In this document: piece by piece, positions 1 through 64,000 of the stretch
Layout of the letters: every line of letters begins with the position of its first letter
How positions within the stretch are numbered: the stretch's first letter is position 1
Origin: Christiangramia sabulilitoris
GTDB taxonomy: Bacteria > Bacteroidota > Bacteroidia > Flavobacteriales > Flavobacteriaceae
Assembly: GCF_007050985.1 (NCBI RefSeq)
Contig: NZ_VHSF01000002.1
Span: forward strand, 620,001-684,000
DNA length: 64,000 nucleotides
Reading direction: 5' to 3'
Translations under genes and position numbers: made by a program
Notes under the pieces: model-generated
The model's database searches: none
What the model was told of the DNA's origin: nothing
What the model saw: only the letters and a program-made list of their open reading frames with translations

Positions 1-22
1 CTAACCCCTAGACGAACGGACC
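1..22 (-). tRNA. tRNA-Glu, 5' end only (cut by window start)
   Basis: Read on the minus strand from base 22, the sequence begins GGTCCGT (7-base acceptor strand), TC, then GTCT AGGGGTTAG, the D-arm start. GTTCGTCTAGGGGTTAG is the usual start of bacterial tRNA-Glu; E. coli tRNA-Glu shares the TTCGTCTAG core. Anticodon, T-arm and 3' end lie outside the window, so the isotype is inferred from the D-arm alone. A well-formed promoter sits about 22 bases upstream. Confidence 0.72.
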
Positions 23-43
23 ATTTTGTTTCAAATGCGGATG

Positions 44-73
44 CAAAAATACAACTTTTTTGGAATGCCGCAA
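44..73 (-). promoter_or_regulatory. Promoter of the tRNA-Glu transcript
   Basis: On the minus strand, TTG (71-73) is followed by a 19-base spacer and TATTTTTG (44-51), an exact match to the Bacteroidota consensus TTG / TAnnTTTG. The predicted start falls a few bases downstream, just ahead of the mature tRNA 5' end at 22. It implies the tRNA has its own promoter rather than relying on read-through from proS. Confidence 0.7.
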
Positions 74-99
74 ATGTTCTCCAATTTTTTTTAAAATTT

Positions 100-1578
100 T
101 TAATAGGCCTTAGCAAAAAGCACTCTCCCATTTGATGGCTTACCCGTTAAAACACAAGCTCCTGCCTCTTCTTTCCTGTCAAAAGGAATACATCTGATAG
201 TTGCTTTTGTAAGATCCTTGATCTTATTTTCTGTTTCTGAAGTACCATCCCAATGTGCAGAAATAAATCCGCCTTTTTCCTTTAATACGCTTTTAAATTC
301 GTCAAAAGATTCAACTTCAGTAATATGTGAATCTCGGTAATCTTTTGCTTTTGTATAAAGACTATCCTGGATCTCGGTCATTAATGCCTTCACCTTCTCT
401 ACTACTTCTTCATTTTTCACAAATTCCTTGGTAAGCGTATCTCTTCTGGCAAGCTCCACCGTTCCTTTCTCAAGGTCTTTTGGTCCAATAGCCAATCTTA
501 CCGGAACTCCCTGCAATTCATACTGGGCAAATTTCCAGCCGGGTTTTTGGTTGTCGTTATCGTCAAATTTAACCGAGACTCCTACCGCCCTGAGATCCCT
601 TACAAGATCTTTGGCAACTTCAGATATCTGTTGAAACTGTTCTTCTCCTTTATATATGGGAACAATTACTACCTGTACCGGGGCAAGATTTGGAGGCAAA
701 ACCAATCCCTTATCATCACTATGGGTCATGATCAAAGCGCCCATTAATCTGGTAGAAACACCCCAGGAGGTAGCCCAGACATGTTCTAAGCCACCTTCTT
801 TAGTAGCAAATTTAACATCAAAGGCCTTGGCAAAATTCTGACCCAGGAAATGAGAAGTTCCTGCCTGTAATGCTTTACCATCCTGCATTAGCGCTTCAAT
901 ACAATATGTTTCTAAAGCACCTGCAAAACGCTCGCTTTTTGTTTTCGCACCCTTCACCACTGGAATAGCCATGAAATTTTCCGCGAATTCTGCATAAATA
1001 TTATTCATAAGCTCTGTTTCTTCAAGAGCTTCCTGTCTGGTAGTATGAGCTGTGTGCCCTTCCTGCCATAAAAATTCTGCAGTTCTTAAAAACAATCTCG
1101 TTCTCATCTCCCAGCGAACCACGTTTGCCCACTGATTGATTTTTATGGGTAGGTCCCTGTAAGACTGGATCCAGTTTTTGTAGGTATTCCATATAATAGC
1201 TTCAGAGGTTGGCCTTACCACCAGTTCCTCTTCAAGTTTTGCATCGGGATCTACCATTAATTTACCCGGCTTATCCGGATCGTTCTTTAAACGATAATGT
1301 GTGACGATAGCACACTCTTTCGCAAATCCTTCAGCATTTTTTTCTTCTGCTTCAAATAAACTTTTGGGAACAAATAGCGGGAAGTATGCATTTTGATGTC
1401 CTGTTTCTTTAAACATTCTATCCAGTTCAGCCTGCATTTTTTCCCAAATAGCATATCCGTAAGGTTTGATCACCATACACCCGCGAACTGCTGAGTTTTC
1501 AGCCAGATCGGCCTTCACCACCAATTCATTATACCATTTAGAATAGTCTTCGCTTCTCGTCGTTAGATTCTTCCCCAT
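100..1578 (-). CDS. proS: Proline--tRNA ligase (ProRS, archaeal/eukaryote-like short type)
   Basis: Class II aminoacyl-tRNA synthetase that charges tRNA-Pro in the cytoplasm. The 492-residue protein has the VRPTSE motif (about 121-126) and a motif 2 segment [18 protein letters not shown] (about 161-178). It lacks the large editing insertion of the E. coli type and ends in a C-terminal tyrosine (FAKAY), as in the type 3 enzymes. The open frame extends 30 codons upstream to 1668. I chose the ATG at 1578 ([13 protein letters not shown]) because it matches the family start and because a good promoter lies inside the upstream extension (1638-1665). The tRNA-Glu lies downstream on the same strand, and a lipoprotein gene is divergent on the other side. 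Confidence 0.96.
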
Positions 1579-1637
1579 TTCTTTATATTTGGCATAAAAC
1601 TTGTATCTTTTTCGGTAGTTCGTACTAACCGTTCGGG

Positions 1638-1665
1638 CAAAACTAACCATTTTTGCAATGCCCAA
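1638..1665 (-). promoter_or_regulatory. Promoter of proS
   Basis: The minus strand shows TTG (1663-1665), a 17-base spacer and TAGTTTTG (1638-1645), which fits TTG-N17..23-TAnnTTTG. Transcription would start near 1632 and give a leader of about 50 bases before the ATG at 1578. The site lies inside the longer open frame that starts at 1668, which argues against that longer start. Confidence 0.6.
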
Positions 1666-1683
1666 CAATAAAAAGAATTACCA

Positions 1684-2775
1684 ATGAATCTTTACTACAC
1701 CTTACGAAATAAATTAAATCTACTGTTCGTTCCGGTGGTACTTTTCACTTTGGTCTCCTGTGGTTCATACCAGTATTCAGGTTATGAAGCAGATGGAATT
1801 TATGGTGAGTCAAGACCGGGAATTTGGGAGCAGCAAGATCCTCAGGAAAATGAGGTCAAGCCTAATGGAAATAATTCCTACTATAAAAATCTTTTTGCAC
1901 AGCAATCTCAAATGGTTGGACAGGCCCTGGAAAATGATATTTTCACAGATGTTGAAGATTACACTTCTAACGATGGATATGAAAATTATTCAGACCTGGG
2001 TGGAGATGTAGTATATGTAGGTGGAAATGCTCCCTGGGGAGAAGACCCAGATTCTTACTCGATAAATATCATAAATACCGGTTTCTGGGGTGGTGGATTT
2101 TATTCACCCTGGGGATTTGGAAACCCATGGGGATTCGGAAATCCATATTTTGGCAGATGGGGATTTGGCAATCCATATTTTGGTGGATGGTATGATCCAT
2201 TCTGGCCAGGTGGTTTTTGGGGAGGCTACGGGCCTTACGCCTATGGAGATCCATTCTGGAATTTCGGTTTTGGATTTGGCTTTGCTAATAGATTCGGTTT
2301 TGGATATGGCAGATATAATTACCCTTTCTTTTATCGTAATAACCATTACCATTATTATAACAATATTGCCTACAATAACGGAAGAAGAAACACTTCGTCT
2401 TATAGAAGTGACGAAGCAAGGAGAAGCTCATATGCCAGAAGCATAAGAAGTATTAGAAACTCAAGGTATGATACAGACCGTTCTTCAAGAACTTACAGGA
2501 ATGGTGATGATAACACCAGAAGGTATACCAGAACAGTGAGAAGAACAGATTCTGGCAGGTCGTACGACTCAGCAAACAGAAGCAGAAGCAATTCACCGGC
2601 TTATCGACGCTCTGGACAAAGCAGCAACAACAGGGCTTACAGAACATCTTCACCTACAAGAAGCTCTGGTAGTTCAGGCTCTGTGAGAAGTTCCAGCAGC
2701 TCCCGAAGCTCTGGCAGCTCCAGAAGTTCAGGTGGCGGAGGCAGATCATCCCGAGGAGGAGGTCGTGGTAACTAA
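1684..2775 (+). CDS. Gly/aromatic-rich lipoprotein with Ser/Arg-rich tail, function unknown
   Basis: A 363-residue protein with a lipoprotein signal peptide; the lipobox is LVSC with Cys26. Three zones follow: an acidic, Asn-rich stretch (about 27-125); a zone dominated by Gly, Trp, Phe, Tyr and Pro (about 132-225) with three WGFGNP units near 143-165; and a Ser/Arg/Gly-rich tail (about 235-363) that is almost pure SSGSSRS-like sequence. The composition predicts a largely disordered protein anchored in the outer membrane. I do not recognise a catalytic domain. It is divergent from proS and ends at its own hairpin terminator (2801-2827). The reading frame looks real: it has a clean signal peptide, and the repeats are conserved as protein while third codon positions vary. 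Function is unassigned. Confidence 0.85.
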   Translation: MNLYYTLRNKLNLLFVPVVLFTLVSCGSYQYSGYEADGIYGESRPGIWEQQDPQENEVKPNGNNSYYKNLFAQQSQMVGQALENDIFTDVEDYTSNDGYENYSDLGGDVVYVGGNAPWGEDPDSYSINIINTGFWGGGFYSPWGFGNPWGFGNPYFGRWGFGNPYFGGWYDPFWPGGFWGGYGPYAYGDPFWNFGFGFGFANRFGFGYGRYNYPFFYRNNHYHYYNNIAYNNGRRNTSSYRSDEARRSSYARSIRSIRNSRYDTDRSSRTYRNGDDNTRRYTRTVRRTDSGRSYDSANRSRSNSPAYRRSGQSSNNRAYRTSSPTRSSGSSGSVRSSSSSRSSGSSRSSGGGGRSSRGGGRGN

Positions 2776-2800
2776 TAATAATATTTAAGACCAATAAAGA

Positions 2801-2827
2801 CCTTGCGGAAATTCCGTGAGGTTTTTT
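2801..2827 (+). terminator. Rho-independent terminator after the Gly-rich lipoprotein gene
   Basis: The stem CCTTGCGGA / TCCGTGAGG (nine pairs, two of them G-U) has a 3-base loop and is followed by seven T on the plus strand. It ends 22 bases before the ATG of the FadL-like gene, so that gene needs its own promoter or read-through. Confidence 0.75.
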
Positions 2828-2848
2828 TATACCGAAAACAGAATCATT

Positions 2849-4339
2849 ATGAAAAAAGTTATAACCCTACTTATCGCAATAGTAAGTATTCCTGCCTTAA
2901 CGGCTCAGGACTTGAGAGATGCTTACCGTTATTCTAATAACGATCTTTCTGGTACAGCTAGATTTATGGGAATGAGCGGAGCCTTTGGAGCTTTGGGAGG
3001 AGATATTTCTGCAATATCCCTTAACCCGGCATCCTCTGCTGTTTTTCTTTCTAGCGGTGCTTCTATCACCCTTGGTTTTCGCGGATTAGACAACGACATT
3101 CGCTTTAATGACGGCAGAAGTTTGGTCGAGGAAAATAATGTAGACCTTAATAATGTAGGGGGAGTATTTGTATTTAAGGATACAGGAGACAGTGACTGGA
3201 GAAAGTTTTCACTTGGAATTAATTACACCACGAATTCGAATTATGAAGAAAATTATCGTGTGCGTGGAAATTCCAGTAATTCTATAGACCAGTATTTTCT
3301 GAATTTTGCCCAAGGTATACCCTTAGACCTTTTACAATTAAGGGATAACGAGAATATTTCTAACCTGTATTCCTTTCTCGGCGAAACTGAAGGTTTTGGG
3401 GCACAACAGGCATTTCTTGGATACCAGGGATTCGTTATTGACCCGGAGTTTGACGACCCCGATAATACAGAATATTTCTCCCTGATTGCACCGGGTAATT
3501 TTGACCAGCGTTATCGCTATGCGGCCACCGGCTTAAACGGGCAATTAACTTTTAATTTAGGGACACAGTATAAAGATTTTCTTTACCTGGGATTGAATCT
3601 GAATTCCCATTTTATAAATTATGAGAATTCAACAGAATTCATCGAGTTTAATAATAATACCGGAAGTGAAACTACAGAAGTTTATTTTGGAAATTCTCTA
3701 GTGACCAATGGAGACGGATTTTCTTTCCAATTAGGAGGTATTGCGAAAGTTAGCGATAATGTTAGATTAGGTTTAACCTATGATTCTCCTACCTGGTTCA
3801 ATTTAAGGGAAGAAGCTTCACAATTCCTGGAAACCAATAGTGCGCTGGATGAATTTGTTAGTGTTTCGCCACAGGTTATCAATGTTTATCCGGAATACCG
3901 CTTGAGGCTACCGGCAAAGTTTAATGGTAGTTTCGCTTATTTATTCGGAAAGCAGGGCCTTATTAGTTTTGATTATAGCTGGAAGGATTTTTCAAACCTA
4001 CAATTTAGCTCAGGCTTTAATGTGGAATATGCAGATTTAAATGACCTCGTCTCTAATGAAATGAAAGCTGCTTCTACCTATAGATTTGGTGGTGAATACA
4101 GAATCGCTAATTTTAGCTTAAGGGCCGGTTACAGGTTCGAGGAAGGACCTTTCCAGAATGATGATTCAGGTGATCTCACCGGTTACAGTGGTGGCCTGGG
4201 ATATACTTTTGGAAACCTAAATATAGATCTCGCCTATTCTTTTGCTAATTACGAAGATTCCAGCACAGGATTTATTAACCCAACGGTCATTGACCGCGAT
4301 CTGTCCCAGGTTGTTATGTCTCTAACCTTCGGATTATAG
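2849..4339 (+). CDS. OmpP1/FadL-like outer-membrane transport protein
   Basis: A 496-residue protein with a signal peptide (MKKVITLLIAIVSIPALTAQ). The mature start contains ARFMGMSGAFGALGGDISAISLNPAS, split here as ARFMGMSGAFGALGG and DISAISLNPAS. This GAxGALGGD...NPA pattern is the N-terminal hatch signature of FadL/OmpP1 hydrophobic-compound channels and their Bacteroidota relatives. The rest alternates short amphipathic strands and loops and ends in a membrane-strand-like VVMSLTFGL. Substrate is unknown. The start at 2849 is preferred over an upstream GTG at 2816 because the signal peptide begins there and the upstream part overlaps the preceding terminator. A strong hairpin follows at 4351. 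Confidence 0.85.
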   Translation: MKKVITLLIAIVSIPALTAQDLRDAYRYSNNDLSGTARFMGMSGAFGALGGDISAISLNPASSAVFLSSGASITLGFRGLDNDIRFNDGRSLVEENNVDLNNVGGVFVFKDTGDSDWRKFSLGINYTTNSNYEENYRVRGNSSNSIDQYFLNFAQGIPLDLLQLRDNENISNLYSFLGETEGFGAQQAFLGYQGFVIDPEFDDPDNTEYFSLIAPGNFDQRYRYAATGLNGQLTFNLGTQYKDFLYLGLNLNSHFINYENSTEFIEFNNNTGSETTEVYFGNSLVTNGDGFSFQLGGIAKVSDNVRLGLTYDSPTWFNLREEASQFLETNSALDEFVSVSPQVINVYPEYRLRLPAKFNGSFAYLFGKQGLISFDYSWKDFSNLQFSSGFNVEYADLNDLVSNEMKAASTYRFGGEYRIANFSLRAGYRFEEGPFQNDDSGDLTGYSGGLGYTFGNLNIDLAYSFANYEDSSTGFINPTVIDRDLSQVVMSLTFGL

Positions 4340-4350
4340 AAAAAATATTT

Positions 4351-4378
4351 AAGCGCCATCCCTGGCGCTTTTTTTTAT
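4351..4378 (+). terminator. Terminator after the FadL-like gene
   Basis: The stem AAGCGCC / GGCGCTT with loop ATCCCT is followed by a run of T on the plus strand. The convergent gene on the minus strand stops inside the T-run (4375-4377), so the hairpin separates the two transcription units. On the minus strand there is no comparable T-run. Confidence 0.85.
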
Positions 4379-6216
4379 CTAACCAATGAGAAATTAGACA
4401 TATATTCCCGGTAGATCCCGGTTTTCTCGTCTATGAATTCCACCCGGAACCAGTAATCATCTGCCGGCAGATCTGAACCATTAAAGGTTCCATCCCAACC
4501 CCGGCTGGAAGGATTAAGCTTTACGATCAGTTTACCGTAACGATCAAAAACGTATAGATTTTGAATACTGATATTACTGTCTGTAATTAAATTCCAGTTA
4601 TCATTGAAACCGTCTGCATTAGGCGTGAAAAACCTAGGATAACCTACCAGAAAAAAACTCTCACTCGTGGTCATACCACAACCATTTACTTCCCTGGCAC
4701 TAACCGTATGACTCCCAGGCGGAACATTCCTGAAGTTATTATCTGCTTGCCAGCTGCCGTTGTCCAGCCGATATTCGAATGCTGCATTTTCCTCCCCGAT
4801 AGCCCCTTCAGGCTTTACCAAAACTGAATACCCATCCCCGAAATCTGAACCAGATACTTCAAATAGTACTTCTTCAGGTCTTGAAACCGCTACTGGATTG
4901 GTAATAAATTCTAATTCACAACCCGAGGCTGGATGACTAATAACCACACTTATTTCTGAGGCTTCAGGCAATTGATCAAAACTTATAATTGCTTCTGTAC
5001 CTACCGTAACCTCACCGTCCTTCCATTCATAGAAATAACCATCTCCAAGATCATCCCCTAAACTTACTGAACCAATCAAGTTCATATCCAGGTCAACACA
5101 AAAAATGGTAGTTTCCTCTAATTCAAAATCAGGAAAATCGAAGACACTCAGTTCAAAATCTTCCGCAGGAGACTTGCAGCCACTTTCCCGGTTAATAACT
5201 TCAGCATAGATAATAGCGCCTTCCTGAAATGGATAGTTAAAAGGCTGGTCTATATTAACTCCTTCTGCCAGATCATCTTCGCCCGCATAATATAAAACTT
5301 CATAATCTGAAGAATTACCGTTATTGGGAGCAATAAGTTCTTCAAACTTTTCGGTTAGATCAACGATTTCTGCCTCTACACTACATACCGAAAGGTTTGA
5401 GACCTCCCCTACCAATGGGCTTTGATAAAAGGTGACATTTACATCATCTTCTTCGGTTTTATTTTCAACTTCATCGGTTACAATCAATTTATAATTACCC
5501 GAAACGGTAACAGTTAAAGTAGGCCCTCGCTCACCGGGAATGAGATCATATGCTGAAGTATTTTCATTAAAAACAAACCATTCATATTTACTCGCTTCAG
5601 CAGTGCTACCATCAATAACATACTGGGATTCATCGCAAACTGCTATATTATCACCGAGATCGAGGTCCAGAATAGAACAATCTGTAGAGCCGCCACTATT
5701 ATTTACCTGTTCCAGGCTAATAAAACCGGGAATTTGTTCAAAATTAGTGATGACCACCACATAAATCTCATTGGCCAGAGCACCGGGAATGGTCATAGAT
5801 TCAATGGCATCGGGGAGGTAGCTGCAATCGACGATCTTTTCAAAAGAAAGGGAAGTTCCATCACAAAATTCGTCTCCTCTTGCAAAAGGTCCCCAAACCA
5901 CAAAATCCACATCTAATGGTGCACCGGTATTATTGGAATTCTCGTATTGTGAGATCCGGAAATTAAGATTCCCGGAATCTTCTACCTGTAAAAAAAACCA
6001 GGCAGGATAGGGTTGTTCCTCCAGGCATCCATAATTTGGGCCCGGCTCGCCTCTTATTTGAGTACTGTTAGTAAAATTTGAATTAGGAAATGTAAGGCGT
6101 TCGTCGCCGGCACAAAATGGCTCTATGTCTGAACATAGTGCTCCTTGCGCAAAGGAAGAATTTACTGCAAGCATTCCAAAAATTGAAATGAGCATTAATT
6201 TTATGATCATTCTCAT
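4375..6216 (-). CDS. Secreted protein with gliding-motility-associated C-terminal domain (T9SS type B sorting signal)
   Basis: A 613-residue protein with a signal peptide (hydrophobic to about residue 24, ending NSSFAQ). An N-terminal domain (about 25-180, with paired Cys and PAWFFLQVEDSGNLNFRIS) is followed by two or three Ig/PKD-like beta segments containing GDNIAVCDES and related strings. The C-terminal domain from about residue 520 has the CHU_C features: FFTPNADGFNDNWNL, VFDRYGKLIVKL and a WDGTFNGSDLPADDYWF core. This domain directs export through the type IX system and attachment at the cell surface. No catalytic domain is visible; an adhesin or surface role is inference. The ATG at 6216 is chosen over a GTG at 6228. 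It is divergent from folE. Confidence 0.88.
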   Translation of the reverse strand: MRMIIKLMLISIFGMLAVNSSFAQGALCSDIEPFCAGDERLTFPNSNFTNSTQIRGEPGPNYGCLEEQPYPAWFFLQVEDSGNLNFRISQYENSNNTGAPLDVDFVVWGPFARGDEFCDGTSLSFEKIVDCSYLPDAIESMTIPGALANEIYVVVITNFEQIPGFISLEQVNNSGGSTDCSILDLDLGDNIAVCDESQYVIDGSTAEASKYEWFVFNENTSAYDLIPGERGPTLTVTVSGNYKLIVTDEVENKTEEDDVNVTFYQSPLVGEVSNLSVCSVEAEIVDLTEKFEELIAPNNGNSSDYEVLYYAGEDDLAEGVNIDQPFNYPFQEGAIIYAEVINRESGCKSPAEDFELSVFDFPDFELEETTIFCVDLDMNLIGSVSLGDDLGDGYFYEWKDGEVTVGTEAIISFDQLPEASEISVVISHPASGCELEFITNPVAVSRPEEVLFEVSGSDFGDGYSVLVKPEGAIGEENAAFEYRLDNGSWQADNNFRNVPPGSHTVSAREVNGCGMTTSESFFLVGYPRFFTPNADGFNDNWNLITDSNISIQNLYVFDRYGKLIVKLNPSSRGWDGTFNGSDLPADDYWFRVEFIDEKTGIYREYMSNFSLVR

Positions 6217-6315
6217 ACCAGCCTTCACCTTAACCTATGCAAAATATAAAATTTAAAGCAGACCTCCACTTCAGTCTATTTGATTTTTGAATACTGTGAA
6301 AACCTTATAAATATG

Positions 6316-6323
6316 TATCTTTG
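6316..6323 (+). promoter_or_regulatory. -7 element of the folE promoter
   Basis: TATCTTTG is an exact TAnnTTTG match 41 bases before the folE ATG. The nearest upstream TTG (6287-6289) is 26 bases away, longer than usual, so the -33 part is uncertain. Its position supports the ATG at 6365 as the start. Confidence 0.5.
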
Positions 6324-6364
6324 CAAGCCAATACGGTTTTAACCGACTATTATTGCAAAAAAGC

Positions 6365-7042
6365 ATGAAAATAGACAAAATATTGAACGAAATTGAAGAG
6401 ATGGGCGATGCCCATGCCGGTAGCAGTGCTAATACTCCATTACGAGAAAATGCTTTCGAGAAAACAGACCAGGAAAAGATCGATCTTATCAAAGAAGACG
6501 TAAAAAGTATTTTAGATACTTTAGGTCTGGATCTTACTGATGATAGTTTGAAAGGCACTCCATTAAGAGTAGCAAAAATGTTCGTAAATGAAGTTTTCGC
6601 CGGTCTTCATCCAAAAAGAAAACCCAAGGCCTCAACCTTTGAAAACAAATACAAATATGGTGAAATGCTTGTAGAGAAGAATATCACCGTATATTCTACC
6701 TGCGAACATCACCTGCTCCCAATAGTTGGAAAAGCTCATGTAGCCTATATATCCAACGGTACGGTAGTTGGTCTTTCTAAAATGAACCGCATTGTGGATT
6801 ACTTCGCAAAAAGGCCACAGGTACAGGAAAGAATGACCATGCAAATTGTTCATGAATTACAAAATGTCCTTGGAACTCCAGATGTTGCCTGTGTTGTAGA
6901 TGCAAAACATCTATGCGTAAATAGCAGAGGGATTCGTGATATTGAAAGCAGTACCGTAACCAGCGAATTTGGAGGAGCATTTAAAAAGAAAGAAGTTCGC
7001 AGAGAATTTCTGGATTATATTAAATTAGACACTTCGTTCTAA
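6365..7042 (+). CDS. folE: GTP cyclohydrolase I
   Basis: Converts GTP to 7,8-dihydroneopterin triphosphate, the first step of folate synthesis and, through QueD, of queuosine precursors; queE is in the same window at 21008. The protein is 225 residues. The zinc ligands are visible in CEHHLLP and in VDAKHLCVNSRGI, and the family string GTPLRVAKMFVNEVF is present. The start is the ATG at 6365 (MKIDKILNEIEEMGD); a TTG four codons upstream is in frame but unnecessary. It begins a plus-strand run folE-cysS-yidD-lgt-DUF192 with short gaps. Confidence 0.97.
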   Translation: MKIDKILNEIEEMGDAHAGSSANTPLRENAFEKTDQEKIDLIKEDVKSILDTLGLDLTDDSLKGTPLRVAKMFVNEVFAGLHPKRKPKASTFENKYKYGEMLVEKNITVYSTCEHHLLPIVGKAHVAYISNGTVVGLSKMNRIVDYFAKRPQVQERMTMQIVHELQNVLGTPDVACVVDAKHLCVNSRGIRDIESSTVTSEFGGAFKKKEVRREFLDYIKLDTSF

Positions 7043-7063
7043 TAAATCAAAACATCATTTTAC

Positions 7064-8548
7064 ATGGCGCTTTACCAGGAACAAAGCCTGAAATTTTATA
7101 ATTCCATGAGCGGTGAAAAGGAAATTTTCACCCCGATCAATGAAGGAAATGTGGGAATGTATGTCTGTGGGCCTACCGTTTACAGTAATGTACATTTGGG
7201 CAATTGCCGTACTTTTATTTCTTTTGATCTGGTATTCAGATATCTGAAACACCTGGGTTATAAAGTACGCTATGTAAGAAATATAACCGATGCTGGTCAC
7301 CTGGAAAATGACGCCGATAGCGGTGAAGATCGTATTTCCAAAAAAGCCAGGCTGGAGCAGATCGAACCTATGGAAGTTGTGCAGAAGTATACTGTAGATT
7401 TTCATAATATCCTGCAGAAATTCAACAATTTACCTCCAAGTATTGAGCCCACGGCAACCGGGCATATCGTAGAACAGATCGAGATCATTAAAACCATATT
7501 AGAAAAAGGCTATGCCTATGAAGCTAATGGATCTGTTTATTTTGATGTTCTGAAATTTAACGAGGATCACTCCTATGGTAAATTAAGTGGAAGAGCTATA
7601 GAAGACATGATCGCTAATACCAGGGAACTGGCTGCGCAAAGTGACAAACGAAATCCTCAGGATTTTGCTCTCTGGAAGAAAGCTGAACCACAACATATCA
7701 TGAGATGGCCTTCACCATGGAGCGATGGATTCCCTGGATGGCATTTGGAGTGTACGGTAATGAGTACCAAATATCTGGGAGAAGAGTTTGATATCCATGG
7801 CGGCGGGATGGACCTAAAGTTTCCCCACCATGAATGTGAAATTGCCCAGGGCGAGGCTGCAACCGGTAAATCACCGGTCAATTACTGGCTGCATGCAAAT
7901 ATGCTTACCCTTAATGGCAAGAAAATGGCCAAGAGTACGGGTAATTTCATTTTACCTGAACAGATCTTTACCGGGGAAAATGATATTCTAACCAAAGCCT
8001 TTTCACCAAACGTAGTTCGATTTTTCATACTACAGGCACATTACAGAAGTATCCTTGATTTTTCCAGTGACGCTTTGCTAGGTAGCGAAAAAGGCTTTAA
8101 CAGGCTAATGGAAGCATATTATTCCATCGATGAATTGCCGATTTCAGATAAATCTACCTTTGATCTTGCTTCCTGGAAACAGTCTTGCTATGATGCAATG
8201 AACGATGATTTTAACAGCCCTATCGTCATTGCAAAATTGTTTGATGCTGTTAAGATAATTAATAGCATTAAGGAAGGCACCGTTAAAATTAGCAAGCAGC
8301 ATAGTACTGAGTTGAAAGCAACAATGAATGCTTTTATGTTCGATATTCTTGGTTTAACAGACAGTGTTTCAGAAAATGAGAATGGCGAAGAAAAACTTAC
8401 CGGTACTATTGAATTATTGATCAGGTTGAGGGCAGAAGCGAGAAATAATAAGAATTTTGCCTTAAGCGACCAGATCAGGGATCAGTTGCAGGAAATTGGC
8501 ATTCAACTTAAGGATGGCAAGGAAGGTACTTCTTTTTCAATAAAATAA
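7064..8548 (+). CDS. cysS: Cysteine--tRNA ligase
   Basis: Class I synthetase that charges tRNA-Cys. In 494 residues the HIGH-type motif is HLGN within [11 protein letters not shown], and the KMSKS loop is KMAKSTGNF. The zinc site is formed by Cys in MYVCGP, Cys in HLECTVMS, and His/Glu in HHECE. The C-terminal region ([18 protein letters not shown]) matches the helical anticodon-side domain. It follows folE by 21 bases and is followed by yidD after 8 bases, so co-transcription is likely. Confidence 0.97.
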
Positions 8549-8556
8549 ATTGTTTT

Positions 8557-8805
8557 ATGCTGGACCGATGGTTGAGTAAAATATTGACCTCTGTAGTTCA
8601 GTTTTACAAAAAATATATTTCTCCATTAACCCCGGCATCCTGTCGTTACCAGCCTACATGTTCCAGTTATATGCTGGAGGCCATAAAAATTCATGGAGGT
8701 TTCAAGGGATTCTGGCTTGGGTTAAAACGAATCTTAAAATGCCATCCGTGGGGAGGATCCGGCTATGATCCCGTTCCCCGAAAATCCAATACTAAAAACA
8801 GCTAA
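8557..8805 (+). CDS. yidD: Membrane protein insertion efficiency factor YidD
   Basis: An 82-residue protein with the invariant pattern [15 protein letters not shown], and later [19 protein letters not shown], which define the YidD family (DUF37). It is thought to help YidC-dependent insertion of inner-membrane proteins. The N-terminal part is amphipathic and binds the membrane surface. In many bacteria it sits next to yidC or rnpA; here it is between cysS and lgt. Confidence 0.95.
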
Positions 8806-8821
8806 AGAAGGTGCAAATATG

Positions 8822-8829
8822 TATATTTA
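8822..8829 (+). promoter_or_regulatory. Possible -7 element of the lgt promoter
   Basis: TATATTTA differs from TAnnTTTG only at the last base and lies 22 bases before the lgt ATG, in the 46-base gap after yidD. No clear TTG lies at the right distance. It may give lgt a secondary start. Confidence 0.3.
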
Positions 8830-8851
8830 CGCCTGATCAAAAAAAATAAAT

Positions 8852-9673
8852 ATGTTGCTTAATGCCATTCACTGGAATCCTTCGGAAGGTCTGAATCTTG
8901 GATTCTTTACTCTTCACTATTACAGCCTAATGTTCCTTATTGCTTTTACCCTTGGCTGGTATATCATGAAAAGTATTTATACCCGTGAAGGTATTGCTAT
9001 AGAAAAGCTGGATTCTCTATTTATATATACCGTGCTAGCCACGTTAATTGGTGCACGACTGGGACATGTGATCTTTTATGACTGGGAATATTTTCAGAAT
9101 CATCTTTTGGAGATCTTCCTTCCGGTCAAATTTGAACCCGAGTTTGAATTTACAGGTTTCAGAGGACTGGCCAGTCACGGTGCTGCCATTGGGATCATAA
9201 TTGCCATGTACCTTTACGCAAAGAGGGTGCTTGAAAAGCCTGTTCTCTGGATCCTGGACAGGATAGTTATTCCGGTTGCCAGTGGAGCAATCTTTGTAAG
9301 GATAGGAAATTTTATAAATTCAGAGATCATAGGCAAACCCACTAATTCAGATTATGGGGTGATTTTTGAAAAATTAGGTGAAGATTTCCCACGACACCCG
9401 GCACAGTTATACGAATCTGCCTGCTACCTGGGTATCTTTCTAATTCTTTGGTTCCTTTACTGGAAAACTGAGAAGCGCTTTAAGACCGGATATCTTTTTG
9501 GGCTGTTTCTAGTTTTATTATGGACAGTGCGATTTTTTATAGAGTTCATGAAAGAGCCCCAGGTAGGTGAACGTGCGAACTGGTTATTTAATACCGGGCA
9601 ATGGTTAAGTATACCTTTCGTGATCGCTGGACTATACTTTATGTATAAGCCCACAAAGCAAAAAACGGTATGA
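8852..9673 (+). CDS. lgt: Prolipoprotein diacylglyceryl transferase
   Basis: Transfers a diacylglyceryl group from phosphatidylglycerol to the lipobox Cys of prolipoproteins in the inner membrane. In 273 residues there are about seven membrane segments and the Lgt signature VRIGNFINSEIIGKPT. Further conserved parts are the GARLGHVIFYDW loop and HPAQLYES. It overlaps the downstream DUF192 lipoprotein gene by four bases (ATGA), so the two are translationally coupled. The window encodes several likely substrates (lipoproteins at 1684, 9670, 21879, 25871 and GldB). Confidence 0.97.
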   Translation: MLLNAIHWNPSEGLNLGFFTLHYYSLMFLIAFTLGWYIMKSIYTREGIAIEKLDSLFIYTVLATLIGARLGHVIFYDWEYFQNHLLEIFLPVKFEPEFEFTGFRGLASHGAAIGIIIAMYLYAKRVLEKPVLWILDRIVIPVASGAIFVRIGNFINSEIIGKPTNSDYGVIFEKLGEDFPRHPAQLYESACYLGIFLILWFLYWKTEKRFKTGYLFGLFLVLLWTVRFFIEFMKEPQVGERANWLFNTGQWLSIPFVIAGLYFMYKPTKQKTV

Positions 9674-10164
9674 AAAATTTTTTAATTCTTTTTGTTCTTG
9701 CTACTGTTCTAAGCACCGTTTTTACTTCCTGCGAAAACGATAAAAAAGCGGAAGCTATAGAAACTGAAGCTATCACTTTTACCAAAGAAGGAGAAGTATT
9801 TCTAATAAAATCTTCCGGAGATACGTTGCAGCGACTGGATGTGGAACTGGCAGAAACAGATTACGAACACCAAACGGGACTTATGTACCGCGATAGCATG
9901 GAAGATAACCAGGGAATGCTGTTTATTTACACCTCAGAGCGCAACAGAAGCTTCTATATGAAAAACACCTATATTCCCCTGGATATAATTTATTATGATG
10001 CAGACAGCAGCCTGGTAAGTATCCAGAAAAATGCGACTCCGCGAGATGAAACTTCTTTACCCTCTGAAGATCCTGCTCAGTATATACTTGAAATTAACGG
10101 CGGTCTTTCAGACCAGTGGGGTATTGAAAAAGGAGATAAATTCAGCTTTAAGACAACAGACTGA
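9670..10164 (+). CDS. DUF192 family lipoprotein
   Basis: A 164-residue protein with a lipoprotein signal (FTSC, Cys21). The DUF192 domain occupies about 55-160 and shows HQTGLMYRDSM, FYMKNTYIPLDIIYYD and QYILEINGG. The family is a small beta-barrel of unknown biochemical role found across bacteria and archaea. The start overlaps the lgt stop by four bases. The convergent CPBP gene begins its stop one base later, with no hairpin between them. Confidence 0.9.
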   Translation: MKNFLILFVLATVLSTVFTSCENDKKAEAIETEAITFTKEGEVFLIKSSGDTLQRLDVELAETDYEHQTGLMYRDSMEDNQGMLFIYTSERNRSFYMKNTYIPLDIIYYDADSSLVSIQKNATPRDETSLPSEDPAQYILEINGGLSDQWGIEKGDKFSFKTTD

Positions 10165-11070
10165 TCAATTTTCGAGAAAGTAGATTAATTTCTTCTCAAA
10201 TAAAAAATCCGTAACTCCTTTCTTGAGATCATTATCGTCGCTAGTCTTAATAACAGCCTTAAAATTATAGCGCATATAATTTTCGGTTTGTAATAACCTG
10301 AGGTTTTCACTTCTCATTTCCTCCTTATCAAAACCATTCAGAAATTTATAGAGGTATCTTGCCTCCACGTGCCGGCCAATTAATGTATCATTATTAACAT
10401 TCTGTACAAAAGTATTATGGCTGTCAAATCTGGGACTTCTGTTCCATTCTACATAAACCCTCGAATTTTCATATTTATGCAATTCCTCACCGGGATATTG
10501 TATTGCAAGGAGCATTATAATCATCATAGTACCATTCCAGGCCGAATGGAATAATATGGATTTTAAGATACCATAATTAAGAACCAGCCAGGTAAAAATA
10601 GCCCCCAGACCAAATTGAAAAAATGCCAGGAAGAAAAGATCAGGATCGATAAGTTCCTCCATCTTATAATGAACAACGGTAAACAGCAAAATATTTAAAA
10701 GGATAGCAAAATCATAAAAGCTGTTTATCTGAAATTTCACGTAAGCAAAATAACAGGTTAAAAAGCCAAGCAATAAGCCTATTGCCAGGAGGTTCAATTC
10801 CCCCAGCAGAACAAACAGGAAAAGACCTGTGACTCCAGTCCATTTAAGCCAGTTTTTACCAGTAAAGAAACCCCTGAAAAATAATTCTTCAAATAAGGGA
10901 GCAACTATAATCGCTGCAAACATCATCACACCGATAGAAATATCTGAATGATTCCTGGAACTCTGAACAAATTCAGCACTAAGAAACAGGAGAAAAGCGA
11001 AACCAAATAACAGGCTGGATAAACCCATAATAGGCAACCAGCTTTTTTTAGTATGAAATAATTTTCTCAA
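10165..11070 (-). CDS. CPBP-family intramembrane glutamic endopeptidase
   Basis: A multi-pass membrane protein with the CPBP (CAAX protease/Abi) motifs EELFFRGFF and, in a later helix, FHSAWNGTM, which provide the Glu-Glu and His catalytic residues. A C-terminal extension of about 100 soluble residues follows the membrane domain. The start is uncertain. The frame opens with a TTG at 11097, but that codon is in the loop of the secDF terminator. TTG at 11070 (giving RKLFHTKKSW before helix 1) keeps a basic cytoplasmic tail and is my choice; the first ATG is at 11028, directly at helix 1. Substrate is unknown. Confidence 0.85.
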   Translation of the reverse strand: MRKLFHTKKSWLPIMGLSSLLFGFAFLLFLSAEFVQSSRNHSDISIGVMMFAAIIVAPLFEELFFRGFFTGKNWLKWTGVTGLFLFVLLGELNLLAIGLLLGFLTCYFAYVKFQINSFYDFAILLNILLFTVVHYKMEELIDPDLFFLAFFQFGLGAIFTWLVLNYGILKSILFHSAWNGTMMIIMLLAIQYPGEELHKYENSRVYVEWNRSPRFDSHNTFVQNVNNDTLIGRHVEARYLYKFLNGFDKEEMRSENLRLLQTENYMRYNFKAVIKTSDDNDLKKGVTDFLFEKKLIYFLEN

Positions 11071-11081
11071 ATACAGACAAT

Positions 11082-11113
11082 AAAAAAGGCTTTCCAAACA
11101 GAAAGCCTTTTAT
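11082..11113 (-). terminator. Terminator of secDF
   Basis: The stem AAAAGGCTTTC / GAAAGCCTTTT has a 6-base loop and a T-run on the minus strand. It lies 23 bases after the secDF stop and reaches into the leader of the CPBP protease gene, which must therefore start transcription within or after it. Confidence 0.85.
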
Positions 11114-11135
11114 TACAATGAATATATCCCATTAC

Positions 11136-14135
11136 CTATGCTGTAGCAGCTTCCTCGGTAACCGGTTTCTTTTTCTTTTCAATAGAAGACTTTTTCTTTA
11201 CACTATCGAACATTACAGGAGTTGCAATGAATAGAGAAGAATAAGTACCTACGATCACACCTACGATAAGTGCGAACATGAATCCTCTGATACTTTCACC
11301 TCCAAAGATGAAGATAGCAAGTAGTACTACCAAAGTAGTAAGCGAGGTGTTCAGGGTTCTGCTAATTGTGCTGTTTAAAGCAGCATTTACAGTTTTATCC
11401 AGATTCCAGCTGGTATGTTCGTTCACATATTCTCTAATCCTGTCAAATACTACCACAGTATCATTCAGAGAGTATCCAATTACCGTCAAAATAGCCGCGA
11501 TAAACGCCTGGTCTATTTCCATGTTAAATGGCATCACTTTGTATAGAAGTGAGAAAATACCTAATACCACAAGTACATCGTGGAATACGGCTGTTACGGC
11601 ACCTAAACTAAACTGCCATTTTCTAAATCGCAGCAGGATGTAAAGGAATACCACGATCAATGATCCTAATACTGCCCAGAATGATGCATTTTTAATATCA
11701 TCGGCGATAGTTGCTCCAACCTTCATAGATTGCATTACTCCCACCTGCTTATCATCTGCACCATCCACAAATTCTTCATAAGTCAATTCTGCAGGCAGAT
11801 ATGCACCTAAAGCGTCATAAAGAGATCTCTGGATTTCCTCATCAACTTCAGCACCTTCTTCACCTACCTTATATTTAGTAGTAATTTTCAACTGGTTGTC
11901 TGGTCCAAAAGTTTTAGCTTCAGCACTTCCAAAGGTCGCTACAAGGTCGTTTTGAACAGCTGTAGGATTCACATCCTCAGCAAATCTTACGGTATAAGTT
12001 CTACCACCAACAAAATCCACACCCTGGTTAAGTCCCTGTACAAAAAGAGACCCAATACTAATCACTATGAACAGACCGGAAACGATATAAGCAACTTTCC
12101 TTTTCTTAAGGAAGTCGATATTCATATTAGTGAACAGGTTCTTGGTTAAAGAAGTAGAGAAATCCAGAGACTTTCCTTTTTTACCATATCCATCAATGAA
12201 TAATCTTGTAATAAAGATGGCTGTAAATAGTGAAGTTGCAATACCAATCAATAATGTTGTTGCAAATCCTTTGATAGGACCAGTACCAAGAATGAATAAT
12301 ATAAGCCCCGTTAAACCAGTAGTTATATTCGCATCGAGAATAGAAGATAAGGCGTTGTTAAAACCATCTTTGATGGCATCACGCTGTATCTTCCCTTTAG
12401 CAAGTTCTTCCTTGATCCTTTCAAAGATAAGTACGTTCGCATCTACAGACATACCAATGGTCAATACAATACCGGCAATACCAGGTAAAGTAAGTACCGC
12501 TCCTAGACCTGCTAGAATTCCGAAGATGAAAAGTATGTTTACTACAAGAGCAACATCTGCAAAAAGACCTGCTTTACCATAATACAATACCATCCAGATC
12601 AAAACAAGGATAAGTGCAATCCCAAAAGAATTGATACCACTGTCAATCGCTTCCTGTCCTAAAGACGGACCTACCACCTCACTCTGAATAATATCTGCTG
12701 AAGCCGGAAGTTTACCAGCTCTTAATACGTTTGCTAAATCCTGTCCTTCTGTAATTGAAAAATCACCGGTGATCTCACTTCTTCCGCCAGAAATAGCTCC
12801 TGAAGAAACTCCAGGTGCAGAGTATACTATATTGTCAAGTACAATGGCGATCTGGCTTTGCTCGTTCGAAGCCTTACCGGTCATATCTTCCCAGATCTTT
12901 GCTCCGGTACCGTCCATTTGCATACTAACGGCAATACGACCTAACTGATCATATGTTTGTTGTGCGTCTGTAATCACACTACCACTTAATGGTGGCTCCA
13001 TATTGCGGTTTCCTTTTAAAGCATAAAGACCTGTGGTCTGAGTTTCTTCATCTGGAACTCCCCATACAAATTTCGCATATCTTAAATCTGAAGGAAGTAA
13101 AGAACGAACCTGAGGCATTTGAAGATAATCTATCACCTTAGCGGTATCCTGAACTTTAAATGTTGCCAGAACAGGACCTCCCTGGAATCCAGGAGAAACC
13201 ATAAGATCGAAAATAGGATTGTTTCCTGTTTCAACCTCTGTGCTATCCTCAGACTCTGCCAGTAATTCATCGATCTCCTCGTCTCCAGAAGTTGCTGTAG
13301 AATCTGCCTCTTCGGTAGTCATTTCTTCAGATCGCTTCATTTCAGCAAGTCTGTTATTAGCCTGAACAAGGAAGTTTCCTAGTTCGTTGCTTTTATAAAC
13401 ATGCCAGAACTCTAACTGAGCTGTACTTTGCAACAGGTTCTTCACCCTGCTGATATCTTTGGCTCCAGGTAATTCTACCAGGATTCTTCCTGAATTTCCT
13501 AAACGCTGGATGTTTGGTTGAGTTACACCAAATTTATCTATACGCTTTCTTAGTACTTCAAAAGCTGAAGTTATAGACTCGTCAATCTTCTTTCTGATTA
13601 TTGGCTCTACTTCTTCATTGCTCATGTTGAAGTTTACCTCATCGCTTAAGGTTTTATTCGCGAAAATATCCGGAGATGCAAGTTTTGCATTTGGGATATT
13701 ATTAAAGGCTTCAAAAAACAGATCTACATAATTCTCCTGACTATCTTTCTGCGCCTCATCTGCTTCTGCGATCGCTTTTCTAAACGCGGGATCATTGGAA
13801 TCATTTGCAAGTCCGCTTAAGATATCTCTAACAGAGATCTGCAAGATCACATTGATACCTCCTTTAAGATCAAGTCCTTTATTTAGTTCTTTGTCTTTCG
13901 CAGCATTGTAGGTTATCCCTGCAATTACCTCCTCATTACCGATAGAATCCAAATACCTGGCCTCAGCCTGGTCACGAAGCTCAGAGTAATTCTCTACATC
14001 ATCTCCTACTGCTCTAACGGCAAACTCCTCTGCATCAGTCTCAACATTATTTGTTATAAACGTAAACGAAAGCTGATATAGACATACCAGCCCAAACAAA
14101 ATTGCAAAAACTTTAATCAGTCCTTTATTCTGCAT
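11136..14135 (-). CDS. secDF: Fused protein translocase subunit SecDF
   Basis: Proton-driven partner of SecYEG that pulls exported proteins through the inner membrane. At 999 residues it is a natural SecD-SecF fusion, as usual in Bacteroidota. The SecD half has an N-terminal helix, the GLDLKGGINVIL motif and a long periplasmic P1 region with an acidic low-complexity insert (about 265-310: Glu/Asp/Ser/Thr-rich). The SecF half begins near NMNIDFLKKRKVAYI, with GVDFVGGRTYTVRF. Each half carries the SVDANVLIFERIKEE or NDTVVVFDRIREY motif. It has its own promoter (14178-14208) and terminator. Confidence 0.97.
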   Translation of the reverse strand: MQNKGLIKVFAILFGLVCLYQLSFTFITNNVETDAEEFAVRAVGDDVENYSELRDQAEARYLDSIGNEEVIAGITYNAAKDKELNKGLDLKGGINVILQISVRDILSGLANDSNDPAFRKAIAEADEAQKDSQENYVDLFFEAFNNIPNAKLASPDIFANKTLSDEVNFNMSNEEVEPIIRKKIDESITSAFEVLRKRIDKFGVTQPNIQRLGNSGRILVELPGAKDISRVKNLLQSTAQLEFWHVYKSNELGNFLVQANNRLAEMKRSEEMTTEEADSTATSGDEEIDELLAESEDSTEVETGNNPIFDLMVSPGFQGGPVLATFKVQDTAKVIDYLQMPQVRSLLPSDLRYAKFVWGVPDEETQTTGLYALKGNRNMEPPLSGSVITDAQQTYDQLGRIAVSMQMDGTGAKIWEDMTGKASNEQSQIAIVLDNIVYSAPGVSSGAISGGRSEITGDFSITEGQDLANVLRAGKLPASADIIQSEVVGPSLGQEAIDSGINSFGIALILVLIWMVLYYGKAGLFADVALVVNILFIFGILAGLGAVLTLPGIAGIVLTIGMSVDANVLIFERIKEELAKGKIQRDAIKDGFNNALSSILDANITTGLTGLILFILGTGPIKGFATTLLIGIATSLFTAIFITRLFIDGYGKKGKSLDFSTSLTKNLFTNMNIDFLKKRKVAYIVSGLFIVISIGSLFVQGLNQGVDFVGGRTYTVRFAEDVNPTAVQNDLVATFGSAEAKTFGPDNQLKITTKYKVGEEGAEVDEEIQRSLYDALGAYLPAELTYEEFVDGADDKQVGVMQSMKVGATIADDIKNASFWAVLGSLIVVFLYILLRFRKWQFSLGAVTAVFHDVLVVLGIFSLLYKVMPFNMEIDQAFIAAILTVIGYSLNDTVVVFDRIREYVNEHTSWNLDKTVNAALNSTISRTLNTSLTTLVVLLAIFIFGGESIRGFMFALIVGVIVGTYSSLFIATPVMFDSVKKKSSIEKKKKPVTEEAATA

Positions 14136-14177
14136 TATTCCTCAAATTATTGATTATAGGTCTATTTTAAAAACGGA

Positions 14178-14208
14178 CAAATATAGGACTTCATAATTCA
14201 AATCCCAA
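14178..14208 (-). promoter_or_regulatory. Promoter of secDF
   Basis: The minus strand shows TTG (14206-14208), a 20-base spacer and TATATTTG (14178-14185), an exact Bacteroidota-type promoter. It gives a leader of about 37 bases before the ATG at 14135. Confidence 0.7.
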
Positions 14209-14245
14209 TATTTTTTTTTGGATAATTTTAACTTTTATATACAAC

Positions 14246-14272
14246 AAAAAAGCCACAAAAACTGTGGCTTTT
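14246..14272 (-). terminator. Terminator of mdh
   Basis: The stem AAAAGCCACA / TGTGGCTTTT with a 5-base loop lies about 30 bases after the mdh stop and is followed by T residues on the minus strand. The symmetric A and T flanks could also stop plus-strand transcription. Confidence 0.8.
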
Positions 14273-14303
14273 CACGTTATTTCGAATGTTTTTTGCTAAA
14301 AAA

Positions 14304-15230
14304 TTAGACGTCGAGCAAACCGTTGGTTTTCTTCACTCCCTCAGCACTCTCCTTCATTTTTGCTTTCTCAGCATCATCCAATTGTATCTCCACAATTTTC
14401 TCCAAACCATCTTTTCCAAGAATAGCCGGCACTCCAATACAAAGGTCATTCAAACCGTATTCACCCTCCAGCAAAGCTGAACATGGGAACATTTTTTTCT
14501 GATCACAAGCAATAGCCTGCACCAATCCGGAAACTGCAGCTCCGGGAGCATACCATGCACTGGTCCCCAATAGTTTAGTCAGGGTAGCCCCTCCTACCTT
14601 AGTATCCTCGGCAACCTGGTTCAATCTGTCTTCAGAAAGAAATGCGGTTACAGGAACAGAATTTCTTGTAGCAAGTCTTGTTAATGGCACCATTCCGGTG
14701 TCACTATGTCCACCAATTACCATTCCGTCAACATCTGAAGGCGGGCACTCTAAAGCCTCGCTTAATCTATATTTAAAACGGGCGCTGTCTAAGGCTCCAC
14801 CCATACCAATGATCTTATTCTTAGGAAGACCTGTAGTTTTATGAACCAAATAAGTCATTGTATCCATTGGATTACTAACCACGATAATAGTTACCTCTGG
14901 AGAGTGCTTAATCAGGTTTGCAGAAACCTCTTTTACGATCCCCGCGTTGATCCCGATCAATTCCTCCCTGGTCATCCCCGGTTTACGCGGAATCCCACTG
15001 GTAATAACCGCGATATCACTGTTGGCAGTTTTTGAATAATCGTTAGTACTTCCTGTTATTTTTGTATCGAAGCCATTAAGGGTTGCGGTTTGCATAAGGT
15101 CCATTGCTTTACCTTCAGCATAACCTTCTTTTATATCCAACAACACAACTTCTGAAGCAAAATTTTTGATGGCAACATATTCGGCACAGCTGGCACCTAC
15201 GGCACCGGCTCCTACTATGGTAACTTTCAT
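14304..15230 (-). CDS. mdh: Malate dehydrogenase
   Basis: Interconverts malate and oxaloacetate with NAD in the TCA cycle. In 308 residues the N-terminal Rossmann motif is VTIVGAGAVGASCAEY. The LDH/MDH features are TSGIPRKPGMTREELIGINAGI, split as TSGIPRKPGMTR and EELIGINAGI, plus VSNPMDTMTYL and the catalytic His in IGGHSDTGMVPL. The arginine pair in RKPGMTR marks a malate rather than lactate enzyme. It is monocistronic by its flanking hairpin and gap. A weak -7-like TAATTTCG lies at 15267-15274. Confidence 0.97.
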   Translation of the reverse strand: MKVTIVGAGAVGASCAEYVAIKNFASEVVLLDIKEGYAEGKAMDLMQTATLNGFDTKITGSTNDYSKTANSDIAVITSGIPRKPGMTREELIGINAGIVKEVSANLIKHSPEVTIIVVSNPMDTMTYLVHKTTGLPKNKIIGMGGALDSARFKYRLSEALECPPSDVDGMVIGGHSDTGMVPLTRLATRNSVPVTAFLSEDRLNQVAEDTKVGGATLTKLLGTSAWYAPGAAVSGLVQAIACDQKKMFPCSALLEGEYGLNDLCIGVPAILGKDGLEKIVEIQLDDAEKAKMKESAEGVKKTNGLLDV

Positions 15231-15322
15231 GTTAAAATATTATTTAATTTCTATTAATAATGACTGCGAAATTACGAATAATGAGGCAGTAATAATAATA
15301 AGGAATGGTTAAATTGAATAGG

Positions 15323-16285
15323 TTAAATCCTGAAATGCAAGCCCATGTTCAGGTTGAAAAATTTTCCTGCTGTAACCATGGTGCTAAATTTAAACCAGTC
15401 TGCGTACACATTAAAACCGATATCACCCTTGAATTGAGTTTCTGTATCTCCAAGCCTCCCCAAAGCTGTATTTATATCATTTAAGCCAGATCCACTACCT
15501 CCCATGATATAATCGTAGTTAGAATTTGTTGCTCCCAAGGCACCAAAAACTTCAAAATTTCCATAGCGTTTAGAACCTATAGCCTTGGCCATCCAGAGAT
15601 TAGCATCTACCTCTACCACATCTAATTCTGCAATTGATATATCCACGGGTTGGAAGGCATATGAAACATCAAAAATATTATAAGCTCCCGAAACTGCAAA
15701 TTGGAAATCATCCTCCCTGCTATATTTAAAATATTGGTTCAGATTGTGTTTCAATCCAAATCCTATGGTACTTACCGCTACATCATCTATGGTAAGTTCA
15801 GGCGCATACCTAAAGGCAAATTCCACGTCATAAGGTAAACCGACAGCTAATTGAATAAATGGATGTATCACCACCTCTTTATCTATCCCTTCGAAAGAAT
15901 CGAATTCGAATTTATTGCCAAAAACCTCTCCTTCATATTGGACATCTACTTTCTTTCCAAAGGCGGTAGGCACTAAAGCAGAAGATCGGTCTTTTATATT
16001 TAAAACCTGGAACCTTGTGTTACTCACAGTATACGATTGCTGACTTTTTGGAACAAACATGGCATTTCCATTAACCGATACTTCAAATTGCCATTTTTTC
16101 AGCGCAACTGCAGAAGTAAACCACCCAGAGTTAGCCTGATAAGCCGCCGCCGAAGCTGCCGGTTTCGCAAATTCATCAGCAAGTAATAAAACATCTCGCA
16201 CCAATTGATCCTGCTCATTCTGAGCAGAAACTTTAGTAATAGCTAGTAAAAAGAAAAGGATCGAAAATTTTTTAAGGTATTTCAC
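15323..16285 (-). CDS. DUF6588-type envelope protein
   Basis: A 320-residue protein with a signal peptide (MKYLKKFSILFFLLAITKVSAQ), likely read from a GTG start at 16285. After the signal comes a conserved helical opening (VRDVLLLADEFAKPAASAAAYQ) given here as VRDVLLLADEF and AKPAASAAAY. It is followed by beta-strand-rich sequence with alternating aromatic residues, and it ends LNMGLHFRI, a terminal outer-membrane strand pattern. I recognise it as resembling the DUF6588 family of flavobacterial proteins, from memory. Role unknown. It lies between gyrB and mdh on the same strand but with separate gaps. Confidence 0.75.
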   Translation of the reverse strand: MKYLKKFSILFFLLAITKVSAQNEQDQLVRDVLLLADEFAKPAASAAAYQANSGWFTSAVALKKWQFEVSVNGNAMFVPKSQQSYTVSNTRFQVLNIKDRSSALVPTAFGKKVDVQYEGEVFGNKFEFDSFEGIDKEVVIHPFIQLAVGLPYDVEFAFRYAPELTIDDVAVSTIGFGLKHNLNQYFKYSREDDFQFAVSGAYNIFDVSYAFQPVDISIAELDVVEVDANLWMAKAIGSKRYGNFEVFGALGATNSNYDYIMGGSGSGLNDINTALGRLGDTETQFKGDIGFNVYADWFKFSTMVTAGKFFNLNMGLHFRI

Positions 16286-16340
16286 AGTTCAATTTTTTAG
16301 AGTTTTAAAATAACAAAAACTTTTACGTTTTATTGTCACA

Positions 16341-16377
16341 AAAAAAACCCACACATTTTACCAAGGCGTGGGTCTTT
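16341..16377 (-). terminator. Terminator of gyrB
   Basis: The stem ACCCAC / GTGGGT with a roughly 15-base loop is followed on the minus strand by a run of seven T. It lies just after the gyrB stop at 16399. Confidence 0.75.
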
Positions 16378-16398
16378 GAAAAATATTATAAATTTTGA

Positions 16399-18429
<2,031 letters not shown>

Positions 18430-18452
18430 TTAAGTTATCAACAAATTATGTG

Positions 18453-18494
18453 GAAAAACCCGAAGCATTCAGGAATCCTGTAACACTTCGGGTT
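18453..18494 (-). terminator. Terminator of asnB
   Basis: A two-part hairpin: outer stem ACCCGAAG / CTTCGGGT and inner CAGG-AAT-CCTG, followed by T residues on the minus strand. It lies 24 bases after the asnB stop and before the gyrB promoter. Confidence 0.75.
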
Positions 18495-18517
18495 GAATAT
18501 TTAATATGTTGCAAAAA

Positions 18518-20128
18518 TCAGATTTTTGCCATCTCCTTTTTTAGACCTGGAGCAACGTGGGTTTCGTTTGCTCTCCCACTTGGATCAAGATCTTTTTGCC
18601 ATTTCGGGATCCATCTTTTCACTGTTTTTGCTGCAGATTCCTGAGGGAAATGACTGCTGAATAATTCCCGGTAAAAATAAGCCTCTTTAGTTACCGGAGT
18701 ATTTACAGGATATTTCATGGATGCGGTTTCTAATTGAACATCTGTTACCTGCGCTGACGCATACTCAATAAGCTGATCTATCCAGTTATATCCTACGCCA
18801 TCGCTGAATTGCTCTTTTTGTCGCCATAAAACTTCTTCAGGCAAAAAAGGTTTTTCAGGTGTATCGAATGCTTTTCGCAGAATATATTTTTCAACGCCGT
18901 CATATGTGACCGGCATTTTCTCTTCTGGCACTATCTCCATAGCTGTTTTTAAAAATGCCTTATCCAGGAAGGGAACTCTCGCCTCCAGGCCGTGAGCCAT
19001 TGTTGATTTATCTGCCCTTAGACAATCTGCCGTGGCCAGTCTTTGTACTCTTCTAATGGTCTCTTTCTGAAATTCTTCAGCAGAAGGAGCGTTCTTGAAA
19101 TAAAGGTAACCGCCAAAGATCTCATCTGAACCTTCTCCCGAAAGCACCACTTTAATTCCTTTTTCCGCGATCGCTTTAGACAGGAAATACATTGGTGTAC
19201 TTGCTCTTATCGAAGTCACATCATAAGTTTCCAGATGCCATACCAGTTTGCTTAATATTTCAATCCCTTCTTCAACAGTAAAGTGAATTTCATGATGCTC
19301 AGTACCTAGGAATTCCGCAACTTTTCTGGCAGCAACAAGATCTGGCGCATCGGCATCTAGCCCAATTGAAAAGGAATGTAATTTTTGACCGGAATCCTGT
19401 ATTAAACGAGCCGCAATAGAGGACGTTAAAGAAGAATCCAAACCTCCGCTAAGAAGAACTCCCAAGGGAACATCTGCCATTAATCTTTTCCTGGTTGCCT
19501 CGATAAGGCTTTCTCTCAATTTGGTAAGATCTGCCGGTTGTATCGCTGCTTCAGATTCGAACCATTCCGGTTTATAATATCTTACAAATCCGGTTTCCGG
19601 AGTATAATAATGTCCCGGAGGAAAGGCTGAAAATTCAACACAATGATCTGCCAAAGCTTTCATTTCGCTGGCGAACCACATTGCTCCAGACTCATCTGTA
19701 CCATAATATAGAGGCTTTACACCTATAGGATCTCTTCCAACTATGAAATCATCCCCATCTATCACCACAAAGGAAAATACTCCATCCAGCATATCCACGA
19801 AATCGTACCCATACTTTTCATAGAGATGCACTATAACTTCTGAATCTCCTGTAGTTCTGAAAGTATGATCTTTCAATTCATTATTTCTTAAATCCATGTG
19901 GTTATAGATCTCCCCATTGTGAACCATCCATGCTGAACGGGTTCCCTGAATAGGTTGAATTCCTGTTGTTAGATCTACAATAGAAAGACGTTCGTGAGAT
20001 AACACATAACCTTCCTCTGTAATTTTTAATCCGCTTTCATCGGGACCTCTGTGAGACATTCTCTTTGAAAGGCCGCTAATTTTTGCCGCTTCAATGTCTT
20101 TTCCGATAACTGCTAAAATTCCACACAT
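18518..20128 (-). CDS. asnB: Asparagine synthase B (glutamine-hydrolysing)
   Basis: Makes asparagine from aspartate, glutamine and ATP. In 536 residues the N-terminal glutamine amidotransferase domain starts MCGILAVIG with Cys2 as nucleophile and includes RLSIVDLTTGIQPI and HNGEIYNH. The synthetase domain has the PP-loop LLSGGLDSSL (about 230-240) and SGEGSDEIFGGYLYF. The length is close to E. coli AsnB. It has its own terminator, and the AT-rich 255-base gap upstream separates it from the divergent DUF2911 gene. Confidence 0.96.
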   Translation of the reverse strand: MCGILAVIGKDIEAAKISGLSKRMSHRGPDESGLKITEEGYVLSHERLSIVDLTTGIQPIQGTRSAWMVHNGEIYNHMDLRNNELKDHTFRTTGDSEVIVHLYEKYGYDFVDMLDGVFSFVVIDGDDFIVGRDPIGVKPLYYGTDESGAMWFASEMKALADHCVEFSAFPPGHYYTPETGFVRYYKPEWFESEAAIQPADLTKLRESLIEATRKRLMADVPLGVLLSGGLDSSLTSSIAARLIQDSGQKLHSFSIGLDADAPDLVAARKVAEFLGTEHHEIHFTVEEGIEILSKLVWHLETYDVTSIRASTPMYFLSKAIAEKGIKVVLSGEGSDEIFGGYLYFKNAPSAEEFQKETIRRVQRLATADCLRADKSTMAHGLEARVPFLDKAFLKTAMEIVPEEKMPVTYDGVEKYILRKAFDTPEKPFLPEEVLWRQKEQFSDGVGYNWIDQLIEYASAQVTDVQLETASMKYPVNTPVTKEAYFYRELFSSHFPQESAAKTVKRWIPKWQKDLDPSGRANETHVAPGLKKEMAKI

Positions 20129-20335
20129 GACTTGTTTGTTTTTAATTACAATACAAATATGCGTTTACACTTACCTTTATAAAACACAAAACGTTTAATC
20201 ACTTACTATTAAAAATAAAATTTATAACATTAGAATTAATATTCAACTTAATTTCTGAAAAAGGCCTTAAAATCTTTCATATATAAAACGCTATAAATTT
20301 TAACAGCAACTTTGATATTTTTTAACAAACCCAAC

Positions 20336-20352
20336 AGATAGCTTAACTATCT
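20336..20352. promoter_or_regulatory. Inverted repeat overlapping a possible -7 box, upstream of the DUF2911 gene
   Basis: AGATAG-CTTAA-CTATCT is a perfect 6-base inverted repeat with a 5-base spacer. Its right arm overlaps TATCTTTA (20348-20355), one base from TAnnTTTG, 29 bases before the ATG at 20384. The layout suits a repressor site on the promoter, but short AT-rich palindromes also arise by chance. The rest of the gap 20129-20383 is AT-rich with no further structure that I can name. Confidence 0.3.
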
Positions 20353-20383
20353 TTATTAAAATTATAAACTAATAACAACAGAC

Positions 20384-20962
20384 ATGAAAAAACTGCTTAT
20401 AGGAGGACTTAGCGCACTTTGTTTATTTATTTCTAACCCCATGACCGGTCAGGAAGAAGACAAAGTGAATTACTCTAAAGAAGAATTAAAATTCTCGAAA
20501 ATGGACGCCAGCCCAATGGATCTGGCCTTGTACAGAGATAAAAATGATATGGCTGTAGCAAGAGTAATTTATAGCCGTCCTCAAAAAAGAAACAGAGAGA
20601 TTTTTGGTAAACTTATTCCTTACGGTGAAATATGGAGAACCGGAGCTAACGAAGCTACCGAGCTAACACTATACCAGGACATGAAGGTTGCCGATGCGAC
20701 GGTTAAGGCAGGAACCTACACACTATATACTATTCCAGGCGAAAAAGAATGGACAGTTATTCTAAATAATAAAACCAATACCTGGGGAGCTTATGAATAT
20801 AGTGCAAAAGAAGATAAGGTAAGAATAAAGGTTCCTGTTAGAAAGGCACCCAATACTATCGAATCTCTTTCAATGGCATTTCAGGAATCTGGTAAAGGAG
20901 CAGATCTGCTAATTGGCTGGGATGATAGTTATGTAAAAGTACCCTTTCAAAGTATGAAATAA
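20384..20962 (+). CDS. DUF2911 domain protein, exported
   Basis: A 192-residue protein with a signal peptide (hydrophobic to about residue 20, ending NPMTGQ). The DUF2911 domain covers most of the rest: YSRPQKRNREIFGKLIPYGE, WRTGANEATELTLYQDM, GTYTLYTIPGEKEWTVILN and a terminal GWDDSYVKVPF. The family is common in Bacteroidota and has no assigned activity that I know. It is monocistronic, with a bidirectional terminator after it. Confidence 0.88.
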   Translation: MKKLLIGGLSALCLFISNPMTGQEEDKVNYSKEELKFSKMDASPMDLALYRDKNDMAVARVIYSRPQKRNREIFGKLIPYGEIWRTGANEATELTLYQDMKVADATVKAGTYTLYTIPGEKEWTVILNNKTNTWGAYEYSAKEDKVRIKVPVRKAPNTIESLSMAFQESGKGADLLIGWDDSYVKVPFQSMK

Positions 20963-20984
20963 GTTTCTTTAAACCAAAATTATT

Positions 20985-21010
20985 AAACGCCTCCATGGGC
21001 GTTTTTTTTA
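20985..21010. terminator. Terminator between the DUF2911 gene and queE
   Basis: AAACGCC / GGCGTTT with a loop of about 6 bases, followed by eight T on the plus strand. It lies between two convergent genes, and its end overlaps the queE stop codon at 21008. It works best for the plus strand; the A-run on the other side is short. Confidence 0.8.
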
Positions 21011-21640
21011 TGGTATATTCAAATATTTATGGGTCTGAAGCGAAACTTTCCACCGCGGATTTGCCATTACATAATCAACGATCATCGGGATAACCTTATC
21101 GCGGTTGCTCCACTCAGGCTGCAAATAAAGAATACATTCATCACTCACCCGGGCTGCCTGTTCCTCGGCAAATTTAAGATCATGCTTATTGAAAACGATC
21201 ACTTTTAATTCATTAGCCAGAGGGTAGATTTCAGGTTTAGGTAATTTGATCTTTTTTGGAGACAAACAAATCCAATCCCATGTACCGGTGAGATCGTAAG
21301 CTCCAGAGGTCTCAATATGAATATCGCAACCTTTATTCTTTAAACTTCCGGTAAGCTCAGTCATATCCCAGGTCAAAGGTTCTCCCCCGGTTATCACTAT
21401 AGTCTTACTGTATTTAGTTGCATTTTCCACTATCTCACCTACATGGGTAGGCGGATGAATATCTGCATCCCAGCTTTCTTTCACATCACACCAGTGACAA
21501 CCAACGTCGCAACCTCCAATTCTTATAAAATATGCTGCAGTACCTTTATGATACCCTTCGCCCTGAATGGTATAGAATTCCTCCATTAAAGGAAGCATTA
21601 TTCCTTTATCTACCAGTTCTCTTGTCTCAAATGAAATCAT
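21008..21640 (-). CDS. queE: 7-carboxy-7-deazaguanine synthase (radical SAM)
   Basis: Makes the 7-deazaguanine core of queuosine from 6-carboxytetrahydropterin. The radical SAM cluster motif is CDVGCHWCD (Cys-x3-Cys-x2-Cys) inside IRIGGCDVGCHWCDVKESW, and EEFYTIQGEG precedes it as usual. With the ATG at 21640 the protein is 210 residues (MISFETRELVDKG...). An in-frame TTG at 21649 lies inside the promoter box and is not a start. Inner ATGs at 21598 or 21583 would also give a family-like N-terminus. Other queuosine genes are not in the window apart from folE. Confidence 0.93.
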   Translation of the reverse strand: MISFETRELVDKGIMLPLMEEFYTIQGEGYHKGTAAYFIRIGGCDVGCHWCDVKESWDADIHPPTHVGEIVENATKYSKTIVITGGEPLTWDMTELTGSLKNKGCDIHIETSGAYDLTGTWDWICLSPKKIKLPKPEIYPLANELKVIVFNKHDLKFAEEQAARVSDECILYLQPEWSNRDKVIPMIVDYVMANPRWKVSLQTHKYLNIP

Positions 21641-21645
21641 AGCCT

Positions 21646-21653
21646 GCAAAGAT
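21646..21653 (-). promoter_or_regulatory. -7 element of queE, abutting the start codon
   Basis: TATCTTTG on the minus strand ends only 5 bases before the ATG at 21640. If used, transcription would begin at or next to the start codon, giving a leaderless mRNA, or else translation starts at an inner ATG. The gap upstream (21654-21878) has no other box that I could pick out for queE. Confidence 0.45.
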
Positions 21654-21878
21654 AAGGAAACTCTAACTTCTAATTGGCTTAGAACGATTTGAAAAACTCA
21701 ACCATACCACCACCAATGGTTTTTGAAAACCGGCATTTTTGTAACAGAAGTGCTGAGATTATGAAAAACCCCAAAAAAGGCTATTTTTATATCAAATTCA
21801 CCCACAGCCTACAAATTACATTTACACCTGATACTGAAACAATATACCAGATCTACTAGTAATCTACTTTCCCGATGG

Positions 21879-23207
21879 ATGAGGAAAGAACACAGATGCC
21901 GCAGGATATTTATTCTTCCTGCATTTCTTTTCCTTTTATATTCCTGCGCAACCACGAGGCAGGCAGAAAAAAGGATCAGCTTTGAATTGGACAATATACC
22001 GGGGTTAAGCCATGGCTTTTCTGGTTTTGCGCTATATGATCCGGTTAAAGATGAAATGCTTTATTCCCATAATGCAGACCGGAACTTTACCCCTGCCTCG
22101 AATATTAAATTATTTACGCTTTATACCGGTTTAAAAATTTTAAGCGACTCCATCCCTGCTATAAAATATACCGTTTCTGGCGATAGCTTAATTTTTAAGG
22201 GCACCGGAGATCCATCGTTGCTTAATCCCAATTTACCGGGATCAAAAGTTTACAATTTTCTCAAAAACTCTGAACATAAACTTTTCTATGCTCCTGCCGA
22301 ATTTCAGGAAAAGCCATTGGGTCCCGGATGGGCCTGGGATGATTACAATTCTCACTACTCTGCCGAAAGATCAGATTTGCCCCTATATGGTAACCTGATG
22401 AAAATCGAATTTGATCATGAGTCCGGAGAAGTATTGGTCATGCCTGAAATTTTCAAAGATTCATTAATACGGTTAAATTCCACTACCTCTAAAGATAAAT
22501 ACGCCCGAAGGGGAATTGCATCCAATAAAATTGAATATTATCTTATCGAAAGAGACAGAGATTTCGCCCAAAAAATACCTATTAGATTTTATCCTGAATT
22601 GATCCCGAGGTTACTTTCAGATACATTAAACAAACCGGTTTCCATATTTCCGGGAAAAACAGGCTCCCTTATTTTCAACAAAACATTGTACGGCATTGCT
22701 ACCGACAGCATTTATAAACGAATGATGCAGGAAAGTGATAATTTCCTGGCCGAACAAATTCTTTTACTATCATCTGCTGAAATTTCTGATAGCCTTAAGT
22801 CCAGTATTGCTATAGACCATATGCTCGCTACCCATCTAAAGGACCTTCCAGATGAACCGCGCTGGGTAGACGGTTCAGGGCTTTCCAGGTATAATCTCGC
22901 CAGCCCTCGAACTATGGTAAAGCTTTTAGAAAAGATTGCGAATGAAATACCCATGGAAAAGATATTTCAGATCTTTCCGGCTGGCGGGAAATCGGGCACG
23001 CTTCAAAATGATTACCTGGCAGAAACACCATATATTTATGCAAAGACAGGGACTTTAAGCAATAATCACAGCCTTAGCGGTTTTGTTCTTACAAGATCTG
23101 GCAGAATACTTATTTTTAGTTTAATGAATAGTAACTATACGATCCCTACTGCCAGGATTAAACAAAGCATGACCGTGATTCTAGAAGAAGTACGGGATCA
23201 CTACTAA
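21879..23207 (+). CDS. dacB: D-alanyl-D-alanine carboxypeptidase/endopeptidase (PBP4 type, peptidase S13), lipoprotein
   Basis: Trims or cuts peptidoglycan cross-links in the periplasm. In 442 residues the three active-site motifs are SNIK (Ser74-Lys77), SDN (286-288) and KTG (389-391), in S13 order. The N-terminus is a lipoprotein signal with YSC and Cys23, so the enzyme should be membrane-anchored, whereas E. coli PBP4 is soluble. The ATG at 21879 gives a basic n-region (MRKEHRCRR). An LD-carboxypeptidase gene follows after 15 bases, suggesting a peptidoglycan-trimming pair. Confidence 0.92.
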   Translation: MRKEHRCRRIFILPAFLFLLYSCATTRQAEKRISFELDNIPGLSHGFSGFALYDPVKDEMLYSHNADRNFTPASNIKLFTLYTGLKILSDSIPAIKYTVSGDSLIFKGTGDPSLLNPNLPGSKVYNFLKNSEHKLFYAPAEFQEKPLGPGWAWDDYNSHYSAERSDLPLYGNLMKIEFDHESGEVLVMPEIFKDSLIRLNSTTSKDKYARRGIASNKIEYYLIERDRDFAQKIPIRFYPELIPRLLSDTLNKPVSIFPGKTGSLIFNKTLYGIATDSIYKRMMQESDNFLAEQILLLSSAEISDSLKSSIAIDHMLATHLKDLPDEPRWVDGSGLSRYNLASPRTMVKLLEKIANEIPMEKIFQIFPAGGKSGTLQNDYLAETPYIYAKTGTLSNNHSLSGFVLTRSGRILIFSLMNSNYTIPTARIKQSMTVILEEVRDHY

Positions 23208-23222
23208 CGCAACACTACTTAA

Positions 23223-24278
23223 ATGAAACGTAGAAAATTTATCCGGAATATTGGGATTGGAGGATTGTTAATACCATTGGACCCCTTGAGCATAAGTGCA
23301 GAAGAGAAAATTAGCTTCTTCACTGATAATATCATTCCAGAGGCCCTGAAGCAGGGAGATACCATTGGAATTGTAAGTCCCGCCGGTGCCGTTTTTGAAT
23401 CTGAACCTTACGAGATCGCAAAAGAATCCTTTGAAGCAATGGGACTTCAGGTAAAATTCGGCAAATATACCCGCAATAGATACGGGCACCTGGCCGGAAC
23501 CGATGAGGAAAGAGCAGAAGAGCTTAATTTTATGTTCAGGGATAAGGAGATCAAGGCTATTATAGCTTTAAGAGGAGGCTCTGGCGCAGCCAGGATTCTG
23601 GAACTTTTAGACTATGAGGCTATCCGTAAAAATCCTAAGATCTTCGTTGGCTATAGCGATATAACGGCTCTTCATCTGGCAATTTATGAGCAAACCAGAT
23701 TAGTTACTTTTCACGGTCCCGTGGCCATTTCAACCTGGAATTCATTTAGTACAGATTATTTCAAAAGACTATTATTTCAGAAAGAAGCAATTACATATGA
23801 GAACCCGGTACATAAAGGTGATGAACTGGCTCAAACCACTAACCGTATAAAAGTCATTCAAAATGGCACAACCACGGGTGAGTTACTCGGCGGAAACCTT
23901 TCTGTCCTTACCGGGATCATGGGATCTGATTTTTTCCCTTCAGACTGGAAAGGCAAAATACTTTATCTTGAAGAAATAGGTGAAAAGATCTATGCTGTAG
24001 ACAGGATGATGTCCCAGTTAAAACTGGGTGGTGTACTGGAGCAGATAAGCGGATTTGTCTTTGGTAAGTGTACAGATTGCGACCCCGGCGGGAGTGGCTA
24101 TGGTTCACTTACTATGGATGAAGTTATTGACCATTATATTAAACCCTTGAATATTCCCGCATTTTCCGGAGCTATGATTGGTCACATCAGTGATAATGTG
24201 ACCATACCAAACGGGATCAAGGCAGAAATGGATGCCGGTAAGGGAACCATTAAACTATTGTCTCCGGCAGTTAAATAA
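23223..24278 (+). CDS. ldcA: LD-carboxypeptidase (peptidase S66), Tat-like signal
   Basis: Removes the terminal D-Ala from muropeptide tetrapeptides. In 351 residues the nucleophile is Ser145 in VGYSDITAL, RGGSGAARIL lies before it, a Glu is in LYLEEIGEKIYAVDRM, and the His is in MIGHISDNVTIP. The N-terminus MKRRKFIRNIGIGGLLIP is a twin-arginine-like signal (RRKFIR), which would place the enzyme in the periplasm. The classical E. coli LdcA is cytoplasmic and lacks this. It follows the PBP4 gene by 15 bases. Confidence 0.9.
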   Translation: MKRRKFIRNIGIGGLLIPLDPLSISAEEKISFFTDNIIPEALKQGDTIGIVSPAGAVFESEPYEIAKESFEAMGLQVKFGKYTRNRYGHLAGTDEERAEELNFMFRDKEIKAIIALRGGSGAARILELLDYEAIRKNPKIFVGYSDITALHLAIYEQTRLVTFHGPVAISTWNSFSTDYFKRLLFQKEAITYENPVHKGDELAQTTNRIKVIQNGTTTGELLGGNLSVLTGIMGSDFFPSDWKGKILYLEEIGEKIYAVDRMMSQLKLGGVLEQISGFVFGKCTDCDPGGSGYGSLTMDEVIDHYIKPLNIPAFSGAMIGHISDNVTIPNGIKAEMDAGKGTIKLLSPAVK

Positions 24279-24333
24279 ATGTGGGATACAGGTGATAAGA
24301 ACAGGATTTATCAAAACATAATAAAGAACATCG

Positions 24334-25854
24334 ATGGACAAAAACGGGCAATTTATACAGGAAATTCAAAAGGGATATTCCACCAAGGGAGATTACATCT
24401 ATCTTGGAGCAGGAATGCTTGATGGTGAAGTACATGCTGAAGCAGCGGTAAAAATCCCTCTGAAAACAATGAACCGTCATGGCCTTATCGCCGGAGCCAC
24501 AGGAACCGGAAAATCTAAAACCCTTCAGATAATTTCCGAAAATCTCTCAGATAAGGGGGTCCCGGTATTGTTGATGGATGTTAAGGGTGATCTAAGCGGA
24601 ATTGCGCAACCTTCCCCGGGAGCAGAATTTATTGACGAAAGACACCAAAAACTGGACTTCCCTTTCACCCCGAAAAGTTCCCCGGCTGAGATATTAACTC
24701 TTTCAGACCAGGATGGTATTAGACTCAGGGCCACAGTTAGTGAATTTGGACCGGTGCTGCTTGCAAGAATTTTAGATCTGAATTCCACTCAAACCGGAAT
24801 TCTCTCTATAATTTTTAAATATTGCGACGATCATCAGCTTCCATTACTCGATCTAAAAGATCTGAAAAAGATCATTCAATATTCCACCTCAGAAGGAAAA
24901 GATGAATTAGAAAAGGACTACGGCAGGATCTCCACTGCCTCCACCGGGGCGATCATGAGAAAGATAGTTGCCCTCGAACAGCAGGGAGCAGACCTGTTCT
25001 TTGGTGAGCGATCCTTTGAAGTGAATGATCTTTTAAGAAAAACGAATGATGGAAAAGGATATGTAAACATCCTTAGATTAACAGATATTCAGGACAGGCC
25101 AAAATTATTCTCTACGTTTATGCTCTGTCTCCTGGCCGAGATCTATACTACTTTTCCAGAAAAAGGAGATATGGACAAACCAGAACTGGTTATGTTTATA
25201 GATGAGGCTCATCTTATATTTGATGAAGCTTCAGATGCTTTGTTGGACCAGATTGAAAGTATAGTAAAGCTTATTAGGTCTAAAGGAGTGGGGATATATT
25301 TTGTAACCCAGAATCCGGCAGATGTGCCAGAGGAAGTCCTGGGACAGCTAGGATTAAAGATTCAGCATGCCTTAAGAGCATTTACTGCAAAAGACAGAAA
25401 AGCAATTAAATTAGCCGCAGAAAATTATCCGGAATCTGATTTTTATGATACCAAAAACATGCTTACCGCGTTAGGTATAGGCGAGGCCCTGGTTTCAGCA
25501 TTAGACGAAAAAGGAAGACCTTCGCCACTGGTTGCGACTATGCTAAGAGCTCCAATGAGCAGAATGGATATTCTCACAGAACAGGAACTTAAAAGCCTTA
25601 TCAAGGATTCAGATCTGGTCTCTAAATATAACGAGCAGATAGACCGTGAAAGCGCCTATGAGATCCTGAATAAGAAAATAGAGATCGCAGAGCAAAGTGA
25701 AGCGAAAGAAAAAGCAAAAAATGAAAGAACAGAAGTAACAAAAACCTCTTCCCGCCGTCGAACAGCCAGCACGGAAGGCGCAATTATAAAAGTTCTCACC
25801 AGCGCTACCTTTATAAGAGGAGTAATGGGTATTCTAAACAAATTTTTAAAATAA
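24334..25854 (+). CDS. HerA-like helicase domain protein (DUF853)
   Basis: A 506-residue ATPase of the HerA/FtsK-like group. Walker A is GATGTGKS (about 54-61), and Walker B is LVMFIDEAHLIF near residue 290, followed by VTQNPADVPEEVLGQLG. It matches the DUF853 family present in many bacteria, whose function is not settled. It has no NurA partner here. The C-terminal region is charged and coiled-coil-like (EQSEAKEKAKNERTE). It lies 55 bases after ldcA and 16 bases before a lipoprotein gene. Confidence 0.9.
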   Translation: MDKNGQFIQEIQKGYSTKGDYIYLGAGMLDGEVHAEAAVKIPLKTMNRHGLIAGATGTGKSKTLQIISENLSDKGVPVLLMDVKGDLSGIAQPSPGAEFIDERHQKLDFPFTPKSSPAEILTLSDQDGIRLRATVSEFGPVLLARILDLNSTQTGILSIIFKYCDDHQLPLLDLKDLKKIIQYSTSEGKDELEKDYGRISTASTGAIMRKIVALEQQGADLFFGERSFEVNDLLRKTNDGKGYVNILRLTDIQDRPKLFSTFMLCLLAEIYTTFPEKGDMDKPELVMFIDEAHLIFDEASDALLDQIESIVKLIRSKGVGIYFVTQNPADVPEEVLGQLGLKIQHALRAFTAKDRKAIKLAAENYPESDFYDTKNMLTALGIGEALVSALDEKGRPSPLVATMLRAPMSRMDILTEQELKSLIKDSDLVSKYNEQIDRESAYEILNKKIEIAEQSEAKEKAKNERTEVTKTSSRRRTASTEGAIIKVLTSATFIRGVMGILNKFLK

Positions 25855-25870
25855 AATCATTCAATAAAAC

Positions 25871-26428
25871 ATGTACAAAAAAGCCTTAGTTATTCTTGGT
25901 TTATGTGTAAGTATAACCTCCTGCACCAGTGATGAGGAAAACCCCTATCTAATCACTTCCAAACAGGTTGGACCTTTAAAAAAAGAGATTAAAATCAATC
26001 AGCTTGATTCTATATTTAAAAATGACAGTATAGTGAGGCAAACCAGCGGGCCTCAGGATTTTAGAACTACAGATGAGATCAAGATCTACACCCGTGACGG
26101 GGAGGCCCTCATGAGCCTGGAACCACTGCAGGAATTTGATTCTACCAGCACCGTTGGCTATATACGGATCCTGGACGCCCGCTACGAAACTAAAGACGGG
26201 TTAACCGTAAACAGTACTTTTAAGGATATCGTTGAAAATTATAATATTTCAAGAATCGAAAACACCATAAATTCTGCGGTGGTTTTTATAGATGAGATTA
26301 ATGCCTACATCACGATAGATAAAAATCAATTACCTACGAATTTAAGGTATGATACAGATAGTAAGATCATGGCATCCCAGATTCCTGATAATGCAAAGAT
26401 CAAGTATTTTATGATCTACTGGAATTAG
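25871..26428 (+). CDS. Small lipoprotein, function unknown
   Basis: A 185-residue protein with a lipoprotein signal (ITSC, Cys18). The mature part has DEENPYLITSKQVGPL and a central TTDEIKIYTRDGEALMSLEP. The end is predicted beta-rich (TINSAVVFIDEINAYITID), finishing KIKYFMIYWN. I recognise no named domain. The start lies 16 bases after the HerA-like gene, so it may share that transcript. No paralogue is visible in the window. Confidence 0.85.
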   Translation: MYKKALVILGLCVSITSCTSDEENPYLITSKQVGPLKKEIKINQLDSIFKNDSIVRQTSGPQDFRTTDEIKIYTRDGEALMSLEPLQEFDSTSTVGYIRILDARYETKDGLTVNSTFKDIVENYNISRIENTINSAVVFIDEINAYITIDKNQLPTNLRYDTDSKIMASQIPDNAKIKYFMIYWN

Positions 26429-26521
26429 ATCTTCATCCTCCTCCAATCCAAATATTTGTTAATATTAGGTATATCTTAAATATCTTATTTAATTTTAACT
26501 GATAACCAATAATTTAAGAAA

Positions 26522-26725
26522 ATGATCAAGATCATAGCAATGATTATGCTAATTGGAGGTGCAGTTGCACTGGTAATGGGCGTTTTAGGAGTTTTTGGAA
26601 GCATTGGATTAATGCTGAACCCCTGGGCACTTAGTATTCTGGGATTTGTATTTTTCATCGCCGGAATTTCAATGTTGAAATACAGGAAAGATACCGATGA
26701 AGTTCAAATGCAAAGTCAGAACTAA
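26522..26725 (+). CDS. Small two-helix membrane protein, unknown
   Basis: A 67-residue protein made of two hydrophobic segments (about 2-31 and 36-53) joined by a short NPW turn and followed by a charged tail (LKYRKDTDEVQMQSQN). The ATG at 26522 follows an A-rich stretch suited to Bacteroidota translation. It ends at the shared terminator with ftsZ. No function can be given; small membrane proteins of this shape are common and diverse. Confidence 0.7.
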   Translation: MIKIIAMIMLIGGAVALVMGVLGVFGSIGLMLNPWALSILGFVFFIAGISMLKYRKDTDEVQMQSQN

Positions 26726-26745
26726 AACTTAGTTGTTAGAATAAA

Positions 26746-26779
26746 TAAAAAAAGCTGCCTATGAAGGGCAGCTTTTTTT
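26746..26779. terminator. Bidirectional terminator at the end of the dcw cluster
   Basis: The stem AAAGCTGCC / GGCAGCTTT has an A-run on one side and a T-run of seven on the other. It lies between the small membrane gene (plus) and ftsZ (minus) and can stop transcripts from both. It marks the 3' end of the 15.5-kb dcw cluster. Confidence 0.85.
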
Positions 26780-26795
26780 GTGGCTAGGTTGAAAA

Positions 26796-28787
26796 TTAGT
26801 CTACATTATCATGTAGAAAAGAGTTGTTTTTTCTAAAGTGGAGATCATTATTCTCATCCTGATCTATACTTGTTCGGGATAATTTTCCTTCTCCTGGTTT
26901 AGAATTATCCAGTTCTATTCCCGCCCTTTTATAAGCAGGCTGCTTTTCGATCTCATCGATCTGGGCAGAACCGGTTCTGAATTTATAATTGAATTCCTTC
27001 ATTTTGGCCTTTCTTTCAGCAGTTCTCTGTCTTACAACTTCTGATGAGATAGGGTTATTAAAAGGATCATTATCTTCTACATTATTATCTTTTTGAGGTG
27101 AAGGAGCCACCGTTCTTTTCTGAATAGCGATGGTTTCATCTTTAGGCTCTTCTTTTTTAGGAGGTTTAGATCTTTCCAGATTATCTTCCATCTCCATGTA
27201 ATCATCAAGGCTATATCTCTTAATTCCCTGGGTATTACTTTCAGTTACCGGGATAATTTCGATAGCCTCATTCACCCTGATATTTTTAGTATCCTCTTCC
27301 TCTATATCTTCCAGGGTATGCCTTTTTATTTCTTCGGCTTTAGGAGCAGATTTAGGCTTTTCCTCTTCCTGGTTTGCAGGCATATCGAAAGTGAACATAA
27401 ACTGATCTTTGGACTCAGCTTCCACCTCTTCAGGTTCATTTACCTCCATATCATTAACTTCGGCACTGGTATCGTTGATGATGAAATCTTCAGGGTCTAC
27501 CTCTTCATAAATCACATCCAGCTTACGGGCAAAATCAGGAGTTTTATAAACATCATCCACCTTCTTCTGGATATTTCCCACTTCATCTACCTCCTCTTCA
27601 TTCTCATCTAAGGTATGTACAATCTTCTCCTCTTTCACCGGCTCCTCAAATTGCAGTGTATTTGCTGAAGACGGTTTAAAGGGAGTATTAGTGACCTGAG
27701 AAATAGGAGCAGTTTTTTTGGTGGTAAGATCCTGTTCTGCCTTTTGTTCTTCTTCAAGGGTATGGATGATCTTCTTAGTTTCAGTATTGGTGATCTCATT
27801 TTGTTGCTCCACATCGAAACCAGTAGCGATGATGGTTACAGCAATAGAATCTTCAAGCGCCTCGTCTTCTCCAACACCCATAATGATGTTGGCACTATGA
27901 CCAGCTTCAGCCTGAATATGATCGTTTATTTCTCCTATTTCGTCAATAGTGATCTCCTCGTTACCAGATACAATTAGCAGTAAAACATTTTTGGCACCGG
28001 TGATCTTATTGTCGTTCAATAGTGGAGAATCCAGGGCTTTCATAATAGCATCTGTAGCTCTGTTCGCTCCAGAAGCCTGAGCAGAACCCATAATGGCAGT
28101 CCCCGAATTGCTCAATACGGTCTTTGCATCCCGCAAGTCAATATTTTGTGTATAATGATGGGTAATTACTTCTGCGATCCCTCTGGAAGCAGTAGCAAGT
28201 ACTTCATCTGCTTTAGAAAATCCAGCTTTAAAACCAAGATTTCCATAAACCTCACGAAGTTTATTATTGTTGATTACAATCAGGGAATCAACATGGCTTC
28301 TTAGCCGTTCCACTCCCAACTGAGCCTGTTCATTCCTGTTCCTTCCCTCGAACTGGAAAGGAATCGTTACAATCCCTACCGTTAGAATACCTAATTCTTT
28401 AGCCTGTTTGGCAATGATTGGAGCGGCCCCGGTTCCGGTTCCTCCACCCATACCTGCAGTAATAAAGACCATTTTGGTATTAGTGTCCAACATTTGCTTA
28501 ATGTCGTCGAAACTCTCCACTGCGGCTTTCTCTCCAACTTCGGGATTGGCTCCTGCTCCCAGTCCTTCGGTAAGGGTTACCCCTAACTGGATCTTGTTGG
28601 GAACCGAGCTGTTCTCAAGTGCCTGGGAGTCGGTGTTACAAACAACGAAATCAACCCCTTTAATTCCCAACTGGAACATATGGTTGATGGCGTTACTTCC
28701 TCCACCGCCTACTCCTATCACTTTGATGACGTTCGATTGATTTTTAGGTAAATCGAATGAGATGTCTCCAAATTCTGTACTGCTCAT
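26796..28787 (-). CDS. ftsZ: Cell division protein FtsZ with long C-terminal linker
   Basis: Tubulin-like GTPase that forms the division ring. The GTP-binding signature GGGTGTG is at about 114-120, with VIGVGGGGSNAIN at the N-terminus and FEGRNR after it. The conserved core ends near residue 330 (IIATGFDVEQQNE). The remaining ~330 residues are a charged, Glu/Lys-rich, probably disordered linker ending in DLHFRKNNSFLHDNVD, the likely C-terminal binding peptide. At 663 residues it is much longer than E. coli FtsZ (383). It is last in the dcw cluster, 33 bases after ftsA. Confidence 0.97.
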   Translation of the reverse strand: MSSTEFGDISFDLPKNQSNVIKVIGVGGGGSNAINHMFQLGIKGVDFVVCNTDSQALENSSVPNKIQLGVTLTEGLGAGANPEVGEKAAVESFDDIKQMLDTNTKMVFITAGMGGGTGTGAAPIIAKQAKELGILTVGIVTIPFQFEGRNRNEQAQLGVERLRSHVDSLIVINNNKLREVYGNLGFKAGFSKADEVLATASRGIAEVITHHYTQNIDLRDAKTVLSNSGTAIMGSAQASGANRATDAIMKALDSPLLNDNKITGAKNVLLLIVSGNEEITIDEIGEINDHIQAEAGHSANIIMGVGEDEALEDSIAVTIIATGFDVEQQNEITNTETKKIIHTLEEEQKAEQDLTTKKTAPISQVTNTPFKPSSANTLQFEEPVKEEKIVHTLDENEEEVDEVGNIQKKVDDVYKTPDFARKLDVIYEEVDPEDFIINDTSAEVNDMEVNEPEEVEAESKDQFMFTFDMPANQEEEKPKSAPKAEEIKRHTLEDIEEEDTKNIRVNEAIEIIPVTESNTQGIKRYSLDDYMEMEDNLERSKPPKKEEPKDETIAIQKRTVAPSPQKDNNVEDNDPFNNPISSEVVRQRTAERKAKMKEFNYKFRTGSAQIDEIEKQPAYKRAGIELDNSKPGEGKLSRTSIDQDENNDLHFRKNNSFLHDNVD

Positions 28788-28820
28788 AAACTCTGTTTTA
28801 CTGGTTGTATTGTATCTAAA

Positions 28821-30173
28821 TTATTCTGCGTTATCTAAAAAATCCTTGAATTTTTCAGCCCATTTATCAAAGATGCTCTTGCGGGCAACCTTTTTTGAAG
28901 TCTGTTCTTCTTCATCAGATTCTGTCATCATCTGATCTCCTTCTTCATATTCTTCCGGATCCTCCACCGGAATATTATCTGAAATGATCGCTTCTTCCTG
29001 GAAGCGTCTGTTTCCTTTTTCAAGACTGTTCATCACCAGACCTACTGCCGTGGCATAAACAGGACTCGTGGTTTCAGAATCTGTTGTTCCGGCCAGGTGT
29101 TCGTTTGGATAACCTATTCTGGTATCCATCCCGGTAATATATTCAGCAAGTTGTTTGATATGCTTTAATTGAGAACCACCTCCGGTAAGCACCAGACCTG
29201 CTATCAGTTTTTTCTTCTGCTCGTCATGGCCATAATTATTGATCTCCAGATGTACCTGTTCGATGATCTCCACAACTCTCGCCTGGATGATCTTGGAAAG
29301 GTTTTTCAGGGTGATTTCTTTAGGCTCCCTTCCACGTAATCCCGGAATAGAAACTATCTCATTATCCTTATTTTCTCCCGGCCAGGCTGAACCAAATTTG
29401 ATCTTCAGTAGCTCGGCTTGCTTTTCGATGATAGAGCAGCCTTCTTTGATATCTTCAGTAATCACATTTCCACCAAACGGGATCACCGCCGTATGACGAA
29501 TAATACCATCTTTAAAAATAGCCAGATCTGTGGTACCACCTCCTATATCGATAAGGGCGACCCCGGCTTCTTTCTCCTCCTGGCTTAAAACTGCATTTGC
29601 TGAAGCCAAAGGCTCCAGGGTAACTGCAGAGAGTTCCAGCCCGGCGCTTTTTACACATCTCCCGATATTCCTGATCGAGGAAACCTGACCAACCACCACA
29701 TGGAAATTCGCTTCCAGCCTGCCACCATACATTCCAATTGGCTCCTTCACCTCTGCCTGACCATCTACTTTAAATTCCTGAGGAAGCACATGAATGATCT
29801 CCTCTCCCGGTAGCATAACCAGTTTGTGAACCTGGTTACACAGCGTATGAATATCATCTGCATCTATTACTTCGTCTGGATTCTGACGGGTTATATAATC
29901 ACTATGCTGAAGGCTTCTAATATGCTGCCCGGCAATTCCAACAACCACTTCACTAATCTTTAAACCGCTGTCGGCTTCTGCTTCCTGTATTGCCTGCTGA
30001 ATAGACTGGATGGTCTGGGTAATATTGTTTACCACACCTCTGTGCACACCAAGGGATTTTGATTTTCCTATCCCGATGATCTCCACCTTACCATACTCAT
30101 TTTTGCGACCTATCATGGCCACAATTTTAGTGGTTCCAATATCTAATCCTACTGCAATATCGTTTTGTTCCAT
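28821..30173 (-). CDS. ftsA: Cell division protein FtsA
   Basis: Actin-like ATPase that tethers FtsZ to the membrane. In 450 residues the N-terminus VGLDIGTTKIVAMIGR and the later VALIDIGGGTTDLAIFKDG are the phosphate-binding motifs, and LVLTGGGSQLKHI is the adenosine motif. The C-terminal FDKWAEKFKDFLD is the expected amphipathic membrane-targeting helix, preceded by an acidic linker. It lies 3 bases after ftsQ. Confidence 0.97.
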   Translation of the reverse strand: MEQNDIAVGLDIGTTKIVAMIGRKNEYGKVEIIGIGKSKSLGVHRGVVNNITQTIQSIQQAIQEAEADSGLKISEVVVGIAGQHIRSLQHSDYITRQNPDEVIDADDIHTLCNQVHKLVMLPGEEIIHVLPQEFKVDGQAEVKEPIGMYGGRLEANFHVVVGQVSSIRNIGRCVKSAGLELSAVTLEPLASANAVLSQEEKEAGVALIDIGGGTTDLAIFKDGIIRHTAVIPFGGNVITEDIKEGCSIIEKQAELLKIKFGSAWPGENKDNEIVSIPGLRGREPKEITLKNLSKIIQARVVEIIEQVHLEINNYGHDEQKKKLIAGLVLTGGGSQLKHIKQLAEYITGMDTRIGYPNEHLAGTTDSETTSPVYATAVGLVMNSLEKGNRRFQEEAIISDNIPVEDPEEYEEGDQMMTESDEEEQTSKKVARKSIFDKWAEKFKDFLDNAE

Positions 30174-30176
30174 AAA

Positions 30177-30893
30177 CTATTTTTTCGTGCATACAACCTG
30201 ATCTCCAAATTGCAGGTTCACTTTTTTGTAGGTATCTAATTTATTTTCTTTCTGTGCTTTCTTGTAAAAGGCCTTGAAATTATTGAATTTTAAAGCCACG
30301 TTATTCGAGTCCCCAAAATACAGTTCAAAATCCAGCTCTCTTAATTCCAGAATATATTTATCACCTTTTAGCCGGTTGATGCCGGTAATGTGCCTGGTTA
30401 GGAACTCATCATTTTTTATATGATTCACAATACCGTAGGCCTTTTTCACGTTTGAACCGTCAAATCCAAACATCAATGGCACTCGGGCCGTATAGAACTG
30501 GCTGAGTGGCATTAATTCCCCATTTTTGTCCAGATAGAAAGAGGAATTTCCAACTACCCGACCTATAGGTTTTCTCTGACTTACTTCTGCCCTCAATTTA
30601 CCATCCAGCGTAAGGTAAACTTCTGCATTTTCAATCATTTCATGCTCATTTAAAAGGGATTCCACCCTATTCAAATCTAAAGTTTCTTTATCTATGCCCG
30701 AGACCGATGAATTATTTTGTATTAACAATTTATTAACCACTTGCTCAGTAACATAGAGGTTTTCTGAATCTGTAAACTTCACTTTCACCTCACTGATCTT
30801 TCGGCCTTTATGTCGCTCTGCAGCAAAACCGTATAGCAGCCCCACGAGGAGCAACAGGAAAACAGCCTTTATGTAACCTAAATTACGCTTCAT
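30177..30893 (-). CDS. ftsQ: Cell division protein FtsQ/DivIB
   Basis: A bitopic membrane protein that links FtsB/FtsL to the septal synthase. In 238 residues there is a short cytoplasmic start (MKRNLGYIK), one membrane helix (about 9-25) and a periplasmic part with a POTRA-like segment and ENAEVYLTLDGKLRAEV followed by KPIGRV. The family is poorly conserved, so part of the assignment rests on position: it overlaps the murC end by 11 bases and precedes ftsA. Confidence 0.92.
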   Translation of the reverse strand: MKRNLGYIKAVFLLLLVGLLYGFAAERHKGRKISEVKVKFTDSENLYVTEQVVNKLLIQNNSSVSGIDKETLDLNRVESLLNEHEMIENAEVYLTLDGKLRAEVSQRKPIGRVVGNSSFYLDKNGELMPLSQFYTARVPLMFGFDGSNVKKAYGIVNHIKNDEFLTRHITGINRLKGDKYILELRELDFELYFGDSNNVALKFNNFKAFYKKAQKENKLDTYKKVNLQFGDQVVCTKK

Positions 30894-32241
30894 TGAGCAG
30901 TGCTTTTTTTACCTTATCAATCTCTTCTCCAATGTCGCCAGCACCCATCATCACTATGATCTCAGCATTTTCAGATTTTATTTTTTCAATTAATTCAGAT
31001 TTATGAATAAGTTCTTTTTCCGGGTTTGAAATCTTATCCAGCAACCAGGCTGAAGATATGCCTTCGATGGGGAGTTCTCTGGCTGGATAAATATCCAGCA
31101 GAAAGACCTTATCAAAATCTGTTAGGCTTGAGGCAAAATCTTCAGCGAAGTCGCGGGTACGGCTAAACAAGTGGGGTTGAAAAACCGCTAAAACTTTATT
31201 GTTGGGATACATTTCACGAACTGCCTGGTGTACTGCAGAGATCTCTGTAGGATGATGAGCATAATCATCAATTAAGATCAGTTTATCCGTTTTTATTTTA
31301 TAACTAAATCTTCGTTTAACGCCCTTAAAACTAAATAAAGCCCTGGTTAGACCATCGGTTGGGGAACCGTATTGGATCGCCATCGCCAGGGCTGTAATAG
31401 CATTTAGCAAGTTATGTTTACCGGGTAGATTAAATTTTAAATTTTGTAATAACTCAGATGGTGTTCTAAGATCAAATACATAGCTGCCATCTTCAATCCT
31501 GATGTTCTCTGCTGAATAATCGCTGTTATCGTTAACTCCAATACTGGCTCCCTTCAAAGGCAATCCATTTTTGAAAAACAAACGGCCATCTTCGGGCACT
31601 TTTGCAGCAAATTCTTGAAAAGATTTTTCAAGCTCAGATTTATCACCGTAAATATCGAGGTGATCTGCATCCATCGAAGTAATCGCGGCTAGATTTGGAG
31701 AAAGATTCAGAAAGGAACGATCAAACTCATCTGCCTCCACCACTACTACATCGTCACCCTGCATGATCAAATTAGACTGGATATCTTCACTAATTCCTCC
31801 AAGGAATGCCGTAACCTTTGCTCCGGTCTCTTTCAACAAATGTCCAAGGATCGCCGTAGTGGTAGTTTTACCATGAGTTCCGGCTACTGCCAGACAGTAT
31901 TTTTGTTTGGTTACCATCCCTAGCAACTGGGCCCTTTTAAGTACCTCAAAATTTTGTTCTTTTAAATAAAGAAATTGTTTAAAGTCCTTTGGAACCGCGG
32001 GAGTATAAACAATAACAGAGGTTTGAGGATTGTTAATAAAGTCTTCCGGAATATCGTTTACCTCATCTGAGTAATTGATCTCTATCCCCTCTTTCTGCAA
32101 GGTCTTGGTCAATTCAGTGGAAGTACGATCATAACCTGCCACAAAGTTCCCTTTTGCCTTAAAATATCTGGCCAGGGCGCTCATCCCTATTCCACCAATA
32201 CCGATGAAATACAAATGCTTTATGTGGTTAAGATCCTTCAC
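30883..32241 (-). CDS. murC: UDP-N-acetylmuramate--L-alanine ligase
   Basis: Adds the first residue, L-Ala, to UDP-MurNAc. In 452 residues the N-terminus is YFIGIGGIGMSALARYF, the P-loop is AGTHGKTTT, and YAHHPTEI lies in the C-terminal domain. It reads from a GTG at 32241, directly after the murG stop. It overlaps ftsQ at its 3' end. Confidence 0.97.
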   Translation of the reverse strand: MKDLNHIKHLYFIGIGGIGMSALARYFKAKGNFVAGYDRTSTELTKTLQKEGIEINYSDEVNDIPEDFINNPQTSVIVYTPAVPKDFKQFLYLKEQNFEVLKRAQLLGMVTKQKYCLAVAGTHGKTTTTAILGHLLKETGAKVTAFLGGISEDIQSNLIMQGDDVVVVEADEFDRSFLNLSPNLAAITSMDADHLDIYGDKSELEKSFQEFAAKVPEDGRLFFKNGLPLKGASIGVNDNSDYSAENIRIEDGSYVFDLRTPSELLQNLKFNLPGKHNLLNAITALAMAIQYGSPTDGLTRALFSFKGVKRRFSYKIKTDKLILIDDYAHHPTEISAVHQAVREMYPNNKVLAVFQPHLFSRTRDFAEDFASSLTDFDKVFLLDIYPARELPIEGISSAWLLDKISNPEKELIHKSELIEKIKSENAEIIVMMGAGDIGEEIDKVKKALLNEA

Positions 32242-33339
32242 TTATTTTTTATTTATCAATTTTTCAACTTCATCAACTATGTCTGAAGTGGCGTTTGGCA
32301 AAGCAAGTTTTTTGATATTTTGCGCAAATCGCGCCATGGCACGCTCATCTTTCAATAAACTGAAAAAACAAGGCTCAAACCTTTCGGCCAGTTCATCTTC
32401 AGTGATCATCAAAGCAGCATCATGATCTGTAACCGCCATGGCATTTTTCGCCTGGTGGTTTTCAGCGACATTGGGTGACGGGATAAATAACACCGGTTTC
32501 CCAACGATACAAAGCTCAGAAACACTTCCCGCTCCTGCCCTGGAAATGATCACATCTGCCGCAGCATAAGCATAATCCATTCTATTGATGAATTCCTTCG
32601 CTCTAACATTTACTGAATCATATTTTTTATATTCACCATAGTATAGCTTTCCTATCTGCCAGATGAGTTGAACATCATCATCTTTAAATCTCTTAAGATC
32701 GTTCTCTATAAGCTTATTAATTCTCCTGGCTCCAAGACTTCCGCCCAGCACCAGAACAGTTTTCTTGTCTTTTGAAAGGTTGAAATGACTTAAGGCTTCT
32801 TCCCTTAGTTTATTAACTTCCAGAAGATCCTGTCTCACAGGGTTACCGGTGATTATAGTCTTTTCCGGAGGAAAAACCTCTTTTACCTTTTCATAGGCTG
32901 CACAAATTGTATCAGCATATTTAGCCAGAATGCGATTGGTGATCCCCGGTAGGGAATTTTGCTCCTGGATAAGAGTTGGAATTCCACTGGAAATAGCTAC
33001 TCTTAAAAGAGGTCCACTGGCAAAACCGCCGGTACCAATTACAATATCCGGATTAAACTTTTTAATGATCTTTCGTGACCTGGAAAGACTGCTCATTAAT
33101 TTAAAAGGAAAAATAAAATTTTTCAGACTGAACGATCTATCCACCCCACTAATCCAGAGACCTTCTATTTCATATCCGGCCTGAGGGACTTTCTCCATCT
33201 CCATTCGGTCTTTAGCGCCTACAAAAAGGATTTCCGCTGCCGGGTACCTTCTTTTAATTTCATCGGCAATAGCGATCGCAGGATAAATATGTCCCCCTGT
33301 ACCACCACCGGATAATATGACGCGTAAATTTTCTTTCAT
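32242..33339 (-). CDS. murG: UDP-GlcNAc--lipid I N-acetylglucosaminyl transferase
   Basis: Makes lipid II from lipid I at the inner face of the membrane. In 365 residues the glycine-rich start [18 protein letters not shown] and the second-domain [15 protein letters not shown] are present, with a donor-site segment [13 protein letters not shown] and [15 protein letters not shown]. Its ATG overlaps the ftsW stop (ATGA). Confidence 0.97.
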
Positions 33340-34535
33340 ATCGCTTCGCTTAAGATGTCCAACGGGTTTTCTTCCTCACCTATATTTTCAGACTCTTTAA
33401 TTTCTTCTCTTTTTGCGCTTACACTTAATATAATTCCAAGGGCAATGCATGTCATCCAAATGGATGTTCCTCCACTACTTACCAGTGGAAGGGTTTGACC
33501 AGTCACCGGGAACAACTCCACGGCAACTCCCATATTAATTAATGCCTGGAAGACCACAGGCAGGCCAACTCCCATTACTACCAGTTTACCAAAAACAGAT
33601 CCGGCCTTTGTAGCCACGATCACAATTCTAAATAACAATAGCAGGTATGCCAGCATTACTCCAAACCCACCAATAAGCCCCATCTCTTCAACGATGATCG
33701 CATAAATAAAATCTGAAGAAGATTGAGGTAAAAAATTTCTTTGTACACTCTTCCCAATTCCGGTTCCGGCAATTCCACCCTGGGCGATCGCGATCTTGGC
33801 TTTTTCCACCTGATATTGCTCTGCTCCCTCTTCATCATCAAAAAAGCTTTCAATCCTACTGGTCCAGGTATCAACCCTGTTTGGCATAAGACCTGGAAAA
33901 GCCTTGGCGGTAAGGACAAAAATGCTCAGCATAATGATCCCTGCACCCACAATGGCTCCTAAATATTTTATTGGATATCCGCCTAAGAACATCAACACCA
34001 GTATCATAGAAAAAATGATGGCTGTTGTGGAGAAATTGGCCGGCAAAATTAACACTAATACTACAAAAACAGGCAGCCAGAGAGGCAGAATTGTTTCCTT
34101 AAATGTGACTGTTTTCTCAGTGATCTTAGAAAGATACCTGGCCACATAAACCATGAGCACTACAGCCGCTAATGTTGAAGACTGAAAAGACACATTTAAT
34201 ACCGGTATTTGTATCCATCTACTGGCATAAGCACCTTCAATCGTAGTTCCCTGGGCAATGGTGAATAAAAGAAGAAGTATCACCACCGGTAATAGTAAAA
34301 TAGAAATACCCCTGAAGTAGTGATAGGGTACTTTATGAACGGCAAATAAAACGCAAAATCCTAAAAGCAAATGGAAAAAGTGTACCACCAGGTAGCCGGA
34401 AGTACTTCCATCACCATGAAGATAAGCAAGGTTACTACTGGCACTGTATACTGGCAAAAATGAAAATATCGCCAACAATCCGGCTACGGCCCAGATTACC
34501 TTGTCTCCTTTAAGATTTGCAAAAACGTTGCTCAT
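33336..34535 (-). CDS. ftsW: Septal peptidoglycan polymerase FtsW (SEDS)
   Basis: A SEDS glycosyltransferase that polymerises lipid II at the septum with FtsI. In 399 residues there are about ten membrane helices; characteristic pieces are [36 protein letters not shown] and [12 protein letters not shown]. The C-terminal tail is acidic. It lies 57 bases after murD, the largest gap inside the cluster, and is coupled to murG by a 4-base overlap. Confidence 0.96.
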
Positions 34536-34592
34536 TTATTGCTTTTTCACTTTCCAGACCTGCGAGGTTTTAAAATCCTTGAAGGTATATTT

Positions 34593-35930
34593 TTATAAAT
34601 TCCTAACAGCTTCTTTGAATTGTCTTCCTCTATCCTCATAATTCTCGAACAGATCGAAACTGGCACAAGCCGGAGATAACAACACATTATCACCTTTTTC
34701 AGCAAGCCTGTATGCCATTTGTACCGCTTCGCTCATCGAAGTGGTCTCCACGATATTCTCCACGATATTTCCAAAAGAAGCTTTAATCTTATTATTGTCT
34801 ACACCCAGGCAAACGATCGCTTTAACTTTTTCATTTACCAGTGGTAACAGGTCATCATAAACATTTCCCTTATCAACACCACCCAGGATCCAAACCGTTT
34901 CAGATTCCATGCTTTCCAGGGCGTAATACGTTGCATTTACATTGGTAGCTTTAGAATCGTTGATATAAAGCACATTATTGATCTTCAGAACTTTTTCAAG
35001 ACGATGTTCCACTCCTTGGAAATTCGACATACTTTCTCTTATCGTTTGCTTTCTGATTCGGAGCAGTTGTGAAACTGTGGCCGCAGCCATAGCATTCTTA
35101 GCATTATGTTTGCCTTGTAGGGCAAGTTCTGATGTTGGCATAGTAAACTTTGTATTATTAATTGTTACAACAATATTTTCATCTTTTATATAAGCGCCAT
35201 TTTCAATAGTTATCTCTAATGAAAAAGGCAATTTTTTTGATCGAACCGGGTTCTTTTCTAACCAGCCTGTAATAATCTTATCATCAGCATCGTAAATGAA
35301 AAAATCATTTTCTGTCTGATTTTCTACAATTCTGAATTTCGAAGCGATATAGTTCTCCAGGTTGTAATCATACCTATCCAGATGATCTGGAGTGATATTG
35401 GTCAAAACCGCAATATGAGGTCTGAATTTTACAATACCGTCTAGCTGAAAACTGCTTATTTCCAGAACATGCCAGTCATGCGTTTCTTCAGCGACCAGTT
35501 TGGCATAACTATTCCCGATATTACCTCCCATCCCGGAATTGACCCCACCCTGTTGCAATAAATGCTGAACAAGACTAGTCACCGTGGTTTTACCATTGCT
35601 ACCGGTAATCCCGATCACCGGAACTTCAGAAAACCAGGACGCGAATTCGATCTCAGAAATTACCGGAATACCCTCTTTTTTTAACTGCACGATCATAGGA
35701 GCAGTATCTGGTATTCCCGGGCTTTTCATCACCACATCTGCATCAAAGATTCTGGCTTCGGTATGCTGTTGGTCTTCCCAATCGATCTCAATATTTCTAA
35801 GAACTTCTTTGTATTTCTCCTTGATCTTTCCCTTGTCTGAAAGGAAGATCTCATACCCGTTTTTCTTCGCCAGAATTGCTGTCCCAATTCCACTTTCTCC
35901 ACCGCCAAGTATCGCTATCTTCTTACTCAC
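34593..35930 (-). CDS. murD: UDP-MurNAc-L-Ala--D-glutamate ligase
   Basis: Adds D-Glu to the peptidoglycan precursor. In 445 residues the P-loop is GITGSNGKTTVTSL. Other family marks are SPGIPDTAP, the HLDRY segment in NITPDHLDRYDY, and NDSKATNVNAT. It reads from a GTG at 35930. It follows mraY by 10 bases. Confidence 0.97.
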   Translation of the reverse strand: MSKKIAILGGGESGIGTAILAKKNGYEIFLSDKGKIKEKYKEVLRNIEIDWEDQQHTEARIFDADVVMKSPGIPDTAPMIVQLKKEGIPVISEIEFASWFSEVPVIGITGSNGKTTVTSLVQHLLQQGGVNSGMGGNIGNSYAKLVAEETHDWHVLEISSFQLDGIVKFRPHIAVLTNITPDHLDRYDYNLENYIASKFRIVENQTENDFFIYDADDKIITGWLEKNPVRSKKLPFSLEITIENGAYIKDENIVVTINNTKFTMPTSELALQGKHNAKNAMAAATVSQLLRIRKQTIRESMSNFQGVEHRLEKVLKINNVLYINDSKATNVNATYYALESMESETVWILGGVDKGNVYDDLLPLVNEKVKAIVCLGVDNNKIKASFGNIVENIVETTSMSEAVQMAYRLAEKGDNVLLSPACASFDLFENYEDRGRQFKEAVRNL

Positions 35931-35940
35931 AATTTCCTGC

Positions 35941-37173
35941 TTATCGAACCTTTAAAGTAACAATGGTTAGGATGGCCAGAAAAATCCCGACGATCCAGAA
36001 CCTCACTACGATCTTGCTTTCATGTTTACCCTTCTTCTGATAGTGGTGATGCAATGGTGACATCAGGAAGATCCTCCTGCCTTCACCATATTTTCGCTTG
36101 GTAAACTTGAACCAGCCCACCTGCATTACTACTGAAAGGTTTTCTATTAAAAAGATTCCGCATAGAAGTGGGATCAATAATTCTTTTCTCGTGGCAATCG
36201 CAAGTACTGCGATGATCCCACCAATGGTAAGACTTCCCGTATCACCCATAAATACCTGCGCGGGATAAGTATTATACCACAGGAAACCAACCAAAGATCC
36301 CGCGAAGGCAGTGATAAAAATGGTCATCTCTCCAGAACGTGGTATATACATGATATTCAGATAATCTGAGAAAATGATGTTACCAGATACCCAGGCGAAT
36401 ATACCAAGGGTCAATACTATTATCGCCGAGGAACCTGCGGCAAGACCATCTATACCATCGGTTAGATTGGCTCCGTTTGAAACTGCCGTTACGATAAAGA
36501 TCACGATGGGAATAAAAATAAGCCATGCATAATCCACTAAAGACGGGTCTATCCAGCTGATGAGGCTCGAATAGTCAAACTCATTATTTTTGACGAAAGG
36601 GATCGTAGTACTAGTGTCTTTTACTTCTGGCCCCATGTCCACTACTTCTGCACGTGCGATCACATTTTCAGTCGGGCTGGTTTCGGTTACTACTTCCTTG
36701 GTGGTGATCTGGGGATGGAAATACATAGTACAACCTACGATCAAACCAAGTCCAACCTGACCAATCACTTTAAATATTCCCTTTAAACCTTCTTTATCTT
36801 TCTTAAAAGTTTTGATGTAATCATCCAGAAATCCTATGACCCCCATCCACAAGGTAGTTACGATAAGAAGGATTACATATATATTTTCGAGTTTAGCAAA
36901 AAGCAATACCGGGATAAGCGTGGAAATTATAATGATCAAACCTCCCATAGTTGGAGTCCCCGCTTTTTCAGACTGACCTTTCAAGCCTAAGTCACGCACA
37001 CTTTCACCAATCTGCTTCGCTCTCAGGTAATTGATAATTCGTTTTCCATAAATAGTAGAAATTCCAAGCGACAGGATGATCGCCATGGCAGACCTGAATG
37101 AAAGAAATTCAAACAACTGCGCACCGGGCAACTGATACTGTTCTTCTAAGAATTTAAATAGGTAATACAGCAT
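35941..37173 (-). CDS. mraY: Phospho-N-acetylmuramoyl-pentapeptide transferase (MraY) with hydrophilic insertion
   Basis: Joins the MurNAc-pentapeptide to undecaprenyl phosphate, forming lipid I. Catalytic motifs are FLDDY (115-119) and NLTDGIDGL (236-244), with [11 protein letters not shown] near the C-terminus. At 410 residues it is about 50 longer than the E. coli enzyme. The extra length is a polar stretch (about 153-205, rich in Thr, Glu and Val) between two membrane segments. Its ATG shares a base with the murE stop (TAATG). Confidence 0.97.
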
Positions 37174-38639
37174 TATTTATCCAGTTGTTTCAAAAATCCT
37201 TTTACGATCTCGAGATCATCAAAATCGAATTTCTCTCCATTAATTTCCTGATAGGTCTCATGCCCTTTTCCGGCAATGAGTATAATATCGTTTTGCGTGG
37301 CCATCTGGCAGGCAGTTTTTATAGCCTGTTTTCTATTGGTCACACTTGTAGTTTTCTTAAAGTTCTGAGGCTCTACCCCGGCTTCCACATCTTCAATGAT
37401 CTTTTCCGGGTCTTCTGTCCTGGGATTATCGCTGGTAAATATGACCTTACTACTTAGAGCTGAAGCGATATGCCCCATTTTTGGTCTTTTGGTTCTATCC
37501 CGGTCTCCACCACAACCCACTACCGTGATAAGATTTTCATTTTTAGTACGGATACTGTTTATAGTTTCGAGCACATTTTTCAAAGCATCGGGCGTATGGG
37601 CGTAATCCACGATTGCAGTGATCTTTTCTTTTTCAGAAATCACATATTGAAACCTTCCGGTCACAGAATTCAGTTCACTTATAATACGAAGGATCTCTAA
37701 TCTTTTCAATCCTAGAAGATCTGCCGTGGCATAAATAGCCAGCACATTATAAGCATTGAAATTCCCGATCAATCTGGACCATAATTCCTGTTCATCTATT
37801 TTCAGAAGTAATCCCGTAAAATTATTTTCCAGGATCTGGGCCTTATAATCTGCGAACGATTTTAGAGCATAGGTATATTTCTTCGCCCTGGTATTTTGAA
37901 GCATCACTGCTCCATTCTTGTCATCTGCATTGGTGAGGGCAAATGCTGAAGAAGGAAGCTCATCGAAAAAACGTTTTTTAACATCACGGTATTCCGCGAA
38001 ATCTTTATGATAGTCTAAATGATCATGAGAAAGATTAGTAAAGATACCACCTGCAAATTTCAGAGCTGTTGTCCTATGCTGATCTATCCCGTGAGAACTA
38101 ACTTCCATAAAACAGAATTCCACCCCGGCATCGTTCATATCACGCAGGTAAGAATTAATGGTAATAGAATCTGGTGTGGTCCTTATAGCTGAATGTTCTT
38201 CTTTTCCAACCATAACTTTTACGGTTGAAAGTAAACCGCATTTATAGCCGGCTTTGGTAAAAAGATCGTATAACAAGGTTGCAATGGTCGTTTTACCATT
38301 AGTTCCTGTAACTCCAACAAGCTTCAGTTTTGAAGAAGGTTCATCGAAGTAATTCGCCGAGATATATGCCAGGGCTTTTTTTGTATCCTCTACCTCTATA
38401 TAGGTAACCCCATTGATCTTATTTTCCGGCATTTCCTCACATACAATCGCCAGTGCACCCTGGTTTTCAGCATTCCTGATAAAGTTATGACCATCTGACT
38501 GGGTTCCGCGAATCGCAATAAAAACATCATTAAGCTTAACCTTCCTGGAATCAAAATGTATGTCATTAACAGTGACACCGGTATCTCCGGTCACTGCCTT
38601 CATATTCACCCTGTAAAGTATGTCCTTTAAAACCTGCAT
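37173..38639 (-). CDS. murE: UDP-MurNAc-L-Ala-D-Glu--meso-diaminopimelate ligase
   Basis: Adds the third peptide residue. In 488 residues the P-loop is TGTNGKTT (111-118). The substrate motif is DNPR in [14 protein letters not shown], which is the form in meso-diaminopimelate enzymes rather than lysine enzymes, so the wall is predicted to be of the mDAP type. A catalytic-region string is [18 protein letters not shown] overlaps join it to ftsI before and mraY after. Confidence 0.97.
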
Positions 38640-40630
38640 TAACTCAACTCCAATTTTACGGTTTGCTTATTCTTCAATTTCTGGCCAGCAGATACAGATT
38701 GTCTTTTTACTACACCCCTGCCATTAAGCCTTACTTCAAGACCAAGGTTTTCCAGGATAGAGATTGCATCCATGGCCGGCATACCGGTAACATCTGGCAT
38801 TAATAATTTCTCGTCCTGTATCCTGGTATAATATTCTTCAAAATCTGTTCTTACCTTTTCATCATCCACCTCCAGTGATTCCAGTTCATCCATTACCGGG
38901 GTATCTGTATATATCTTTCTGGCGATATCTTTAAATACCGGGGCCGCCACAATATTTCCATAATACCCCTTTCTTCGGTTTGGTTTATGTATCACCACTA
39001 TACAGGAATATTTTGGATTTTCCGCTGGGAAATAACCCGCAAAAGATGCAATATATCTTCCCGGTTCTATCCAGTATTCGGTTTGACAGGTACCTGTTTT
39101 ACCGGCCATCGAAAAATTCTCTGTGTAAATATTTGCAGCCGTCCCTCTTTCCACTGTTCTCTTCATCATCTCCCTAACCTTTTTTGCTGTTTCTATCGAG
39201 CAAACAGCAGGGTTCATCACCTGCTTTTCCATGGTGATGACTGGCTTATCGCGATCTTTAACCTCCTTAATAAACCTGGGTTTGATCATTTCGCCGTCAT
39301 TGGCAATGGCATTATAAAAGGTTAAAGTTTGCAGCGGGGTCATGGCTACTCCATAGCCAAAGGCCATCCACGGCAAACTCAAACCATTCCAGTCTTTGTC
39401 TTGAGGGTGAGGAATTCGGGGGGATCCCTCACCTTTGATTTCAAGACCAATCTTCTGGTTAAGTCCCATTGAATATAGTCGATCAACAAATTTGGAAGGA
39501 TTGTTCCTATATCCTTCAGTGATCATTTTTGTAAATGCTGTATTTGAAGAAAGCTCAAATGCTTTCGCCGCAGATATTTTTCCGTATCCACCATGACGAG
39601 AATCTCTTACAGGCCTGCCATAAAATCTAACCACTCCTTTTTCTGTATCAAAGATCTTACTGGTATCTACCACCTTATCTTCCAGGGCAGCGACCATAGC
39701 CATAAGCTTAAAGGTTGAACCCGGTTCATGAGCTTCATAGACCGCATAATTCCTTTTTTCGAAGTAGGTGCCTTCCTTGGTTCTACCCAGGTTAGACATC
39801 GCTTTAATCTCACCGGTTTCGGTTTCCATCACCACCACCGTTCCATGATCTGCTTCGAAATATTCCAGTTGCCTAAGCAGAGAGTGATGGGCAATATCCT
39901 GGATGTTTACATCTATAGTGGAAACGACGTCATAGCCATCTTCCGGCTCCATTTCATTATTATCACTAATTGGTTTCCATTGGCCTTTAGCGATCTTTTG
40001 CTTTAACCTCCTGCCATCTGTTCCCCTTAGATAATTACTAAAAGCACCTTCAAGGCCTACCCTAGTAAAATATCCATTTTCGTCGCGCCTTTCATATCCC
40101 ACCGTGCGTTCACCCATTTTCCCTAAAGGATGTTCACGCACTGTACTTTGCTCGGTGATCATACCTCCCTTATAGGTTCCAAGGTTGAACATGGGAAATT
40201 CCCGCATCTTCATATAATCTGAATAACCAAGATTTTTAGCTATAAGAACATACCTTTGCCTGTTTGCCCGTGCGGCCCTCAATTTCTGCGAAAAATAAGC
40301 CGCAGGTCTACCCAGCATTTTTGAAAGTTCCTTTGACAGGGCTCCTATATTTTCTTCGAAATCTTTATCTGAAACAGTAACTGCATCGAACCTAACATCA
40401 TATTTGGGAACCGAAGTAGCCAAAAGATTGCCATTAACATCATATAAATTACCGCGGTTTGCCGGAATCTTAAAATTTCTCAGGGTTCGCTCCTCAGCGA
40501 GTTCTTTATAATGTTCACCGTGAACGAACTGAATATTAAGCAACTTCACCCCTACTGCTATCGCAAATAGAAACAGACAGCCAGCCACAAAGTACATGCG
40601 ATTCAGGATGCTTTTTTCGGTTGTAGCCAT
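38639..40630 (-). CDS. ftsI: Septal penicillin-binding protein (FtsI/PBP3) with one PASTA domain
   Basis: Transpeptidase that cross-links septal peptidoglycan with FtsW. In 663 residues there is an N-terminal membrane helix (about 13-31), the pedestal domain, then STFK (305-308), SSN (361-363) and KTG (511-513). A single PASTA domain (about 605-663) begins MPDVTGMPAMDAISILENLG. E. coli FtsI lacks PASTA; Bacteroidota versions often carry it. Its stop overlaps the murE ATG. It follows ftsL by 6 bases. Confidence 0.97.
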   Translation of the reverse strand: MATTEKSILNRMYFVAGCLFLFAIAVGVKLLNIQFVHGEHYKELAEERTLRNFKIPANRGNLYDVNGNLLATSVPKYDVRFDAVTVSDKDFEENIGALSKELSKMLGRPAAYFSQKLRAARANRQRYVLIAKNLGYSDYMKMREFPMFNLGTYKGGMITEQSTVREHPLGKMGERTVGYERRDENGYFTRVGLEGAFSNYLRGTDGRRLKQKIAKGQWKPISDNNEMEPEDGYDVVSTIDVNIQDIAHHSLLRQLEYFEADHGTVVVMETETGEIKAMSNLGRTKEGTYFEKRNYAVYEAHEPGSTFKLMAMVAALEDKVVDTSKIFDTEKGVVRFYGRPVRDSRHGGYGKISAAKAFELSSNTAFTKMITEGYRNNPSKFVDRLYSMGLNQKIGLEIKGEGSPRIPHPQDKDWNGLSLPWMAFGYGVAMTPLQTLTFYNAIANDGEMIKPRFIKEVKDRDKPVITMEKQVMNPAVCSIETAKKVREMMKRTVERGTAANIYTENFSMAGKTGTCQTEYWIEPGRYIASFAGYFPAENPKYSCIVVIHKPNRRKGYYGNIVAAPVFKDIARKIYTDTPVMDELESLEVDDEKVRTDFEEYYTRIQDEKLLMPDVTGMPAMDAISILENLGLEVRLNGRGVVKRQSVSAGQKLKNKQTVKLELS

Positions 40631-40636
40631 TAGAGG

Positions 40637-40954
40637 TTAGTCTTTTATTATCACTCTTATCTTGTTGGGTGGAGTCTCTGAAGGCCCTATCCCTTTTTCT
40701 ACCATCTTTTCAGTAATGGTAGATTCCATCTTTACCCGCATTAATTTTGATCGCCTTTCTAAAAACTCACTTCTTAACTCCAATACTTCCTTGTTAAGCT
40801 TGGCGATTTGATGCACTTTTCTTTCAGCATTGTGAGAACTTGCGATCATCACGATTGCCAGTACCGTACAGAAAACAATAAACCTCCAGTTCTTTACAGC
40901 ATCTTCGCTGATTAGGAAATTTGCTTTCAATATGTTATAAAAACCTCTTTTCAT
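40637..40954 (-). CDS. ftsL: FtsL-like cell division protein
   Basis: A 105-residue bitopic membrane protein with one helix (about 24-42, FIVFCTVLAIVMIASSH) and then a heptad-like, charged coiled coil (LNKEVLELRSEFLERRSKLM). The size, shape and position between rsmH and ftsI are those of FtsL. It should bridge FtsQ with FtsI/FtsW. Sequence conservation of FtsL is low, so the name depends partly on context. Confidence 0.9.
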   Translation of the reverse strand: MKRGFYNILKANFLISEDAVKNWRFIVFCTVLAIVMIASSHNAERKVHQIAKLNKEVLELRSEFLERRSKLMRVKMESTITEKMVEKGIGPSETPPNKIRVIIKD

Positions 40955-40960
40955 CGAATC

Positions 40961-41857
40961 TTATAACTTTCTTGCCACTCTAAGTTTAGCACTACGGGCA
41001 CGGTTGTTTTGTTTTATCTCTTCTTTTGACGGTACTATTAATCCGCTAACTTTCTTGAATGGGACTGAAATATTCCCATACATATCTTTTTCCGGCTCGC
41101 CCTGGAACAAACCACTCCTTATATATCTCTTCACCAGCCGGTCCTCCAAAGAATGATAGGAGATTAGACTTAACCTGCCATCCTTTTTCAAAACATCTTC
41201 TGTCTGCAACAAAAACTCCTTAAGAACTTCTATCTCCTGGTTCACTTCGATCCTGATCGCCTGATATATCTGCGCAAGGATCTTATTTTCTTTCCCTTTA
41301 AAAAGCAAAGGTTTCAGCAGATCATTCAGCTGTTCGCTGGTTTCAATGGGATTATTTTTTCTTTCTGCAACGATCGTTCTCGCCAGTTTCGGGGCATTCT
41401 TCAGGTCTGCATATTCATAGAACATCTTTTTAAGCTGCTCCTCATCATATTCATTTACAACTTCGAATGCACTCAACTTATCTCCCTGGTTCATTCTCAT
41501 ATCCAGTTTTGCATCAAACCTGGTAGAGAAACCTCTTTCAGCTTCATTGAACTGATGAGAAGAAACACCAAAATCACCCAGAATACCATCCACCTGCTTC
41601 ACACCATAAAATCTTAGAAATCGCTTCAGAAATCTGAAATTTTCATTGATAAGCGTAAACCGCGGGTCACCCAGTTTATTTTCAAGAGCGTCTTTGTCCT
41701 GATCAAAGGCATACAATTTACCCTCAGGACCAAGCCTTTTAAGGATCTCACGGGAATGCCCTCCACCACCGAAGGTCACATCCACATAGACCCCGTCTGG
41801 CTTTATATCCAAACCATCAACCGATTCTTTTAAAAGAACTGGGTTATGATAATCCAT
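40961..41857 (-). CDS. rsmH: 16S rRNA (cytosine1402-N4)-methyltransferase
   Basis: Methylates N4 of C1402 in 16S rRNA with S-adenosylmethionine. In 298 residues the N-terminal HNPVLLKESVDGL, the SAM-binding VDVTFGGGGHSREIL and the later ISYHSLEDRLVKRYI are the family marks. Its ATG lies 14 bases inside the mraZ 3' end. Also called mraW. Confidence 0.97.
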   Translation of the reverse strand: MDYHNPVLLKESVDGLDIKPDGVYVDVTFGGGGHSREILKRLGPEGKLYAFDQDKDALENKLGDPRFTLINENFRFLKRFLRFYGVKQVDGILGDFGVSSHQFNEAERGFSTRFDAKLDMRMNQGDKLSAFEVVNEYDEEQLKKMFYEYADLKNAPKLARTIVAERKNNPIETSEQLNDLLKPLLFKGKENKILAQIYQAIRIEVNQEIEVLKEFLLQTEDVLKKDGRLSLISYHSLEDRLVKRYIRSGLFQGEPEKDMYGNISVPFKKVSGLIVPSKEEIKQNNRARSAKLRVARKL

Positions 41858-42308
41858 CCAAATCTGTATTTCCCATTACCTCTTCTGCCAACTCTGCAAA
41901 GTCGTCTGAAGAATCAAGGTTTTGTTCATACTTGTCTTTATCCCAGATTTCGACAATGTTAATTGCCGAAGAAAGAACGATCTCTTTGGAAATTCCGGCG
42001 AAACTTACCAGGTCTTTCGGAATCAAAAGCCGGCCATTCGTATCAACTTCAATGGTTTTAACTCCAGCCGTGAACTTTCTAATGAAATCATTGTTCTTTT
42101 TAACGAACCTGTTCAGCTTATTAACTTTCCCCATGAGCATATTCCACTCATTCATCGGGTACAACTCCAAACAGTTTTGAAAAACTGAACGCTTGATCAC
42201 AAATCCATCCTGCATAATGGGAGCTAATTGCTTTTTTAATGCCGAAGGCACCATTAACCGGCCTTTAGCATCAACTTTACATTCGTATGTTCCAATTAGA
42301 TTTATCAC
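41844..42308 (-). CDS. mraZ: Transcriptional regulator MraZ
   Basis: A DNA-binding protein of the AbrB/SpoVT fold that represses its own dcw operon in E. coli. It has two tandem copies of the domain: YECKVDAKGRLMVPSALKKQ near the start and VDTNGRLLIPKDLVSFAG later. I chose the GTG at 42308 (INLIGTYECKV, 154 residues), because the longer frame to 42350 runs through the promoter box and the first operator repeat. The 5' region holds four GTGGTAA repeats (42344-42391). It is first in the dcw cluster. Confidence 0.95.
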   Translation of the reverse strand: MINLIGTYECKVDAKGRLMVPSALKKQLAPIMQDGFVIKRSVFQNCLELYPMNEWNMLMGKVNKLNRFVKKNNDFIRKFTAGVKTIEVDTNGRLLIPKDLVSFAGISKEIVLSSAINIVEIWDKDKYEQNLDSSDDFAELAEEVMGNTDLDGLS

Positions 42309-42326
42309 AATCAAGCTATATAGAGC

Positions 42327-42334
42327 CAAATATA
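42327..42334 (-). promoter_or_regulatory. -7 element of the dcw (mraZ) promoter
   Basis: TATATTTG on the minus strand lies 18 bases before the mraZ GTG at 42308. A TTG at 42350-42352 is 15 bases upstream, slightly short, and is embedded in the first GTGGTAA repeat, so a repressor on the repeats would cover the promoter. Confidence 0.55.
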
Positions 42335-42343
42335 TTGAAAATA

Positions 42344-42391
42344 TTACCACAATTTACCACTTTTTACCACAATGTTAATAAGTTTTACCAC
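42344..42391 (-). promoter_or_regulatory. Candidate MraZ operator: four GTGGTAA direct repeats
   Basis: The minus strand carries GTGGTAA at 42344-42350, 42354-42360, 42364-42370 and 42385-42391. The first three are spaced exactly 10 bases apart and the fourth is 21 further, so all lie near one face of the helix. E. coli MraZ binds TGGGN boxes repeated every 10 bases upstream of mraZ; here the box would be TGGTA. The array starts 9 bases upstream of the -7 element. Confidence 0.75.
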
Positions 42392-42565
42392 CGTATGTAA
42401 TTGAAAACCTTTGAAATAGCGCTATTGACTTAAAATTCAGGAATTTGAAAAACGGGGTTGAAATGTGGATATTATCGCCTAAATAATCTGTTGTTTATAA
42501 ATTTCCCACATGGTCAAAAAGCTGTTGCAGTTGCTCAAAAATGATTATACTTGTATCGAAATCGC

Positions 42566-42573
42566 TATATTTG
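42566..42573 (+). promoter_or_regulatory. -7 element upstream of the alpha/beta hydrolase gene
   Basis: TATATTTG is an exact TAnnTTTG match 25 bases before the ATG at 42599. The nearest TTG (42551-42553) is only 12 bases away, so the -33 part is unclear. Confidence 0.45.
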
Positions 42574-42598
42574 CGATTGCTAACCGCAAAGGCTATCA

Positions 42599-43363
42599 AT
42601 GAAAGATCACTTAAGGCAAGAGGGAAAATTCACATATCTTGAAAAGGGCGAAGGAACACCAATTGTTATTCTTCATGGACTTATGGGAGGCCTCAGTAAT
42701 TTTGATGGTGTAATTAATTACTTTCCGGAAAAGGGATACAAAGTTCTAATCCCTGAACTGCCTCTATATTCAATGTCACTTCTTAAAACGAGTGTGGGCA
42801 CATTTGCCAAATATCTCAAAGAATTTATTGACTTCAAGGGTTACGATAAAGTGATCCTACTGGGGAATTCCCTGGGCGGACATATCGCCTTACTGGCTAC
42901 TAAAATGTTTCCTGAAATCGTAGAAGCTTTAGTGATCACCGGTAGTTCTGGACTCTACGAAAACGCCATGGGAGAAAGTTATCCCAGACGTGGTGATTAT
43001 GATTTTATAAAGAAAAAAGCAGAAGCCGTTTTCTATGATCCCAAAATTGCCACCAAAGAAATTGTAGATGAAGTGTACACCACGGTGAGCGACAGGAACA
43101 AGCTGGTAAAGACACTTGCTATTGCTAAAAGTGCAATTCGCCACAATATGGCTAAGGATCTGCCAAAAATGACCACCCCAACCTGCGTCATCTGGGGCAA
43201 AAATGACACGGTTACTCCACCTGAAGTAGCAGAAGATTTTCAGCGCCTGTTGCCAGATGCAGACCTTTACTGGATCGATAAGTGCGGACATGCCGCCATG
43301 ATGGAACATCCTGATGAATTCAACCAGATCTTGCACGATTGGATGAAAGAACGAAAGATCTAA
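42599..43363 (+). CDS. Alpha/beta-fold hydrolase
   Basis: A 254-residue hydrolase. The oxyanion loop is VILHGLMGGLSN, the nucleophile elbow is LGNSLGGHIALLA (Ser at the centre), the acid lies in WGKNDTVTPPEVAEDF and the His in DKCGHAAMMEHPDEF. No signal peptide is present, so it acts in the cytoplasm. Substrate is unknown. It is divergent from mraZ, with engB starting 10 bases downstream. Confidence 0.92.
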   Translation: MKDHLRQEGKFTYLEKGEGTPIVILHGLMGGLSNFDGVINYFPEKGYKVLIPELPLYSMSLLKTSVGTFAKYLKEFIDFKGYDKVILLGNSLGGHIALLATKMFPEIVEALVITGSSGLYENAMGESYPRRGDYDFIKKKAEAVFYDPKIATKEIVDEVYTTVSDRNKLVKTLAIAKSAIRHNMAKDLPKMTTPTCVIWGKNDTVTPPEVAEDFQRLLPDADLYWIDKCGHAAMMEHPDEFNQILHDWMKERKI

Positions 43364-43373
43364 AATAGCTCTT

Positions 43374-43979
43374 ATGAAAATCAAGACCGCTGAATTTGTG
43401 GTAAGCAACTCCAAAGTTGAACTATGCCCTAATAGCACTTTGCCTGAATATGCCTTTATAGGTCGTAGTAATGTGGGGAAATCATCCCTCATCAACATGC
43501 TTACGGGCAGAAAGTCTCTGGCAAAAACCTCGGCAAAGCCAGGAAAAACGCAATTGATCAATCATTTCCTGATCAATGAAAACTGGCACCTGGTAGATCT
43601 GCCCGGGTATGGTTATGCTCAGGTTTCGAAATCTACCAAAAGAGTTTTCCAAAAATTTATCACGGCTTACTTTGAAAAAAGAGAGCAAATGATCTGTGCA
43701 TTCGTTTTAATAGATTCGCGGCATAAACCTCAGCCGATAGATATGGAATTCATGCGCTGGCTGGGTGAACATAATGTACCATTCTGTATCATTTTCACCA
43801 AAGCAGATAAATTGAAAGCAAAGAATCTCGAGGAGAATATAAACAACTATAAAGCCGAAATGCTGGAAACCTGGGAAGAAATGCCGCAGTATTTCATTAC
43901 CTCAGCCTCTACAAAACTGGGGCAGGATGATGTTCTTGATTATATTGAAGAAGTGAACGAGCAGCTGCGTAAATCCTAG
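43374..43979 (+). CDS. engB: Ribosome biogenesis GTPase YihA/YsxC (EngB)
   Basis: A GTPase needed for 50S subunit assembly. In 201 residues the G1 motif is GRSNVGKSSL, G3 is DLPGYGYAQV and G4 is TKADK; the KPGKTQLINHF switch region matches the family. It follows the hydrolase gene by 10 bases. Its TAG stop overlaps the stop of the convergent gene. Confidence 0.96.
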   Translation: MKIKTAEFVVSNSKVELCPNSTLPEYAFIGRSNVGKSSLINMLTGRKSLAKTSAKPGKTQLINHFLINENWHLVDLPGYGYAQVSKSTKRVFQKFITAYFEKREQMICAFVLIDSRHKPQPIDMEFMRWLGEHNVPFCIIFTKADKLKAKNLEENINNYKAEMLETWEEMPQYFITSASTKLGQDDVLDYIEEVNEQLRKS

Positions 43980-44344
43980 TAAAGTTGCAGCCTTTTTCTT
44001 ATCGTCTCCATTAAAACTTCCAGATCCCCTATCTCTGAAAATTCATTTTTCGAAATAAATACTTCCAGGCCTTTATCGGTTTGAGCGAGGACGACCGGAA
44101 ATTCAAATTTATGCCCGAATTTGGAGGCATAAGTTTTCAGGAATTCGTTTTTGTGAAGAAAATCGGTTTTAACATCCAGGCTTTGCCTGAATTTTTTCCA
44201 TTCCTTCTTTTCATCCACCAGGCCATAAGTAAGCTCGCAGAGCTTACAGGAATAAGATGATGGATTCACTACCTTTTGCAATGAATCCATCAAGGCATTG
44301 AGTTTGCCGGAATCGGCATTATATACAAAGATCAGTTTTTTCAC
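43976..44344 (-). CDS. Small protein with CxxC motif, unknown, downstream of gldC
   Basis: A 122-residue cytoplasmic protein. It starts KKLIFVYNADSGKLNALMDSL, given here as KKLIFVYNADSG and KLNALMDSL, contains SCKLCELTYGLV (CxxC at about 33-36), and later FEFPVVLAQTDKGLEVFIS. The fold could be thioredoxin-like (a beta strand, then CxxC, then a conserved Pro in FEFPVVL), but this is only inference. It reads from a GTG whose first base is the last base of the gldC stop (TAGTG), so it should be co-translated with gldC and gldB. Confidence 0.82.
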   Translation of the reverse strand: MKKLIFVYNADSGKLNALMDSLQKVVNPSSYSCKLCELTYGLVDEKKEWKKFRQSLDVKTDFLHKNEFLKTYASKFGHKFEFPVVLAQTDKGLEVFISKNEFSEIGDLEVLMETIRKRLQLY

Positions 44345-44682
44345 TAGCTCTTTTTGATCACGGTCTTCTCAGCAAAATAATCACAGAAATCTTTCATGGT
44401 ATCCCGCATTTTATCATCCTGGGTGGCCCTGAAATAGGTATCACTCATAGATACCAAAGTCTGGTGAAAGAATTTCTTCATTTCATCTACCGGCATTTCC
44501 TTGGTCCAGAGATCTATCCTCAGGGTCTCCTGATCTTTACTATCCCACACAGAAAGCATCAGCGCCTTGGCATCTTCCTTATAAACGTTTCCATCTTCTG
44601 CACTCCAGGTAATATTTTCCGGAACGTGATTTTCATCGGTTACTACCTCTATATTTATTTCAGACTTTTTGAATTGAGACAT
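44344..44682 (-). CDS. gldC: Gliding motility protein GldC
   Basis: A 112-residue protein matching GldC of gliding Bacteroidota: KSEINIEVVTDENHVPENITW, given here as KSEINIEVVTDENH and VPENITW, then FHQTLVSMSDTYFRATQDDKM. In Flavobacterium johnsoniae GldC supports gliding but is less critical than GldB. No signal peptide is visible. Its ATG overlaps the gldB stop (TAATG), and its own stop overlaps the next start. Confidence 0.93.
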   Translation of the reverse strand: MSQFKKSEINIEVVTDENHVPENITWSAEDGNVYKEDAKALMLSVWDSKDQETLRIDLWTKEMPVDEMKKFFHQTLVSMSDTYFRATQDDKMRDTMKDFCDYFAEKTVIKKS

Positions 44683-45641
44683 TATTTCTTCGGTTTATAG
44701 TTCGCTTTATTAAAAATTTCTTCAGCCGGGGTATTAAGCATTCTTTTTATAGAAACATCATTTTTTTCCATGTAAGACCTTATTATATTCCAGCCAATAT
44801 ATTGACCCAGCATAGGCGGGGATTCAGCATCAAGTTCCAGATAGAATTTTGAAAAAGGCGCGGGATACAGGAACCTGGAATACAACTCAGAATCTGTATC
44901 AAAAATAAGCTCATTTTCTACAAAATATCGCCAGATCTGGGCTTCGTTGGCTTTAGCCCATTCGAGCTCCTCTTCTGTATAGCCAATTTTTTCAGCATCT
45001 TCTTTGAACGGAATAAATTTATCTTTCAAATAAAGTAACTTTCCGTAATACAGCATGTGCGCTAAAAATGTTCTGGCTTCAGCTTTAGGCACAAAATTTC
45101 CGGCAATTTCTCCAGCAGCATCAGAAACGATTTGTTCTTTTCTGAAGTTCTTTTTCAAAAATTCCTGAATTCCCAGATAGAAGTTATGTTCCGTGCCCAG
45201 GTAAGTATCCAGGGCAACAAAAAGATAATCCCCCGTATAGATCGTTTTATTCTTGTAATCCACTTCTGAAGTTACCGTAATGACATCTGGCACCTGGAAA
45301 TCTGGAAAATAATATTTTACATGCTGGAAAAGGCTGTGCAGTTCATCATTTTCCACAGAAAATTCAGAAAAAACCTTTTCTACCTCTACCTCTATTTCCT
45401 GCTGTATACTATCATTCAATTTCTGAACCCAGACACTATCCGGGTAGTGTTCAGGAAAAAGGAAAGGATATTTCGTCTTCAAAGCCGGAAGGGTTTCCTC
45501 TGACGCTGCTGCAAACTCACGGTCAAATCTTATCAGCTTAAAATCGGCATCAATCTTATCGATCTCTGCTTCAATTTCAGATTGATTATTACAGGAAAAA
45601 AGGCTTAGTAATAGTAGTAAAAATCCTAAGTTCTTCAGCAT
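44682..45641 (-). CDS. gldB: Gliding motility lipoprotein GldB
   Basis: A 319-residue lipoprotein (lipobox LFSC, Cys17) required for gliding in F. johnsoniae. The mature part shows KLIRFDREFAAASEETLPAL, FPEHYPDSVWVQKLND, and later GDYLFVALDTYLGTEHNFY, typical of GldB. The precise biochemical role is unknown. It heads the three-gene operon gldB-gldC-CxxC protein with a good promoter at 45712-45743. Confidence 0.94.
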   Translation of the reverse strand: MLKNLGFLLLLLSLFSCNNQSEIEAEIDKIDADFKLIRFDREFAAASEETLPALKTKYPFLFPEHYPDSVWVQKLNDSIQQEIEVEVEKVFSEFSVENDELHSLFQHVKYYFPDFQVPDVITVTSEVDYKNKTIYTGDYLFVALDTYLGTEHNFYLGIQEFLKKNFRKEQIVSDAAGEIAGNFVPKAEARTFLAHMLYYGKLLYLKDKFIPFKEDAEKIGYTEEELEWAKANEAQIWRYFVENELIFDTDSELYSRFLYPAPFSKFYLELDAESPPMLGQYIGWNIIRSYMEKNDVSIKRMLNTPAEEIFNKANYKPKK

Positions 45642-45698
45642 AGCTTTCTATTATGAAGGCTTTAACGCCTATGCCTTTTAAAAATTGGCTTTAAGTAT

Positions 45699-45706
45699 TA
45701 GATTTG
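45699..45706 (+). promoter_or_regulatory. -7 element of the nadE promoter
   Basis: TAGATTTG matches TAnnTTTG, 41 bases before the nadE ATG. The nearest TTG upstream (in AAATTGG) is 11 bases away, shorter than normal. It is only 5 bases from the gldB -7 box on the other strand. Confidence 0.4.
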
Positions 45707-45711
45707 TGGGG

Positions 45712-45743
45712 CAAAGGTATTACTTACAAACTAAATGACCCAA
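45712..45743 (-). promoter_or_regulatory. Promoter of gldB operon
   Basis: The minus strand shows TTG (45741-45743), a 21-base spacer and TACCTTTG (45712-45719), a full Bacteroidota consensus. The leader to the gldB ATG at 45641 is about 66 bases. Confidence 0.65.
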
Positions 45744-45747
45744 TATT

Positions 45748-46539
45748 ATGCAGATCGAAAAAGTAGCTGACCACATCATAAACTGGCTAAAAGATTACGC
45801 AACAAAAGCCAATATGACCGGTTTTGTGGTGGGAGTTAGCGGAGGAATAGATTCTGCAGTAACCTCAACGCTGTGTGCGAAAACCGGCATGCCTACATTA
45901 TGCCTGGAAATGCCTATACACCAGGATAAAAATCAGATCTCAAGAGCAAGAAAGCATATTGATGAATTGCAGCATAATTTCGCCAATGTAAGTAGCCTGG
46001 AAGTGAATCTAACACCTGTTTTTGAAGAGTTTAGAAAGGCAATGCCCCAACACAGGAAAACTTCGACCTTAGATCTATCCCTGGCCAACTCAAGAGCGAG
46101 ATTAAGAATGAGTACGTTGTACTATTTTGCAGGCCTGCATAAATATCTGGTTGCCGGAACCGGGAATAAAGTGGAAGATTTTGGCGTAGGATTTTATACC
46201 AAATATGGTGATGGAGGCGTAGACCTTAGCCCCATTGCAGACCTTTTAAAAAGCGAAGTTTACGAACTTGGAAAATACCTGAATATCATTGAAGAAATCA
46301 TGATCGCCGCTCCTACAGATGGCTTATTTGGAGATAGCAGAAGCGATGAAGATCAATTGGGAGCTTCTTATGACGAACTGGAATGGGCGATGAAAAGTAT
46401 CGACGAAGGAAAAACCGCCGCTGATTTTACGGGAAGAAAGCTTGAAGTATTCAATATTTACGGACGTCTTAATAAAGCTAACCAGCATAAAATGCATCCT
46501 ATCCCGGTGTGCGAGATACCCGTTCATCTAAAGAAATAG
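45748..46539 (+). CDS. nadE: NAD+ synthase (ammonia-dependent type)
   Basis: Amidates nicotinic acid adenine dinucleotide to NAD. The PP-loop is SGGIDSA (31-37). In 263 residues the family marks are RARLRMSTLYYFAGLHKYL, given here as RARLRMSTLYYF, then GTGNKVEDFGVGFYTKYGDG and PTDGLFGDSRSDEDQLG. It lacks the N-terminal nitrilase domain of the glutamine-dependent enzymes, so it should use ammonia. It is divergent from gldB. Confidence 0.96.
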   Translation: MQIEKVADHIINWLKDYATKANMTGFVVGVSGGIDSAVTSTLCAKTGMPTLCLEMPIHQDKNQISRARKHIDELQHNFANVSSLEVNLTPVFEEFRKAMPQHRKTSTLDLSLANSRARLRMSTLYYFAGLHKYLVAGTGNKVEDFGVGFYTKYGDGGVDLSPIADLLKSEVYELGKYLNIIEEIMIAAPTDGLFGDSRSDEDQLGASYDELEWAMKSIDEGKTAADFTGRKLEVFNIYGRLNKANQHKMHPIPVCEIPVHLKK

Positions 46540-46652
46540 ACATCTTGTCGAATATATTTATCACTTTGACTTTTTGATATAGCAAAGCCTTATTTTAGGT
46601 TAAAGAAAGCAAAATCAACGAGTTACCCCCGGACTTGTTTTAATTAGAAATC

Positions 46653-47291
46653 ATGTATCGAGTATTAATCGCAGACCACCACCCCATAATATTAGAAGGT
46701 GTGAAATGTGTACTTCAAAACAATCCGGCGCTTCATGTTTATGGTAGAGTTGGTAGTGGTGCACAACTATTTAATCAATTAGAGAAAGACACACCAGATG
46801 TACTTATCGTTGAATTAGATCTTCCGCAAATAAACGGCATCAATGCCATTAGAAGGATCAAACAGGAATATCCCGAGGTTAAAACTTTAATTTTTAGTTC
46901 CCACCCTGAAGAAATGTATGCGCTGAGTGCTATCAAAGCAGGAGCAGCCGGTTATATTTCCAAACATACAGATAATGAAACGTTAGAGAAAGCGATCTAC
47001 CAGGTGGCACGTGGAGGAATCTACCTGAACCGTAAGATCACTGAGAAACTGAATTCAGGGATTTCCAGAGGTAAAAGCCTGATCACTAAGTTTAAGAAAC
47101 TATCTACCCGTGAGACGGAAGTTCTGAATTTATTGTCTTCAGGAAAACGCAATAAAGATATTGCTGAAGCTTTAGATATAAACGAAAAAACCGTTAGCAC
47201 CTATAAAACCAGGTTACTTAAGAAATTAAAAGTAGATAATGTCGCTGATCTTATTACCCAATCGAGGCTTCTGCAGTTAAATACTACATAA
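46653..47291 (+). CDS. Orphan NarL/LuxR-type response regulator with Glu at the phospho-acceptor site
   Basis: A 212-residue two-domain regulator. The receiver domain (1-120) starts VLIADHHPIILEGVKCVL. The position normally held by the phosphorylated Asp (PDVVLMDxxMP) reads PDVLIVELDLP, so Glu54 replaces Asp. The second acidic residue of the pocket is His9 instead of Asp, while the Ser in LIFSSH and the Lys in GYISKHTD remain. The LuxR helix-turn-helix is LSTRETEVLNLLSSGKRNKD through EKTVSTYKTRLLKKL. No histidine kinase is nearby. It is likely phosphorylation-independent. It converges on dnaG with an 8-base overlap. Confidence 0.9.
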   Translation: MYRVLIADHHPIILEGVKCVLQNNPALHVYGRVGSGAQLFNQLEKDTPDVLIVELDLPQINGINAIRRIKQEYPEVKTLIFSSHPEEMYALSAIKAGAAGYISKHTDNETLEKAIYQVARGGIYLNRKITEKLNSGISRGKSLITKFKKLSTRETEVLNLLSSGKRNKDIAEALDINEKTVSTYKTRLLKKLKVDNVADLITQSRLLQLNTT

Positions 47292-49239
47292 CTCTACCAA
47301 GCCTGTCAGACAGGATCGTACTTAAACTGGTATAACTCATAATTTCCTGGATCATTTCAGTTCTGTTTTCTTCAGAGCCGCCATCTTTCATTTCCTGTAC
47401 CAGTTCGTTAATCTTTCTTTCCACCAGGTACCGTCGAAGAGACAGTATGGTTTGAGTAACATATTGAGAAATACCCTGTTCTTTCTTTTTAACCGGAATA
47501 TCATGCCTCTCCCAGTCATGTAGCTCATATTGCTCCTCTTCCATCAGGATATCGGTAAGTTTTATTGCCTGAGATTTTTCAAGATCATTAATGATCATTT
47601 CCACACCAAATTCGTCTTCACTATTCAGTTTTTCTATAAGCAACTGGAACAATTCTTTAAAATCCTCATTGGTGAATTCTATTTCATCTTCCTGAAGGTC
47701 AAGGAATATTTTCTCAAATACCTTCGCCTGCTGAACTTCAGATTCATAAACCATTTCTCCATGTTCATTCTGTTTTAGAAGAACATCATGAAATTCGGCT
47801 TCTTCCCTTCCATAGAGAATTAAAAGACTAATGATCTTTCGTTCCAGCTCATACAACTGGTCGATTTTGGTCTTAGGAGTTTCCTTCTCCCTGACCACTT
47901 CCATTTTCTTCTTCTGATACTGGCTACCAGTTTTTGGATCTTTATTTTCTATTTGGGCCAGGGTAGCATAAAGAACATCCTCGTTAATGTCCATGATCCT
48001 GGAACATTCCTGGAGATAAACTTCACGCTGAATATTATCGGGGATCTTGGAAATACTAATTACCATATCCCGGATCAATCCAGCTTTTTTGACCGGGTCA
48101 TTCTTAGCCTCATCCATTAATAAGGAGGCCTTATAGGTAATAAAATCGTAAGAATTTTCTTTTAGAAATTCCTGTAGGTCTTCGTCTGAATTTGCCCGGG
48201 CATAACTATCCGGATCTTCGCCTTCAGGAAACGGACAAACCTTTACATTCATTCCCTGTTCGAGAATAAGATCTATCCCCCTTAAAGAAGCCCTGGTTCC
48301 GGCAGCATCCCCGTCAAAAAGAACGGTTATATTTTTAGTCAGCCTGTTGATCAGTCTTATTTGCTCTGGAGTAAGCGCGGTACCTGAAGAAGATACCGTA
48401 TTCTCTATCCCGCTTTGATGGAACTGGATCACATCGGTATATCCTTCCACGAGATAACAGTTATCTTCTTTTGCAATGGCCTGCTTGGCATAATAAATAC
48501 CATACAGCACCTTGCTTTTGTGGTAAATATCGCTCTCGGGTGAATTGAGATATTTAGCGGCTTTCTTGGTATTGGAAAGTATTCTGCCTCCAAAACCCAG
48601 CACACGACCAGACATGGAGTGAATAGGGAACATTACCCGGCCTTTGAACCTGTCGAACCTTTTATTCTCTTTTACAATGGTTAAGCCCGTCTTTTCCAGA
48701 TACTCCAGTTTGTACCCGGCATCAAGGGCCGCTTTTGTAAAAACCTCCCAATCATCCGGCGAATATCCCAGATCGAATTTCTTAATGGTTTCCGGCGAAA
48801 AACCTCTTTCCTTAAAATAGCTGAGACCTATAGCCTGCCCCTCATCTGTCTCATGCATACGCTTCTGAAAGAATTTATTGGCATATTCTGAGACCAGGTA
48901 CATACTTTCCCGCTCATTAGCCTGTTCTTTCTGCTCATCGCTCTGCTGAGTTTCTTCGATCTCTATATTGTACTTTTTCGCGAGGTATTTTATAGCTTCG
49001 GGATAGGTAAAATGCTCATGTTCCATCAAGAAGGCAACAACATTACCTCCCTTCCCGCTACTAAAATCTTTCCAGATCTGCTTCACAGGAGAAACCATAA
49101 AACTGGGAGAGCGTTCATCTGTAAAGGGACTCAAACCTTTCATATTGCTCCCCGATTTTTTCAGCTGTACAAAATCACCGATAACCTCCTCTACCCGGGC
49201 GGTTTCAAAAACATTATCAATAGTGGTTTTCGAGATCAA
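47284..49239 (-). CDS. dnaG: DNA primase, zinc-finger ligands missing
   Basis: Makes RNA primers for replication. In 651 residues the TOPRIM core is visible in VEGYTDVIQFHQSGI and in the metal-binding FDGDAAGTRASLRGIDL. The helicase-binding C-terminal domain is long and charged. The N-terminal CHC2 zinc-binding domain is present in shape (FVQLKKSGSNMKGLSPFTDE, then FSSGKGGNVVAFLM), but the Cys/His/Cys/Cys ligands of E. coli DnaG are replaced by Leu, Thr and other residues. The start appears to be a TTG at 49239 (ISKTTIDNVFETARVEEVIG). Confidence 0.95.
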   Translation of the reverse strand: MISKTTIDNVFETARVEEVIGDFVQLKKSGSNMKGLSPFTDERSPSFMVSPVKQIWKDFSSGKGGNVVAFLMEHEHFTYPEAIKYLAKKYNIEIEETQQSDEQKEQANERESMYLVSEYANKFFQKRMHETDEGQAIGLSYFKERGFSPETIKKFDLGYSPDDWEVFTKAALDAGYKLEYLEKTGLTIVKENKRFDRFKGRVMFPIHSMSGRVLGFGGRILSNTKKAAKYLNSPESDIYHKSKVLYGIYYAKQAIAKEDNCYLVEGYTDVIQFHQSGIENTVSSSGTALTPEQIRLINRLTKNITVLFDGDAAGTRASLRGIDLILEQGMNVKVCPFPEGEDPDSYARANSDEDLQEFLKENSYDFITYKASLLMDEAKNDPVKKAGLIRDMVISISKIPDNIQREVYLQECSRIMDINEDVLYATLAQIENKDPKTGSQYQKKKMEVVREKETPKTKIDQLYELERKIISLLILYGREEAEFHDVLLKQNEHGEMVYESEVQQAKVFEKIFLDLQEDEIEFTNEDFKELFQLLIEKLNSEDEFGVEMIINDLEKSQAIKLTDILMEEEQYELHDWERHDIPVKKKEQGISQYVTQTILSLRRYLVERKINELVQEMKDGGSEENRTEMIQEIMSYTSLSTILSDRLGRVM

Positions 49240-49292
49240 ATCTGAACTAGTTTTTAAGAAGGCTTAAAAATAGAGTTTTCATCGCAGGAAAT

Positions 49293-49323
49293 AAAAAAAA
49301 GTCTTCTTTCAAAGACTTTTTTA
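49293..49323 (-). terminator. Terminator after the coiled-coil outer-membrane protein gene
   Basis: The stem AAAAGTCTT / AAGACTTTT with a 6-base loop is followed by a T-run on the minus strand. It closes the sigma-factor operon (51797-49357) and separates it from dnaG. Confidence 0.8.
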
Positions 49324-49356
49324 ATAATTGATATTTTGTGGCTAATTCAAAATATT

Positions 49357-50391
49357 TTAATCCACATCGAATCTTAATCCTACAGAAAAATTGTGTAGTT
49401 CTGTATTTGGAGATTTAAAGATTGGATTCAGATCATATTTTGCATAAAGTGTGGCTCCACCCCAGCCAAGATATCCACTTAAACCATATACAAAATCGTT
49501 GGTGGCGTAATCCCCTTTCAATTTATCTTTCTGCTTTTCTCCATCGATTTCATACTTGAGTTTCTGGCGCTCTCCAATATTGAAACCTGCAAAGCCTCCA
49601 AGACCAATCTTCAGTTTACCGTCTGTAGAATATCGCACCGTATTTTCAGTCACTTTCTTTTTTGAAGGTCCAAATTCAAAGTGAACCGGAACTACCAGGT
49701 TATCCATTCTGAATTTGGATTTATCCAGATCATATTCAAATTCCTGAAGAGAAACTATTCCGTCCTCTTCGACAAAAAAGCGGTTATCGGTAGGTTTTAA
49801 ACCGTTAAACTGAAAAGAAAATCCGTACTTAAATCTCAGCCAGTTAGAGTTATCGAAAACCCTGGTTTTCCAGGCCCAGCCAATTTCAAAAAAACGACTG
49901 CCTGCAAGTTTAAAATCAGAATCGTTTAAAGACTGTCCTTCAGAAAGGGCGTTATTAAATCCTACGGCAATAACCATATCACTTATTGTCCGTTTATCGT
50001 ACTGCTTTTCTCTTTCAGTATTTACCTTAATACTTATACCATCTTCACTTAAAGCAATGTATCCGGAACCATGTTCATTCCTGGATTCGTACTCAAATTC
50101 ATTTTCCAGGATCGCAATTTTGTTTTTAATATTCAAAGCGTGAAACTCTGCAGCTTCAGCCATTAATTTTTCAGCTTCTTCCTGTGTGATTTCCCCTCTT
50201 TCAACCTGCGCTTCATACCGCTCAATTTTATACTTGAGTTTTTCTTTTTCAGTTTTCCTGATCTGCTCCCGTTTTTGCTCCAGCACATCATATTTTTCTG
50301 ATTGCTTAATGCTGTCTGTAGCCTGTGCATTTGCTAATTGAACGCTTAAAGTAAAAGCTGCGAGAGTTAGATAAAAAAATAGTGTTCTCAT
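49357..50391 (-). CDS. Outer-membrane beta-barrel protein with N-terminal coiled coil, unknown
   Basis: A 344-residue protein with a signal peptide (ending VQLANAQA). Residues 30-95 are an uninterrupted charged helix (EKREQIRKTEKEKLKYKIER and QEEAEKLMAEAAEFHAL), predicted to form a coiled coil. The rest is beta-rich with alternating aromatic residues (FFEIGWAWKTRVF, GLGGFAGFNIG) and ends FSVGLRFDVD, a typical last barrel strand. Third gene of the sigma/anti-sigma operon, 100 bases after the second, so it is a likely target or partner of that regulator. No named family is recognised. Confidence 0.85.
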   Translation of the reverse strand: MRTLFFYLTLAAFTLSVQLANAQATDSIKQSEKYDVLEQKREQIRKTEKEKLKYKIERYEAQVERGEITQEEAEKLMAEAAEFHALNIKNKIAILENEFEYESRNEHGSGYIALSEDGISIKVNTEREKQYDKRTISDMVIAVGFNNALSEGQSLNDSDFKLAGSRFFEIGWAWKTRVFDNSNWLRFKYGFSFQFNGLKPTDNRFFVEEDGIVSLQEFEYDLDKSKFRMDNLVVPVHFEFGPSKKKVTENTVRYSTDGKLKIGLGGFAGFNIGERQKLKYEIDGEKQKDKLKGDYATNDFVYGLSGYLGWGGATLYAKYDLNPIFKSPNTELHNFSVGLRFDVD

Positions 50392-50491
50392 GTTAGATTA
50401 GTTTTAAATATGCTTCAGTTTTGGCATAAAGCTTCCACTTCAGCATGTGATTGATGAATGACCCTAAAGGGATTTATTAATAAATAATTGA

Positions 50492-51244
50492 TTAATCGTT
50501 CCTGGTAACTATAGCATCTTTGGCCTGTATGAATTTTTCTTTCATGATCTCAAAAACTTCTCTTCTAAAAGACTGGTCGAGGTCTTCTTCTGCTTCATCC
50601 AGCAAATTATTAGCCATGGCTTCAATATCTCTAGATCCAATATTAGACCTTTCCAATCCTTTCATAGCCTGTGCAAGCAGGGCTTCGGCCTTTGCCTCTG
50701 AAGACATATTTTGTTGAATAACAATTTTAATTTCTTCATTCCTGAAATTTTCCAGCTGGAGTTCATTATGTGCTGTTTGAGGTTCCGGGATTTCAATCGT
50801 TGCAATTTCCCTGCGATTAGCTATTAAAACATCTTTTCCCGTTCTATTTTGCATTTTAGTTTTCCCTGGAACTGAGGGTTTATCTGAACCCGAAGACTCT
50901 TGTTTATTAATGGCAGGAACCAATTCCTTTTCTTCAGCGGCTATCTGAGATTCGTGCACGGGTGTAATAAAATCCCTTGTATTTTCAATATTATCTTTTG
51001 ATTTCTCTGAAGGCTGCTCCACAAATACCGGGGATTTTTCGACAGTTTGAAGACTCCTGAAAATCCCGCCGGTTAATATAACCAGCAATACTGCTGCGGC
51101 ATACCACCAGATTTTAAACCTGGACTTTTTGTTGGATTCTTGGTCCATCGATGCACTCAGCCGTTCCCAACTGTCTCCCGATGGCTGAATTTCTCTCTCA
51201 TTCAGCTTCTCCCTTACGTGCTCTTCAAATTTAACTGGTGCCAT
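50492..51244 (-). CDS. Predicted membrane anti-sigma factor
   Basis: A 250-residue protein with a cytoplasmic N-terminus (KFEEHVREKLNEREIQPSGD, about 5-24, followed by SWERLSA), one membrane helix (about 46-64, WWYAAAVLLVILTGGIF) and a periplasmic tail. The end of the tail carries LLDEAEEDLDQSFRREVFEI. The layout (short N-terminal domain, helix, periplasmic part, directly after an ECF sigma gene with a 14-base overlap) is that of an anti-sigma factor, but no zinc-containing motif of the usual families is present. The function is inference from context. Confidence 0.8.
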   Translation of the reverse strand: MAPVKFEEHVREKLNEREIQPSGDSWERLSASMDQESNKKSRFKIWWYAAAVLLVILTGGIFRSLQTVEKSPVFVEQPSEKSKDNIENTRDFITPVHESQIAAEEKELVPAINKQESSGSDKPSVPGKTKMQNRTGKDVLIANRREIATIEIPEPQTAHNELQLENFRNEEIKIVIQQNMSSEAKAEALLAQAMKGLERSNIGSRDIEAMANNLLDEAEEDLDQSFRREVFEIMKEKFIQAKDAIVTRND

Positions 51245-51797
51245 AAACTGATGAATTAAGTGTTTTTAATTTTTCCTGAAGCATCTTACGAGCTTTAAAC
51301 AACTGGGATTTTGAAGTCCCTTCGGTAATATCAAGCATTTTCGCAATTTCAGAATGCTTATACCCTTCAACCGCATACATTATAAATACCATTTTATAAC
51401 CTTCCGGTAAAGCATCTATTAAACTTTGTATCTCGGCCACATCCATTTCAGAATTTATATTATTGAAGACTTCGCTGGACTCGTTGGTCATATCTTCCTG
51501 AAATTCCAACTCCTTATGCTGTCTTAAAAAAGAAATGGATTCTCTTATCATGATCTTTCTTATCCAGCCTTCAAAATTTCCTTCTCCTTTAAAATCCTTC
51601 AAATGTTTGAAAACCTTGAAAAACCCCTTTAGCATAGTGTCTTCTGCGTGGTGCATATCTTTTATATACTGCCGGCAAACACTCAACATCTTTGGAGAAT
51701 GCATTTCATACAATCTTTGCTGAGCATCCCGGTTACCCGCAGAAGCTCTTTTGATCAAAGAGGATTCATTTTTAAAAAGCTGTATTACTTTTACCAT
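51231..51797 (-). CDS. ECF-type RNA polymerase sigma factor
   Basis: A 188-residue sigma-70 family protein. Region 2 shows HAEDTMLKGFFKVFKHLKDF and NFEGWIRKIMIRESISFLRQ; region 4 shows LPEGYKMVFIMYAVEGYKHS and EIAKMLDITEGTSKSQLFKA. It has no sigma 3 domain, hence ECF class. I use the ATG at 51797 (MVKVIQLFKNESSL) rather than the GTG two codons earlier. It is the first gene of an operon with an anti-sigma-like and an outer-membrane protein. A near-consensus TAACTTTC lies at 51830-51837. Confidence 0.93.
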   Translation of the reverse strand: MVKVIQLFKNESSLIKRASAGNRDAQQRLYEMHSPKMLSVCRQYIKDMHHAEDTMLKGFFKVFKHLKDFKGEGNFEGWIRKIMIRESISFLRQHKELEFQEDMTNESSEVFNNINSEMDVAEIQSLIDALPEGYKMVFIMYAVEGYKHSEIAKMLDITEGTSKSQLFKARKMLQEKLKTLNSSVYGTS

Positions 51798-51904
51798 TTT
51801 CACAAGGTCTTCTATTTATATAGACGTCTGAAAGTTACAAAAGGTTGCCTGAGTTTTTAATTTTTTTAATTTTTTTCATTTTCGGCACTCAGAATCATAT
51901 CTCG

Positions 51905-51912
51905 TATCTTTA
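51905..51912 (+). promoter_or_regulatory. Probable -7 element of rluF
   Basis: TATCTTTA is one base from TAnnTTTG and lies 16 bases before the ATG at 51929. It is inside the longer open frame that starts at 51845, which supports the shorter start. Confidence 0.4.
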
Positions 51913-51928
51913 CAGCAGAATAGAATTT

Positions 51929-52729
51929 ATGGCAGAAGAAGTTCGAATAAACAAGTATTTAAGTCAGTTAGGTTATTGCTCGAGAAGGGAAGCAGATAAG
52001 CTTATCGATCAGGGAAGAATTACTATTAACGACAAGGTTCCAGAAATGGGAACTAAAGTAACTCCTGGAGACCTGGTTAAGGTCGACGGTCAACCTGTAT
52101 CTAAAGAAGAATTAAAGGAACCCAATATTTATCTCGCTTTCAACAAACCGGTGGGAATAGTATGCACCACAGACACCAGAGTTGAAAAAGACAATATTAT
52201 TGATTACATAAATTATCCAAAAAGGATCTTTCCTATTGGCCGTCTGGATAAACCCAGCGAAGGATTGATATTTCTTACCAATGACGGAGATATTGTTAAC
52301 AAAATACTTCGCGCCAGGAATAATCATGAAAAGGAATACGTGGTTTCAGTTAATAAACCTATAACCAATGATTTTATTAGAAAAATGTCGGCTGGTATTC
52401 CTATACTTGATACTGTAACCCGGGAATGTGAAGTTGAAAAACTGAGCAAACATACTTTCAGGATCATTTTAACCCAGGGTTTGAACAGGCAGATCAGACG
52501 TATGTGCGAATTTTTAGGCTACGAAGTTACGTCCCTGAAAAGAATACGTATTATGAATGTCACCCTGGACATTCCGGTTGGAGATTGGCGTGATCTCACT
52601 AAAGAAGAATTAGAAACCATCAATAATCTTCTGGGAGAATCTACTAAAACAGAAGAGGGTTCGGTTCTGGAAAACCATAGAAATCAAAATTCGTCAAGAG
52701 GAAAGAGGCCCCGTAAACCCAAATCTTAA
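51929..52729 (+). CDS. rluF: 23S rRNA pseudouridine synthase, RluF-like
   Basis: Isomerises a uridine in 23S rRNA. In 266 residues the N-terminal S4 domain is [20 protein letters not shown]. The catalytic Asp is in [18 protein letters not shown], and [17 protein letters not shown] is the RsuA/RluB/E/F-type motif. The RluF label rests on the S4 domain and [10 protein letters not shown] form; RluB/RluE-type specificity is possible. The Lys/Arg/Ser-rich tail ([12 protein letters not shown]) may bind RNA. Confidence 0.9.
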
Positions 52730-52839
52730 CAGAGAATTAGCGCAAACGGGGGTTAAACTTTCTAGGGTTCTTGTTAATTTTAGCTGATCCAAGTATTGAG
52801 TTTTTATCATATATTTATTATCATCTGATTTAACCAACC

Positions 52840-53262
52840 ATGAAAATACAACCATTTCACCTGGCTATTCCAGTTTCAGATCTTGAAGCCTGCCGCAAAT
52901 TTTATAAAGAAACTCTAGGCTGTGGCGAAGGCAGGAGTAGTGATCACTGGGTAGATTTTAACTTCTTTGGGCATCAGTTAGTAATTCACTATCAGGAGCC
53001 TGGTGAAACAGCGAATTCCAGCTCTAATCCAGTTGATGGGAAAGATGTTCCGGTACCGCATTTTGGAGTGGTTTTACAGTGGGATGTTTTCCATGAATTC
53101 GCAAAATTGCTGAAACGGAAGGAAATAGATTTCATCATAGAACCCTATATACGTTTTGAAGGAAAGCCAGGTGAACAGGCTACTATGTTCTTCAAGGACC
53201 CTTCTGGGAATGCCCTGGAATTCAAAGCCTTTAAAAATATGGATCAACTTTTCGCAACCTAA
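52840..53262 (+). CDS. VOC-family (glyoxalase-like) protein
   Basis: A 140-residue vicinal-oxygen-chelate fold protein: [22 protein letters not shown] at the start, given here as [19 protein letters not shown], a [17 protein letters not shown] strand pair, and [16 protein letters not shown] at the end. His7 (in FHLAIP), the second-half His and the Glu in ALEF are the likely metal ligands. Substrate unknown; relatives include glyoxalases and dioxygenase-like proteins. It is 25 bases ahead of the AI-2E gene. Confidence 0.9.
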
Positions 53263-53287
53263 ATTCTTTTAACCAGCCAGCCATAAA

Positions 53288-54307
53288 ATGAACAGACTTA
53301 AACCGTCTTTAGTCCGGCAGATCTTTGTCCTGTTGCTTATTCTTTTCCTAACGGTTCTTATCGTGCTGGAGGTCATCCCTTATCTGTCTGGAATATTAGG
53401 TGCGGTTACCTTATATGTCATTCTAAAGAACTGGATGCACAAATTGGTGAAAAGAGGCTGGAAACCTCATCTGGCAGCAGCTGTTTTAATGGCTGCATCA
53501 TTCGTAGGTATTCTCATACCGGTCTCCCTGATCGCAATTATGCTTACCTCTAAAATTGGTAAGGCGGTTGCGAATTCAGAAAGAGTTCTTAGCGCACTTA
53601 AAGACCAGCTTAATAATATTGAAACCTACCTTGGTTATAATTTAAGTTCCAGTATAGATACCAGTTCAATAACCAACTGGGTTTCTTCTAATCTTCAAAA
53701 TCTCGCAGGAGGTACTTTTAATGCATTTATCGCGATAGGTATTATGTATTTCATGTTATACTATATGCTTACAAACAGGCAGTCTATGCGCGACACCATG
53801 ATAGATTATATTCCCCTGGGAAAAGATAATCTGAAAATCATTGGAGAAGAAAGTAACCAGTTAGTAAAGTCTAATGCCCTGGGAATACCCTTAGTGGCAA
53901 TTGTTCAGGGTATTATTGCCTTGATCGGGTTTCTCATCTTTGGGGTTCCAGATCCTTTTTTTTGGTTCGTAATCACGGCGATTGGATCTATGATCCCATT
54001 TATAGGTACAGCCATAGGTATTATTCCTGCTACTATCCTGCTTTTTTCCCAGGGAAGTGACTGGCAGGCCTTCGCCTTGCTTATATATGGATTTGTAGTA
54101 GTAGGTTCTACAGATAATATAATTCGCTTATACGTATTGGAAAGACTGGCCAGCGTTCATCCACTTATCACTTTATTCGGAGTGATCGTAGGTGTACCAT
54201 TGTTTGGTTTTATAGGCCTGATCTTTGGTCCCCTGTTGATCTCGCTATTTTTACTAATCATTAAAATCTACAAAAAGGAATACGGAAACTCACAACAACG
54301 ATTATAA
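53288..54307 (+). CDS. AI-2E-family transporter
   Basis: A 339-residue membrane protein with about eight helices. The family segments are IPLVAIVQGIIALIGFLIFG, then FWFVITAIGSMIPFIGTAIG and a loop with DNIIRLYVLERLASVHPLIT. The AI-2E (PerM/UPF0118) family is named after an AI-2 exporter claim in E. coli, but most members have unknown cargo, including Na+/H+ exchange in some. YkvA follows after 15 bases. Confidence 0.92.
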   Translation: MNRLKPSLVRQIFVLLLILFLTVLIVLEVIPYLSGILGAVTLYVILKNWMHKLVKRGWKPHLAAAVLMAASFVGILIPVSLIAIMLTSKIGKAVANSERVLSALKDQLNNIETYLGYNLSSSIDTSSITNWVSSNLQNLAGGTFNAFIAIGIMYFMLYYMLTNRQSMRDTMIDYIPLGKDNLKIIGEESNQLVKSNALGIPLVAIVQGIIALIGFLIFGVPDPFFWFVITAIGSMIPFIGTAIGIIPATILLFSQGSDWQAFALLIYGFVVVGSTDNIIRLYVLERLASVHPLITLFGVIVGVPLFGFIGLIFGPLLISLFLLIIKIYKKEYGNSQQRL

Positions 54308-54322
54308 ATTAAAACACATATT

Positions 54323-54724
54323 ATGTTCGGAAAATGGAAAAAAGAAATAGATGAAGACTTTGTAAAAACTGAAGTTACAAAGATCAAAGACGAGGATGTA
54401 ACCATTGCTATGGACAGCAGAGAAGAAGTCGATGAGAAGATCAATAATTCCGGTTTGCTCAAGAAGTATAGTGAACTTGGGAAAGTAATGTATGGGATGC
54501 TGAAAGACTACCGTAAAGGAGTATATACTAAAGTACCCTGGTTTACGATCGCAACTATTGCTTTCGCCTTTCTATACATCCTGAACCCATTGGATATTAT
54601 TCCAGATTTTATACCAGGCCTGGGCTATATCGATGATCTGGGAGTACTCACTTTTGGATTAAGGTTTATAGAATCTGACCTGCACAACTATCTTGATTGG
54701 AAACTGGAACATCAGGAGGCGTAA
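54323..54724 (+). CDS. YkvA-family (DUF1232) membrane protein
   Basis: A 133-residue protein. The DUF1232 signature is FLYILNPLDIIPDFIPGLGY followed by IDDLGVL, forming a short membrane-associated helical pair. The N-terminal half is charged (KKEIDEDFVKTEVTKIKDED) and may be soluble. Function is not established. It probably shares a transcript with the AI-2E transporter and ends at the bidirectional terminator. Confidence 0.92.
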   Translation: MFGKWKKEIDEDFVKTEVTKIKDEDVTIAMDSREEVDEKINNSGLLKKYSELGKVMYGMLKDYRKGVYTKVPWFTIATIAFAFLYILNPLDIIPDFIPGLGYIDDLGVLTFGLRFIESDLHNYLDWKLEHQEA

Positions 54725-54728
54725 AAGA

Positions 54729-54760
54729 TAAAAAGGGCGGAATAATATTCCGCCCTTTTA
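54729..54760. terminator. Bidirectional terminator between ykvA-type gene and folD
   Basis: AAAAGGGCGGAAT / ATTCCGCCCTTTT is a near-perfect inverted repeat of 13 pairs with a 3-base centre, A-rich on one side and T-rich on the other. It lies between convergent genes (stops at 54724 and 54762) and should stop both. Confidence 0.9.
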
Positions 54761-54761
54761 A

Positions 54762-55664
54762 TTATGTCAATTTTGCGTCCAGCGCTCTTTTTTTATGTCT
54801 CTCCCTGGCCAGTAAAGTATTCTTCAACAACATAGATACCGTCATTGGTCCTACTCCCCCGGGAACTGGAGTAATATACGAAGCACGTTTACTTACATTT
54901 TCAAAGTCCACATCTCCCTTGATGATATATCCTCTTTCAGCATTATCATCTGGCACCCTGGTAATTCCAACATCGATAATTACTGCATCATCTTTGATCA
55001 TTTCGCCTTTTAAAAAGTCTGGAATGCCTACAGCGATGATAATAATATCTGCCTGTGAAGTCACCTGAGTAATATTTTTGGTAAATTCATGGGTAAGGGT
55101 TACCGTAGAATTACCGGGAAAACCACTTCTACCCATAAGGATACTCATAGGTCTACCTACAATATAACTTCTACCTATTACCACAGTGTGTTTACCTTTG
55201 GTAGGAATATCATACCGCTCCAACAGCTCCAGGATCCCAAAGGGTGTAGCCGGGATGAAACTGGTCATATCCAAGGCCATTTTACCAAAATTGGTTGGAT
55301 GGAAACCATCCACATCCTTGTCTGGGTCTACGGCATTCAGAACTTTCTGAGTATTGATTTGAGGAGGCAACGGTAGCTGCACTATAAAACCATCGATCTC
55401 ATCGTTTTGATTGAGTTCTTCGATCTTATCCAGCAACTCCAGTTCGCTAACAGTATTTGGCAGCCTAAACAGCGAAGATTCAAAACCCACTCTTTCGCAA
55501 GCCTTAACTTTACTATTTACGTAAGTCATACTGGCCCCATCCTTTCCTACAATTATTGCAGCAAGGTGAGGAACTTTTTCACCACGTTTTTTGATTTTGG
55601 TAACCTCAGCAGCAATTTCATCTTTGATGTCATTGCTAATCTTTTTACCATCGAGAATTGTCAT
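54762..55664 (-). CDS. folD: Bifunctional methylene-THF dehydrogenase / methenyl-THF cyclohydrolase
   Basis: Interconverts one-carbon tetrahydrofolates. In 300 residues the catalytic region is YVNSKVKACERVGFESSLF, with Lys in SKVKACE. FIVQLPLPPQ and the NADP-binding VVIGRSYIVGRPM follow, and PVPGGVGPMTVSMLLKNT is near the end. The start ATG at 55664 is followed upstream by a repeat-bearing spacer and a four-helix-bundle gene, so folD is separated from ffh by that insertion. Confidence 0.97.
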   Translation of the reverse strand: MTILDGKKISNDIKDEIAAEVTKIKKRGEKVPHLAAIIVGKDGASMTYVNSKVKACERVGFESSLFRLPNTVSELELLDKIEELNQNDEIDGFIVQLPLPPQINTQKVLNAVDPDKDVDGFHPTNFGKMALDMTSFIPATPFGILELLERYDIPTKGKHTVVIGRSYIVGRPMSILMGRSGFPGNSTVTLTHEFTKNITQVTSQADIIIIAVGIPDFLKGEMIKDDAVIIDVGITRVPDDNAERGYIIKGDVDFENVSKRASYITPVPGGVGPMTVSMLLKNTLLARERHKKRALDAKLT

Positions 55665-55677
55665 TTTGTTCAGTATT

Positions 55678-55702
55678 CAGTTGGCAGTTGCAGTTGGCAG
55701 TT
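55678..55702. repeat. Direct repeat, two copies of CAGTTGGCAGTT
   Basis: CAGTTGGCAGTT occurs at 55678-55689 and 55691-55702, separated by one G, and is preceded by a related CAGTATT at 55671-55677. The second copy runs into the stop codon of the four-helix-bundle gene. On the other side of that gene (56092-56110) a similar AACTGCTTACTGTAAACT stretch is present. Such short CAGT-type repeats are, from memory, frequent around this gene family in Bacteroidota. Confidence 0.7.
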
Positions 55703-56072
55703 ATTCTACCTTAACTCCAAATTTACCGGGATTATTAATCATATAATTTAATAGCTTTCCAACTTCTTCACTTTTTATAATCAAATTCTCAAATTCAGAT
55801 TTTGAGATATATCTACATTCGCTGGCAAAGTGCAACCAGCTTTGTGTCTCTGCATTTTCAGAATCACTATCGCTTAATTTACTTTTGAAGTGATTTGGAT
55901 AATTCCTCTTTCTATAGGCTTCCGCTATATTAGAACAAACCGACCTGGAACTTCTACAAATCTGGTCGGTTAAACTATAAGTTTCCTCTTCAGGAAAACT
56001 CTTTGAAATTTCAAAAATTCTCATAGCCAATTCAAATGCAATCTGATAAGACCTGAGGGATTTGAAATCCAT
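55701..56072 (-). CDS. Four-helix-bundle protein (23S rRNA intervening-sequence family)
   Basis: A 123-residue all-helical protein: FKSLRSYQIAFELAMRIFEI, then SFPEEETYSLTDQICRSSRS, VCSNIAEAYRKRNYPNHFKS and ETQSWLHFASECRYISKSEF. This is the IVP/S23 family, first seen as ORFs in the intervening sequences of 23S rRNA genes and related to the Avd protein of diversity-generating retroelements. Here it stands alone between folD and ffh, with CAGT-rich repeats on both flanks. That suggests a mobile cassette. Function unknown. Confidence 0.88.
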   Translation of the reverse strand: MDFKSLRSYQIAFELAMRIFEISKSFPEEETYSLTDQICRSSRSVCSNIAEAYRKRNYPNHFKSKLSDSDSENAETQSWLHFASECRYISKSEFENLIIKSEEVGKLLNYMINNPGKFGVKVE

Positions 56073-56122
56073 ATATAAAATTTTTAAGAACTGCTTACTG
56101 TAAACTTAGACCGCTAACTTAT

Positions 56123-57451
56123 TTACTGCATTCCTTTCATCATCTGCATCATTTTACGGCCACCGCCACCTTGCATCATCTTCATCATTTTACCCATTTG
56201 ATTGAATTGCTTCAGTAACTGGTTCACTTCCTGAACAGATGTTCCGGAACCTTTAGCGATCCTCTTTTTCCTGCTGGCATTTATGATCTTTGGCTCACTT
56301 CTTTCTCCAGGTGTCATTGAATGAATAATAGCTTCAATTCCTTTAAAGGCATCATCATCAATATCCACATCTTTCAGCATTTTTCCTGCGCCCGGGATCA
56401 TTCCAAGAAGGTCTTTCATAGATCCCATTTTCTTGATCTGTTGCAACTGGTTTAGGAAATCATCGAATCCAAAAGCATTCTTAGCGATCTTTTTCTGAAG
56501 CTTTCTTGCTTCCTCTTCATCATATTGCTCCTGTGCTCTTTCAACAAGAGATACCACATCCCCCATCCCCAGAATCCTGTCGGCCATACGGGAAGGATAG
56601 AAAATATCGATCGCATCCATCTTTTCACCGGTACCGATGAATTTGATAGGTTTATTTACTACAGATTTAATTGAGATCGCGGCACCACCACGGGTATCAC
56701 CATCTAACTTGGTAAGGATCACCCCATCGAAATTAAGTCTTTCGTTGAAGGTCTTTGCGGTATTTACAGCATCCTGACCAGTCATGGAATCCACTACGAA
56801 TAAGGTTTCGTGTGGTTGTATTGCTTTATGAATATTTGAGATCTCGGTCATCATCGCCTCGTCTACAGCAAGACGACCCGCGGTATCAATAATCACAACA
56901 TTATGCCCATTTTCTTTCGCATAAGCGATCGCATCTTTAGAAATGGAAACGGGATCCTGATTTCCTTCGTCTGAATAAACCTCAACACCAACCTGCTCTC
57001 CAACTACGTGTAACTGGTTGATCGCCGCCGGACGGTAAACATCACAGGCAACCAAAAGTGGCTTTTTGGTCTTTTTGTTTTTCAGGAAATTCGCCAGTTT
57101 ACCAGAGAAAGTGGTTTTACCACTACCCTGCAGACCAGACATCAGGATTATAGAAGGATTTCCGGAAAGATTAATACCTTCTGCTTCACCACCCATCAAT
57201 TCTGTAAGCTCGTCTTTAACAAGCTTCACCATCAACTGTCCTGGCTTAAGAGTAGTTAAAACGTTCTGTCCAAGAGCTTTTTCCTTTACTGTATTGGTAA
57301 ATTCCTTGGCTATCTTATAGTTAACATCGGCATCAACTAACGCTCTTCTAACCTCTTTAAGACTTTCGGCAACGTTTATTTCTGTAATTTGCCCATGTCC
57401 CTTCAGGACGTGAAAGGCATTATCTAACTTATCGCTTAAATTATCAAACAT
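56123..57451 (-). CDS. ffh: Signal recognition particle protein
   Basis: GTPase that targets nascent inner-membrane and exported proteins together with 4.5S RNA. In 442 residues the G motifs are GLQGSGKTTFSGKLA, DTAGRLAVDEAM and TKLDGDTRGGAA. The C-terminal M domain is Met-rich and ends RKMMQMMKGMQ. The start at 57451 (MFDNLSDKLDNAFHVLKG) matches the family; the frame extends 16 codons further, to 57499. Confidence 0.97.
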   Translation of the reverse strand: MFDNLSDKLDNAFHVLKGHGQITEINVAESLKEVRRALVDADVNYKIAKEFTNTVKEKALGQNVLTTLKPGQLMVKLVKDELTELMGGEAEGINLSGNPSIILMSGLQGSGKTTFSGKLANFLKNKKTKKPLLVACDVYRPAAINQLHVVGEQVGVEVYSDEGNQDPVSISKDAIAYAKENGHNVVIIDTAGRLAVDEAMMTEISNIHKAIQPHETLFVVDSMTGQDAVNTAKTFNERLNFDGVILTKLDGDTRGGAAISIKSVVNKPIKFIGTGEKMDAIDIFYPSRMADRILGMGDVVSLVERAQEQYDEEEARKLQKKIAKNAFGFDDFLNQLQQIKKMGSMKDLLGMIPGAGKMLKDVDIDDDAFKGIEAIIHSMTPGERSEPKIINASRKKRIAKGSGTSVQEVNQLLKQFNQMGKMMKMMQGGGGRKMMQMMKGMQ

Positions 57452-57577
57452 AATCTTTCCTGTGATTTTATTCCATTGCTGCAAAGCAGCGAGTTGCAAA
57501 TTTAATGATTTGAAGCTGAAGTATAAAGTTCATCTTCCAAAATTCATTTCTTTTCAATATAGATGCTGAATTCATTT

Positions 57578-59356
57578 TTACATTCTCTCCGGAACTTCTA
57601 TTCCAAGTAACTTGAATGCCGATTTAATAACATTCGCCACCAATCCTGACAGCTGTACCCTGAAAACCTTTTCCTCTTCATTCTCGATCCCGAGAATCTG
57701 TACATTTTGATAAAATGAATTAAATGATTTGACCAGATCATAGGTATAATTAGCTATTAGCGCCGGTGAATGGTTCTCTGCGGCCAGGGCAATGGTCTCC
57801 GGGAATAATTGCACCTGTTTTATCAATTCTTTTTCCTTTTCATGGAAACTAAAATCTCCTGCAAGATCTGTCGTGGTATCAAATTCAGCTTTTCTAAGAA
57901 TAGACTGAATCCTGGCATAAGTATATTGGATGAAAGGCCCCGTATTTCCTTGAAAATCAACCGACTCTTCCGGGTTAAACAGAATGCGTTTTCTTGGATC
58001 TACTTTTAGTATATAATATTTAAGAGCCCCCAGGCCAATAATTCTATACAGTTCTTCTTTCTCAGAATCTGTATAGCCTTCGAGTTTACCCAGGTCTTCA
58101 GAAATACTCCTGGCTGTTTCAGCCATTTCTTTAATGAGATCATCTGCATCTACAACGGTTCCTTCACGGCTCTTCATCTTACCGCTGGGAAGATCCACCA
58201 TTCCATAACTTAAATGGTAAAGAGATTCTGCCCAGTCGTATCCAAGCTTTTTGAGAATAAGGAACAATACTTTAAAGTGATATTCCTGCTCATTACCCAC
58301 AGTATAAACCATCTGGTTAATATCGAAATCTGCAAATCTCTGGATCGCGGTCCCGATATCCTGAGTCATATAAACTGCAGTACCATCACTTCTAAGAACG
58401 ATCTTTTCGTCAAGACCTTCATCACTAAGATCTATCCAGACACTACCATCTTCTTTTTTGAAGAAAACTCCTTCTTCGAGACCTTTCTGAACGTTATCCT
58501 TCCCTAAAAGATAGGTTTCGCTTTCGTAATAGTTCTTATCAAAATCAACCCCAAGGGCATCGTATGTTTTTTCAAATCCGTCATAAACCCATTGGTTCAT
58601 GGTAGACCATAATTTCACCACTTCAGGATCGTTCGCTTCCCACTTTCTAAGCATTTCCTGGGCTTCCAAGAAAATTGGAGCCTGGGCTTTAGCTTCATCT
58701 TCAGACTTACCTTCCTCCTGAAGCTGAGCGATCTCTTTTTTGTATTCCTGATCGAATTTCACATAGTAATTTCCAACCAGTTTATCGCCCTTCAATCCGG
58801 TAGACTCAGGAGTTTCTCCATTACCAAATTTCTGCCAGGCGACCATAGATTTACAAATATGAATCCCGCGATCATTGATCACCTGCACTTTGTAAACTTC
58901 GTTACCGGCAGCTTTCAGAATTTCAGAAACAGAATATCCTAAAAGGTTATTTCTAATATGTCCAAGATGCAAGGGCTTGTTAGTATTTGGAGAAGAATAT
59001 TCAACCATAATTCCGCTAGCATCGCTTTGCGGAAGCAGGATACCAAAATCTTCACGATCCCTTACATCGTTAAAAAAGTTGATGTAATATTTGTCGCTTA
59101 TCACGATATTCAGAAAGCCCTGGATTACATTATAACCCGCAACCTCATTTACCTCAGCTTCAAGATATTTACCAATATTTTCAGCTAACTGCGCCGGATT
59201 GGTTTTCAGTTGCTTTAGCATTGGGAAAACCACCAAAGTGATATCGCCTTCAAAATCCTTACGGGTAGGTTGAAATTCAATATTTTCAGGTTCCACCCCG
59301 TAATGCTTTTTGACAGCCTCAGTTACTTTAGATGCAAGAATTTGTTCAATATTCAT
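57578..59356 (-). CDS. argS: Arginine--tRNA ligase
   Basis: Class I synthetase for tRNA-Arg. In 592 residues the HIGH motif is HLGH in PNTNKPLHLGHIRNN, the KMSKS-like loop is KMKSREGTVVDADDL, and the C-terminal ends LGIEVPERM. The start at 59356 (MNIEQILASKVTEAVKK) is chosen over the frame start at 59443, because a -7 box (59397-59404) lies between. It is divergent from the small gene at 59468. Confidence 0.97.
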   Translation of the reverse strand: MNIEQILASKVTEAVKKHYGVEPENIEFQPTRKDFEGDITLVVFPMLKQLKTNPAQLAENIGKYLEAEVNEVAGYNVIQGFLNIVISDKYYINFFNDVRDREDFGILLPQSDASGIMVEYSSPNTNKPLHLGHIRNNLLGYSVSEILKAAGNEVYKVQVINDRGIHICKSMVAWQKFGNGETPESTGLKGDKLVGNYYVKFDQEYKKEIAQLQEEGKSEDEAKAQAPIFLEAQEMLRKWEANDPEVVKLWSTMNQWVYDGFEKTYDALGVDFDKNYYESETYLLGKDNVQKGLEEGVFFKKEDGSVWIDLSDEGLDEKIVLRSDGTAVYMTQDIGTAIQRFADFDINQMVYTVGNEQEYHFKVLFLILKKLGYDWAESLYHLSYGMVDLPSGKMKSREGTVVDADDLIKEMAETARSISEDLGKLEGYTDSEKEELYRIIGLGALKYYILKVDPRKRILFNPEESVDFQGNTGPFIQYTYARIQSILRKAEFDTTTDLAGDFSFHEKEKELIKQVQLFPETIALAAENHSPALIANYTYDLVKSFNSFYQNVQILGIENEEEKVFRVQLSGLVANVIKSAFKLLGIEVPERM

Positions 59357-59396
59357 TTTCCTCTGCTTTTTAGCGTATTTCCAGTTATTAAGTGCG

Positions 59397-59404
59397 CAAA
59401 GATA
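59397..59404 (-). promoter_or_regulatory. -7 element of the argS promoter
   Basis: TATCTTTG on the minus strand lies 40 bases before the argS ATG at 59356. A clear TTG at the standard distance upstream was not found. It supports the shorter argS start. Confidence 0.5.
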
Positions 59405-59467
59405 AAAAGAAATGAAGTTTCGGGAGCCAGGCTTTAGCTTCAAATCCTTATATTTAGGAAAAAAGCT

Positions 59468-59893
59468 ATGCTCATTAATATTTCCTATAATCGGCCGGCG
59501 CTTTCAGACAAAATCAATCGCGAAGTGGGTAAACCCTTTACCTTGTTAGAAAGGGTAAAACTTAAGGGGACCGGTTCTCCAAAATTGCAAATTACCCATA
59601 CCAGTATAGATATACATAATTTGTTAGTACTGGATAATAATGCCAATGTTTGTAATGTTGAAATGCGTAATAATGGTATTATCGTAATGTTTCGCTCTTT
59701 ACTGGAAACTTTCGCCCTGATCATTCCTTATTATAAACTGAATATTTATAAAGGGAGAGCTGAAGAATACAGTATATATAAGGATCATCATTTTATAAAG
59801 GTCAAAGCAGATAAACCGGGTATCCATAAATACTTCAAAAAGATCATGGATTATAAGTCTGATAATGCTCCTACACAAATAGAGGATCTTTAA
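59468..59893 (+). CDS. Conserved-looking hypothetical protein
   Basis: A 141-residue protein with no signal peptide or membrane helix (one mildly hydrophobic strand, IIVMFRSLLETFALIIPYYK). It has predicted alternating strands and helices: NREVGKPFTLLERVKLKG, ITHTSIDIHNLLVLDN, YSIYKDHHFIKVKADK, and ends KSDNAPTQIEDL. I recognise no domain. It is divergent from argS over a 111-base gap. Confidence 0.75.
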   Translation: MLINISYNRPALSDKINREVGKPFTLLERVKLKGTGSPKLQITHTSIDIHNLLVLDNNANVCNVEMRNNGIIVMFRSLLETFALIIPYYKLNIYKGRAEEYSIYKDHHFIKVKADKPGIHKYFKKIMDYKSDNAPTQIEDL

Positions 59894-59923
59894 TTTTCCT
59901 TATACAGGAATAGCAGTAGCGCT

Positions 59924-60127
59924 TTATCTTTTATTAAACGCCAGGCCGCCTACCAGGGAAAGTAGCCCAAAAACGATCATCGCATAAGACTGCGTGTTGT
60001 CGCCATGCGCTTCTACCTGAAGTGGGCCGGCATCTATCGAAAATTCGGGGGTCATTAGATCATAAACTCCATATCCAACTAATCCAATTCCTATGATAAG
60101 CAGGACAAATTTCAATACATTATTCAT
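59924..60127 (-). CDS. Small two-helix membrane protein, unknown
   Basis: A 67-residue protein with two hydrophobic segments (about 5-24 and 48-63), separated by a polar loop containing TPEFSIDAGPLQVEAHGDN. The end is AFNKR. Similar in shape to the small membrane protein at 26522 but without sequence similarity. It is convergent with the hypothetical gene at 59468 across 30 bases and divergent from the SDR gene. Confidence 0.65.
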   Translation of the reverse strand: MNNVLKFVLLIIGIGLVGYGVYDLMTPEFSIDAGPLQVEAHGDNTQSYAMIVFGLLSLVGGLAFNKR

Positions 60128-60197
60128 TTAATAAATTTTTATTAATCTGAGGGAAAAGTAGGAATTTAATTTCTAATTTAAGATTCAAATTATTCAA

Positions 60198-61634
60198 ATG
60201 CGCATATTACTTACCGGTGCCAATGGTTATATAGGAATGAGGTTGCTACCTCAACTAATCGAGCAGGGACACGATATAGTTTGCGCAGTTAGAAACCGAA
60301 ACAGGTTTACTTCCAACGAAGAATTAAAGGACAGAGTAGAAATCGTCGAAATTGATTTCCTGAAAGACAACAAAGCTGCTGAGAAAATCAAGAATATAGA
60401 TGTAGCCTACTACCTTATTCACTCCATGACCGGCTCCTCAAGTGATTTTGATAAGCAGGAAGCAGAAGCCGCAGAGAATTTTAATAAAATGATGGCTGAA
60501 ACCACTGTGAAGCAGGTTATCTATCTGAGTGGTATTATAAACGAGGAAAAACTTTCCAAACATCTCAAATCAAGAAAAGCAGTAGAAGAAATCCTGTATA
60601 AGGGTGAATTTAAATTGACCGTGCTTAGAGCAGCAATTATAGTGGGTTCAGGAAGCTCTTCATTTGAGATCATACGTGATCTATGTGAAAAACTACCGGT
60701 CATGGTGACCCCGAAATGGGTCAAAACCAAATGTCAACCTATCGCAATAAGAAACATTATTCAATATCTCACCGGGGTTATAGGCCGTGAAGAATGCTAT
60801 AATAAATCTTTTGATGTTGGAGGCCCTGATGTATTGACCTACCAGGAAATGATGGAGCAGTATGCCGAGGTACGTAAACTAAAATTATGGATCGTCGGCG
60901 TTCCTTTTCTATCGCCTAAATTAAGTTCCTACTGGTTATATTTTGTCACCTCAACTTCTTATAGTCTTGCCCGAAACCTGGTAGACAGCATGTCTGTTGA
61001 AGTGACCACCAGTGACACCCGGCTTCAAGAAATTCTGGGAATCGAGCTTATTCCATATAAAGAAGCGATAAAAATGGCTTTTTTCAAGATCGAGCAAAAC
61101 GAAGTTGTCTCAAGCTGGAAAGACTCCCTGAGCAGCGGAAGGTTTAAAAAAGAATTTAACCGGTACATTCAAATACCCAAATATGGATGCATGCAGGATA
61201 AAAAATCTGTAAAGGTTGAAGATCCTGAAGCCGCACTGGAAAGAGTATGGGCTATTGGCGGGCTTACCGGCTGGTATTACGGAAACTGGTTGTGGAAAGT
61301 GCGCGGATATTTAGATAAACTCGCTGGCGGTGTAGGTTTACGCAGAGGAAGAACCCACCCGAATAAAATATATGCCGGCGATTCGCTTGATTTCTGGAGG
61401 GTTTTATTAGCCGACAAAGAAGAAAAGCGATTATTGTTGTTTGCAGAAATGAAAGTGCCTGGCGAAGCGTGGCTCGAATTTAAAATTGATGAAAATAATG
61501 TTCTGCATCAAAATGCCACCTTTAGACCAAAAGGCCTGGCAGGCCGGGCCTATTGGTATTCCATGTATCCCTTTCATTATTTTATTTTTGAAGGGATGAT
61601 TAACAGGATTGCCAAAGGCAACAAAAAAGACTAG
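60198..61634 (+). CDS. SDR-type NAD(P)-binding protein with DUF2867 domain
   Basis: A 478-residue protein. The N-terminal half is an atypical SDR: ILLTGANGYIGMRLLPQLIE (Rossmann motif TGANGYIG at about 6-13), AYYLIHSMTGSS, and VIYLSGI with a missing canonical YxxxK. The C-terminal half (about 335-475) is DUF2867, with GWYYGNWLWKVRGYLDKLAG, EKRLLLFAEMKVPGEAWLEF and PKGLAGRAYWYSMYPFHYF. The family resembles other SDR-DUF2867 fusions (E. coli YbjT type). Substrate unknown. It precedes the BCCT transporter gene. Confidence 0.92.
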   Translation: MRILLTGANGYIGMRLLPQLIEQGHDIVCAVRNRNRFTSNEELKDRVEIVEIDFLKDNKAAEKIKNIDVAYYLIHSMTGSSSDFDKQEAEAAENFNKMMAETTVKQVIYLSGIINEEKLSKHLKSRKAVEEILYKGEFKLTVLRAAIIVGSGSSSFEIIRDLCEKLPVMVTPKWVKTKCQPIAIRNIIQYLTGVIGREECYNKSFDVGGPDVLTYQEMMEQYAEVRKLKLWIVGVPFLSPKLSSYWLYFVTSTSYSLARNLVDSMSVEVTTSDTRLQEILGIELIPYKEAIKMAFFKIEQNEVVSSWKDSLSSGRFKKEFNRYIQIPKYGCMQDKKSVKVEDPEAALERVWAIGGLTGWYYGNWLWKVRGYLDKLAGGVGLRRGRTHPNKIYAGDSLDFWRVLLADKEEKRLLLFAEMKVPGEAWLEFKIDENNVLHQNATFRPKGLAGRAYWYSMYPFHYFIFEGMINRIAKGNKKD

Positions 61635-61659
61635 CTACTCATTAAACGAAATATTCCAT

Positions 61660-63162
61660 TTGAAGCTGTCTTTCAACTCACTTACTAAGAACAAGGTTTT
61701 TTTAACCTCCGCAGTATTACTGATCCTTAGCTCTGTACTGATCTTTATTTTCACCAATGAGTTTTACAACAGTATTGAAGAGACTTCGCTTTGGGTTAGA
61801 AACTATTTTGGGACTTTCTATCTGTGGCTGGGCTTAGGTTGTGTTCTTTTTTTGCTCTTAGTAGCAATTTCAAAATTTGGCAGGATCAGGTTAGGGAATT
61901 CCCCACCCGAATTTGACAGGCTTTCCTGGATCGCTATGTTATATTCTGCAGGGATGGGAGCCGGCATTTTACTACGTGCAGTACAGGAACCGGTTTATAT
62001 GTTTTTGAATCCGCCTATTGAAACGGGTGAACCACTCGAAATCATTTCTTTGGAATACACCTTCTATCAATGGGGCTTTACCGCCTGGGCATTTTACGGA
62101 CTCTTTGCCCTGGTTATAGGATATTCCATTTTTGTAGATAAAGCTGATATCAGGTTAAGCTCCGGTTTTAACAGCTTTAGCAAGTTACCTTTTCTGCCGG
62201 CTACCATAGACATTCTTACTATTCTCACCACTGTTATTGGCCTTGTCGCGGCGATTGGTCTTGGAACAACCCAGATTGAGGGTGGACTAAGCCATTTAGA
62301 ATCCAAAGAACCAGGCTCCTTAATTCAAAATATGGGATTGGTTTTCATGATTTGCAGCCTCGCTTTTTTATCTGCCTGGGCTGGTGTAAGTAAAGGAATC
62401 AGGAGAATTTCTAACTGGAACATTTATATAACCATCCTGCTGCTTTTATTTGTTTTTGCATATGGAAATATCCCAGAAATCCTGTTAAATTTTTTTAGTT
62501 CTCTTTATCATTATATTGTTGATTTTATTCCTCTGAGCCTTGCTTTTGGAGATTATGATCCGGGAGTTAAATTTCTTACAGACTGGACTTATTATTACTG
62601 GGCATTCTGGCTGGCATGGGCTCCATTCACCGGTATTTTTATCGCCAGAATTTCCCGGGGCAGAACAATAAGGGAGATGATCTTTGGTGTATTACTGATC
62701 CCTTCTCTAGGAAGTTTTTTCTGGTTCAGTGTTTTTGGAACTTCTGCGTTTGAACTAATTGAAAAATGGAAGGTTTATAATAATGAATTTAGCAATGTAT
62801 TCACCTCTATGTTTATTTTCTTCGAAAATTATCCATTACCAATAGTTACAAGCTTTATAGTAATCGTACTACTAATAAGCTTCCTCGTCACTTCAGTGGA
62901 TTCTGCCATTTTTGTTTTGAGCATGTTTACAGATCATGGCAGGAAAGAGCCCCGGAAAAGATTTCGGCTAGCCTGGGCTATTTTAATATTGATTTTTTGC
63001 GAAGCGATCATTGTACTGGGCCATGTCAAACCAAACTCCAATGTACTTACCGCGATGCAAAAATTCCTTATTATTAGCTCATTGCCATTTGCAATTTTCA
63101 GCCTGATCATTATAATGCTGTTCGGCAGAAAACTCTATAGAAGAAGGTCTGAAAAGTTCTAA
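61660..63162 (+). CDS. BCCT-family transporter (betaine/carnitine/choline type)
   Basis: A 500-residue transporter with about 12 membrane helices. The family signature is DWTYYYWAFWLAWAPFTGIF followed by IARISRGRTIRE. In the fourth helix QWGFTAWAFYG keeps Trp, Trp and Tyr at the spacing of the BetP betaine box. The glycine stretch GMGAG is followed by ILLRAVQEP, where Arg replaces the usual aromatic. There is no ATG near the start. TTG at 61660 (KLSFNSLTKNK) is chosen; a TTG at 61609 is in frame but overlaps the SDR gene. Likely compatible-solute uptake, by family. Confidence 0.93.
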   Translation: MKLSFNSLTKNKVFLTSAVLLILSSVLIFIFTNEFYNSIEETSLWVRNYFGTFYLWLGLGCVLFLLLVAISKFGRIRLGNSPPEFDRLSWIAMLYSAGMGAGILLRAVQEPVYMFLNPPIETGEPLEIISLEYTFYQWGFTAWAFYGLFALVIGYSIFVDKADIRLSSGFNSFSKLPFLPATIDILTILTTVIGLVAAIGLGTTQIEGGLSHLESKEPGSLIQNMGLVFMICSLAFLSAWAGVSKGIRRISNWNIYITILLLLFVFAYGNIPEILLNFFSSLYHYIVDFIPLSLAFGDYDPGVKFLTDWTYYYWAFWLAWAPFTGIFIARISRGRTIREMIFGVLLIPSLGSFFWFSVFGTSAFELIEKWKVYNNEFSNVFTSMFIFFENYPLPIVTSFIVIVLLISFLVTSVDSAIFVLSMFTDHGRKEPRKRFRLAWAILILIFCEAIIVLGHVKPNSNVLTAMQKFLIISSLPFAIFSLIIIMLFGRKLYRRRSEKF

Positions 63163-64000
63163 GCTTTGGGCAGGAACACTTCTGCCATCATACATCTGGC
63201 ACTTCCACCACCACAGGTCTCGATGGCATTAATCTCTGAACTTAGAATTTCACAGTGTTTTTCAATTCTATCAAGTTGATCTTCGGTTAGACTTCTATGT
63301 GCCCGGGCGCTCATCACAAGATATTTCTTTCCTCCTTCTCCCTGAACCTGTAACATATTACCGGCGAATTCATGCATTTGTTTTTCAGAAATGGAGATGA
63401 TTTCTTTGCCATCCATTTTAAGATGTTTAAGGACATTTTTTCTTTCCTTTTTATCATCTATAGTATCCAAGCAAATAACCGCAAAATCTTCGGCTATACA
63501 CATAATAACATTGGTATGATATATCGGCAGGCGCTTCCCCTCTACGCTTTGGTAGGCATTAAAAATTACCGGCGTAAATTCAAAATCCTCACAGAATTCA
63601 ATCAAAAGATCTTCATCTGCACGGGGAGAAATAGCACAATATGCCTTCTCATTTTGCCTGTCCAGGATCAAACTTCCTGTACCTTCAAGAAATATATCAT
63701 CTTCCTCTGCAATGGTATAATCTACAATATCGGTAATCTTATAACCCGCATCCTCGAGATCTGAAAAATATTGCAGCCTGCGCTCCTTTCTCCTGTTTTC
63801 AGCGAACATGGGGAATAACGCAACCTGACCATTCTCGTGAAATGACACCCAGTTATTCGGAAAAATACTGTCTGGTGTATCATCTTCAGGAACGTCATCT
63901 ACCACTATTACATTTACTCCAACAGATCTTAGTTTACCAACAAATATGTCGAACTCCTGGGTTGCGATCTCATTGATATTATCACTATCCATTTTCTGCT
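63159..64000 (-). CDS. ctlX: CtlX-like citrulline-utilisation hydrolase, 5' end outside the window
   Basis: A member of the arginine deiminase/DDAH superfamily. The visible 280 codons show SIFPNNWVSFHENGQVALFP, EGTGSLILDR, CAISPRADEDL and a C-terminal active-site Cys in ETCGGGSARCMMAEVFLPKA. The frame stays open through the last base (reading QKMDSDNINEIA), so the true N-terminus lies beyond 64000; the ATG at 63992 is probably internal. The gene name comes from family resemblance recalled from memory, not a search. It is convergent with the BCCT gene, overlapping by four bases. Confidence 0.85.
   Translation of the reverse strand, partial: QKMDSDNINEIATQEFDIFVGKLRSVGVNVIVVDDVPEDDTPDSIFPNNWVSFHENGQVALFPMFAENRRKERRLQYFSDLEDAGYKITDIVDYTIAEEDDIFLEGTGSLILDRQNEKAYCAISPRADEDLLIEFCEDFEFTPVIFNAYQSVEGKRLPIYHTNVIMCIAEDFAVICLDTIDDKKERKNVLKHLKMDGKEIISISEKQMHEFAGNMLQVQGEGGKKYLVMSARAHRSLTEDQLDRIEKHCEILSSEINAIETCGGGSARCMMAEVFLPKA

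Follow-up and report, generated by a model that had tools for sequence, protein, structure and literature searches.

A nadE-linked LuxR-type regulator of Flavobacteriaceae with glutamate at the phospho-acceptor position: a probable pseudo-receiver with canonical relatives in sister families

The nadE-linked regulator and its active-site residues

We analyzed a stretch of 64,000 nucleotides from Christiangramia sabulilitoris (the whole stretch is referred to as the window), in which a gene for a two-domain regulator lies between nadE and a convergent dnaG (Table 1). The protein has the NarL/FixJ (LuxR-type) architecture, i.e., a receiver followed by a GerE helix-turn-helix (HTH) in Pfam, and the full-length fold matches agree. 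The structure model, built with 31 sequences, has a moderate mean pLDDT of 73.9, and its best full-length fold matches are NarL-type regulators, including LiaR, VraR, EvgA, RcsB, and NarL. The nearest named relatives are Christiangramia/Gramella proteins that are 90-98% identical. None of the named NCBIfam equivalogs (NarL, MctR, MadR, and others), among the 25 listed of 78 matched families, reached its curated cut-off, the best score being 154.1 bits versus a cut-off of 242. The HTH is more conserved than the receiver (mean entropy of 0.79 versus 1.63 bits).

Table 1. Features of the regulator locus, in coordinates of the window
Feature	Coordinates	Strand	Evidence
gldC, adjoins gldB	44344..44682	-	TIGR03515, 140.3 bits
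gldB, gliding motility lipoprotein	44682..45641	-	TIGR03514, 447 bits; conserved neighbourhood
nadE, upstream neighbour	45748..46539	+	TIGR00552, 178.7 bits; conserved neighbour
NarL/LuxR-type response regulator with putative pseudo-receiver	46653..47291	+	212 aa; Pfam, alignments, fold matches
Receiver (putative pseudo-receiver) domain, residues 4-115	46662..46997	+	Pfam PF00072 Response_reg, 82.9 bits
Codons 8-9: Asp8 retained, His9 replaces second (metal-binding) Asp	46674..46679	+	Sequence; column tally
Codon 54: Glu at phospho-acceptor position	46812..46814	+	Alignments, tally, model
Codon 56 (D+2): Asp, in canonical sister proteins too	46818..46820	+	Column tally
Codon 82: Ser at conserved Thr/Ser position, kept	46896..46898	+	Ser 112, Thr 3 of 115
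Codon 104: invariant active-site Lys, kept	46962..46964	+	115/115
GerE/LuxR helix-turn-helix, residues 149-202	47097..47258	+	PF00196, 66.5 bits
dnaG, convergent downstream neighbour, 8-base overlap with regulator	47284..49239	-	ORF list, profile match

The protein reads IADHHP at residues 6-11 and PDVLIVELDLP at residues 48-58. Glu54 is gaplessly aligned with the Asp of NarL (1a04), 5hev (labelled VraR or LiaR), and DevR (3c3w), which we take to be the phospho-acceptor, and in the sequence alignment His9 lies opposite the second acidic residue of NarL and of two other solved relatives. In the model, strand 3 is predicted to span residues 50-54 and to end at Glu54. Thus, in place of the intact acidic pair and Asp acceptor of a canonical response regulator, the protein has Asp8-His9 and Glu54, so that two of the five catalytic residues are changed; in the residue scheme of PMC12632262 (section 5), these are DD2 (His9) and D (Glu54). 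With its acceptor Asp replaced, the protein belongs with the aspartate-less receivers. The same genome has 33 receiver matches, 32 of them alignable: 31 have Asp at the acceptor site, and Glu is found in the window regulator alone. Two other receivers of this genome (L376 and L379) keep the acceptor Asp and have an altered acidic pair (EN and QE); they are perhaps further pseudo-receivers.

Asp56 was considered as a substitute or shifted acceptor and was rejected. It lies at D+2, beyond the strand end, and it is not a moved acceptor, because canonical proteins of sister families also have Asp at this residue (Asp in 17 and Glu in 3 of 20).

No sensor kinase was matched within the window by a home-made kinase profile; a partner kinase nearby, common but not obligatory for canonical response regulators, is therefore not seen at this locus. 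The original prediction, which was made from the sequence, agrees with these data on the LuxR-type domains, on His9 after Asp8, on Glu54 in place of the acceptor Asp, on the position between nadE and dnaG, and on the lack of a kinase nearby. The receiver model that it proposed as a check places Glu54 at the strand end, and the true Asp in the pocket (for example, Asp56) that it named as counter-evidence did not materialize.

Several observations concern the gap between nadE and the regulator (46540-46652). Just before the regulator start, the sequence is conserved in Christiangramia and includes a weak inverted repeat and a run of T, perhaps the nadE terminator. Our leader analyses were rough, with some leaders shortened (75 bases were used for the window; the coordinates give 113): of 42 chosen leaders, five were too short for folding, and no shared hairpin was seen by eye in the 37 folded ones, so a leader hairpin before the regulator was dismissed; of 56 non-redundant loci, 16 carry CCCC on the sense strand of the AT-rich gap, compared to 3.0 expected from composition-keeping shuffles, and none carries GGGG. 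Neither a regulon nor a motif attributable to the regulator was found.

Conservation in Flavobacteriaceae and canonical loci in sister families

The family was sampled with 149 genomes, one per genus, and matches were obtained in 135. A best candidate locus was available for 116 genomes; one of these (L256), not beside nadE, was dropped, leaving 115 loci. Thus, 115 of the 149 genomes carry the regulator behind a co-oriented nadE; of these 115, 112 have dnaG behind it in convergent orientation, and 112 have gldB upstream on the opposite strand. A wider-alignment search of the 33 remaining genomes (two had no match and one gave no locus) yielded 30 loci, none with nadE, dnaG, or gldB within the 1.5-kb flank; overall, 34 of the 149 genomes yielded no syntenic copy. 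In one genome each of genera g132 and g150 (L344 and L345), gldC-gldB-nadE is directly followed by dnaG and the regulator is cleanly absent. The regulator is therefore dispensable.

At position 54, the 115 syntenic orthologues have Glu in 108 cases, Asp in 4, and Thr, Ser, and Gly in one each; 111 thus lack Asp54. Position 9 is Asn in 54, His in 35, Pro in 10, Ser in 8, Gln in 3, Phe in 2, and Ala, Tyr, and Glu in one each, and never Asp; the single Glu9 row (L255) carries Thr8 and Asp54. Ser/Thr82, Lys104, and Tyr/Phe101 are present in all 115, Pro58 in 110, Gly62 in 109, and Asp56 in 105. Named genomes (Christiangramia, Salegentibacter, Gillisia, Zunongwangia, Salinimicrobium, Aquimarina, and unplaced genomes) gave a further 80 loci, all 80 of them with Glu54; as the 80 best among 119 relatives, this set is biased to close ones. 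The 24 best-matching loci of other families in the class (L154-L177) all have Asp at the acceptor site, and none is beside nadE, dnaG, or gldB. The same home-made profile detected a kinase ORF in none of 224 Flavobacteriaceae loci, some genomes being counted twice, with at least 1.1 kb of flank on each side (for the shorter flank, the median is 3.0).

A distinct state was found in genus g128, probably Flavobacterium judging by its size in the sample, represented by 20 loci (L278-L297) from 20 of its 24 matched genomes. All 20 have Asn9; 18 have Asp54 and 2 have Glu54. The receiver loop has Ser62 in 20 of 20 and Pro58 in none, i.e., both Gly62 and Pro58 are lost, Lys104 is retained, and the gene is still beside nadE. 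The combination of Asn9 and Asp54 is a possible half-way state. It should be noted that receivers with a damaged acidic pair are sometimes still phosphorylated (PMC12632262, section 20), and by analogy this could apply to g128 proteins with Asp54.

The original prediction listed orthologues with Asp at position 54 as an observation against it, and such orthologues do exist, four among the 115 family loci and 18 among the 20 of g128, all of them without Asp9. Glu54 is therefore not the defining feature of the family. The broader proposal of a kinase-independent regulator family keeps its other parts: the phosphotransfer residues are missing, the suggested test of gene order revealed conservation, and none of the 224 loci has a kinase ORF in the flank examined.

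The sister-family set includes 20 loci (16 from f7, two from f2, and one each from f4 and f9), all with both Asp9 and Asp54, i.e., a canonical receiver. Same-strand nadE is upstream in 14 of them, and two more have dnaG convergent behind the regulator; for the four with neither gene, orthology is based on the match and the tree alone. In 11 loci (f7, 8; f2, 2; f4, 1), a divergently transcribed sensor kinase gene lies upstream of the regulator, at a distance of about 225 bases or less; nine have none, thus the absence of a kinase alone is not proof of independence. HATPase_c was detected by Pfam in all three sister kinases tested (55.8-93.5 bits), and HisKA in one of them. The kinase lies between nadE and the regulator in f7 (L262) and f4 (L260), and in f2 (L259) the regulator converges with dnaG. 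Taken across loci, no one of which has the whole order, this arrangement suggests the ancestral order gldC-gldB-nadE-kinase-regulator-dnaG, with the kinase missing in Flavobacteriaceae. Genomes tried from f3, f5 (6 genomes), f13, f14, and f15 have nadE without such an adjacent regulator; therefore, the canonical locus is not universal among sister families. The "ancestral" state is thus that of few lineages, since 16 of 20 loci are from f7, four have neither nadE nor dnaG beside them, and the genomes tried from five families have no such regulator next to nadE.

Six sister loci (five from f7 and one from f4) have a second sensor kinase behind the regulator on the same strand (e.g., L262:3812-5020 and L260:6208-7713). 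It contains PAS in both cases tested, and the genes that follow appear to encode an AraC-type regulator and a short receiver.

The eleven divergent sister kinases group together in a single clade (100/99), which includes neither the kinases encoded on the regulator's other side nor the four best kinase matches in the window's genome. Searching that genome with one sister kinase gave 18 matches (E<=1e-5), the best with 30% identity. An alignment of 9 sister kinases gave matches at E<=1e-40 in 37 of 60 family genomes and none in the window's genome. In a quick tree, 30 Flavobacteriaceae kinase loci (of 66 matches) fall outside the sister-kinase group, three of them as its nearest neighbours (support 82); the partner kinase may have been relocated in some Flavobacteriaceae genomes. 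A free quick tree placed the sister-family kinase L420 inside the eleven, and a tree constrained to keep the eleven together was not rejected (p-AU 0.569). L420, a long branch of unsure placement, is from a genome whose canonical regulator (L270) has no adjacent kinase, and it may be a relocated partner kinase.

Order of changes and selection

We mapped positions 9 and 54 on a regulator tree (83 rows, with positions 8-10 and 54 excluded) and on a quick tree of the neighbour genes (79 rows). On both trees, the loss of Asp at position 9 is one change, and position 54 (Asp/not-Asp) requires five. In the neighbour-gene tree, g128 and the remaining family members are sister groups (SH-aLRT 98 and 99). 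The simplest reading is that the loss of Asp9 came first, in the common ancestor of Flavobacteriaceae, that Asp54 changed to Glu in the rest of the family, and again within g128, and that Asp returned in L195, L237, and L255. Glu54 is then probably a later step and not strictly required, since 18 of 20 g128 loci combine Asn9 with Asp54; the alternative, an early Glu with reversion in g128, takes one change more by our own count. This order of events is a proposal, because the deep branching of the regulator tree is uncertain and most of the sister loci come from f7. A further reading, which we consider rather unlikely, is that a kinase-regulator pair was converted, in a step that could be dated, into a regulator without a kinase that became fixed throughout the family: the adjacent kinase and Asp9 would have been lost at the root, and at least two independent gains of Glu54 (one in the bulk of the family and one inside g128) would reflect selection for a built-in phosphate mimic after phosphorylation had become impossible.

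Selection was studied in 13 Christiangramia/Gramella loci (78 pairs), and pairs with silent saturation or with dS <= 0.05 were dropped. The median dN/dS is 0.020 for the receiver (45 of 78 pairs) and 0.010 for the HTH (19 of 78 pairs), the median dS of the kept pairs being 1.8-1.9. Both domains are under purifying selection.

The flanks of the pocket differ from those of the sister families. Leu at T-1 in sisters is Phe/Tyr in the family; Met at T+1 is mostly Gly/Ser/Ala/Thr (Gly and Ala in 51 of 115 family loci versus 0 of 20 sister loci); and K+1, mostly Asp/Glu in sisters, is mostly Thr/Ser. Against a pseudo-receiver, much of the receiver machinery persists: most family loci still have Pro58 and Gly62 as well as the Tyr101-Ser82 pair. 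T-1 and K+1/K+2 are among the positions listed as differing in pseudo-receivers (PMC12632262, sections 7 and 22). However, small T+1 residues fall in the pseudo-receivers described in section 7 of that source and rise here, so the trend is the opposite. Since there was a single root transition, these changes are inseparable from plain divergence.

Interpretation and comparison with known systems

These data make it quite probable that the regulator is a phosphorylation-independent (pseudo-receiver) DNA-binding protein derived from a canonical two-component response regulator, the conversion having apparently taken place at the root of Flavobacteriaceae. DD2 contacts the metal directly (PMC12632262, section 7); hence, phosphotransfer should be lost or weak in the window regulator. 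Without Asp9 and Asp54, a kinase would be unable to phosphorylate the protein, which would therefore bind DNA as made, probably as a dimer. Glu54 may aid DNA binding by contacting Ser82 and Lys104, whether through mimicry or simply by keeping a contact to Lys104; that some lineages have Asp, Thr, Ser, or Gly at position 54 argues that it is not essential. The output would then depend on how much of the regulator is present, or on a protein or ligand that interacts with it.

How the output is controlled can be read in several ways. Glu54 might mimic phospho-Asp and keep the regulator permanently on, which would explain its conservation (108 of 115 orthologues and 80 of 80 near relatives) together with that of Ser82 and Lys104, kept to hold the Glu; it also occurs in 2 of 20 g128 loci, and position 54 requires five Asp/not-Asp changes on the trees. 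Asp-to-Glu substitution can activate some receivers, and Glu is the commonest substitute in aspartate-less receivers (26%; PMC4395418). Furthermore, K+2 is Ala/Val/Ile, residues tied to active-like CheY (PMC12632262, section 18), in 87 of 115 orthologues, although the window protein has Thr. However, the gene is still beside nadE where position 54 is Asp, Thr, Ser, or Gly (7 of 115) or Asp (18 of 20 in g128), and ChxR retained DNA binding when its Glu was replaced by Asp or Ala (PMC4395418). Constitutive activity through Glu mimicry is a plausible prediction; as the full account of Glu54 we consider it possible but rather unlikely. Control by a ligand or protein, as in the pseudo-receivers RedZ, JadR1, and Rem (PMC12632262, sections 18 and 20), is a tentative reading that deserves some weight: the emptied pocket and the altered surface would take another signal, consistent with a receiver that is under purifying selection, rather than lost, and that has changed at T-1, T+1, and K+1. 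The variety of residues at position 9 (N, H, P, S, Q, F, A, Y, and E) argues against one conserved ligand contact at that site.

Residual phosphorylation by a distant kinase, through Asp56 or the remaining chemistry of the pocket, is improbable. Of the 115 orthologues, 105 have Asp56 and all retain Ser/Thr82 and Lys104, and 18 kinase matches lie elsewhere in the genome, but Asp56 is already found in the canonical sisters, off the strand end, and the metal-binding Asp9 is missing in 115 of 115. Ordinary local variation, or decay of the gene without consequence, seems very improbable: it could account for the clean absence in L344 and L345, for the 34 of 149 genomes with no syntenic copy, and for the g128 receiver loop without Pro58 and Gly62, but not for the receiver dN/dS of 0.020 or for the fact that 115 of 149 genomes, each from a different genus, keep the gene next to nadE. 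The pseudo-receiver reading predicts that most Flavobacteriaceae have a regulator whose output needs kinase-free control. With canonical relatives, a kinase, a possible half-way state, and gene-less genomes around one locus, ancestral-like and derived forms can be compared directly, and in laboratory bacteria that are harmless.

Atypical regulators of the ChxR type (OmpR/PhoB) have a winged-helix output domain, in place of which the window regulator has GerE. ChxR of Chlamydia trachomatis has Glu at the acceptor position, as here, and binds DNA constitutively (PMC4395418); it is assigned to the OmpR/PhoB type in the title of a reference of PMC12632262, unlike the window regulator with its LuxR/NarL HTH (Pfam). 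NarL, VraR/LiaR, EvgA, and RcsB, among the best solved relatives, share the two-domain architecture and the fold; however, NarL, LiaR, and DevR retain the acidic pair and the acceptor Asp, where the window regulator has Asp-His and Glu. RamR, RedZ, VpsT, and CsgD have a LuxR-type output. They are classed as atypical regulators in PMC12632262, and, like the window regulator as predicted, are understood to join a DNA-binding domain to a receiver for which Asp phosphorylation is not the switch; RedZ and VpsT are ligand-responsive, and all four, compared here by description, represent different lineages.

In the open-access literature searched, we found no description of this regulator family. In the 2025 minireview (PMC12632262, section 22), the activation and inactivation of pseudo-receivers are considered a major unknown, and many independent origins are apparent. 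Aspartate-less receivers and pseudo-receivers are described (PMC4395418 and PMC12632262) as sharing the receiver fold with the acceptor Asp replaced, mostly by Glu; the second acidic residue is usually lost, Lys and Thr/Ser may stay, and the characterised ones mostly lack a linked kinase, and the window regulator is alike in each of these respects. Thus, Glu-bearing pseudo-receivers are already known, and what is new is a family-wide member with an unusually clear canonical relative. In contrast to known pseudo-receivers, this one has canonical relatives and an adjacent kinase clade that are identifiable in sister families, and the trees allow us to propose in which order the residues were lost.
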